A stretch of DNA of 36,167 nucleotides, taken from contig QHWJ01000372.1 in NCBI GenBank assembly GCA_003222535.1, positions 1 through 36,167 on the forward strand, read 5' to 3'. The notes beneath the pieces were generated by a model. The model had not been told where the DNA came from, did no database searches, and was given only the letters and a program-made list of their open reading frames with translations. This DNA is from Acidobacteriota bacterium. Lineage in GTDB: Bacteria > Acidobacteriota > Vicinamibacteria > Vicinamibacterales > CAVVIG01. A program made the translations under genes and the position numbers. Positions 1-36,167 of the stretch are shown here, in pieces. How positions within the stretch are numbered: position 1 is the first letter of the stretch; each line of letters starts with the position of its first letter.

Positions 1-130
1 CATAGACGCGTTGTCCAGCCGCGATCGCCGCGGGACTGTTTCCGAGCGGGTTGCGCGTCGTGTCGGCCCGCTGCGCAAACGCCACGTCCGCCCCGATTGC
101 CACGAGCGTCAAGAACCAGAGTTTCTTCAT
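1..130 (-). CDS. c-type cytochrome-like exported protein (N-terminal fragment)
   Basis: Only the first 43 codons lie in the window. The start ATG is at 130-128 and the frame stays open to the window edge. The N-terminus reads MKKLWFLTLVAIGADVAFAQ, a clear Sec signal peptide with a likely cleavage after AFA. The mature part then contains RNPLGNSPAAIAAGQRVYD, a stretch I associate with the segment just before a CxxCH haem motif in small cytochromes c and PQQ-dehydrogenase-linked cytochromes. The haem motif itself would lie outside the window, so the family call is inference. It starts 3 bp after the stop of the phosphotriesterase-like gene and is probably co-transcribed with it. Confidence 0.55.
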   Translation of the reverse strand, partial: MKKLWFLTLVAIGADVAFAQRADTTRNPLGNSPAAIAAGQRVY

Positions 131-133
131 GCG

Positions 134-1285
134 CTAATCGATCGACGAGGACGTTTTCTTCGGCACGAACGCGAGGAACCGCCGGGGGTTGTCGTGCAAG
201 ATCGCGTGCAGCGTCGCCTCGTCGACGCCGGCCTTGCGAAGCATCGGAACGAACACCGTGAGCGTGCGGCCGTATCCGGGGCCGGCGTCCAGAGTCCTTT
301 GCCCCGTGAAGTCAGCGGAGAGCAGCAGCTTGTCGGAGTGACCGGCGTCAAGCAACGCCAGAGCCATCGCGACCTTCTGCTCGTCGGGCATGATCTGCTG
401 TACGGTCGTGACGCGATCGAAGCCCACGAACGCCCCGCGCCTGGCGATTTCCTTGATAATCGCCACCTGGGGATCGTTGAGGCAGCACGTGTGCCCGATG
501 GCCATGCGGTCGGGCTTCAACCCGGTCGACTCGAGGATGTCGAGTTGCTGCAGGCCGATGTCTTTCGGCACGTTGGGACCTGTTCCATAGGAATTGTGCG
601 TAAAGACCGGCACACCCGTCCGGACCGCGGCCTTGCCGACGGCCCGGAAGACTTTGCGCTCATCGAGCGTCAGCTCAGCGCCGTTCGGGTCTTCGCCGAT
701 TTCGCCGAACGCTCCGAAACGACCCTCCGTGGCCTGGCGGACGAGGTCGTCGGCCAGCTGATCCTCCGACCTGGTCGCGATATCCGGCGGATACACACGC
801 TGCATGTAGAAGCCGCCGCTCGCGACGATGTGCACGTTGGTCCGCCGGGCGATCGTTCTCAGGTCGTCCAGCTTGCGGCCCATGTCCGTGTGGCCGCCAT
901 CGACGATGCAGCTCACGCCTTCGGTGCCGGCTTTGTTGACCAGCTGCGCGATCAGGTCGACATTGTCCGTCACCGGCGCCAGGGGCGGCGCCCCTTGCCT
1001 CCCGCCGCGACCGAGTCCGCCGAGGTTGATCGACAGATGCTCGTGAAAGAGCACCGCGCCAGTGCCGAGTGCTTCCGGCGGCACGTCGCGCAGGAGCGTT
1101 CGGATGATGGAGCCGCGCGGCAGGCGCCGTGTCAGCGCGCCCGGTGCGCCGGTTCGTTGAAGCCCGGCGAGGACATCCGATCCGCCTGTCAATGCAGGCA
1201 AAGCGCCCAATCCCGTGCCCGCGGCAAGCACGCGTATCGCATCCCGACGTGTAAATCGCGCGACACCGAAATCCTGTTGCATCAT
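134..1285 (-). CDS. phosphotriesterase-homology amidohydrolase, exported
   Basis: A 383-residue metal-dependent hydrolase of the phosphotriesterase/PHP (amidohydrolase) superfamily. Metal ligands are visible in order: HEH at residues 81-83, Glu195 in FGEIG at the place of the bridging residue, His230 in VFTH, His265 in IGH, and Asp325 in SADF. Glu instead of carboxylated Lys at the bridge is the E. coli PHP-type arrangement rather than the true phosphotriesterase one, so lactonase, esterase or unknown hydrolase activity is as likely as organophosphate hydrolysis. The N-terminus has FTRRDAIRVLAAGTGLGALPAL, a twin-arginine-like signal, suggesting export. ATG codons at 1285 and 1282 are both possible; the GAGGG upstream fits 1282 slightly better. 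It is followed by the cytochrome-like gene after 3 bp and preceded by a good promoter at 1342-1370. Confidence 0.85.
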   Translation of the reverse strand: MMQQDFGVARFTRRDAIRVLAAGTGLGALPALTGGSDVLAGLQRTGAPGALTRRLPRGSIIRTLLRDVPPEALGTGAVLFHEHLSINLGGLGRGGRQGAPPLAPVTDNVDLIAQLVNKAGTEGVSCIVDGGHTDMGRKLDDLRTIARRTNVHIVASGGFYMQRVYPPDIATRSEDQLADDLVRQATEGRFGAFGEIGEDPNGAELTLDERKVFRAVGKAAVRTGVPVFTHNSYGTGPNVPKDIGLQQLDILESTGLKPDRMAIGHTCCLNDPQVAIIKEIARRGAFVGFDRVTTVQQIMPDEQKVAMALALLDAGHSDKLLLSADFTGQRTLDAGPGYGRTLTVFVPMLRKAGVDEATLHAILHDNPRRFLAFVPKKTSSSID

Positions 1286-1341
1286 GTCCCTCGCTCAAGC
1301 TCGTCGCAGAGTCAACACGAGTCCATCGAGTGCTGCCGCGG

Positions 1342-1370
1342 ATGCTAGGATCGGCCGGGCAGCGTGTCAA
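1342..1370 (-). promoter_or_regulatory. sigma70-type promoter for the phosphotriesterase-like gene
   Basis: On the minus strand TTGACA (1370-1365) is followed after exactly 17 bp by TAGCAT (1347-1342). The -35 is a perfect consensus and the -10 keeps TA...T. Predicted initiation near 1335 gives a leader of about 50 nt to the start codon at 1285/1282. This is the best-looking promoter in the window. Confidence 0.6.
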
Positions 1371-1473
1371 CACCGGTGTTGGCGAACAGATGTTGTAGAT
1401 CCACCCTCTCTTGCCCGGCCACCTGGTTCGTGGAGGCCGGGGCTTTCGGGGCGGCGAGACAGCCTCGCGATCG

Positions 1474-3939
1474 TCACGGCTGACGCAGAGCCATCAACGG
1501 GTCGAATCTGCTCGCGCGACGCGCGGGAAGATAGCTGCCGATGAACGCGACGCCGGCGAGGAGCAACGACGCGCCGGCAAGACTGACCGGATCGCTCCCC
1601 TTCACCCCGAGCAGCAGCGACGCCATCGCTCGCGAGACGAGGAGCGACAGACCGACTCCGCCGGCGATGCCGACCAGCACGAGTGAGAGGCCGTCGCGGA
1701 GCACGAGGCGCAGGACATCGCCGCGTCCCGCGCCAAGCGCCATACGCACGCCCAGCTCGCGGCGTCGCTGATTCACCGAATACGCGACGAGGCCGTAGAG
1801 TCCCACGCTGGCGAGCACGAGCGCCAGGGCGCCGAACACCGCCAGCAGGCCGGCGGCGATCTTCACCATCCACAGCGACTGATCGATCACCTCGTCCACG
1901 CTCGCCGCGTTCTCGAGCGGCACCTGCGCGTCCATTGCGCGCAGCTCGCGCTGAACGGTGCCGATCGCGTGCGACGGATCACCCGTGCTCCGCACGTAGA
2001 GCACGAGCCCGTCGGCGTAGCTCTGTCTCAACGGAAGGTACACGGCCGGCTGCGGCGTCTCGCCCAGCGTCTGGTACTTGAGTGTCTTCACGACGCCGAC
2101 GACATGGCGCGCGACGGCTTCGCTGTCGAACCGAAACGTGCGACCGACCGGATCCTGATTCGGCCAGTACCGCTCCGCCATCCGCTCGTTGACGATCGCG
2201 ACCGGCATCGACCGCTCGCGGTCGGCGTCGGTGAAGTCGCGGCCGCGCGTGACGCCGAGGCCGAGCACCTTGAAGTAATCGAGATCGATGGTGACGGCGA
2301 TCGCGAGCGGCGCGTCCGCCTGTCTGGCCGGCTCCCGTCCTTCGATCGAGATGCGACGATACAGGTTCGCCCAGAGCGGGAGGTTTGTCGACCACGACAC
2401 CGTGCTGATGCCGGGGACCAGCGCGACGCGATCGCGCACGTCACGCGCGAACTGCCGCCCGCGTACCTCGTCGTACCCGCCCTGCGCGAGGTTGACCGAT
2501 ACGACCGCCACCTGCCCGGTCTCGTACCCGAGGTCGACCGCGTGCGCGCGCTGCAGGCTGCGAAGAAACAGCGCCGCGGTGATCAACGATACGAGCGAGA
2601 ACGCCACCTGGCCCACGACCAGCGCGTTGGCGGGGCTCAGCCTGCGGCGGCCCGCCGCGAAAAGCGGTTCGAGCTTCAGCGCGCCGACCAGATCCGCGCG
2701 CGACGCGCGAAGCGCCGGGACGACGCCGAACACGACCCCGGTGACGAGCGACAGGATCAGCGTGAACGCCAGGACGTGCGTGTCGATCTTCAGCTCGACG
2801 AAGTTGTTCGCGACGACCGCGGGCCGCGCGGACCACAGCAGATCGCGGCCCCAGATGCCGAGCACGAACCCGAGCGCCCCGCCTGCCGTGCCGAGCACGA
2901 CGCTCTCGGTCACGAGTTGCCGCATCAGGCGGAGCCGCGTCGCGCCGAGCGCGATCCGCATCGCGAGCTCCTGACGCCGTGCCGCCGCACGCGCGAGCAG
3001 CAGGTTCGCCACGTTCGAGCACGCGATCACCAGCACGAGCCCGACGATCGTCATCAGCACGCCGCCTGCCAGCATGAGCAGGCCGCGCATGCCTGGAAAA
3101 ATCGTCGCCTCGATCAGCGGCATCACCGTGACGCTCCGCCCGGTGTTCGGCTCGGGGTATTCCTGTTCGAGCGCGCGCGCGATGGTTTTCAGATTTGCCT
3201 CCGCCTGCGCGATCGTGACGCCGGGCTTGAGCCGTCCCGCCGTGCTGAACACGATCGCGGCGCGTTCGTCGAGCCAGCTGCCCGACTGCCGCGGCTGCAG
3301 CTGCGCCGACATCATCGCCGGCAGCCACAGCTCGGGGCCGAACATCGACGTCACGCCCTTGAATCCTTCCGGCGCGACGCCGACGATCGTGAAGCTCAGC
3401 CGGTTGAGCGCGATGGTGAGGCCAATCGCATCGGGCCGCCCGGCGAACCGGCGCTGCCACAATCCGTACCCGATCACCGCGACGGGATGCGTGCCTGGCG
3501 TGCGATCCTCGTCAGGCGCGAAGAAGCGCCCGGCGGCCGGGCGCACGCCGAGCACATCGAAATAGTTGCCGGTCACGAGCTGCGCGAAAACGCGCTGCGG
3601 CTCCTGGCCGGTCGTGAGGGCGAGGGGGAGCGGCGGCGAGTAGCCGGCGACGTCCGTCAGCACCGAATTGCGCGCCCTGAAATCCCTGAGGTTCGGATAC
3701 GAGAGCGGCAGCAGATTGCCGAACTGCGTCGCGTTCCGGCTCGCCACCGTGAGCACGGCCACGAGCTCGGACGGCCGCGCGACGGGAAGCGGGTTCAGGA
3801 ACAGCGTGTTGAGCAGCGTGAAGATGGTCGTGTTCGCCCCGATCCCGATGGCGAGCGACACGATCGCGGCGACCGTGAAGGCCGGCATTTTCATCAGCGT
3901 GCGGACCGAATAGCGAACGTCCTGCCAGATGGTGTCCAT
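1474..3939 (-). CDS. ADOP-family MacB/FtsX-like ABC permease
   Basis: An 821-residue permease with the acidobacterial duplicated orphan permease layout. The start is DIWQDVRYSVRTLMK-like (MDTIWQDVRYSVRTLMK), then a first membrane helix at about residues 22-45 and a MacB_PCD periplasmic domain. A first FtsX domain lies at about 290-410 (SNVANLLLARAAARRQELAMR), then a second MacB_PCD, and a second FtsX at about 690-815 ending in LPARRASRFDPLMALR. These are the duplicated halves expected of the family. No ATPase partner is encoded beside it, as is usual for ADOPs. ATG 3939 was chosen because GAGGAG sits just upstream; the frame continues further upstream only through repeat DNA. The gene is last in a same-strand run after a response regulator and kinase, which suggests the two-component system controls it. 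The transported substrate is unknown. Confidence 0.93.
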   Translation of the reverse strand: MDTIWQDVRYSVRTLMKMPAFTVAAIVSLAIGIGANTTIFTLLNTLFLNPLPVARPSELVAVLTVASRNATQFGNLLPLSYPNLRDFRARNSVLTDVAGYSPPLPLALTTGQEPQRVFAQLVTGNYFDVLGVRPAAGRFFAPDEDRTPGTHPVAVIGYGLWQRRFAGRPDAIGLTIALNRLSFTIVGVAPEGFKGVTSMFGPELWLPAMMSAQLQPRQSGSWLDERAAIVFSTAGRLKPGVTIAQAEANLKTIARALEQEYPEPNTGRSVTVMPLIEATIFPGMRGLLMLAGGVLMTIVGLVLVIACSNVANLLLARAAARRQELAMRIALGATRLRLMRQLVTESVVLGTAGGALGFVLGIWGRDLLWSARPAVVANNFVELKIDTHVLAFTLILSLVTGVVFGVVPALRASRADLVGALKLEPLFAAGRRRLSPANALVVGQVAFSLVSLITAALFLRSLQRAHAVDLGYETGQVAVVSVNLAQGGYDEVRGRQFARDVRDRVALVPGISTVSWSTNLPLWANLYRRISIEGREPARQADAPLAIAVTIDLDYFKVLGLGVTRGRDFTDADRERSMPVAIVNERMAERYWPNQDPVGRTFRFDSEAVARHVVGVVKTLKYQTLGETPQPAVYLPLRQSYADGLVLYVRSTGDPSHAIGTVQRELRAMDAQVPLENAASVDEVIDQSLWMVKIAAGLLAVFGALALVLASVGLYGLVAYSVNQRRRELGVRMALGAGRGDVLRLVLRDGLSLVLVGIAGGVGLSLLVSRAMASLLLGVKGSDPVSLAGASLLLAGVAFIGSYLPARRASRFDPLMALRQP

Positions 3940-4103
3940 GATGCTCCTCGCTCGGCTGAAGCCTTCGCGCTCCATCGGTTCAGGCGGCTCGGCTGAGGAG
4001 CCTGTGAACAAATCACGACGCAGAAACCGCGGAACCCGCAAAGAAAAATGCCCTTGAGTTTTTCTGCGTATTCTGCGAGTTCTGCGTTTAACGTCGTATT
4101 TCT
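3940..4103. repeat. repeat-filled gap between kinase and ADOP genes
   Basis: This 164-bp gap has no gene. It contains GGCTGAAGCC (3954-3963), part of the GAGCGCGAAGGCTTCAGCC family in reverse orientation. It also holds an imperfect inverted tract from about 4018 to 4088 built from CGCAGAAA and TTTCTGCG words with a Phe/Lys-type AAA/TTT core. A second GAAGCCTTCGCGCTCC copy overlaps the kinase 3' end at about 4114-4131. Confidence 0.7.
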
Positions 4104-5243
4104 TCACAAGCTCTGAAGCCTTCGCGCTCCATGCGATGTCGGCAGCGTGAATGCGATCGTCGTGCCGCGGCCGGGCTCGCTCGACGCGTGAATCTCGCCG
4201 CCGTGCGCGGCGACGAGGTTCCGCGCAATGGTCAACCCGAGTCCCGACCCTCGCGACCCGGATCCCTTGTAGAAGCGGTCGAACGCGCGCGCGATGGCCT
4301 CCGGCGTCATGCCGCTTCCGGTGTCGCTGACGTCGACGGACAGGGCACCGCTCGGACGCGGCGCGACGCGCACGCCGACCGATCCGCCAGGCGGCGTGTG
4401 GCGCAGCGCGTTCGACAGCAGATTCGTGATCACCTCGCGGATCCGCACCGGGTCGATCTCGATCGGCGGCAGATCGTCCGGCGCGTCGACTTCGAGCGTC
4501 ACGTGCCGCGCGGTCGCGTCGGCGCCGAACGAGCCGGCGACCTCGCGCGCCAGGCCGCCGAGATCGATCGGCTCGGTCTGCAGCTTCAGCGCGCCGCTTT
4601 CCGACAAGGCCAATGTCCGCAGGTCCTCGATGAGGCGAGACAGCACGTGCGTCTCCTCGAGGAGCTGCTGCAGCTGGCCCTCGTCGCGCGGATAGACGCC
4701 GTCGAGCAGCCCTTCGAGCTTGCCCTGCATCACGGTCAGCGGCGTCCGCAGCTCGTGCGCCACGTCGGCCATCAGATCCCGGCGCAGGCGATCGTGATTC
4801 CCGAGCCGCTCGGTCATCGCGTTGAATGCGCGCGCGAGCGCGCGGATCGGCGGCGGTCCGTATTCAGCCACGCGAGTCGAATAATCGCCGGCGGCCACGC
4901 GATCGGCCGCCTCCATCACGGCGGCAAGCGGCACGCCCACGCGCCGCAGCGTACGCGCGAGCGTCACCATCGCGACGACCGCGACAGCGAAGCCGCCGCC
5001 GAGCAGAATCACCGCGGCGCCACGTTGAGATGACGCGACGATGCCGACAGTCGTGGCGGCGAGCCACGCGAGCGCCAGCACACCGCACACGGCGAACAGC
5101 AGCATCGCCACGGCCAGCCAGACGAACCGCCGGAAGAACCGGACACGGGTCACGTATCCGCGCTGCACGGGACCGCGAGACGGCCACGCCTCGTTGTCGG
5201 GCCACCACGGCGGCCTGCACGGTGGGCCGAATGGTCTTCGCAT
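4104..5243 (-). CDS. sensor histidine kinase (HAMP-HisKA-HATPase)
   Basis: A 379-residue membrane sensor kinase. Two membrane helices are at about residues 40-65 and 75-97, separated by only a short loop, so the sensor part is minimal. HAMP is at about 97-148. The HisKA H-box MADVAHELRTPL has the phosphoacceptor at His163. The ATPase domain shows N-box NLLSNALRHTP, G1 DTGSGM and G2 GSGLGLTIA. ATG 5243 is preferred because AGGAGA lies 5 nt upstream; a longer frame reading to 5339 is encoded by repeat DNA and is rejected. The C-terminal tail GARRLQSL and the TGA stop are encoded by a copy of the GAGCGCGAAGGCTTCAG repeat, so the original end may have been replaced. It is downstream of its response regulator, with a 289-bp gap filled by a tandem duplication. 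Confidence 0.93.
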   Translation of the reverse strand: MRRPFGPPCRPPWWPDNEAWPSRGPVQRGYVTRVRFFRRFVWLAVAMLLFAVCGVLALAWLAATTVGIVASSQRGAAVILLGGGFAVAVVAMVTLARTLRRVGVPLAAVMEAADRVAAGDYSTRVAEYGPPPIRALARAFNAMTERLGNHDRLRRDLMADVAHELRTPLTVMQGKLEGLLDGVYPRDEGQLQQLLEETHVLSRLIEDLRTLALSESGALKLQTEPIDLGGLAREVAGSFGADATARHVTLEVDAPDDLPPIEIDPVRIREVITNLLSNALRHTPPGGSVGVRVAPRPSGALSVDVSDTGSGMTPEAIARAFDRFYKGSGSRGSGLGLTIARNLVAAHGGEIHASSEPGRGTTIAFTLPTSHGARRLQSL

Positions 5244-5512
5244 CCAGTCTCCTGCGCGTGACGCTTCTGTACACCGCTCGTCCTGAGCTTGCCGAAGGAC
5301 GAGCCGCCAACAGGGCTCATGGTTCGACAGGCTCACCATGAGCGTTCGACCGGCTCACCATGAGCGTGCACTGGTCTTCGCCTCGAGTCTCCTGTGCGTG
5401 CCGCTTCTGTACTCCGCTCGTCCTGAGCTTGTCGAAGGACGAGCCGCCAACGGGGCTCATGGTTCGACAGGCTCACCATGAGCGTTCGACAGGCTCACCA
5501 TGAGCGTGCATA
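5233..5512. repeat. 140-bp tandem duplication carrying core-conserved hairpins
   Basis: Two adjacent copies with period 140 bp, 5233-5372 and 5373-5512, differ at a handful of positions. Each copy has a hairpin with arms GCTCGTCCT/AGGACGAGC around GAGCTTGYCGA (5276-5304 and 5416-5444), and one with arms GCTCATGGT/ACCATGAGC around TCGACAGGCTC (5315-5343 and 5455-5483). The first copy contains the kinase ribosome-binding site and start codon; in the second copy the matching CAT (start complement) has become CCT, so that start is dead. Confidence 0.9.
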
Positions 5513-5532
5513 GGGACATCGCGCTCACCACA

Positions 5533-6210
5533 CTAGTCCGCGAACTTGTAGCCCACGCCGTGCACCGTCAGCACGTAGCGCGGATTCCGGGGATCGGGTT
5601 CGAGCTTGCGCCGCACGTTCTTGACGTGCGCGTCGATCGCGCGGTCGAACGACTCCACCTCCACGCCTCGAATCGCGTCGAGCAGCTGCGCGCGGGTGAA
5701 GACCCGCCCGGGCTGGCTCGCGAGCGTCGCGAGCAGCTCGAACTCGGTCGAGGTGAGATCGATCGACTGCGCGCCCACGCTCGCCTGCATCCGCCGTTTG
5801 TCGAGCGTGACCTCGCCCGCGCGAATGATGTCGCCGCGCTCGGGCGCCGCATCGATGCGGCGGAAGACGGCTCGCACGCGCGCCACGAGCTCCTTCGGGC
5901 TGAACGGCTTGGTCACGTAATCGTCCGCCCCGAGCTCCAGCCCGATCAGCTTGTCGCTCTCGTCCACGCGCGCCGTCAGCATGATGATCGGCACGCTGGA
6001 CTGCCGGCGCAGTGTCCGCGTGACGTCGAGGCCGTCCACGTGCGGCAGTCCCAGGTCGAGGACGATGAGATCGGGACGCCTGGACCGTGCGAAGGCGAGC
6101 GCGTCGGCGCCGCTGCCGGCGGTCGTGACCTTGAATCCGGCGCGCTCGAGATAGTCCCGCGCGATCTCCGCGATCCGCGGCTCATCGTCCACGACCAGGA
6201 TGTGCTTCAC
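5533..6210 (-). CDS. OmpR/PhoB-family response regulator
   Basis: A 225-residue DNA-binding response regulator. The receiver domain begins VKHILVVDDEP, with acidic pocket Asp8/Asp9, phosphoacceptor Asp52 in VLDLGLPHVDG, the Thr in MLTA and Lys101 in VTKPF. The winged-helix effector spans about residues 130-222 with the typical LTSTEFELLATLASQPGRVF and DAHVKNVRRKLEPDP segments. The GTG at 6210 gives the normal family start and length; the frame upstream of it runs only through GAAGTCGGAAGT-type repeat DNA, which may also supply the GGAAG ribosome-binding site. It lies between the small membrane protein gene (43 bp upstream) and the kinase, and probably controls this cluster, including the ADOP permease. 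Confidence 0.93.
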   Translation of the reverse strand: MKHILVVDDEPRIAEIARDYLERAGFKVTTAGSGADALAFARSRRPDLIVLDLGLPHVDGLDVTRTLRRQSSVPIIMLTARVDESDKLIGLELGADDYVTKPFSPKELVARVRAVFRRIDAAPERGDIIRAGEVTLDKRRMQASVGAQSIDLTSTEFELLATLASQPGRVFTRAQLLDAIRGVEVESFDRAIDAHVKNVRRKLEPDPRNPRYVLTVHGVGYKFAD

Positions 6211-6300
6211 GTCAAACTTCCGACTTCCGACTTCAGACTTCCGACCTTCGACTTCAGACCTGAGACTTGAGACTTGAGACTTCAGGTTTTGTCCCCTGCT
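6211..6300. repeat. heptad-like GAGACTT/GAAGTCGG tract
   Basis: A low-complexity run of related 7-9 bp words (CTTCCGACTTCAGA and TGAGACTTGAGACTT on the plus strand). It lies between the response regulator and the small membrane protein gene, overlaps the 3' end of the latter and abuts the GTG start of the former. The same word family recurs at 22218-22252 and 26855-26945. Confidence 0.75.
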
Positions 6301-6637
6301 GCGCGTGCGCGCGGCGATGCCACTCATCGAGCTCGGGCGCAACACCGCCGCAGCCGTGCACCCGCCCCCGCCACGCTCCACGCCAGAATAGTCCGCGCGC
6401 GACAAAGAGCCAGAACAGGATGAACAGGAACGGGAAGAACGGGAAGAACCCGAAGCCGAACCCCCACGGCCCGGGCCATATGACGACCGGTACGCCGGTG
6501 CCTGGAGCGGCGGCGACCCGGCCGCTCTCGGCGATGCCGTGCGACACGCCGAGGTTGTACGTATAGAGACCGGCGGCGGCGAGCATCGCGACCATCAACA
6601 ATCCTGTCAGCCAGCGGAATGCGAATCGGCTCCCCAT
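6254..6637 (-). CDS. small two-helix membrane protein of unknown function
   Basis: A 127-residue protein, start ATG 6637 with GAGGAGG a few bases upstream. An N-terminal hydrophobic helix (residues about 9-30, LTGLLMVAMLAAAGLYTYNLG) is followed by a Gly/Pro-rich segment. Next is a strongly aromatic helix, FGFGFFPFFPFLFILFWLF, and then a basic Arg/Trp/Gly-rich tail. I do not recognise a named family. Small proteins with an FFPFF-type helix next to OmpR-type regulators are something I have seen in other soil bacteria, but that is memory, not a test. The last residues (VSSLKSQV) and the stop are encoded by the heptad-like repeat, so the natural C-terminus may be altered. It is first in the run small protein, regulator, kinase, ADOP permease, and may be a sensor partner. 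Confidence 0.75.
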   Translation of the reverse strand: MGSRFAFRWLTGLLMVAMLAAAGLYTYNLGVSHGIAESGRVAAAPGTGVPVVIWPGPWGFGFGFFPFFPFLFILFWLFVARGLFWRGAWRGRVHGCGGVAPELDEWHRRAHAQQGTKPEVSSLKSQV

Positions 6638-6747
6638 GATGTCCTCCTCAGAAATCACGTCTGGAGTGAGTGTCGCAACCGATGATGAAGGAATTATGAA
6701 GATGTCGAGAATGAAGTGGGCGGGGCGGTGATCGTGCGCGCAGGCGG

Positions 6748-6775
6748 TAGACAACCGGTCAACTATTAATATAGT
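6748..6775 (+). promoter_or_regulatory. candidate promoter for the first DinB-fold gene
   Basis: TAGACA (6748-6753) and TATAGT (6770-6775) are separated by 16 bp in an A/T-rich patch (AACTATTAATATAGT) that stands out in the divergent gap 6638-6842. Predicted initiation near 6782 gives a leader of about 60 nt ending in AGGAGG. The gap must also hold the promoter of the leftward regulator cluster, which I could not place. Confidence 0.4.
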
Positions 6776-6842
6776 CTCCGGCGCTTGGTGCTCGCGGACG
6801 CACCTGTCGCATCACGCGACTACCGGTGAGAGGAGGATCATG

Positions 6843-7367
6843 ATGGCGACCAACGAACTGCAGCAATTCATCGACGTGTGGGACAAGGAGGCACAAAAGA
6901 CGGCGGATCTGCTCCGCGCATTGCCGCGCGAACAATACGACTTCCGGCCTGACCCCGCGGGACGCTCACTGGGTGAGCTCGCGTGGCACCTGGCCGAGGG
7001 TGACGCGTACGTCACATTTGGAATCGAGCAGGGCCAAATGGCCCCAGAGACAAGGCCCCCGGGAATCGAACGGCCACGGAAGATTGAGGACCTGGCCCCC
7101 GCCTTCGAGCGAGTCCATAAAGACGCCCTTGGACGGGTGCGCAAGCTGAAGCTGGAGGATCTGGATCGACAACTGGCCTTCTTCGGGATGGGGCCGGTCG
7201 CCGTTCGGGATCTGCTGTGGAACATGATCCTGCTTCACACCGTTCATCACCGGGGCCAGCTGGCGTTGATGTGCCGGCTCGCTGGAGGCCGTCCGACCGG
7301 TCTCTACGGGCCAACTCGTGAAGAGATGCCGTTGCCCAAGCCGAAGAGCTTCGCTGTCGGGAGCTGA
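6843..7367 (+). CDS. DinB-fold (YfiT-like) putative metalloenzyme
   Basis: A protein of 174 residues with the DinB four-helix-bundle pattern. The first metal His is in LGELAWHLAEGD and the closing pair is in LLHTVHHRGQLALM. Family members include thiol-S-transferases and many uncharacterised proteins, so the reaction is not assignable. ATG codons at 6840 and 6843 are adjacent; AGGAGG at 6831-6836 is spaced better from 6843. It converges on a second DinB-fold gene with a hairpin in the 92-bp gap between them. Confidence 0.88.
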   Translation: MATNELQQFIDVWDKEAQKTADLLRALPREQYDFRPDPAGRSLGELAWHLAEGDAYVTFGIEQGQMAPETRPPGIERPRKIEDLAPAFERVHKDALGRVRKLKLEDLDRQLAFFGMGPVAVRDLLWNMILLHTVHHRGQLALMCRLAGGRPTGLYGPTREEMPLPKPKSFAVGS

Positions 7368-7459
7368 CGCGCAGGAAGGGGCCTGTTCCTGAGTGTGTCG
7401 AAGGATGATCCTTCCGCTCGGGACAGGCCCTTCGACACATCGGCTCAGGACAGACCGCG
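7368..7459. terminator. shared hairpin between convergent DinB genes
   Basis: The whole gap between the two stop codons is an imperfect inverted repeat. CCTGAGTGTGTCGAAGG pairs with CCTTCGACACATCGGCTCAGG across a loop of about 25 nt, and GCCTGT/ACAGGC nests inside. No U-run follows, so intrinsic termination is only inferred from position. The core matches the GAGCYTGTCGA family seen at 5276-5483. Confidence 0.5.
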
Positions 7460-7972
7460 TCACACTCCGACCGCTTGATAGTCGTACAGCATCGGCGGCT
7501 CCTTCCCGAGAAGCCGGAGATAAGTGTAAAGCTGGCCGCGGTGATGCCAGTGCTCGTCGTAGGCGAAGAGGAAATACTGCCAGGCCGGATGTGTTCCAAA
7601 TGGTGACTCGATTGGGCGGGCGATCTCTTGCTCTGACAGCGATCCGAAGATGTCCTCAGCGGCCCGGTGGCATGCAGCGGCGTACGCCAGCGCATCGCCC
7701 ACGGTGCCGAGCCCTTTGAGTGCTGAGGCGTTCGATTGATCCTCCGGGCTCGAGCCCTTCGCCATCTCGAACGTGAATCGCCCTTGTTGGGCCGCCTCCG
7801 CCAGAAGCTTCTCTTGACCGCAAATGTGAAAGATCAGCTCCCGAGGCGTTCGCATGCCAGGCTGTGGTCGAAAGCCGAGCTCATCATCCGTGAACGCGCT
7901 GATCGCGCGCATCGTGACGCCGTGTACCTGGTTGAAATAATCACGTCGCGCCATGAGCTGTTCCTTGTTCAT
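7460..7972 (-). CDS. DinB-fold (YfiT-like) putative metalloenzyme
   Basis: A 170-residue DinB-family protein. Metal-binding histidines are in ELIFHICGQEK and in DEHWHHRGQLYTYLRLLG, the characteristic last-helix motif. It opens MNKEQLMARRDYFNQVHG. The start at 7972 gives a normal family length, with GGAGGCGGAAAC just upstream. It is a diverged relative of the neighbouring convergent DinB gene, not a recent copy. It lies 57 bp downstream of the frameshifted HMGL-like gene on the same strand and may share its transcript. No specific substrate can be inferred. Confidence 0.88.
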   Translation of the reverse strand: MNKEQLMARRDYFNQVHGVTMRAISAFTDDELGFRPQPGMRTPRELIFHICGQEKLLAEAAQQGRFTFEMAKGSSPEDQSNASALKGLGTVGDALAYAAACHRAAEDIFGSLSEQEIARPIESPFGTHPAWQYFLFAYDEHWHHRGQLYTYLRLLGKEPPMLYDYQAVGV

Positions 7973-8029
7973 GTTTCCGCCTCCTTGGTCTTTACGGTGG
8001 ACACTCCGTTCACCTGGCTGCTCCAGCTC

Positions 8030-9258
8030 TTAGACGGACTCTTTCTGCAGCACGCGATCCACGATCGCTCTGAACTCGCCGGCCGTCAGCAGGTCTTTCT
8101 TTTCGAATGACTTTGCCTTCACCTGCTGGAGCATGGTCATCCGCTCCGCCTCGGTGGCCGTGACGCCGAGCTTCTCGCACCACTCCTCGATTGACGGCGG
8201 GCCGCTGTTCTTCCCGAGCACGATCGACACCGGTTTCTGCCCGACCAGCTCCGCCGAGAAGGGCACGAACTCGAGCGGATGATCCCTGCGCGCCAGACGG
8301 ATCCACCCGGCGATGATGCCCGACTCCACCTCGTACAGCTTGTCGCCGACAATGGGCCGGTTCGGGGAACCGAAACTCTTGCCAGATCGAGAACGAACCG
8401 CGAGGTCTCGCAGAGCTTCTCGGTGTGAATGCCGACGTCGATGCCGTACAGGCAGAGCAGCGACATCACGACGTCTTCCATGGGGACGTTGCCGGCCCGC
8501 TCGCCCAGGCCGGTGACCGTGGTCTGCGCGACGGAGGCTCCCGCCGTCAACGCGGAAATCGTGTTCGCCACGCCGAGCCCGAAATCCTGATGGCAGTGGA
8601 TCTCGACCGGCTTCTTCAGCCGCTCGATCACCTTCTTCACGACATGGCGCACGGCGTCCGGTGTGCACCCGCCCATCGAGTCCGCGATCGTCAACGCGTC
8701 CATGTGGCCTTCGGTCGCCACCTGCTCGACGATCTCCAGGAAGCGATTGAGCTCGGTGCGTGTCGCATCGATCGTGAAGAACACGGTATACAGCCCGGCC
8801 TCCTTTGCCGCGAGCGTCGCATCGATGGAGGACTTCATGGCGCGGTCCACGGTCCATCCGTAGGCGTTCCTGATCAGGTGATCGCTGGCCGGGATCTCGA
8901 TGACGACTCCCTTGCACCCGGCCGCCTTCACCACTTTGATCTCGTCGGGAATGCAGCGGGCAAAGCCGAAAACTTCTGATGTCAACCCGAGCGCGGCGAT
9001 GTCCTGTATCGCGGCCTTGTCCTGATCGGACACCGCGGGCATCCCCGCCTCGATCCGGTGCACGCCGAGCGCATCGAGCTTCCGGGCGATGGCGACTTTC
9101 TCCTCGCGGCGGAACACGACGGCCGTCTGCTGTTCACCGTCGCGGAGCGTGACGTCGTGAATTCTGATGTTCGGGGCGAAGTTGTAGTTCTTCCGAACCT
9201 CCGGCAGAAAGCAAAAGGGGCTGACATACCATTTGTCGGTTTTCCAAGGCTGATCCAT
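8030..9258 (-). pseudogene. HMGL-like / 2-isopropylmalate synthase-family gene with a frameshift
   Basis: Two frames together give one protein of about 409 residues. The first frame starts at ATG 9258 (GGAGG upstream). It carries the HMGL-like TIM barrel: RDGEQ at residues 39-43, HCHQDFGLGVANT with metal ligands His221/His223, and GLGERAGNVPMED. At about 8380, in CTGGCAAGAG, the frame shifts by one base. The sequel KSFGSPNRPIVGDKLYEVES and the rest continue in the next frame to a TAA at 8030. One missing base would repair it. The family condenses acetyl-CoA or pyruvate with 2-oxoacids, or cleaves the products (isopropylmalate, homocitrate, citramalate synthases); the exact reaction is unknown. 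It may be a genuine recent pseudogene or a base error in the assembly. Confidence 0.85.
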
Positions 9259-9324
9259 GTGGCCTCCGAATAGGAGCTCGAATCAGGGATGATACACCCA
9301 GCCGAGCACCAGACATCGTGTAGG

Positions 9325-9367
9325 GCGGGCCTTTCAGGCCCGCTGAGGCGACCCTGAAAGGGTCGCC
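9325..9367. repeat. pair of TTTCA/TGAAA-core palindromes
   Basis: Two adjacent hairpins in the divergent gap 9259-9452: arms GCGGGCC/GGCCCGC around TTTCA (9325-9343), and arms GGCGACCC/GGGTCGCC around TGAAA (9347-9367). Both are bracketed by GTAGGGC and its complement GCCCTAC. The second hairpin word recurs inside the PhzF gene at 35260-35337. The rest of the gap is A/T-poor, with TATCAT at 9439-9444 just before the molybdenum hydroxylase start. Confidence 0.8.
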
Positions 9368-9452
9368 CTACGACAAACACCTCTAATGACGCCGCGCTAA
9401 AGTTGACGCGCTGCGTCGGGGGCCGGCTCCGGCTGCGCTATCATGACGTGGG

Positions 9453-12326
9453 ATGCCGAGCGTCACATTCAACTTGAATGGACAGATCACAGCGGCCTCG
9501 TACGAGCCCGGGATGCACTTCCTCGACGTGTTGCGCGAAGAGTGCGGCGTGGTGTCGGCGAAAGACGGATGCGCTCCGGAAGGCACCTGCGGCTGCTGCC
9601 TCGTCCTGATCGATGGGCACCCGGCGCTGGCCTGCTTGCGCAAACCGGAACAGATGGCCGGCCATAACGTCGTCACCGTCGAGGGACTTGCCGACGACAC
9701 GCGCCGCATATTGGGGGAAGCGTTTGTGCTCGAAGGGGGTGTGCAATGCGGGTTCTGCATCCCCGGGATCGTCATTCGCGCCGCCTCGCTGATGCGGCGG
9801 GGGGTGACCAGCGATCGCCGGGCGGTCGCAAAGGCGCTCGACGGCCATCTGTGCCGCTGCACCGGTTACGGACGGATCATCGACGCCATTCAGACGGCAG
9901 GCGACGCCTGCAGGAATGGCGGACGCCTTCCGCGCAGCGAGCCGCGACGGCATCTGTTCTTTGGTGAAGAGTTCGGGCTGAGTCGCAATCCTGCCTTCGT
10001 CAAGGGTAACGGCGCGAACAATACGGTCCGCCTGAAGGCGGACGCCACGTTGTCCGACGCTCCATTAGTGTCCGGCTTCAGCCGGACCAAGGGCAACGGC
10101 AACGGGATCGGAACGTGTACTCCGAGGCTTGGCGGGCTGGAGCAGTCCTTGGGCGAGCGGCCCTTCGTCGGCGACATGTTCGTTCCCGGGATGCTCCACG
10201 GGGCGGTCGTGCTCAGCAAACATCCGCGGGCGAGAGTGTTGGCGATTCGCACCTCCGCCGCGGCGGCGATGCCAGGCGTCGTGCGGGTGTTCACGGCGGC
10301 TGATGTTCCGGGCGGACGTGGTACTGGGCTCAACGTACCCGATCTGCCGGTGTTCGTCGCTGTCGGCGAAACGACCTGCTGCGTCGGAGACTTTCTCGCG
10401 ATGGCCGTCGCGGATACGGCGTTTCACGCGCGACAGGCGACCGGAAAAATCGATGTGGACTACGAGGTGCTCGAGCCGGTCACGGATCCCGTTGCTGCCC
10501 TCGCGCCAGGCGCGCCGCAAGTCCATTCGGGCGACACGCTATACCCCGCTCCGAACCTCGTCGAGACCACAGCCTTTTCCCGCGGCAACGTGGATGCCGC
10601 ATTGGCCGCATCGGCGCATGTCATCGAGGAGACGTTCGTCACGCAGCCGGTCGAGCCGGCGTTTCTCGAGCCGGAAGCGTGCCTGGCGGTTCCTCAGGGG
10701 AATGGCATCAAGGTACACACGCAAAGCCAGGGGTCGGTCTTCGACCACCTTCAGATCGCCAGAGTACTGAACCTGCCACCCGGGGATGTGGAAATCGTGC
10801 TCGCGGCCAGCGGCGGCGCCTTCGGCGCGAAGGAAGAGTTGTCGATTCAGGCGCAGACCGCAGTGGCGGCGCTCCTGCTGGGCCGTCCGGTGAAAACCGT
10901 GCTGACGCGCGCGCAATCCACGCAGCATCACGTCAAGCGGCATCCGATGACGCTGAAGTACACCGTCGGCGCCGACGCCGGCGGGCATCTGTTGGCGGTG
11001 CGCGCCCGGATTCTCGGAGATGCGGGTGGCTACGCCGGCACGAGCGGCAAATGCCTGCTGCGCGCCGCGTGCCATTCGTGCGGGCCGTACCGAGTCCCGA
11101 ATGTGGATGTCGAATCGAAGGCCGTCTACACCAACAATCCCACGAGCGGAGCCATGCGCGGCTTCGGCAGCAACCAGGCGCAGTTCGCCATGGAAGGCGT
11201 CATGGACCGCCTGGCGGAGAAAGTGGGCGTGGATGGGTGGGACATCCGTGAACGGAACATCCTCAATCCCGGCGACGCCTTCGGCACGGGCCAGATCATG
11301 AGGGAGAGCGTCCGCGGCATGAGGGCGTCGCTCGAAGCCGTGAAGAAGGTGTACAAGACCGCGAAATTCAAAGGCATCGGCTGCGGCATCAAGAGCACCG
11401 GGCTTGGAAACGGCACGATCGAGGGCGGGCACATCGTCATTCGCGTCGTGGAAGGCGGCCCGACTTCGCGCTCCCGCCCTCGGTCGGGCGGCGCCGAAGC
11501 GTTCGGCGGAGGCGCCCGCGTCGAGATTCTCAACGGTTACACGGAAATGGGGCAGGGCGTCTACACGGCGACCATGCAGGCTGTCTGTGAAGAAACGCGA
11601 CTGCCGGCGGACATCATGACCGTTCGCTGGGACAGGGAGCTCGGCAACAGGTGCGGCGAGACGTGGGCGTCGCGCGCCACGACGCTGAGCTGCGCGGCGG
11701 CGCAGGAGGCGGCGCGGAAACTGGCCGCCGATCTCGACGAGAGCGTCCGGCTGAAGCCGGACACCACGTACGAGGACGCGCTCGGGCAACTCGTGGGTCG
11801 CGAGTACGCCGGGGAGTACGTGTGTAATTTCACGACCAGGCCCGGGACTCCTGAAGCCGTCACCAATCCGACCACCCACTTGACGTTCAGCTACTCCACG
11901 CAGGTGGTCATCCTTGGGGACGATGGCCGGCTCGAGCGCGTGGTGGCGGCTCACGACGTCGGCCGCGCCATCAACCCGAGGCTGTGCGCCGAACAGATGG
12001 AGGGTGGCGTGCACATGGGGCTGGGCTACGCGCTCTCCGAGACCTTCACGTCCACGGATGGCACGCCGGACTCATTGTCGCTGCGCGATCTCGGCATCGT
12101 CAGGGCGAAGCACATGCCGAAGGTCGATGTCATCCTGATCGAAGTTCCCGATGAAGTCGGGGGCTATGGTGCCAAGGGCGTCGGCGAAATCGGGTGTGTC
12201 GCAACGGCCGGCGCGGTCGCCGGCGCCCTGCATTCCCATGACGGAGTCCGCCGCTTCCGGCTGCCGATGGACGATTCGGCGGCGGCAGCGACATCGATTC
12301 CGAAATCGCGACACGCCGGTTCCTAG
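9453..12326 (+). CDS. fused [2Fe-2S]-molybdopterin hydroxylase (selenium-dependent xanthine dehydrogenase-like)
   Basis: A 957-residue xanthine oxidase-family enzyme joining the iron-sulfur and molybdopterin subunits. Plant-type [2Fe-2S] cysteines are C40, C46, C49 and C61; the second cluster has C99, C102, C134 and C136 (HLCRCTGYGR). The molybdopterin part starts near residue 215 and shows SGGAFGAKEE, GAMRGFGSNQAQFAMEG, NGYTEMGQGV and GYGAKGVGEIG, the last with the usual catalytic Glu. The fused layout and GFGSNQAQFA region match what I recall of the selenium-dependent xanthine dehydrogenase group. Likely role: hydroxylation of a purine or other N-heterocycle. No FAD subunit is nearby, so the electron acceptor is unclear. 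Three repeat-derived insertions lie in frame (10026-10087, 11459-11512, 11745-11762). No Shine-Dalgarno sequence is visible; TATCAT 8 nt before the ATG hints at a leaderless message. Confidence 0.9.
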   Translation: MPSVTFNLNGQITAASYEPGMHFLDVLREECGVVSAKDGCAPEGTCGCCLVLIDGHPALACLRKPEQMAGHNVVTVEGLADDTRRILGEAFVLEGGVQCGFCIPGIVIRAASLMRRGVTSDRRAVAKALDGHLCRCTGYGRIIDAIQTAGDACRNGGRLPRSEPRRHLFFGEEFGLSRNPAFVKGNGANNTVRLKADATLSDAPLVSGFSRTKGNGNGIGTCTPRLGGLEQSLGERPFVGDMFVPGMLHGAVVLSKHPRARVLAIRTSAAAAMPGVVRVFTAADVPGGRGTGLNVPDLPVFVAVGETTCCVGDFLAMAVADTAFHARQATGKIDVDYEVLEPVTDPVAALAPGAPQVHSGDTLYPAPNLVETTAFSRGNVDAALAASAHVIEETFVTQPVEPAFLEPEACLAVPQGNGIKVHTQSQGSVFDHLQIARVLNLPPGDVEIVLAASGGAFGAKEELSIQAQTAVAALLLGRPVKTVLTRAQSTQHHVKRHPMTLKYTVGADAGGHLLAVRARILGDAGGYAGTSGKCLLRAACHSCGPYRVPNVDVESKAVYTNNPTSGAMRGFGSNQAQFAMEGVMDRLAEKVGVDGWDIRERNILNPGDAFGTGQIMRESVRGMRASLEAVKKVYKTAKFKGIGCGIKSTGLGNGTIEGGHIVIRVVEGGPTSRSRPRSGGAEAFGGGARVEILNGYTEMGQGVYTATMQAVCEETRLPADIMTVRWDRELGNRCGETWASRATTLSCAAAQEAARKLAADLDESVRLKPDTTYEDALGQLVGREYAGEYVCNFTTRPGTPEAVTNPTTHLTFSYSTQVVILGDDGRLERVVAAHDVGRAINPRLCAEQMEGGVHMGLGYALSETFTSTDGTPDSLSLRDLGIVRAKHMPKVDVILIEVPDEVGGYGAKGVGEIGCVATAGAVAGALHSHDGVRRFRLPMDDSAAAATSIPKSRHAGS
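10026..10087. repeat. inverted pair of TGAA/TTCA palindromes inside a gene
   Basis: GTCCGCCTGAAGGCGGAC (10026-10043) and GTCCGGCTTCAGCCGGAC (10070-10087) lie in opposite orientation and encode a VRLKADAT and VSGFSRT linker. They sit between the iron-sulfur and molybdopterin parts of the hydroxylase, without breaking the frame. Confidence 0.88.
11459..11512. repeat. in-frame repeat-like insertion in the molybdenum hydroxylase
   Basis: A segment encoding about PTSRSRPRSGGAEAFGGG separates the VEGG and ARVEILNGYTEMGQG strands, which are normally joined by a short turn in this family. It holds an inverted repeat CCGCCC/GGGCGG (11474-11491) and a GCCGAAGCGTTCGGC palindrome. Confidence 0.6.
11745..11762. 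repeat. in-frame GTCCGGCTGAAGCCGGAC palindrome
   Basis: A perfect palindrome with arms GTCCGGC/GCCGGAC around TGAA, followed by ACACCACGT. It encodes VRLKPDTT in the hydroxylase. It is the same element as the inner copies at 10026-10087 (ACGCCACGT follows that copy). Confidence 0.88.
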
Positions 12327-12503
12327 GGACGGTTTGAAAACCGTCGGCTACGGATAAAATGCCACCACGAAAACACGAAAACCGACGAAGAGCACGAAGA
12401 AGATCAGTTCTTCTTCTCGATTCTTCGAGAGCTTCGCGTCTTCGTGGTCCCGGCGGCTCTTCGACGTGCGGATCGGAGGTAGAGCATCGAGAGGAGGAAG
12501 CAC
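12327..12503. repeat. gap with palindrome and CACGAAAACACG-type tract
   Basis: Right after the hydroxylase stop codon TAG comes GACGGTTTGAAAACCGTC (12328-12345, arms GACGGTT/AACCGTC, core TGAA). From 12362 to about 12450 there is a tract of CACGAAAACACGAAAAC and TTCTTCGAGAG words. No gene is visible. The gap ends with GAGGAGG at 12491-12497, the ribosome-binding site of the next gene. Confidence 0.75.
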
Positions 12504-12893
12504 GTGAGACGCGCACTGCTGACCCTGCTGATTGGAGCCGTGGCGCCCGGTGTGTCGACGTCCGCCCACCATTCGTTCGCGGCCCACTACGTCGAGGACC
12601 AGAGCGTGTCGATTGAGGGCGATCTCGTGCAGTTCGAGTACCGCAATCCGCACTCGTGGGTTCACGTAAACGCCAGGGATGAGACCGGCGTGATGCGGCA
12701 GGTTGAGGCGGAGTGGGCCAGTGCCCCGCGGCTCAAACAGTGGGGCATCAGTGAGGACACGCTGAAACCCGGCGATCGCGTCATCATAACCGGCAGTCCC
12801 TCGCGCAATCCCACCGAGTACAGGATGCATCTGAAGAGCATCCAGCGACGCGCCGATGGCTGGCAGTGGGCCGGGCCGGCCACCCGCCGCTGA
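12504..12893 (+). CDS. DUF6152-family exported protein
   Basis: A 129-residue protein with a Sec signal peptide (MRRALLTLLIGAVAPGVSTSA) followed at once by HHSFAAHY. That opening, with later segments EGDLVQFEYRNPHSWVHV and LKPGDRVIITGSPSRN, is the pattern I know for DUF6152, a small periplasmic beta-barrel-like family of unknown function common in Acidobacteriota and Proteobacteria. The start is GTG 12504 with GAGGAGG 6 nt upstream, a strong site. It lies between the molybdenum hydroxylase and the M24-fold gene on the same strand. No enzyme activity is indicated. Confidence 0.85.
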   Translation: MRRALLTLLIGAVAPGVSTSAHHSFAAHYVEDQSVSIEGDLVQFEYRNPHSWVHVNARDETGVMRQVEAEWASAPRLKQWGISEDTLKPGDRVIITGSPSRNPTEYRMHLKSIQRRADGWQWAGPATRR

Positions 12894-12932
12894 CCGCTCA
12901 AAGGCAGATACGCGCGCACAATCCCACGATCC

Positions 12933-12975
12933 GCGTGTCGTGTTTTTCTTCGTGCCTTCGTGTTTTCGTGGTTGC
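12933..12975. repeat. TTCGTGTTTTCGTGG-type tract
   Basis: A T/G-rich run of words such as TTCTTCGTGCCTTCGTGTTTT in the 160-bp gap before the M24-fold gene. It is the reverse complement of the tract at 12362-12450, and of the same kind as 17935-17985 and 30642-30668. Confidence 0.7.
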
Positions 12976-12977
12976 AT

Positions 12978-13005
12978 TTTGGGCGTGGACGGTGCGTGGT
13001 ATAGT
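12978..13005 (+). promoter_or_regulatory. candidate extended -10 promoter for the M24-fold gene
   Basis: TATAGT (13000-13005) is preceded by TGG, giving the extended -10 form TGNTATAGT. TTTGGG lies 16 bp upstream as a weak -35. Predicted initiation is about 13012, with AGGAGGG following at 13032. Confidence 0.4.
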
Positions 13006-13031
13006 CCCACGCGTTTTGAATCGATTTGTTC

Positions 13032-13057
13032 AGGAGGGAACGGTGGCAATCAGATGA
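13032..13057 (+). other. strong ribosome-binding site with four-codon mini-ORF overlapping the M24 start
   Basis: AGGAGGG at 13032-13038 is ideally placed for GTG 13043, which opens GTG GCA ATC AGA TGA (peptide MAIR). The TGA overlaps the ATG (13054) of the M24-fold gene as ATGA. From the ATG itself the Shine-Dalgarno is about 16 nt away, too far for direct use. Either a coupling mini-ORF or a one-base assembly error. Confidence 0.4.
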
Positions 13058-14355
13058 GCAAGTCTGACGAGAAGCACTCCGGGATGGACATCAGTTTCAT
13101 CGGCAAACCGCATGAATGGGATCCCCGCCGCTTGTACAGCCAGACTGGCGCCGACTGGCAATACCGCGTCGATTTCGACCGCCTGCGCCGCGAGCGACTG
13201 GCTCGCCTGCGCGATCAGATGAAGGCCGACGACCTCGCCGCGCTGGTGTTGTTCGCCGGCGCGAATATCCGCTACGCCACGGCGTCCTATCAGGGCAATT
13301 GGAAATACAACATCAACATTCGCTACGCCGTGCTGCCCGCGAACGGTGAGCCCGTGCTGTTCGAGACAGCCGGCTCCGACCTGCAATGCGCCAAAATCGA
13401 TCTGCCGTGGATGGCAGATCGCATCAGGCCCGCCATCACCTGGCAATGGGCCGAGGGCGCGGTCCCGTACATGGCCGGCCGGATGGCCGGGAGCGTGATG
13501 GACGTCCTCAAAGAGCACAAGGTCGAGAAGGAGCGGATCGGGATCGACAACCTGGACATGCCCGCCCTCGAAGCCTTTCACCAGGCTGGCCTGAACATGG
13601 TGAACGGCTGGCCGGCCATCTCGAGGGCGCGCACCGTCAAGACGCGGGACGAGGTCGAGCTGCTGAAGCAGGCGTCCAGCATCGGCGACGCTGCGATGTG
13701 GAAGATCAAGTATGAGTGGCTCAAGCCCGGTGTCCGCGAGCGTGACATCGAAGCGAAAGTGCACGAGTTCATGCTCGAGCGCGGCTGCGAAATCATCTAC
13801 GACATCATCGTCGCCTCCGGCGGGAACACCAGCCCCTATCGACGCTGGGCCACCGACAAGCTGATCCGTCAGGGCGACCTCGTCATCGTCGACATCAACG
13901 CGGTCGGCCCGTCCGGGTACTTCATCGACTTCGTGCGCTGCTTCAAGTGCGGCGGCCCGTACGGGACGAAGATGACGCAGAAGGAAATCGATCTGTATCG
14001 AGAGGTCTACGACTCGATGTACGCCGGCCTCGACAACCTGCGGCCCGGCAGGACGACCGCGGACGTGGCGAAGGCGTTCCCCGAATACGACGATGACAAG
14101 TACGGGACGGTGACGCTGCAGCAGTTCGCGCACAGCATCGGCATCACGCTGTATGAGGGCATGTGGATTTCACGGGCCTATTCGTTGAAGTATCCCGCCG
14201 AGATCAAAGAGAACATGTACTTTGCGATCGAGACATTCGCCGGCCATCCGGGGCTCGAGCAGACCTGCCGCCTGGAAGAGAACGTGCTCGTGACGGCGAA
14301 AGGCCCCGTCGTCTTCACGCGCATGGAACACATGGAAGAAGCGATGGCTCGGTGA
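13054..14355 (+). CDS. M24-fold (Xaa-Pro peptidase/creatinase-like) hydrolase
   Basis: A 433-residue cytoplasmic protein of the pita-bread fold. The N-terminal creatinase-type domain covers about residues 40-170 (NIRYATASYQGN). The metal-binding set is Asp280 (VDIN), Asp292 (IDF), His360 (FAHSIG), Glu393 (IETF) and Glu408/409 (LEEN), in the M24 order. The second His of the HGxGxxxHExP motif of true Pro-peptidases is not seen; the sequence there is HSIGITLYEGMW. This makes a non-peptidase member (for example the creatinase or DddP lyase branches) worth considering. Dipeptidase activity is therefore only one option. Translation may be coupled to an upstream mini-ORF. It is followed by a 464-bp repeat block and then two dehydrogenase genes. 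Confidence 0.85.
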   Translation: MSKSDEKHSGMDISFIGKPHEWDPRRLYSQTGADWQYRVDFDRLRRERLARLRDQMKADDLAALVLFAGANIRYATASYQGNWKYNINIRYAVLPANGEPVLFETAGSDLQCAKIDLPWMADRIRPAITWQWAEGAVPYMAGRMAGSVMDVLKEHKVEKERIGIDNLDMPALEAFHQAGLNMVNGWPAISRARTVKTRDEVELLKQASSIGDAAMWKIKYEWLKPGVRERDIEAKVHEFMLERGCEIIYDIIVASGGNTSPYRRWATDKLIRQGDLVIVDINAVGPSGYFIDFVRCFKCGGPYGTKMTQKEIDLYREVYDSMYAGLDNLRPGRTTADVAKAFPEYDDDKYGTVTLQQFAHSIGITLYEGMWISRAYSLKYPAEIKENMYFAIETFAGHPGLEQTCRLEENVLVTAKGPVVFTRMEHMEEAMAR

Positions 14356-14392
14356 CAATGGTCCTTGGTCCTTGGTACTGGGTTCTTGGTCC

Positions 14393-14536
14393 GTCCCGGG
14401 TCCTTGGTCCGTCCCGGGTCCTTGGTCCGTCCCGGGTCCTTGGTCCGTCCCGGGTCCTTGGTCCGTCCCGGGTCCTTGGTCCGTCCCGGGTCCTTGGTCC
14501 GTCCCGGGTCCTTGGTCCGTCCCGAGGCCTTGGTCC
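14393..14536. repeat. 18-bp tandem array, 7 perfect units plus one variant
   Basis: The unit GTCCCGGGTCCTTGGTCC is repeated without change seven times (14393-14518); an eighth copy (14519-14536) has AGGC for GGGT. Partial units precede it from 14360. All three forward frames stay open because 18 is a multiple of three, but the encoded LVRPGS-type repeats have no start signal or family likeness, so I do not call a gene. Confidence 0.95.
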
Positions 14537-14812
14537 CGTCCTCGGCCTCGGTCCCTGGTGCGCGCACGGCCATGATGGACCAGGGACCATGGACCACTGA
14601 TGAACCGAGGACCAGGGACCAAGAACGGACCGAAGACAAGACCAAGAACGGCCACGGACCAGGGACCAAGAACGGGACCGAGAACCAGGACCAAGAACGG
14701 GACCGAGGACCAGGAACCAAGAGCGGACCAAGGACCAAGGACCAGGGACCGAGGACGGACCAGGGACCAGGGACGGACCAAGGACTAAGCACCAAGTACC
14801 AAGGACTACCAC
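14537..14812. repeat. opposite-strand half of the GGTCC repeat block
   Basis: After a short centre near 14560-14580 the sequence turns into the complement of the array: GGACCAGGGACCAAGAACGG words, diverged, up to 14812. With the 5' array it makes an imperfect inverted repeat of about 450 bp. It fills the gap between the M24-fold and hydroxyacid dehydrogenase genes; no coding region is seen in it. Confidence 0.9.
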
Positions 14813-14819
14813 GGGCATA

Positions 14820-15797
14820 ATGTCTTCCCATCTGGTTGTCGTTTCAGACTCCGTCTTCCCCAACCTCGATCCGGCGCGCGAGGTGCTGTCGGCGATCGGC
14901 GCCGAATTGCAGATGGCGCAGGGGCCGACGCCCGAGGCGATCGTGCGCGCGGCCACGGCGGCCGACGCCCTTCTGGTGACGTACGCGACAATCACGGCGG
15001 AGATGATCCAGCAGATGAAGCGCTGCCGGATCGTCTCCCGCTTCGGCATCGGCGTCGACAACGTGGACATTGCGGCGGCGACCGAGGCGGGCATCGTGGT
15101 CACCAAGGTGCCCGATTACTGCATCGACGAGGTCTCGGACCACGCGATGGCTCTGCTGCTCGCGCTGGTGCGCAAGATTCCGTTTTCGAATGCGCAAGTG
15201 CACGCGGGCATGTGGGCGATGTCGGCCGTCGTTCCAATCCATCGCCTGCGTGGAAGCGTCCTCGGGCTGGTCGGTTTCGGCAGAATTCCGCAGGCGGTCG
15301 CGCCCAAGGCGAAAGCGTTCGGCATCCGGGTCGTGGCGTTCGACCCGTACGTCCCGCCCGAGATCTTCATGCGTGCAGGCGTCGAGCGCGTCGACCTCTC
15401 ACAGTTGCTGAGAGTATCCGACTACGTTTCCATTCACAGCCCGCTCCTGCCCGAGACTCGCGACCTGTTCAACGACGACACGTTCGGTCAGATGAAGCCG
15501 ACGGCTTATCTGATCAACACGGCGCGCGGTCCGATCGTGGACGAAGCGGGTCTCGCCCGGGCGCTGGACGCGGGACAGCTGGCCGGCGCGGCCCTCGACG
15601 TGATGCCGCAGGAACCGCCTGTGAATTCGCCGCTCGTCGGCCGGGCCAACGTGATCATCACGCCGCATACCAGCTTTTATTCGGAAGAGTCCCTCGTGGA
15701 CCTGCAGGTGAAGGCGGCCCAGGAGGTCGTCCGGGTCCTCGGCGGACAGGCGCCCCGCAATCCCGTCAATCCCGAAGCCGTGCAGCGCACAGCGTGA
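14820..15797 (+). CDS. D-isomer 2-hydroxyacid dehydrogenase (CtBP-like)
   Basis: A 325-residue NAD-dependent dehydrogenase. The catalytic domain halves flank a Rossmann domain with LGLVGFGRIPQAV at about residues 143-157. The usual second Gly-rich step is GRIP instead of GxIG, as in CtBP-like members. The catalytic Arg is in INTARGPIVDE, the acid in MPQEPP and the His in ITPHTSFYSEES. It reduces or oxidises a 2-oxo/2-hydroxyacid; the substrate is not predictable. ATG 14820 follows directly after the GGTCC repeat block and has no clear Shine-Dalgarno, so its expression signals must lie in or before the repeats. An MDR dehydrogenase gene follows after 70 bp on the same strand. Confidence 0.9.
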   Translation: MSSHLVVVSDSVFPNLDPAREVLSAIGAELQMAQGPTPEAIVRAATAADALLVTYATITAEMIQQMKRCRIVSRFGIGVDNVDIAAATEAGIVVTKVPDYCIDEVSDHAMALLLALVRKIPFSNAQVHAGMWAMSAVVPIHRLRGSVLGLVGFGRIPQAVAPKAKAFGIRVVAFDPYVPPEIFMRAGVERVDLSQLLRVSDYVSIHSPLLPETRDLFNDDTFGQMKPTAYLINTARGPIVDEAGLARALDAGQLAGAALDVMPQEPPVNSPLVGRANVIITPHTSFYSEESLVDLQVKAAQEVVRVLGGQAPRNPVNPEAVQRTA

Positions 15798-15867
15798 CTG
15801 GTAGCGAAGATTCGCTCGCCAACGGATCGTCACTCGGCCGCTCGAGGCAAAGCTTCATTACTCCGCG

Positions 15868-16893
15868 ATGAGAGCCATGGTCCTGCGCGCACCCGGGGAT
15901 CTGGTCCTCGATGACGTGGCTCGGCCACGTCGGGACGCCAGCCAGGTGCAGGTCCGCGTGACACACAGCGGCATCTGCGGCACCGATTTCAAGATTTTCA
16001 GCGGTGCGATTCCGGTCAGCTATCCGCGAATCATGGGTCATGAAATGTTCGGGGAGGTCGTCGACGCCGGCGACGCCGATCGGTTGCGCCCCGGCGACCG
16101 GGTCATCATCGACCCCGAGCTTTACTGCGGCGCGTGCTTCCATTGCCGGATCGGCCAGACACATCTGTGCCCGAACGGCATGCTGGTTGGCCGCGACACG
16201 AACGGCGGCTTTGCCGAATACCTCAACGCTCCGCCGAGCCACGTCTTCCACCTGCCCGATTCGATCGACAGCCGGACCGCGCCGATGATTCAGGTCCTGA
16301 CGACCTGTCTCCATGCGCAGCGGCAGGTCAGCATTTTCCCGGGTGAATCGGTCGTCGTCTTCGGCCTCGGCGTGACGGGGCAGTTGCACGTGCAGCTCGC
16401 GAAAGCGCGGGGCGCCAGTCCGGTTATCGGCGTCACGCGCAGCGCGGCGAAGCGCGCGCTGGCGGAAACGCTCGGCGCGGACATCACGTTGCCCGGCGGT
16501 GAAGGCGCCATCGACAAGGTGCGCGAAGCCACCGGCGGCCGGGGCGCCGATGCGGTGATCGAGACCACCGGCATTCTCCCGTCAGTGGCCGCTTCGGTGA
16601 ACATGGCTCGAGCCGGCGGCCGGGTGTTGCTGTTCGGGATCATCACGGCGCAAGAGGGGGCGTTGCCCTTTTACGACCTGTACTTCAAGGAGCTTTCCCT
16701 CATCAGCGCCCGCGTCGCCAAGAGCGAAGACTATCCGAGCTCCATCGCGCTCGTGCAGCGTGGAACCGTGCGGCTGGAGCCGCTGGTCAGCGACGTCAGG
16801 CCACTCGAGGAGTTGAAGGCGGCGATTGGCATGCTGGGCTCGGACAGCGCCACGCGAATGAAGATCATCATGGAGCACAACAAGGTCGGGTAG
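15868..16893 (+). CDS. zinc-dependent MDR alcohol/polyol dehydrogenase
   Basis: A 341-residue medium-chain dehydrogenase. Catalytic zinc ligands are the Cys in SGICGTDF and the His/Glu in MGHEMFGE. The structural zinc lobe is CGACFHCRIGQTHLC. The nucleotide site is VVFGLGVTGQLHVQLAKARGA. The threonine/sorbitol dehydrogenase branch is the nearest in pattern; the substrate is unknown. ATG 15868 and 15877 are both possible. The stop TAG lies in GTCGGGTAGG, a word of the downstream repeat family, so the repeat abuts or supplies the stop codon. With the 2-hydroxyacid dehydrogenase gene it forms a likely two-gene oxidoreductase pair in the catabolic island. Confidence 0.9.
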   Translation: MRAMVLRAPGDLVLDDVARPRRDASQVQVRVTHSGICGTDFKIFSGAIPVSYPRIMGHEMFGEVVDAGDADRLRPGDRVIIDPELYCGACFHCRIGQTHLCPNGMLVGRDTNGGFAEYLNAPPSHVFHLPDSIDSRTAPMIQVLTTCLHAQRQVSIFPGESVVVFGLGVTGQLHVQLAKARGASPVIGVTRSAAKRALAETLGADITLPGGEGAIDKVREATGGRGADAVIETTGILPSVAASVNMARAGGRVLLFGIITAQEGALPFYDLYFKELSLISARVAKSEDYPSSIALVQRGTVRLEPLVSDVRPLEELKAAIGMLGSDSATRMKIIMEHNKVG

Positions 16894-17292
16894 GGCAGGC
16901 AGGTCGCGTGGGATGGCAATTTGGAATTGTGAATCTGGAATTTGGAATGCGTGTTCGAGTTCCAGTTGTAGCGCGAAGGCTTCAGCCGAGCGGCAGGTTC
17001 GAGTGGCTCGGGTAGGTCGCGTAGGTCGGGTGGGTTCCGGCGCCGGAGCGCGAAGGCTTCAGCCGAAGCGTCAGGTTCGCGTGGGTCGGGTAAGCCGCGT
17101 GGGTCGCGTAGGTCGGGTGGGGCAGGTAGATCGGGCAGGTCGGGTGGGTTCCGGCACCGGAGCGCGAAGGCTTCAGCCGAGCGAGGCGTCGACGGGATCG
17201 CAATTTGGAATTGTGAATCAGGAATTTGGAATGCGTGTTCGAGTTCCGATTGGGGACGGCCTCAAGACCGTCCCGACGAAGGAGAGAGAAAT
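16894..17292. repeat. composite repeat block before the GlcG-like gene
   Basis: A 399-bp gap without a gene. In order it has an AATTTGGAATTGTGAATC word (16919), GGCTTCAGCC palindromes at 16978, 17055 and 17169 each in GAGCGCGAAGGCTTCAGCCGA context, and GTAGGTCGGGTGGG minisatellite between them. A second AATTTGGAATTGTGAATC word follows at about 17201, then GGGACGG/CCGTCCC arms at 17253-17274. Positions 17160-17245 are nearly identical to 22121-22206. The block ends in AAGGAGAG, the ribosome-binding site of the next gene. Confidence 0.85.
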
Positions 17293-17925
17293 ATGATCAG
17301 GAAAGTATTGGCGGCTGCATTCGTGTTCGTCACCGCTAACGCGTGGGCCCAGGGTGCGACGCCCGCTCCGCTCTCGAAGGTCACGGTCTCGAACGAGGTC
17401 GCGAAGCGGACGCTGATGAAGATGCAGATCAACGCCGACACCGCGAAAGCCATCGCTGATTCGTGCGTCGAGTTCTCGAAGACGAGCACTCCTCCGCAAT
17501 CCATTTCCATCTTCATCCTCGGCCCGACGGGGGACATCGTCCACGCGCACGTGATGGACGGCGTGTTGCCGATCGGCGTCGAGACGGGCTTGTTGAAGGC
17601 CAAGACCGCGCTGTACGCGCGATCCTCGTCCAGCGCGGTGGCGCAGCGCTTCAACAACGTCGACGGCCGGCTGATCCGGCTCGACCTCGGGAAGGCGTCA
17701 GGCCTCGCCTATTATTTCGTGGGCGGCGGCCTGCCGATCGTCGTCGACGATCAGCTGATTGGGGCGGTTGGCGTCGGCGGAGGAAATGCCGACGAGATGT
17801 GCGCCTACACGGCGATGACAAGGGTGCTCGGACCTCAGCCCCCGCTGCCGCCCCCGCCGGCCGGCCGCGGCAGGGGAGGACAGTCCGCGCGCGTTTCTTT
17901 GCGTGCTCTGCGGCCTTTGCGGTAA
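17293..17925 (+). CDS. exported GlcG/HbpS-like (DUF336) protein
   Basis: A 210-residue protein with a signal peptide MIRKVLAAAFVFVTANAWA, cleaved before QGATP. The mature part has the GlcG/HbpS fold signs: ISIFILGPTGDIVHAHVMDG, a central KAKTALYARSSSS helix and the conserved LPIVVDDQLIGAVGVGGGNADEMCAYTA. Family members bind haem or small ligands or are accessory to catabolic gene clusters; the function here is unknown. AGGAGAGAG is 5-6 nt before ATG. The end of the protein (SARVSLRALRPLR) is unlike the family and is encoded by a TTTGCGTGCTCTGCGG-type repeat, suggesting that repeat DNA replaced the original C-terminus. It lies just before the importer genes and could be an exported ligand-binding helper. 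Confidence 0.85.
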   Translation: MIRKVLAAAFVFVTANAWAQGATPAPLSKVTVSNEVAKRTLMKMQINADTAKAIADSCVEFSKTSTPPQSISIFILGPTGDIVHAHVMDGVLPIGVETGLLKAKTALYARSSSSAVAQRFNNVDGRLIRLDLGKASGLAYYFVGGGLPIVVDDQLIGAVGVGGGNADEMCAYTAMTRVLGPQPPLPPPPAGRGRGGQSARVSLRALRPLR

Positions 17926-18000
17926 AGCGTCGCCTTCGTTTTCGTGACTTTCGTGACTTTCGTGTTTTCGTGGCTTTCGTGGTGACGTGTTGCCTCGCGT
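17926..18000. repeat. TTTCGTGACTTTCGTG-type tract
   Basis: A 75-bp gap filled with TTTCGTGACTTTCGTGTTTTC words of the same kind as at 12362 and 30642. It leaves no visible Shine-Dalgarno for the next gene. Confidence 0.7.
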
Positions 18001-18897
18001 GTGTTGCGCGTAACCGGGCCTGATCATAAACTACGCGCCCATTTGATTTACATCATTACTCAGTTCCTCAACGGGCTGTTCTCCGCTGCGCTGTTGTTTC
18101 TGATTGCCGGCGGCCTCACCCTCGTCTTCGGGGTGATGCGAATCGTCAACATCGCGCACGGCTCGTTCTACATGCTGGGCGTGTATGTCGCCTACACGGT
18201 CATCGCCCGGACCGACAGCCTCCTGCTCGGCACGATCGCCGCGGTCCTGCTGGTGGCGGCCGTCGGCCTTGCCGTCGAGCGTCTGTTCCTGCGCCGCTTC
18301 GCCTCGAGACCGCTCCCGCAGATGATGATGACCATGGGGTTTGCTCTGGTGTTCCGGGATGCGGCCTTCATGATTTGGGGCGGCGATCCGTTCACGCTGC
18401 CGTACCCGGCGCTGCTGGCAGGTTCCGTGGAAACCCGCGACATCGTCTTTCCGGCGTATCGTCTGTTCGTAATGCTCGTGGCCGCGGTCGTCGGCCTGCT
18501 GCTGTGGGTGCTGAACGAACACACGTTGATTGGCGCGAAACTGCGCGCGACCGTCGACGATCCCGAGATGGCCGCGGCCACGGGCATCAACGTGGCGCTC
18601 GTCTCGGGGGGTGTCTTCGCGGCCGGAGCGGCCCTGGCGGCGTTCGGCGGCGTGATGGGCGGACCGATTCTCGGCGGTTATGCCGGCATGGATCTCGATC
18701 TCCTGCCGCTGGCGTTCGTGGTCGTCATCATCGGCGGGATGGGGAGCCTGAAGGGCGCGCTGGTCGGCAGCATTGCCGTCGGCCTGATCGACAATTTCGG
18801 GAAGGCCCTGGTTCCCGAACTGTCGTACTTCACGTTGTTCGCACCGATGGTGATCGTGCTCGCCATCAAGCCGACGGGACTGTATGGACGAGGATGA
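18001..18897 (+). CDS. livH: branched-chain amino acid-type ABC importer permease (LivH-like)
   Basis: A polytopic inner-membrane permease of 298 residues at most. It has FLNGLFSAALLFLIAGGLTLVFGVMRIVNIAHGSFYMLG at its start, the LivH hallmark, plus the EAA-type cytoplasmic loop LRATVDDPEMAAATGIN and GGMGSLKGALVGS near the C-terminus. It works with the LivM-like permease and two ATPases. The start is uncertain: GTG 18001 has a charged extra leader, while TTG 18043 would give LIYIITQFLNG and a normal N-terminus; neither has a good ribosome-binding site. Liv-type importers carry amino acids, amides, urea or aromatic acids, so the substrate is open. A 246-bp repeat block separates it from livM. 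Confidence 0.9.
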   Translation: MLRVTGPDHKLRAHLIYIITQFLNGLFSAALLFLIAGGLTLVFGVMRIVNIAHGSFYMLGVYVAYTVIARTDSLLLGTIAAVLLVAAVGLAVERLFLRRFASRPLPQMMMTMGFALVFRDAAFMIWGGDPFTLPYPALLAGSVETRDIVFPAYRLFVMLVAAVVGLLLWVLNEHTLIGAKLRATVDDPEMAAATGINVALVSGGVFAAGAALAAFGGVMGGPILGGYAGMDLDLLPLAFVVVIIGGMGSLKGALVGSIAVGLIDNFGKALVPELSYFTLFAPMVIVLAIKPTGLYGRG

Positions 18898-19143
18898 TTC
18901 GGGACGGTCTGAAGACCGTCCCTTACCGATAGGTCGGGCAGGCCTGGTGGGTCGGGCAGCTCTGACGCCGGAGCGCGAAGGCTTCAGCCGAGCGTCAGGT
19001 CGGGTGGGTCAGGTAGGTCGGGTAGGTCTGGTGGGTCGGGTAGGTCTGACGCCGGAGCGCGAAGGCTTCAGCCGAGCGTCACGTCGCGTCGGTCAGCTGG
19101 GTCAGGTGGGTTGGGTGGGTCGGGTTGGTCTGGTAGGTCCGGC
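18898..19143. repeat. repeat block between the two Liv permease genes
   Basis: It begins 3 nt after the livH stop with a perfect palindrome, arms GGGACGGTC/GACCGTCCC around TGAA (18901-18922). GGTCGGGTGGGTC minisatellite follows with two GAGCGCGAAGGCTTCAGCCGA copies (cores 18980-18989 and 19064-19073), each opened by CTGACGCCG. The block runs right up to the livM start and must be transcribed if the importer genes form one operon. Confidence 0.88.
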
Positions 19144-20070
19144 ATGAAGGCCGTCCCTTTTGTTGCCGTGATCCTCGTCATGTTGATCGCGGGGCCGCCG
19201 TTCCTCGCGTCATATTGGGTCGGCCTGCTGACGCAGATGTTGATCTTTGCGCTGCTGGCGATGAGCCTCGACGTTCTCCTGGGGTACACCGGCCTGCCGT
19301 CGCTCGGTCATGCGGGCTTTTTCGGGGTAGCGGCCTATGCGGTCGCCGTGCTGTCCACCACTTACCACGCGGGATTCTGGACGTGCGTGATGAGCGGGAT
19401 CCTAATCGGAACGCTGCTGAGCACGCTCCTCGGCCTGCTCGTCTCCCATGTCCGCGACGTCTACTTCCTGATGATCACTCTGGCATCGGGCATGGTGTTG
19501 TGGGGCCTGAGCTACCGCTGGATTCCCGTGACGGGCGGCGACAACGGCATCTCCGGCATCCCGCGTCTTGACGCGCACGCGGGATTGCCGTTCGCGGGGC
19601 CGGTCGCCTTTTACTACGTGACGCTGCTCGTGTTCGTCGTGTCCGCGTCCCTGCTGGCGCTCCTTGTCAGTTCTCCGTTCGGATTCACGCTGAGAGGCAT
19701 TCGAGAAAACGAATTGCGCATGAAGAGCCTGGGGTTCAACACATGGCTGCACTGCTGGGTGAGTTACATCATCGCGGGCGCGTTCGCCAGCGTGTCCGGA
19801 GTGGTCTGGGCGTACTACAACGGGTTCGTGAGCCCGACGTATCTGGATCTGACGGCCTCGTCTGAACTGTTCCTGATGGTGACGCTCGGAGGGCCCGGGA
19901 CGCTGGTGGGCCCTGTCATCGGTGCGGGCGCGATCGTCCTGCTGAAGAATGTGATCAGTGCCTACACGCAGCGATGGCCGCTCATCCTGGGCACCTTCTA
20001 CATCATCACGATGTTCGGTGCGCCCCAGGGGCTGTGGAACCTGGGCCGTCGCCGGCGAGCGAGCTCATGA
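19144..20070 (+). CDS. livM: branched-chain amino acid-type ABC importer permease (LivM-like)
   Basis: A 308-residue polytopic permease. Typical LivM segments are ALLAMSLDVLLGYTGLPSLGHAGFFGVAAY, VTGGDNGISGIP, the EAA-type loop GIRENELRMKSLGFN, and LGGPGTLVGPVIGAG followed by the last helix. ATG 19144 is at the right place for the first helix; a longer frame upstream is repeat-encoded. The TGA stop overlaps the ATG of the binding-protein gene as ATGA, a sign of translational coupling. It pairs with the LivH-like permease. Confidence 0.92.
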   Translation: MKAVPFVAVILVMLIAGPPFLASYWVGLLTQMLIFALLAMSLDVLLGYTGLPSLGHAGFFGVAAYAVAVLSTTYHAGFWTCVMSGILIGTLLSTLLGLLVSHVRDVYFLMITLASGMVLWGLSYRWIPVTGGDNGISGIPRLDAHAGLPFAGPVAFYYVTLLVFVVSASLLALLVSSPFGFTLRGIRENELRMKSLGFNTWLHCWVSYIIAGAFASVSGVVWAYYNGFVSPTYLDLTASSELFLMVTLGGPGTLVGPVIGAGAIVLLKNVISAYTQRWPLILGTFYIITMFGAPQGLWNLGRRRRASS

Positions 20071-21323
20071 AGATTGCCGATCGCCCGATCGCCGATCGCC
20101 GATGTTTTGCTCCCCGGCGGAGCGTCTTCGTTGTCGTTCTGCTCGTTGCGGCTGGCAACGTCATCGTCGGACAACGTCCTGAGGCACTTCCGATCAAGAT
20201 CGGGTTCATCGCGCCGCTGTCGGGGCCGAACGCACAGAACGGCCGCGACATTCTGAACGGGTTCCTGTTGTATCTGCAGGAGATTGGATCCGGCGTCGAC
20301 GGCCGGCGGATCGACGTCATCATCGAAGACGACGAGGCGATTCCCGCGGTGGGGCTCACGAAGACCAGGAAGCTGGTTGAACGGGACAAGGTCCACCTGA
20401 TGGCCGGCGCGCTGTTGTCCTCGACCGGGTATGCGCTCGCGCCGTACATCGACGCCATGCGCATTCCGATGCTGTACCCGGTCGTATCCGCCGACGATCT
20501 GACGCAGCGCAGGCGGAGCAAATGGATCGTGCGGACAGGTTACAGCGGCAGTCAACCCAACCACGCGTTCGGTGAATATGCTTATCACACGCTCGGGCTG
20601 AAGAAAGTCGCGACGATTGCCCTCGACTACGCGTTTGGCTGGGAATCGGTCGGCGGCTTCCAGCGGACGTTCGAGGCCGAGGGCGGCCTGGTGGCCCAGA
20701 AGATCTGGTGCCCCGTCTTCGTGCACGACTTCGCGCCGTATCTGGCCCAGATCCCACGGGACGTCGACGCCGTGTACGCGCTGTTTCTCGGCCGATCGGC
20801 CCTGCAGTTCATGAGGCAATACCAGGAGTTCGGGCTCAAGCAACGCGTGCGCTTGATTGGCGCCGGCACGACAACCGACGAGCACGTGCTCCCCTTCATG
20901 GGAGACGAAGCGCTCGGCGTCGTCACGGCGCTTCACTACACGGCGGCGCTGGACACGCCGGCAAACAGGAAGTTCGTCGCGGCGTATCGTGCGCGCTACA
21001 ACAGGGTGCCGAGCTATTACTCGGAGAGCATGTACACGGGAGCCAAATGGCTCGTCACTGCCGTGGAGGTCGTGCACGGCAACGTGGAAGACTCGGCGAC
21101 GCTTGTCGACGCGCTTCGGCACGTGAAGCTGACCGACGCTCCCCGAGGGCCCTTGGAGCTGGACGATTACGGCAACCCGATCGAGAACGTCTACATCCGA
21201 AGAGTCGAGCGCGTGAACGGTCAGCTCCAGAATACGGTGATCGAGACCATCCCGCGGGTGTCGCAGTTCTGGAAATACAATCCCGCCGACTATCTGAAAC
21301 AACCGCTTTACGCACGGCGGTAA
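20067..21323 (+). CDS. periplasmic ligand-binding protein of the Liv-type importer
   Basis: A 418-residue type I periplasmic binding protein. After a basic N-terminus and a hydrophobic signal segment (VFVVVLLVAAGNVIVG, about residues 20-36) it has IKIGFIAPLSGPNAQNGRDILNGFLLYL, DVIIEDDEA and PYIDAMRIPMLYPVVSADDLTQ. The late part TPANRKFVAAYRARYNRVPSYYSESMYTGAKW is the usual second-lobe closing motif. The family includes amino-acid, amide and aromatic-acid binders. No ligand residues let me choose. The gene lies between livM and livG with ATGA overlap at the 5' end and TAATG overlap (21321-21325) at the 3' end, so it is tightly coupled to the permease and ATPase. Its N-terminal region, with repeated GCCGATCGCC words (20076-20102), looks repeat-derived. 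Confidence 0.9.
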   Translation: MKIADRPIADRRCFAPRRSVFVVVLLVAAGNVIVGQRPEALPIKIGFIAPLSGPNAQNGRDILNGFLLYLQEIGSGVDGRRIDVIIEDDEAIPAVGLTKTRKLVERDKVHLMAGALLSSTGYALAPYIDAMRIPMLYPVVSADDLTQRRRSKWIVRTGYSGSQPNHAFGEYAYHTLGLKKVATIALDYAFGWESVGGFQRTFEAEGGLVAQKIWCPVFVHDFAPYLAQIPRDVDAVYALFLGRSALQFMRQYQEFGLKQRVRLIGAGTTTDEHVLPFMGDEALGVVTALHYTAALDTPANRKFVAAYRARYNRVPSYYSESMYTGAKWLVTAVEVVHGNVEDSATLVDALRHVKLTDAPRGPLELDDYGNPIENVYIRRVERVNGQLQNTVIETIPRVSQFWKYNPADYLKQPLYARR

Positions 21324-22081
21324 TGGAAACGTCTTCCGCCTGCCTCGTGCTCGAAGGCGTCTCCCGGCACTTCGGCGGCCTCAAGGCCGTCGACAACGTG
21401 AACCTGACGCTTCAGCCTGGCGAGCGTCATGCGCTCATCGGGCCGAACGGCGCGGGCAAAACGACGCTGTTCAATGTCATCAGCGGCGAGCTTCGGGCGG
21501 ATGCGGGAACAATCACCCTGAACGGGGCGGACGTCACCCGTCTGGCGGCGCATCAGCGGGCGGCGCGAGGTATCGCCAGAACATTTCAGATCACGAAGCT
21601 CTTCCCGAACCTCACCGTCATCGAGAACATGCTGGTCGCCTGTGAAGCCCTGGACCGGCGAAGGTTCACGATGCATCGCCCGCTCTCGTCGTGCGCCGAT
21701 CTGGTCGAACGCGCGACGAACCTGCTCGACGAATATCGCCTGTCCCCGTTCCGGCGGGAGCTCGCGCGCAATCTGTCCTACGGCGATCAACGAAAACTCG
21801 AAGTGGCGCTGTCCATGGCCGGCCGGCCGCGCGTGCTGCTGTTGGATGAACCGATGGCCGGCCTCTCGTCCGGCGAGCGCGACGTCATGCAGGCGCTCCT
21901 CCGGCAACTGGATCCGTCGATCGCCGTGCTGCTCATCGAGCACGACATCGACGTCGCGTTCGGCTTCGCGGAGAGAATCACCGTCCTGTATCAGGGTCGG
22001 GTCCTGACGGAGGGACCGAAAGAGATGGTCAGCGCGAACCGCAGCGTGCAGGAGAGCTATCTGGGACTCCTGGTCGAGTGA
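21323..22081 (+). CDS. livG: ABC importer ATPase (LivG-like)
   Basis: A 252-residue ATPase. Walker A is GPNGAGKTT, the Q-loop region IARTFQITKLFPNLTV, the signature NLSYGDQRKLEVAL and Walker B VLLLDEPMAGLS, followed by the switch His in IEHDID. The FGGLKAVDNVNL opening and the GIARTFQ step are LivG features. ATG 21323 overlaps the TAA of the binding-protein gene. It energises the LivHM pore together with the LivF-like ATPase, from which it is separated by a 173-bp repeat block. Confidence 0.93.
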   Translation: METSSACLVLEGVSRHFGGLKAVDNVNLTLQPGERHALIGPNGAGKTTLFNVISGELRADAGTITLNGADVTRLAAHQRAARGIARTFQITKLFPNLTVIENMLVACEALDRRRFTMHRPLSSCADLVERATNLLDEYRLSPFRRELARNLSYGDQRKLEVALSMAGRPRVLLLDEPMAGLSSGERDVMQALLRQLDPSIAVLLIEHDIDVAFGFAERITVLYQGRVLTEGPKEMVSANRSVQESYLGLLVE

Positions 22082-22254
22082 GGTCGCGTAGGTCTGGCAG
22101 GTCGGGTGGGTCGACACCGGGAGCGCGAAGGCTTCAGCCGAGCGAGGCGTCGACGGAATCGCAATTTGGAATTGTGAATCTGGAATTTGGAATGCGTGTT
22201 CGAGTTTCAGTTGTAGCGCGTTGAGAGTTGAGAGTTGAGACTTGAAGAGTTGCA
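22082..22254. repeat. repeat block between livG and livF
   Basis: GTAGGTCTGGCAGGTCGGG words, then a copy of the 86-bp cassette (22121-22206; differs at 2-3 positions from 17160-17245), then GAGAGTTGAGAGTTGAGAC heptads (22218-22240). The last heptads, GACTTGAAGAGTTGCA, also provide the only GAAGAG that could serve as livF ribosome-binding site. Confidence 0.88.
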
Positions 22255-23013
22255 ATGCTGAACGTCCTCGACCTCCACACCTATTACGGCGACAGCCACG
22301 TGCTGCAGGGCGTGACCATGCACGTGGACTCGGGAAGGGTGACGGCGGTCCTCGGCCGGAACGGCGTGGGGAAGACGACGCTGTGCCGATCGCTCGTCGG
22401 GCTGACGCCCGCCCGTGCCGGGCGGATCGTGTTCAACGATACCGAGATCACGCGTCTGCCGCCCCATCAAATCTGCGGGTTGCGCATCAGCCTGGTTCCG
22501 CAGGGCCGTCGAATTTTCCGGTCGCTTACCGTGGAGGAGCATCTGGCGATTGCGGGGCGGACGCGTGGGTCCCTCGCCGGCGTGTCCGAGAAACGGGAAC
22601 ACCGTCCTGGCTGGGACGTTCGGAAGGTGTACGACGTGTTCCCGCGCCTGTCGGAACGGAGGGGTCATCGTGGGGATGAGCTGAGCGGCGGGGAGCAGCA
22701 GATGCTGGCGATTGCGCGTGCGCTCGTCGCCAATCCCGTCCTGCTCGTGATGGACGAGCCCACCGAAGGCCTGGCGCCGATGCTTGTCGCGGAGGTGGGG
22801 AAGCTGATTCGCCGGCTGAAGGACGAAGGCACGTCGATTCTGCTGGTCGAACAGAACGCCTCATTTGCAGTCAAGACCGCCGATTACGTGCACGTGATGA
22901 GCAAGGGAAGGATTGTCCATTCGTCGGAGCCGGCGGCGCTCTGGGCGAACGGGGACATCCGGACGCAGTTCCTCGGCGTGCCCCGCGTTGATCCTCCCGT
23001 CGCGCGCGACTAG
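22255..23013 (+). CDS. livF: ABC importer ATPase (LivF-like)
   Basis: A 252-residue ATPase. Walker A is GRNGVGKTT, Q-loop ISLVPQGRRIFRSLTVEEHL, signature LSGGEQQMLAIARAL and Walker B LLVMDEPTEGLAP, followed by LVEQNASFAV. These are LivF-type features; PQGRRIF is the LivF form of the Q-loop. A short extra segment (SLAGVSEKREHRPGWD, about residues 102-118) is longer than in common LivF proteins. It completes the importer HMGF plus binding protein. The 3' end carries a candidate promoter for the following amidohydrolase gene. Confidence 0.93.
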   Translation: MLNVLDLHTYYGDSHVLQGVTMHVDSGRVTAVLGRNGVGKTTLCRSLVGLTPARAGRIVFNDTEITRLPPHQICGLRISLVPQGRRIFRSLTVEEHLAIAGRTRGSLAGVSEKREHRPGWDVRKVYDVFPRLSERRGHRGDELSGGEQQMLAIARALVANPVLLVMDEPTEGLAPMLVAEVGKLIRRLKDEGTSILLVEQNASFAVKTADYVHVMSKGRIVHSSEPAALWANGDIRTQFLGVPRVDPPVARD

Positions 23014-23016
23014 ACT
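22988..23016 (+). promoter_or_regulatory. candidate promoter inside the livF 3' end
   Basis: TTGATC (22988-22993) and TAGACT (23011-23016) are exactly 17 bp apart. The TAG of the -10 is also the livF stop codon. Initiation near 23023 would leave about 7 nt before ATG 23030, so the amidohydrolase message would be almost leaderless. Confidence 0.35.
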
Positions 23017-23029
23017 ACGGTGGTACCCG

Positions 23030-24427
23030 ATGCGATTTCTGCTGGCGCTCTTGCCGGCGCTCCTGGCGATCCAGGCTGCCGAGACCTATGACGTTGTGCT
23101 GAACAACGGCCGCGTGCTCGATCCGGAGTCGCGGTTCGACGGCGTCCGCAGCGTCGGCATCGCCGGTCGCAAGATCGCCGCGCTGTCGGCCGCGCCTCTG
23201 CGCGGCCGCGTCGAAGTGGACGCGACGGGCCTCGTCGTGACGCCCGGGTTCATCGACCTGCACTCGCACGGCCAGACGCCGGAAAACTACCGCTACAAAG
23301 CAATGGACGGCGTGACGACGGCGCTCGAGCTCGAGGTCGGGGTCTCGCCGGTCGACGAATGGTATGCCTCGCGCGAGGGCAGGTCGCTCATCAACTTCGG
23401 CGCCAGCTCCGGCCACATCCCGGCGCGCATGGCCGTGATGAAAGACACCGGAGGCCTGCTGCCGCGAGACGGGGCGATGAACCGGCCTTCGACGCCGGAG
23501 GAACAGAAAGCGATCGAGGCAGCCGTTCAACAGGGACTGGAGCAGGGCGCGCTCGGCATGGGCATGGGGATCGCTTACACGCCCACTGCCACTCCGGACG
23601 AGATCCTCAACCTGTTCTACCTGGCCGCACGATTCAAACGCCCGGTATTCGTGCACATGCGCGGGGGCAATGTCGTCGCTTCATTGCAGGAGGTGATCAC
23701 GAATGCCGCGGTGTCCGGCGCGCCGCTCCACGTGGTGCACATCAACAGCGCCGCCACGGCCAAGACGCCCCTTGCCCTGCGGATGATTGAGGGTGCTCGC
23801 GCTCGCGGTCTGGATGTCACAACCGAGGCTTATCCATACACCGCGTCGATGACGGAAATTGCGTCGGCGGCCTACGACGGGTGGGAACGACGAGAACCTG
23901 ACGCCTTTTCCAGCCTGCTGTGGCCGGCGACCGGCGAACGGCTCACACGCGAGTCTTTTGAGCGCTATCGCAGGCAGGGTGGCTTCGTCATTCAGTTCGG
24001 CAACACCGACGAGATGGTGCGAGCTGCCGTCTCGCATCCCCTGGTCATGATCGCCAGCGATGGTATCCTCGAGAACGGCAAGGGCCACCCGCGTGCTGCC
24101 GGAACCTTCGGGCGAGTGCTCGGTCGGTACGTCCGCGAGCAGAAAGCACTCGGCCTGATGGATGCCGTGCGCAAGTCGTCCCTGATGCCGGCCCAGCGCC
24201 TGGAATCGATGTCCGCGCAGATGCGCGAGAAAGGGCGAATCAAGGTTGGCGCCGACGCCGACATCTCGGTCTTCGACGCCGCAGGTGTCATCGACAAAGC
24301 GACGTTTGAAAACGCGGCACAGTATTCCGAAGGCTTTCGGTACGTCCTGGTCGCCGGAACGTTCGTCGTTCGCGACGGCAAGGTGCAGGAAGGCCTTTCA
24401 CCAGGGAAGGGGATTCGCGCTCAATGA
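23030..24427 (+). CDS. D-aminoacylase-type amidohydrolase, exported
   Basis: A 465-residue amidohydrolase of the N-acyl-D-amino-acid deacylase group with a signal peptide MRFLLALLPALLAIQA. The first metal motif is DLHSHGQ; other landmarks are VVHINSAATAK, TTEAYPYTASMTEI, IASDG with GHPRAAGTFGRVLGRY, and the closing GADADISVFDA and GKVQEGLSPGKGIRAQ. Lys is not used in the usual place of Cys96-type ligands as far as I can tell, so activity on acylated D-amino acids is likely but not certain. The stop overlaps the ATG of the BNR protein gene as ATGA. The exported localisation and place behind an amino acid-type importer suggest it releases amino acids or acids for uptake. Confidence 0.88.
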   Translation: MRFLLALLPALLAIQAAETYDVVLNNGRVLDPESRFDGVRSVGIAGRKIAALSAAPLRGRVEVDATGLVVTPGFIDLHSHGQTPENYRYKAMDGVTTALELEVGVSPVDEWYASREGRSLINFGASSGHIPARMAVMKDTGGLLPRDGAMNRPSTPEEQKAIEAAVQQGLEQGALGMGMGIAYTPTATPDEILNLFYLAARFKRPVFVHMRGGNVVASLQEVITNAAVSGAPLHVVHINSAATAKTPLALRMIEGARARGLDVTTEAYPYTASMTEIASAAYDGWERREPDAFSSLLWPATGERLTRESFERYRRQGGFVIQFGNTDEMVRAAVSHPLVMIASDGILENGKGHPRAAGTFGRVLGRYVREQKALGLMDAVRKSSLMPAQRLESMSAQMREKGRIKVGADADISVFDAAGVIDKATFENAAQYSEGFRYVLVAGTFVVRDGKVQEGLSPGKGIRAQ

Positions 24428-25659
24428 AGTCGAGATTCGCTGCCTGGTCGCTCGGCGCCGCTTGTCTGGCGATCTGTGGATGCGGCAAGCCGCCGGCAGG
24501 GGGTGCGAAGGATGCCTACTCTGGATGGACGCCAGCCGTCCAACCGGTATCGTCTCCGGCGAGCGGCACCACCACGGCACCTCAGCTGACGAATCGCGGC
24601 GACCGGGCCATCCTGAGCTGGCTCGAGACGGCGGATGCGCGCACCATTTTGAAATTCGCCGAGCGGACTCCATCTGGATGGTCCGAGCCCCGCGTCGTGG
24701 CGTCGGGATCGGACTTCGTCACGAATGCCGCGGACGTGCCCTCCGTTCGCGCGCTGGCTGACGGCACGCTCGCCGCGCACTGGAACCGGCAGTATGGCGA
24801 CGACCCCGAGGCGTACGCGTTGCTGCTGTCGTGGTCGAAGGATGGCGGGAGCACCTGGTCGCAGCCGGCGACGCCGCATCACGACTCGACCAAAACACAG
24901 CACGGTTTCGGTTCGTTGTTCCAGGTGCCGGGTTCCGGGCTCGGAGTGATATGGCTGGACGGACGGGCGACGGACCCGGGCGCGCCGGATGGCGCGAACG
25001 GAAGCATGGGTCTGTGGGCGGCGGTCTACGGCGCGGATGGCCGGGAGGTCAGCGAGGCGCCGATCGATACGCGCGTCTGTGAGTGCTGCCAGACGTCGGT
25101 CGCCGAGACCGCGGAAGGCGTGATCGCCGCGTACCGCGACCGAAGCGCCGGGGAAGTGCGGGACATCTACGTGACGCGTCTGGTCGACGGCGGCTGGAGC
25201 GCACCCGCCATGGTGCACAACGACGGCTGGAAGATCACTGGATGTCCTGTCAACGGCCCGGCGGTGGATGCCAGAGGTCGTCATGTGGCTGTTGCCTGGT
25301 TCACGGCCGGCGCCAGCGACGGCGAAGCGTTCATCGCCTTCTCGGACGATGCGGGCCGCACGTTCTCGCGACCCATTCGTGTGGACGAGGGGGCGTGCCG
25401 TGGACACCTCGATGTCGAGCTGCTGGCCGACGGTTCCGCGGCGGTTTCATGGACCGAGTCGACCGAAGGGCATTCCCAGGTGAAAGTGCGCAGGGTCGAA
25501 CAGAATGGCGCGCGCTCGCCGGCCGCCAGCGTCGCTCGCGTATCGGGTACAGAGTATCCGAGGCTCGCGCACGGCCAGGGTGAGCTGCTGTTCACCTGGT
25601 CCGAGATCGAAAACGGTCACTCGCGCGTCCGCACCGCCAGAGCTTCTCTCCCAAAGTAG
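24424..25659 (+). CDS. BNR/sialidase-like beta-propeller lipoprotein
   Basis: A 411-residue protein with an N-terminal hydrophobic stretch ending in CLAICGCGK, a probable lipoprotein signal with Cys19 or Cys21 as the lipid site. The rest is a predicted beta-propeller with Asp-box-like turns WSKDGGSTWSQP and FSDDAGRTFSRP and repeated WL/AW strands. The centre holds a Cys-rich VCECCQTS. Sialidase catalytic residues are not evident, so it is likely a binding or structural propeller. The start overlaps the amidohydrolase stop (ATGA). The TAG stop (25657-25659) is part of GTAGGGC, the edge of a repeat hairpin. Confidence 0.82.
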   Translation: MKSRFAAWSLGAACLAICGCGKPPAGGAKDAYSGWTPAVQPVSSPASGTTTAPQLTNRGDRAILSWLETADARTILKFAERTPSGWSEPRVVASGSDFVTNAADVPSVRALADGTLAAHWNRQYGDDPEAYALLLSWSKDGGSTWSQPATPHHDSTKTQHGFGSLFQVPGSGLGVIWLDGRATDPGAPDGANGSMGLWAAVYGADGREVSEAPIDTRVCECCQTSVAETAEGVIAAYRDRSAGEVRDIYVTRLVDGGWSAPAMVHNDGWKITGCPVNGPAVDARGRHVAVAWFTAGASDGEAFIAFSDDAGRTFSRPIRVDEGACRGHLDVELLADGSAAVSWTESTEGHSQVKVRRVEQNGARSPAASVARVSGTEYPRLAHGQGELLFTWSEIENGHSRVRTARASLPK

Positions 25660-25679
25660 GGCACCGCTTGAGCGGTGCC
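25660..25679. repeat. GGCACCGC-TTGA-GCGGTGCC palindrome
   Basis: Perfect 8-bp arms around TTGA, right after the propeller lipoprotein stop and before the cytochrome gene. It could serve as a terminator but has no U-run. The 47 bp that follow contain TATATT (25688-25693), a weak -10 candidate for the cytochrome gene. Confidence 0.7.
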
Positions 25680-25726
25680 TGCCGAGGTATATTTGTCTCT
25701 TCGTGCGATCAACGAGGGGACACAAC

Positions 25727-26854
25727 ATGAGACCGGGATCGCGAGCGATCCTTTGTGCATCGGCAACAACCGTCGTATGGCTCGTGTGCGCGGCCCTGGC
25801 AGGCGGCCAGGCCGCGTCCGCGGAGAAACCGTTGATGGCGGAGAACGTCTTCAAGAACGTCCAGGCGCTCAAGGGCATTCCCGCGGACGAATTCATGGGG
25901 ACGATGAGCGCGTTTTCAGCCGCGCTTGGCGAGTCCTGCGAGACGTGTCACGACGGGTCGGGTGGCTGGGCCACCTATGCCCTCGATACCATTCCGAAAA
26001 AGCGGACGGCGCGACGAATGGTGGCGATGATGGCCGCGATCAATCAGGCGAACTTCGGAGGACGGCAGGTCGTGACCTGCTTCACGTGCCATCGGGGATC
26101 CGATCGTCCCCGGGTCACGCCGAGTCTGGCCGACGTCTACGGAGAGGCGCCTCCGGAAGGGCCGGACGAAGTTGTCCGGCCCTCGCCCGGCGCGCCTTCC
26201 GCCGAACAGGTTCTCGACAAGTATGTTCAGGCGATCGGCGGGACGTCGAAGCTGGCCAGCCTCACCAGTTTCGTCGCCAGGGGAAACAGCGGCGGATACG
26301 GGCCGGAGGGGGACAAGCGTCCCGTCGAAATCTTTGCCAAAGCTCCAGGTCAGCGAACCACGGTCATCCATACGCTCGATGGCGACAGCATCAGGACCTT
26401 CGACGGCCGCGCCGGTTGGATCGCGGCGCCACACAGACCGATCCCCGTGCTCGGGCTGACCGGCGGTGAACTGGACGGCGCCAGGCTGGACGCGGAGCTG
26501 TCCTTTCCAGCGCAGATCAAACAGGCGTTCGGCGGATGGCGCGCCGGCGCCGTGACGACGATCAATGATCGCCCGGCCCAGGTTCTTCAGGGGACCAGTC
26601 CCGGCGGAACTCTCGCCTCGCTCTATTTCGATCGCGAGTCGGGGCTGCTGGTGCGGTTGGTGCGTTTTGCCCCATCGAAGGTCGGCCGCCTGCCCACGCA
26701 GATCGACTATGCGGACTACCGGGAGGTCGCCGGCGTGAAGCTGCCGTTTCGCTGGACCGTCACCTGGCTGTCCGGCGTGGACACTTTCGAGTTGAGCGAG
26801 GTGCGGCCCAATGTCCCGATCGACGCGGCGAGGTTCGCGAAGCCTTCACCTTGA
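25727..26854 (+). CDS. dihaem-type cytochrome c (reaction-centre cytochrome family) with C-terminal LolA-like domain
   Basis: A 375-residue exported protein. A signal segment (VVWLVCAALAGGQAASA) is followed by two haem motifs, CETCHDG (residues 71-75) and CFTCHRG (118-122). Their spacing and KRTARRMVAMMAAINQANF between them match the photosynthetic-reaction-centre cytochrome c subunit family as found in non-phototrophic Acidobacteriota. From about residue 150 a second domain begins, VLDKYVQAIGG, and continues with strands ending in YREVAGVKLPFRW and VRPNVPID, a lipoprotein-carrier or LolA-like beta domain. Likely role: periplasmic electron transfer, perhaps for the molybdenum hydroxylase upstream, which lacks a FAD partner. 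ATG 25727 has GAGGGGA upstream. Confidence 0.85.
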   Translation: MRPGSRAILCASATTVVWLVCAALAGGQAASAEKPLMAENVFKNVQALKGIPADEFMGTMSAFSAALGESCETCHDGSGGWATYALDTIPKKRTARRMVAMMAAINQANFGGRQVVTCFTCHRGSDRPRVTPSLADVYGEAPPEGPDEVVRPSPGAPSAEQVLDKYVQAIGGTSKLASLTSFVARGNSGGYGPEGDKRPVEIFAKAPGQRTTVIHTLDGDSIRTFDGRAGWIAAPHRPIPVLGLTGGELDGARLDAELSFPAQIKQAFGGWRAGAVTTINDRPAQVLQGTSPGGTLASLYFDRESGLLVRLVRFAPSKVGRLPTQIDYADYREVAGVKLPFRWTVTWLSGVDTFELSEVRPNVPIDAARFAKPSP

Positions 26855-26945
26855 CAACTCTCAAGTTTCAACTCTCAAGTCTCAACGCTCAGTCTGAAAG
26901 CTGAAGTCTCAGAGTTGAGCCTTGAGAGTTGAGAGTTGAGAGTTG
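26855..26945. terminator. long heptad hairpin between convergent stop codons
   Basis: The 91-bp gap is filled exactly by an imperfect inverted repeat with arms of about 44 nt. CAACTCTCAAGTTTCAACTC at the left pairs with GAGAGTTGAGAGTTGAGAGT at the right, with a loop around TGAAAGCTGAAG. It starts after the cytochrome TGA and ends at the oxidoreductase TAA complement, so it may be a bidirectional terminator built of GAGTTGA heptads. Confidence 0.55.
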
Positions 26946-27914
26946 TTACCCGATCGTGAGCAGTATCTTGCCCGCCGTTTTTCGGCTCTCGAGCGCGCGG
27001 TGCGCTTCGGCGGCGGCGCCCAGCGGGAATGTCGAGTCGATGCGCAGCTTCAGCGCGCCCGAGGCCACGGCGTTCAACACGTCACCCGCGCGCCACAGCA
27101 ATTCGTCGCGTGTCAGGACGTAGTGGGCCAGGCTCGGTCTCGTCAGAAAGAGCGATCCCTTCGCGAGCACGGCGGCATCGACCGGCGCCACCTGCCCGCT
27201 CGACATGCCGAAGAGCGCGAGCATTCCTCTGGGACGCAGACTCTCCAGACTCTTGGCGAACGTCGTCTTTCCGACCGAGTCGTACACCACATCGACGCCG
27301 CGGCCGCCGGTCAACTGCCTGACCTGGGCCGCAAAGTCCTGCTCGGTATAAATGATGGCCGTGTCCACGCCGTGGTCGCGTGCAATCCGCGCCTTCTCCG
27401 CGGTGGACACGGTGCCGAACACCCGGGCGCCGCGCATCCGCGCCATTTGGACGACGAGTCCGCCGGCGCCGCCAGCCGCCGCATGAACGAGACACGCGTC
27501 GCCCGATTTCAACGGAAAGGTGGAGTGCGTGAGGTAGTGGGCGGTCATGCCCTGGAGCATTGCCGCTGCAGCCGCCTGAAAATCAATGCCGGGCGGAAGC
27601 TTCACGAGCTTGTCTGCTGGAACGACGGCGTATTCGGCGTAGGACCCGCGCACCATGACGTACGCCACGCGGTCACCCGGTACGACGTCGACGACATCCG
27701 TGCCCACGGCTTCGACCGTCCCGGCGCCCTCGCTGCCGAGCATGATCGGCCGGTCCACCTTGTACGCGCCGGAGCGGTGGTAGACGTCGATGAAGTTCAC
27801 GCCGCTCACCGCGAGCCGAACGAGCGCCTGGCCGGGTCCAGGCGCGGGGGTTGGAACGTCGACCAGCTCCATCCTGTCGGGGTCTCCGGGCTCTCTGGCT
27901 TGTATGACTTTCAT
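26946..27914 (-). CDS. quinone oxidoreductase-like MDR protein
   Basis: A 322-residue zinc-free MDR reductase. Features are GVNFIDVYHRSGAY, LGSEGAGTVEAVG, the nucleotide loop VHAAAGGAGGLVVQMAR and the late segment RPSLAHYV that QOR-type enzymes share. Zinc ligands are absent, as in quinone reductases. It uses NADPH to reduce quinones or enones. ATG 27914 is the family start; the frame upstream has no support. It lies 78 bp after the ABC exporter gene on the same strand. Confidence 0.92.
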   Translation of the reverse strand: MKVIQAREPGDPDRMELVDVPTPAPGPGQALVRLAVSGVNFIDVYHRSGAYKVDRPIMLGSEGAGTVEAVGTDVVDVVPGDRVAYVMVRGSYAEYAVVPADKLVKLPPGIDFQAAAAAMLQGMTAHYLTHSTFPLKSGDACLVHAAAGGAGGLVVQMARMRGARVFGTVSTAEKARIARDHGVDTAIIYTEQDFAAQVRQLTGGRGVDVVYDSVGKTTFAKSLESLRPRGMLALFGMSSGQVAPVDAAVLAKGSLFLTRPSLAHYVLTRDELLWRAGDVLNAVASGALKLRIDSTFPLGAAAEAHRALESRKTAGKILLTIG

Positions 27915-27992
27915 GATCGCAGCCTGCCCGCACAACGTTGGCCATCTCTCATCACGTCGTTCCCTTTCGTTGGTCGGCACACCGTCCACGTG

Positions 27993-29834
27993 TCATCGGA
28001 CCTGGTCAAAGCGCTGCTCCGGTTCGCCGCTGCCGCTCGCCTGGATCGCGTACAACTCGGCGTACACACCGCCCTTCGCGAGCAACGCCTCGTGGGTTCC
28101 GCGTTCGACGATTTCCGCGTCTTGAATGACGAAGATGACGTCGGCGTTCCGAATCGTGCTGAGATGGTGCGCGACGACGATGGACGTCCGACCTTTCATC
28201 AGGCGTTCCAGAGCCTGCGTCACCAGCTGCTCCGACGCGGCATCCAGTCCCGACGTCGGCTCGTCGAGAATCAGGATCGGCGTGTTGCGCACGATCGCCC
28301 TGGCGATCGCGATCCGCCGGCGCTGACCGCCGGACAGGGTCACGCCGCGCTCGCCCACCATCGTGGCGTAGCTCTCGGGCATGTTCACGATGAAGTCATG
28401 CGCGTTCGCCAGTTCGGCGGCGTGCACGGTGTCCTCGATCGGCGCGTCGGGTTTGCCGTAGGCGATGTTCTCCCAGACGGTCCCGCGGAACAGCAGCGTG
28501 TCCTGCAGCACGAAGCTCACCTGGTCGCGCAGCGACTTCAGCGTGAAGCCGCGAACGTCCAGACCGTCGATCTTCACGTGTCCCGACTGGGGGTCGAAGA
28601 AGCGCGGGATGAGACCGGCGATTGTCGTCTTGCCTGTGCCGGACGGCCCGACGATCGCCGCGACCTGGCCCGGCTCGATCCGCGCGCTGACGTCTTTCAG
28701 TATCTCCGTGACGCCGTCGTAGCTGAACGTGACATGGTCGAATTCGATCAGACCAGTGAAGGCAGGGGCCTTCCGCGCGCCAGGCAGGTCCCTGACGCGG
28801 CTTTCCATCTCCAGGAGCTCCTGGATGCGTTCGAAGCTGACGGCCGCCCTCGAGACGGTATTGGTCATCTTCGAGAGATCGCGCATCGGCTTGTACGTCT
28901 TGCCCAGGTAGAGGAGAAAGACGAGTAGCACGCCCGTCGTGAGCTGGCCGGCGATGACAAGGCGCGCGCCGTATCCAAGCACCATGCAGGTGCCGGCCGC
29001 GACGATGATGTCGACAAACGGCGAGAGCTTCGCTTTCATGCTGCGCGCCTGCAGCCCGGCCTGGACGTTCTGCCGGCTCTCCCACTCGAACCGCCGATCT
29101 TCGTAGTCTTCCCGTGCAAACGCCTGCACGACCTGGATCGAGGTCAGCACCTCTGCCACGCCGGACAGCAGCTCGCTTTCCCTCCTCTTGACATTGCGGG
29201 AGGCCCTCTTGATCCGCTTCGTGTAGAAGTAGACAAAAAGGAACAAGACCGGGGCGACCGACAACGCGATCAGGGTGAAGCGCCAGTTGATATAGAACAT
29301 GACGCCGATCATCCCGGCGAGCGTCAGAAGGTTGATGACGATGCCGAGCAGCGCCGAGGTGATGAAATCCTGGATGGCGTCGATGTCACTGGTGACGCGC
29401 ATGAGCAGATCGCCCGTGCGCGCTTCGCCATGTTCCGCGAGCGAGAGCCGTTGAATCCGCTGGTACGTCATCCGCCGCAGGTCGTGTGCGACCCATTGCG
29501 CGGCGCTGGTCGTCAGGTATTTTTCGGTGTACGAGCTGACCGCGCCGACGACGGCGATCAGCAGGACGGCCGCCAGCGCGAAGTACAGGATCGCGAACGT
29601 GTCTTGCCCGAAAAACTGGAAGACGAACGCCGCCCACCGTCCTGACAGTCTTTTCGACTGCAGGAGATTGTCGACGACAATCTTGATGGGCCACGGCTCG
29701 AGGATGTCGGCGCCGGTTTCACCAAGGACGGCGAGCAGCGCAAGCGCCAGGCCCTTCCAGTGAGGGCGTATGAGCTGGCCGACCAGCAGGACGCCCGAGC
29801 GCTTCGAAGGGGGTCGAGGCGAAACCTGTGGCAT
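27993..29834 (-). CDS. MsbA/LmrA-like ABC exporter (half transporter)
   Basis: A 613-residue half-transporter with six predicted helices and a C-terminal ATPase. Membrane part at about residues 20-330 with the coupling helix region TYQRIQRLSLAEHGEARTGDLL. Walker A is GPSGTGKTT, Q-loop VSFVLQDTLLF, signature VTLSGGQRRRIAIARA, Walker B ILILDEPTSGLD and switch His VAHHLST. It works as a homodimer exporting lipid or drug-like compounds; the substrate is unknown. The ATG at 29834 follows directly after the TGA of the Uma2 gene (no intervening base), so the two are likely coupled. Confidence 0.93.
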   Translation of the reverse strand: MPQVSPRPPSKRSGVLLVGQLIRPHWKGLALALLAVLGETGADILEPWPIKIVVDNLLQSKRLSGRWAAFVFQFFGQDTFAILYFALAAVLLIAVVGAVSSYTEKYLTTSAAQWVAHDLRRMTYQRIQRLSLAEHGEARTGDLLMRVTSDIDAIQDFITSALLGIVINLLTLAGMIGVMFYINWRFTLIALSVAPVLFLFVYFYTKRIKRASRNVKRRESELLSGVAEVLTSIQVVQAFAREDYEDRRFEWESRQNVQAGLQARSMKAKLSPFVDIIVAAGTCMVLGYGARLVIAGQLTTGVLLVFLLYLGKTYKPMRDLSKMTNTVSRAAVSFERIQELLEMESRVRDLPGARKAPAFTGLIEFDHVTFSYDGVTEILKDVSARIEPGQVAAIVGPSGTGKTTIAGLIPRFFDPQSGHVKIDGLDVRGFTLKSLRDQVSFVLQDTLLFRGTVWENIAYGKPDAPIEDTVHAAELANAHDFIVNMPESYATMVGERGVTLSGGQRRRIAIARAIVRNTPILILDEPTSGLDAASEQLVTQALERLMKGRTSIVVAHHLSTIRNADVIFVIQDAEIVERGTHEALLAKGGVYAELYAIQASGSGEPEQRFDQVR

Positions 29835-30401
29835 TCAATCGGTCCAGAGCCGGAGAAGAGGCAGGGTTGTGGCCTCGAAAGGCTCGGCACAAACCTCATC
29901 CTCGTCGGCGTGGACCGACACGATCATCCACTGCCGCCGCTCGAGTCGTAGGACCTCGAGGATTCGCTGAATCGGATCCAATAGCCAGACGTGCGCGATG
30001 CCTTCACGCGCGTACACAGCCAGCTTGCGCTGTCGGTCGAGCCGCGCCGTGCCGGAGGACAACACTTCGCATACCCAATCAGGTGCGAGGGCGAAGTAAG
30101 CCGTTTCAGGGACGGCAGGCATTCGTTCGCGGCGCCAACCAGCGAGATCTGGCACGAGCACGTCGTCGCCGAGGTGAAGCTCGGGCTCGAAAAGAATCCA
30201 CCAGCCGCCAGGGCCGCCGCGGCCGCTGTGATACGGCGGGACGAGCTCGCCGCCCAGCACGGAGGCAGCGACCGCGTGCCGGGGACCGGGGCGCGGGGAC
30301 ACGATCAGCTCGCCGCCGATGATCTCGCCGACGACGTGCTCAGGCAGGGCGAGCAGGTCCTGGTAGGTTGCAGGCCGCGCGTCGGATCGAGCCTGGGTCA
30401 T
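29835..30401 (-). CDS. Uma2-family PD-(D/E)xK nuclease-like protein
   Basis: A 188-residue Uma2-fold protein. The signs are LLALPEHVVGEIIGGELIVS, GDDVLVPDLAGW with an acidic residue, CEVLSSGTARLDRQRKLAVYA with the E...K pair of the PD-(D/E)xK site, and HVWLLDP. The family is related to restriction endonuclease folds and is abundant in cyanobacteria and Acidobacteriota; real function is unknown. ATG 30401 gives MTQARSD and a usual length; the frame upstream is repeat-like. No methyltransferase partner is next to it. Confidence 0.88.
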   Translation of the reverse strand: MTQARSDARPATYQDLLALPEHVVGEIIGGELIVSPRPGPRHAVAASVLGGELVPPYHSGRGGPGGWWILFEPELHLGDDVLVPDLAGWRRERMPAVPETAYFALAPDWVCEVLSSGTARLDRQRKLAVYAREGIAHVWLLDPIQRILEVLRLERRQWMIVSVHADEDEVCAEPFEATTLPLLRLWTD

Positions 30402-30705
30402 ACGGGGCAGAATAGCACTTCCACGCTCGGAGCCGCGCCGCGTTGTCGACATCGACGTCGCGCTTCGTGACAAACCGTGTCGGGCGAGTTCGGCCTCCGA
30501 CCGACGTAGGGCGCAGCTTCAGCCTCGACGGCACGTAGGGCGCGGCTTCAGCCGTGCCAGCACGAAGGCTGGATTCAGCCTTTCAAGTCCTCCGCAATGG
30601 CGGCGAACTGTTCCAGGGCGGCTTCAAGATCGGCTGTGACTTCGTGTCTTCGTGTTTTCGTGGTTGCATTTGCTGTTGTTCTTCACCGCCGCGAGTTGAA
30701 GAGGA
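30402..30705. repeat. repeat gap with a possible coding relic
   Basis: A 304-bp gap. It holds GTAGGGCGC words with a CGGCTTCAGCCG palindrome (30543-30554; wider arms GGCAC/GTGCC at 30530-30558), then AAGGCTGGATTCAGCCTT (30565-30582). From 30575 to 30644 on the minus strand a start-less frame reads VTADLEAALEQFAAIAEDLK-like, ending in TGA, which could be a truncated gene end. A TTCGTGTCTTCGTGTTTTCG tract follows (30645-30666). No intact gene is seen. Confidence 0.75.
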
Positions 30706-31830
30706 TCAGCGTGCCGTGGGCGCCATCAGCGTGAACTTCTGCACCCGCTTTCCTTCGTAGGTTTCGGTAATGTAGAGATTGCCCTTCGAATCGACGGCGA
30801 GGTTGTGCGCCCCGTAGAATTGACCGGCCCAGTGCCCTGCGCCGCCGAACGTGCCGACGACCTCCAGCGATTTTCGCTCCAGGACGTACACCTGCTGGTT
30901 CGTCCCGTCGGGCACGATCAGAAACGTCTGCTCCGGATCCGGTGAAAATCCGACGTCCCACACCGAGCCGCTCCCGAAGGTGTCCTTCGCGATGAACTTC
31001 TCCCGCACGAACGTTCCATCCTTGTGAAACACCTGAAGCCGGTCGTTCGTGCGATCGCAGACGTAGACCAGGCCGTCGTTCGCGATCCGGACGGCATGCA
31101 CGATGCGGAACTGCGGCGGCGGGGGACCGTTGGGATCGTATTGGCTTGGTTTGTTCTCGTTCTGCACGGCGCCGCTGAACGGGCTCGGCAGCCGCTCGCC
31201 GGACTGCTGGAAATACGAGTCGTCCGGTTTCTTGCCGTACGCGCCCCAGTGGCGCTTGTACGCGCCCGTCTCGGTGTCGAACACGATGACGCGGTGGTTC
31301 ACGTAGCCATCGGCCACGTACAGCTCGTTGGCCGCGCGGTCGACGACCATGTTCGCCGCGCCCCCGAGATTGCGCGTGTCGTTGCTGCCCCCGTTCTTCC
31401 CCTGATGGCCGATCTGCATCAGGAACCGGCCCTGACGCGTGAATTTCAGGATCTGCGCGTCCTTGTCGCCGCCGCCTCCGAGCCACACGTTGTCGCGATC
31501 GTCGACATGAATGCCGTGCTCGAGCTGAGGCCATTCGTACCCGGCGCCCGGCCCGCCCCAGGACGACACGAGATGGCCCTCCTGATCGAATTCGAGCACC
31601 GGCGGAGCGGCGCGCCAGAAGGAACGCGTTTCGTTGGGCTGCAGCGTCGACGGGCGATGCGTGATCCAGACGTGGTCGCTCGCGTCGACGGCCACGCCCG
31701 CGATGGCGCCGACCAGCCAGTGATTCGGCAGCGGCTTGGGCCACATCGGATCGACCTGGTAGGTTGGGATTGGCCGAGCGGTCGGTTGCAGAGTCATGGC
31801 GAGCACGATGGAAACGAGTAGACGGTGCAT
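30706..31830 (-). CDS. exported NHL-repeat beta-propeller protein (peptidylamidoglycolate lyase-like)
   Basis: A 374-residue protein with a signal peptide MHRLLVSIVLAMTLQPTA. The body is a six-bladed NHL propeller: blades end in VAVDASDHVWITHR, GIHVDDRDNVWLGG, MVVDRAANELYVADGY, AVRIANDGLVYVCDR, and NLAVDSKGNLYITE. The VADGYVNHRVIVFD and YVCDRTNDRLQVF turns resemble the peptidyl-alpha-hydroxyglycine lyase group, but catalytic residues cannot be confirmed here. GGGAGG sits 8 nt upstream of ATG 31830. The 115-bp gap upstream holds a TTCTCCGTTGCTGCGTTTCT-type repeat. Confidence 0.88.
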   Translation of the reverse strand: MHRLLVSIVLAMTLQPTARPIPTYQVDPMWPKPLPNHWLVGAIAGVAVDASDHVWITHRPSTLQPNETRSFWRAAPPVLEFDQEGHLVSSWGGPGAGYEWPQLEHGIHVDDRDNVWLGGGGDKDAQILKFTRQGRFLMQIGHQGKNGGSNDTRNLGGAANMVVDRAANELYVADGYVNHRVIVFDTETGAYKRHWGAYGKKPDDSYFQQSGERLPSPFSGAVQNENKPSQYDPNGPPPPQFRIVHAVRIANDGLVYVCDRTNDRLQVFHKDGTFVREKFIAKDTFGSGSVWDVGFSPDPEQTFLIVPDGTNQQVYVLERKSLEVVGTFGGAGHWAGQFYGAHNLAVDSKGNLYITETYEGKRVQKFTLMAPTAR

Positions 31831-31945
31831 GGTCCCAACCCTCCCTGACGGTAGTGAAACAACAAGACGTGGGCTGTTCTTCTCCGTTGCTGCGTTTCTC
31901 CGTGCGATCCCGTTCGGCTGCGTGACCTCCGTTGACTGGCTACGT

Positions 31946-32671
31946 TTATCCGCGGCTGACGAGAATCGGAGCCGTCAGCTCGCTGAGCGGCGTCCGCTGC
32001 CGGCCCTGCGCGTCGAAGTTGGCCGGATCGAGCCAGCGCCGGAATGCCTGATCCAGCAACGGCCATTCGCGGTCGATCGCGGCGTACCATGCGGTGTCGC
32101 GGTTGCGTCCCTTGTCGACGCGCGCCTGACGGAACACGCCTTCGTACGACAATCCCAGACGCTGTGCAGCCGCGCGCGACGCCGCGTTCAGCGCGTTGCA
32201 CTTCCACTCGTACCGTCGATACCCGAGCCCGAAGGCGCGGCGCATCATCAGGTACATGGCCTCGGTCGCCGCGACCGTGCGCTGCAGCCGTGGCGAGTAA
32301 TTGATGTGGCCGACCTCGATCGAGCCGGCCGCCGGATCGATCCGCAGATAACTCGCGACGCCGACCGCCTGCCCCGTCGCGCGATCCACGATCGCGTGGA
32401 ACTGCGGGTCGTCCTTGCCGGCGACGTTCCTCACCCAGTCGACATAGTCGTCGAGCCGCGCGAACGGCCCGTACGGGAGGTAGGTCCAGTTGCGGTGATC
32501 GGTGTCGAGCAGGTTGGCGCTGTGGAGACCGGAACAGTGGCGCGCGGCATCGAGCGGTTCGAGGCGGCACGTCCGGCCGTCCATCGCCTCGCGCGGTGGA
32601 GGCGCCGGCGGCGTCCAGCCGTCTACGCGGAACCCGATCGTCTGCCCGAGCGCGTTCACGTCATGCGACAT
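31946..32671 (-). CDS. GNAT-family N-acetyltransferase (RimJ/RimL type)
   Basis: A 241-residue acetyltransferase. RimL-type features are CRLEPLDAARHCSGL, the middle strand VGVASYLRIDPAAGSIEVGHI, a CoA-binding region around LQRTVAATEAMYLMM, and YEWKCNALNAASRAAAQRLGLSYEG. The substrate is probably an N-terminal or small amine and is not predictable. The start ATG 32671 is 3 bp after the argG stop, so the two form an operon and the acetyltransferase may share regulation with arginine synthesis. Confidence 0.9.
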   Translation of the reverse strand: MSHDVNALGQTIGFRVDGWTPPAPPPREAMDGRTCRLEPLDAARHCSGLHSANLLDTDHRNWTYLPYGPFARLDDYVDWVRNVAGKDDPQFHAIVDRATGQAVGVASYLRIDPAAGSIEVGHINYSPRLQRTVAATEAMYLMMRRAFGLGYRRYEWKCNALNAASRAAAQRLGLSYEGVFRQARVDKGRNRDTAWYAAIDREWPLLDQAFRRWLDPANFDAQGRQRTPLSELTAPILVSRG

Positions 32672-32674
32672 GGC

Positions 32675-35026
<2,352 letters not shown>

Positions 35027-35132
35027 CTACCCTATCTGCACGACAATCGGCTCGACCTGCGACGGTCGCGCTCGAGACGATCCCGCGATGGATCGAAAAG
35101 CTCGAAGCGCGGGACTGCGGAGTGCTATTGTG

Positions 35133-35176
35133 ACGCGACGGTTTCAAAACCTACACGCTTTGAAACGGTGTCGCGT
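35133..35176. promoter_or_regulatory. inverted repeat upstream of the PhzF gene
   Basis: ACGCGAC-GG-TTTCAAA at the left pairs with TTTGAAACGGTGTCGCGT at the right across ACCTACACGC. It follows TATTGT (35126-35131), a possible -10, and ends 2 nt before the GAGGAGAG ribosome-binding site of the next gene. It could be an operator, a leader hairpin or a decayed member of the GACGGTTTGAAAACCGTC family. Confidence 0.5.
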
Positions 35177-35189
35177 GAGGAGAGATGCC

Positions 35190-36167
35190 ATGGCTGACAT
35201 GAACCGGCGCGAGTTCGGCCGTTCGGGAATCGCGGGGTTGGCGGGGATCGCGTTCGGCCGCGACCCTGAAAGGTTCGGCGACGCTGAGAGATCCGGCGAC
35301 CCTGAAAGATCCGGCGACCCTGAAAGGGTCGCCCTACATGCGCAATCGATCGACGGCCGGGCGTATCGCTACGTCCACCTCGACGTGTTCACCGATCGCC
35401 GGCTGCAGGGCAATCAGCTGTTTGTGTTCGTCCAGCCGGGTGGCCTCGACACCGATGCGATGCAGACGATGACGCGCGAGTCGAACCTCTCCGAGAATAC
35501 GTTCGTGTTTCCGCCCGAGCAGCCGGGCACCGACCACCGCGTCCGCATCTTCACGCGAACCGCCGAGACCCCTTTTGCGGGCCATCCGACGATCGGCACC
35601 GCCTTCGCCCTCGCGCATACCGGCGTCCTCAAGCCGGGCCTCTCGCATACCACGTTCGGCCTCGGCGTCGGGCCGACCAATGTCGATCTGGAATGGAAGG
35701 ACGGCCGGCTCGCCTTTGCGTGGATGACGCAGCTGAAACCCACGTTCGGCAAAGCGATCGCCGACAGCCGTGCGTTGGCGGCCGCGATCGGCGTCGAGGC
35801 GCTCGATCCCCGCGCGCCGGCGCAGGAAGTCAACTGCGGCTCGAACTTCTTCATCGTCCCGCTCACGACGCGCAAGGCCGTGGACGCGGCGGTGATCGAT
35901 CGCGCGAAGCTCGATGCGGTGTTCAGCGCCGCCGGCGTTCAGCGGCGCGGGATATACATCTTCAGCACCGAACGCGGGCAGGACGATGCAACGGCGTACA
36001 GCCGGCTGCTGGGCACCGGGGGCACTGAAGATCCGGGGACCGGCTCGGCCGCTGGACCAGCCGGCTGCTTCATGGCGAGGCACGGCTATGTGCCGCCGGA
36101 GCGCGCGGGCGCCATCGTGATTCTCCAGGGGGTGCCGGTGCGGCGTCCGAGCCGGATCCACGTCAGG
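35190..36167 (+). CDS. PhzF-family isomerase, exported-like N-terminus (cut by window end)
   Basis: At least 326 residues; the frame is open at the window end. After RBS GAGGAGAG and ATG 35190 comes MADMNRREFGRSGIAGLAGIAFG, a twin-arginine-like signal. Then there are about 25 residues of DPERSGDPER-type repeat (residues 24-48), then the PhzF fold: YRYVHLDVFTDRRLQGNQL, the catalytic Glu102 in NLSENTFVF, RIFTRTAETPFAGHPTIGTA, and DPGTGSAAGPAG near the C-terminus. The family isomerises or epimerises small acids; the substrate here is unknown. The repeat insertion sits exactly at the expected signal/mature junction and lacks an AxA site, so export is doubtful. Confidence 0.87.
   Translation, partial: MADMNRREFGRSGIAGLAGIAFGRDPERFGDAERSGDPERSGDPERVALHAQSIDGRAYRYVHLDVFTDRRLQGNQLFVFVQPGGLDTDAMQTMTRESNLSENTFVFPPEQPGTDHRVRIFTRTAETPFAGHPTIGTAFALAHTGVLKPGLSHTTFGLGVGPTNVDLEWKDGRLAFAWMTQLKPTFGKAIADSRALAAAIGVEALDPRAPAQEVNCGSNFFIVPLTTRKAVDAAVIDRAKLDAVFSAAGVQRRGIYIFSTERGQDDATAYSRLLGTGGTEDPGTGSAAGPAGCFMARHGYVPPERAGAIVILQGVPVRRPSRIHVR
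35260..35337. repeat. in-frame GCGACCCTGAAAGATCCG 18-bp array in the PhzF gene
   Basis: Four units of 18 bp period (starts 35260, 35278, 35296, 35314), the last ending as the palindrome GCGACCC-TGAAA-GGGTCGC and GCCCTAC. The unit matches the hairpin at 9347-9367. The period is a multiple of three, so the frame is kept. Confidence 0.9.

Follow-up and report, generated by a model that had tools for sequence, protein, structure and literature searches.

The palindromes scattered through the window, by which we mean the whole analysed stretch of 36,167 nucleotides from an Acidobacteriota bacterium, belong to the GTAG superfamily of REP elements. REPs are short repeats that do not move on their own and are believed to be spread by REP-associated tyrosine transposases (RAYTs), which are Y1, HUH-type single-strand transposases related to IS200/IS605. 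Our analysis makes it likely that the elements are served by a RAYT that reads their head, their loop and their paired stem, and that the covariation of the two arms stems from selection on mobile master copies.

Head, loop and stem of the class 1 elements

The main kind of element (class 1) follows one grammar, with a head GT(A/G)G, an 8-nt stem and a loop TT(C/T/G)A or TTTCA. The long palindromes named in the earlier note were found where it had placed them or a few bases off; the element at 35313..35337, which lies inside a predicted ORF, was missing from its list. The class 1 elements and REP-like hairpins of the window are:

9320..9344, plus strand: class 1 REP, head GTAG, stem GGCGGGCC/GGCCCGCT, loop TTTCA (palindrome 9325-9343)
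9347..9371, minus strand: class 1 REP of family C, GTAG at 9368-9371, GGCGACCC/GGGTCGCC, TTTCA (palindrome 9347-9367); forms a head-out inverted pair with 9320..9344
10025..10048, minus strand: class 1 REP of family A, GTCCGCC type, head GTGG at 10045-10048 (palindrome 10026-10043)
10065..10088, plus strand: class 1 REP of family A, GTCCGGC type, head decayed to TTAG (palindrome 10070-10087); inverted partner of 10025..10048
11744..11767, minus strand: class 1 REP of family A, head GTGG at 11764-11767 (palindrome 11745-11762)
12328..12351, minus strand: REP-like hairpin, GACGGTT-TTCA-AACCGTC when read on the head strand (palindrome 12328-12345), with GTAG two bases further out
17253..17277, minus strand: REP-like hairpin, stem GGACGGTC/GGCCGTCC, loop TTGA, head GTCG
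18901..18925, minus strand: REP-like hairpin, GGACGGTC/GACCGTCC, TTCA, decayed head TAAG (palindrome 18901-18922)
25656..25679, plus strand: class 1 REP of family B, GTAG-GGCACCGC-TTGA-GCGGTGCC (palindrome 25660-25679)
30535..30558, plus strand: class 1 REP, variant of family B, GTAG-GGCGCGGC-TTCA-GCCGTGCC, with one G.T pair
35313..35337, minus strand: class 1 REP of family C, GTAG, GGCGACCC-TTTCA-GGGTCGCC (palindrome 35313-35333)

The arms of the window fall into a few families and do not vary freely. The palindromes are real and lie far above chance expectation: GGCTTCAGCC/GGCTGAAGCC occurred ten times in the window, while 100 shuffles gave a mean of 0.16 and a maximum of 1. In 41 sequences, namely the window and 40 stretches from its genome (0.83 Mb, N runs excluded), perfect arms of at least 6 were found at 40 of 5,896 TGAA/TTCA sites versus 543 of 823,418 sites with other loops; 3.9 were expected (Poisson P ~1e-26). 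TAAA/TTTA loops were enriched too (11 of 464 with perfect arms). For the window alone, the values were 5 of 293 versus 22 of ~35,850, obtained with a version of the scan that paired N runs. The hairpin at 25660 has the loop TTGA, which fits the same TTNA rule. Short hairpins with other loops are also numerous and could be taken to mean that the palindromes arise by chance where GC content is high, but this is refuted by the tenfold excess of the TGAA/TTCA loop, by the head and its distance, which are common to the copies, and by a genome-wide search in which the degenerate pattern GTCCGNNTGAANNCGGAC had 140 matches and its reverse none. Chance is, thus, an extremely improbable source. One stem had 99 exact copies in the genome of the window, and 82 class 1 elements were found in a 1.23-Mb sample of it.

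In a search that prescribed no loop, GTRG heads in 1.23 Mb were followed by 98 hairpins in which 7 or all 8 pairs formed, and 71 of these had TTNA loops (TTCA 43, TTTA 27, TTGA 1); with four control head sets the TTNA share was 1/29, 8/49, 1/44 and 1/16. The palindromes are of the size of REPs (20-40 bp), and DNA folding energies of two class 1 elements were -9.2 and -10.5 kcal/mol. The 82 elements had been preselected to have 6 or more of 8 pairs, so that only the searches with free pairs bear on pairing.

Forty-eight of the 82 class 1 elements are intergenic, 11 lie at gene edges and 23 inside predicted genes, in a genome sample with a coding share of 85% as judged by our own codon-usage script, not a standard gene finder. 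Class 1 elements are predominantly extragenic, as is characteristic of REPs; this is weaker for family A, with 37 of 84 copies inside predicted genes. The family A set was obtained from 117 raw matches by removing 33 that lacked a tail and differed at 2 or 3 positions; the reversed consensus matched as well (4 times at 2 mismatches, 22 times at 3), and part of the 84 copies are probably chance matches. One family A match, in a DNA ligase gene (locus L061), brought no extra residues compared with Pfam. The 60 genome stretches came from long contigs already holding a family A match and, therefore, copy densities are biased upward. Neighbours less than 150 bp apart formed 22 pairs among the 82 elements, 10 inverted and 12 direct, in a scan that overlooks decayed partners, such as the inverted pair 10025/10069 of the window, and whose direct count is inflated by tandem arrays.

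Host gene, transposase loci and a second class of hairpin

Three REPs lie in frame in one gene of the window:

9453..12326, plus strand: host gene for fused 2Fe-2S and molybdopterin-binding subunits (aldehyde oxidase / xanthine dehydrogenase type)

The REP at 10025..10048 is located in the linker joining the two protein halves and is translated VRLKAD, and that at 10065..10088 is translated SGFSR. The third (11744..11767) lies within an 11-residue insertion (VRLKPDTT...) that the three closest orthologues do not have. This copy was inserted into the host gene in frame, and orthologues have clean empty sites; such sites show insertion, not which enzyme did it. By description, this is like the Rickettsia palindromic elements, which are palindromic insertions within protein genes.

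A search for a REP-associated tyrosine transposase, as suggested in the earlier note, revealed an open gene in the genome (locus L035) flanked by two inverted REP copies. Its product matched the family NF047646 (REP-associated tyrosine transposase) with 101.7 bits at a cut-off of 80 and TnpArep (PDB 4er8) with an E-value of 2.5e-6. The open frame contains PDHVHLL and YIVANPVRAGL, which we take to be the HUH and tyrosine motifs. Class 1 grammar adjoined 4 of the 35 Y1 transposase loci examined, with differing stems (GTCCGGC/GTCCGAC, GTCCGCC, CGCACGAC/CGCAAGGC and GCCGGGTC/GGCGGGTC). These four transposases fall into one tree group of seven, with a support of 94/97 that is under the starred level of the tool; the remaining 31 loci, including three from the same group, had no adjoining class 1 grammar. 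The expected scaling of transposases with copy number was not found, as there was one Y1 match at 258 exact copies and 12 at 5 copies. A Y1 gene was commoner in genomes that hold 10 or more exact copies (22/25 versus 74/124), and three of these 25 genomes, whose assemblies are incomplete, had no Y1 match.

Eight GGC-TTCA-GCC sites had been counted as further copies. The site at 30544 indeed belongs to the main kind, but the other seven are a different, imperfect hairpin (class 2). Six of them fit the class 2 grammar exactly and the one at 17055 is decayed. They are, with the position given in the earlier note in brackets:

3949..3973, minus strand: class 2 hairpin GGAG-CGC-GAA-GGC-TTCA-GCC-GA-GCG (3954)
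16968..16992, plus strand: class 2 hairpin with a GTAG head (16978)
17045..17069, plus strand: class 2 hairpin, 3' side decayed (17055)
17159..17183, plus strand: class 2 hairpin (17169)
18970..18994, plus strand: class 2 hairpin (18980)
19054..19078, plus strand: class 2 hairpin (19064)
22120..22144, plus strand: class 2 hairpin (22130)

Among 68 class 2 heads, 47 were GGAG, 10 GTAG and 11 other. We had considered that class 2 might derive from class 1 REPs by inversion of one arm, but the outer CGC/GCG stem and the GA internal loop spoke against this. Compared with shuffles, the DNA folding energy was no better for one form (z 0.17) and modestly better for the other (z -1.96). Since no class 2 hairpin was found in the flanks (up to 1.5 kb) of the 35 Y1 loci, class 2 was not filed as REP.

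Paired and broken stems

The genome pattern searches found 140, 109, 105 and 127 places, of which 100 matches each were listed. In the relative G005, searched without constraint on four stem pairs, full pairing was seen in 60 of the 100 matches listed of 105, compared with a mean of 11 and a maximum of 21 in shuffled controls, and the fully paired copies among those listed had 12 different stems. The complementary variation of the arms is, therefore, genuine. It also persisted after identical copies were collapsed (of 50 distinct arm pairs, 12 matched completely at the four free positions, while shuffling gave a mean of 1.3 and at most 8), and the observation that arms vary yet stay complementary was thus borne out beyond shuffled controls. 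Among the same matches listed, pair 5 was C-G 30, A-T 26, G-C 25 and T-A 1 times, pair 6 was G-C 70, A-T 10, C-G 5 and T-A 1 times, and pair 7 was A-T 45, G-C 26, C-G 9 and T-A 5 times. In genome G149, searched with pair 2 free, this pair was C-G 77, T-A 18 and C.A 5 times (counted by eye, 100 listed of 127), a shift of the master. To look for joint arm changes at inherited sites, two species of one genus (G025 and G132) were compared; 60 stretches gave only 13 alignments of at least 200 bp, with a mean identity of 74%.

The coexistence of many paired stems in G005 would also be expected if template switching at quasi-palindromes or hairpin-primed synthesis rewrote one arm from the other without selection. 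In line with this, 9 of 15 one-pair steps are transversions via a mismatched intermediate, and next to the RAYT gene of G005 there is a tandem array of six 32-bp units that have nearly the same flanks but different inner arms. However, three odd units of this array are mismatched (one by G.T) and look chimeric, like recombination tracts. In the genome of the window, with two pairs free, 89 copies were of the two main types, 10 were broken and only 1 was compensated (counted by eye, 100 listed of 140), which argues against ongoing arm matching in settled copies. The family A sample (n=84) comprised 59 copies of the two main types, 14 with one broken pair, 1 compensated and 10 with two or more defects, some of them maybe chance matches; the compensated count is lowered because a compensated change amounted to two mismatches, at which the scan needed the tail to be kept. 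Self-correction of settled class 1 copies was, therefore, rejected. Moreover, a G.T was retained in pair 4 of 19 of the 82 class 1 elements. These are family-B-like and have multiplied, some in tandem arrays, showing that perfect pairing is not strictly required. Altogether, rewriting of the arms is an improbable origin of the covariation.

We consider it equally improbable that selection acts on the hairpins at the RNA level, as terminators, mRNA stabilisers or attenuators. Single-pair defects on the head strand in G005 were G.T 11 versus A.C 3 times (binomial P 0.057), class 1 elements in the genome of the window had 23 G.T versus 1 A.C, with 19 of the 23 in pair 4 of family-B-like stems, and intergenic class 2 copies usually precede a gene on the same strand (23/34). 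A single-stranded DNA substrate fits the tolerance of G.T equally well, though, and the single defects of family A were 3 G.T, 3 A.C and 8 others. Copies are present on both strands and, inside genes, in several reading frames, an Rfam search of the window gave no family at gathering score, and terminators do not call for an invariant head and loop next to a gene for a transposase. The earlier note had left open whether structure is selected or some process makes both arms match. Since pairing is conserved and a RAYT is flanked by the elements, the first alternative, with the structure selected as the target of a protein, is the better one, whereas the matching process is not supported for settled copies.

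Recognition, mobility and known relatives

For the arm variation no mechanism had been known to the earlier note, but alternative complementary stems are described in print (in the accounts of PMC3733652 and PMC2817692) and a recognition rule that would permit them has been measured for another RAYT. According to the account of Corneloup 2021 (PMC8266576), which covers E. coli, Stenotrophomonas and Marinomonas systems, the group 3 RAYT of Marinomonas Mb needs T12, T13 and A15 of the loop with position 14 free, and a swap of the whole stem had only a moderate effect on cleavage, whereas stem mismatches led to serious loss. By analogy, the RAYT studied here would recognise single-stranded DNA by its head, its loop and the pairing of its stem, and hardly by the letters of the stem. 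In copies that still multiply, these letters could drift within the set of paired sequences, and because a swapped stem would be tolerated, paired variants could multiply as new masters and fill the genome, while settled copies would decay and not be corrected. The covariation would then be a record of selection for mobility on master copies. A farther-reaching reading, which we regard as rather doubtful, is that the stem is an almost free code of which only head, TTNA loop and pairing are read, with a dozen interchangeable stems per genome, and that class 2 (same loops, conserved GA(A)/GA internal loop, mostly GGAG) is carried by the same machinery.

All main features have precedents in other bacteria. 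As described in PMC8266576, the REPtron Mb of Marinomonas sp. MWYL1 (group 3) has a perfect palindrome and a GTAG head like the elements here, and its rule of a T-T-N-A loop and a paired stem also holds here (71/98 loops), except for the elements with one G.T. Going by the description of GTAG-superfamily REPs by Di Nocera 2013 (PMC3733652), the likeness extends to the GTAG/GTGG head, a stem of mostly 6-9 bp, the short loop, subfamilies that differ by complementary replacements in the stem, G.T pairs, dimers and copies inside genes, including UvrD/REP helicase; unlike there, our scan gave slightly more direct than inverted neighbour pairs (12 versus 10). The same source equates RPE-4 and RPE-6 with intragenic repeats of R. 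conorii of the CGTC type. REPs of Stenotrophomonas and others are, in the accounts of Nunvar 2010 (PMC2817692) and Nunvar 2013 (PMC3686654), almost exclusively found between genes, unlike the 23 of 82 class 1 copies inside predicted genes. REPINs, as characterised by Bertels and Rainey 2011 (PMC3116915), share REP doublets and compensatory changes; inverted doublets made up 10 of the 22 neighbour pairs here, a count that lacks decayed partners.

In sum, complementary arm variation needs no new arm-copying process, and the puzzle it had posed is largely answered. The elements amount to a mutagenesis experiment done by nature on a recognition rule of RAYTs and provide an example of in-frame REP insertion with clean empty sites, and they extend the same head-and-loop rule to genomes of uncultured Acidobacteriota.

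Hairpin classes in the window and its genome

The palindromes listed in the earlier note, which had described a fixed TGAA/TTCA core between varying but complementary arms, were found in the sequence. In the window and 40 stretches of the same genome, 40 of 5,896 TGAA/TTCA sites had perfect arms of at least six bases, as against 3.9 expected from other loops; TAAA/TTTA cores were enriched as well. On the tag-carrying strand these elements (class 1) have the layout GT(A/G)G, 8 nt, loop, 8 nt. When sites were picked by loop and tag alone, ignoring the arms, at most one of the inner six pairs was unpaired in 71 of 263 sites, the corresponding counts at control distances being 6 of 137 and 5 of 155. 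Sites picked by tag and pairing alone had a TTNA loop in 71 of 98 cases (TTCA 43, TTTA 27, TTGA 1), as against 1/29, 8/49, 1/44 and 1/16 with other tags, and TTTCA was the most frequent five-base loop (17 of 33). Given this loop preference, the palindromes at 25660 (loop TTGA) and at 9325 and 9347 (loop TTTCA) share the pattern of the TTCA palindromes.

Seven of the short sites that had been grouped with the palindromes are a separate, imperfect hairpin type with a GA internal loop (class 2) and not members of the main class. Its grammar is G(G/T)AG-(C/G)GC-GA(A)-GGC or GCC-TTCA/TTTA/TTTCA-GCC or GGC-GA-GC(G/C), with loops common to class 1. The sampled stretches hold 68 such elements, which fold weakly; the head is GGAG in 47, GTAG in 10 and another in 11. 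The inner triplets were paired in 62 of 68 (shuffled 33, maximum 45) and the outer pairing was present in 60 (shuffled 46, maximum 54). Class 2 is not classed as REP, since none of its elements was found alongside 35 Y1 transposase loci. Class 2 hairpins are embedded in degenerate GGTCGGGTAGGTCG-like units in intergenic DNA (16890-17250, 18930-19130 and 22075-22110). Another intergenic repeat, GGAATTGTGAATC ... TTTGGAATGCGTGTTCGAGTT, has three copies (16920-16975, 17200-17250 and 22157-22222). At 26854-26946, between two predicted convergent genes, lies an inverted repeat whose 42-nt arms consist of CTCTCAAGT/GAGAGTTGAG-like units; similar units occur upstream of 22255 (22215-22255).

Stem families and arm covariation

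Class 1 elements of the window's genome were sorted by stem, and rarer families are present besides these:

Family A: stem GTCCGGC or GTCCGCC
Family B: stem GGCACCGC, plus forms with G.T in pair 4
Family C: stem GGCGACCC, loop TTTCA

The degenerate family A pattern with two free pairs gave 140 matches in the genome and 0 with the reversed control; among the 100 of 140 matches listed, 89 were of the two main types, 10 were broken and 1 was compensated, as counted by eye. The 84 family A copies of the sample comprised 41 GTCCGGC, 18 GTCCGCC and one other fully paired stem (GTCCGAC, ~110 bases from the match to a REP-associated tyrosine transposase, RAYT); 14 had one defect and 10 had two or more, some of the latter possibly being chance matches. 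Therefore, off-type copies that have settled and no longer multiply have mostly lost pairing. Exact GTCCGGCTGAAGCCGGAC is present in 45 of 149 genomes of the order Vicinamibacterales.

In the relative G005, elements have the form CGC....C-TTCA-G....GCG. Four free pairs gave 105 sites (reversed control: 9), and fixing head and loop alone gave 109 (reversed control: 16). Among the 100 of 105 sites listed, 60 were fully paired in the four free pairs, with a shuffled mean of 11 and a maximum of 21 in 2,000 shuffles. After collapse to 50 distinct arm pairs, 12 were fully paired compared to 1.3 after shuffling (maximum 8 in 5,000 shuffles), so that the covariation of the arms proposed in the earlier note exceeds the shuffled background in G005 even when identical arms are collapsed. 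All four Watson-Crick types were seen at each of pairs 5, 6 and 7; pair 4 was almost always A-T or G.T.

Single defects in G005 were 11 G.T, 3 A.C and 9 others, and mismatched class 1 pairs in the window's genome were 23 G.T, 1 A.C and 7 others. Pair 4 of family-B-like stems accounts for 19 of these 23 G.T mismatches, some in tandem arrays; family A alone had 3 G.T, 3 A.C and 8 others. This leaning to G.T on the tag strand weakly suggests that it is the tag strand that is read in folded form. Two stem families often have a tag-strand G.T at pair 4 (19/82 class 1 elements in the window's genome, 11/100 in G005), and in PMC8266576 the fourth position is also the one whose mutation reduced cleavage. 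Beside the G005 RAYT gene lies a tandem array (L034:1276-1455) of six 32-bp REP units that are nearly identical except in the hairpin. The arms are perfect (ACGA/TCGT) in three units and mismatched and chimeric-looking in the other three.

Copies inside genes

The 84 family A copies lie in predicted genes (37), between genes (44) or at edges (3). Intragenic copies are read as VRLKPD (16), SGFSR (9), PAEAG (6) or VRLQPD (6); the stop-containing frame is used by none, as an open frame demands. Within class 1, 23 of 82 elements are in genes. Besides the molybdopterin gene of the window there are 22 predicted host genes, and all 18 of these that were scanned had a Pfam match (E 0.001 or better). 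Two UvrD-type helicase genes (L065:10405-13917 and L069:3087-6140) carry three and four in-frame family A REPs, resembling the repair helicases described as REP hosts in other bacteria in PMC3733652; further hosts encode a CDC48-like ATPase, a helicase with Helicase_C_2, an AMP-binding enzyme and a class I tRNA synthetase.

9453-12326: molybdopterin enzyme gene, with an inverted REP pair in the linker between its halves and a third REP in an 11-residue insertion

The third REP is absent from the three closest orthologues (77-82% identity) and from four more distant ones. The linker of the three closest has no insertion in one, a single REP in another and a different insertion in the remaining one. 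In a comparison of the window with 17 records, including these three (18 rows in all; two further loci, one without the region and one distant, were left out), a REP-type insertion lay at an equivalent position, give or take a few codons, in five rows, another segment in three and nothing in ten. Since the best tree requires four changes and well-supported branches force at least two, the site was either hit repeatedly or copies were lost. The insertion in L235 has the stem GCCCGGC in place of GTCCGGC; among the 100 of 127 copies listed from its genome, 77 have the paired GCCCGGC stem, 18 have GTCCGGC and 5 are mixed. This distribution indicates that the master, the copy still multiplying, has changed rather than a single copy. 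In L232, the REP at the corresponding position contains an additional segment, partly palindromic, in place of the loop, as if a second element had inserted into the first. L229 is titled Acidimicrobiia, yet its gene groups with acidobacterial orthologues; it is possibly a mislabelled MAG. At 11402-11500, an imperfect 28-nt inverted repeat encodes ~20 extra residues of the enzyme; the orthologue L101 lacks them and L100 and L102 have different ones, so that this is an insertion of another kind at a single spot.

The transposase and published REP systems

The window's genome has one Y1_Tnp match, whose open frame exceeded the cut-off of 80 for NF047646 (REP-associated tyrosine transposase) with 101.7 bits and also matched TnpArep (PDB 4er8). 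Family A elements lie on both sides of this gene in opposite orientation. Of a larger number of Y1 matches in the order, the 35 that scored best were examined; class 1 elements adjoin four of these loci, with stems differing among the four. These transposases fall within one tree group of seven (support 94/97), the remaining three of which have no class 1 elements alongside; other examined loci have different hairpins, some long inverted repeats, or none. Y1_Tnp was found in 96 of 149 genomes, that is, in 22 of 25 with at least ten exact GTCCGGCTGAAGCCGGAC copies versus 74 of 124 others (Fisher P 0.006). In G016, another REP-like family (head GGGATC, loop TCCA) adjoins a Y1 gene (L038), with stems GCCGGGC, GCCACGC and GCCAGGC (twice) and 85 matches, a few of them chance; stems are again exchangeable and the loop fixed, but head and loop differ from class 1.

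A limited search of open-licence papers found none naming Vicinamibacter together with REPs or RAYTs, and for Acidobacteriota none on such elements beyond PMC3733652 and PMC12306157; the former places the transposases of five acidobacteria in one group (Di Nocera 2013), and the latter, the RepRanger paper, lists three Acidobacteriota genomes in a table. Published work describes RAYTs lying between a pair of inverted REPs, and modified REPs in which the palindrome is retained, "suggesting selection for complementary mutations" (Nunvar 2010, PMC2817692), as well as subfamilies with alternative complementary stem residues and G.T pairs, and intragenic REPs often in DNA repair genes (Di Nocera 2013, PMC3733652); Nunvar 2013 (PMC3686654) and Bertels and Rainey 2011 (PMC3116915) agree. 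According to Corneloup 2021 (PMC8266576), the Marinomonas Mb RAYT needs loop T12, T13 and A15 with any base at position 14; a mismatch in the stem impairs it seriously, and exchanging the entire stem for its complement has only a moderate effect. Fixed-core palindromes with variable arms had been observed correctly, and the puzzle over how the arms vary is largely answered, the kind of element being known in print. That the elements of the window are a REP/RAYT system, of a kind already known, is well supported.
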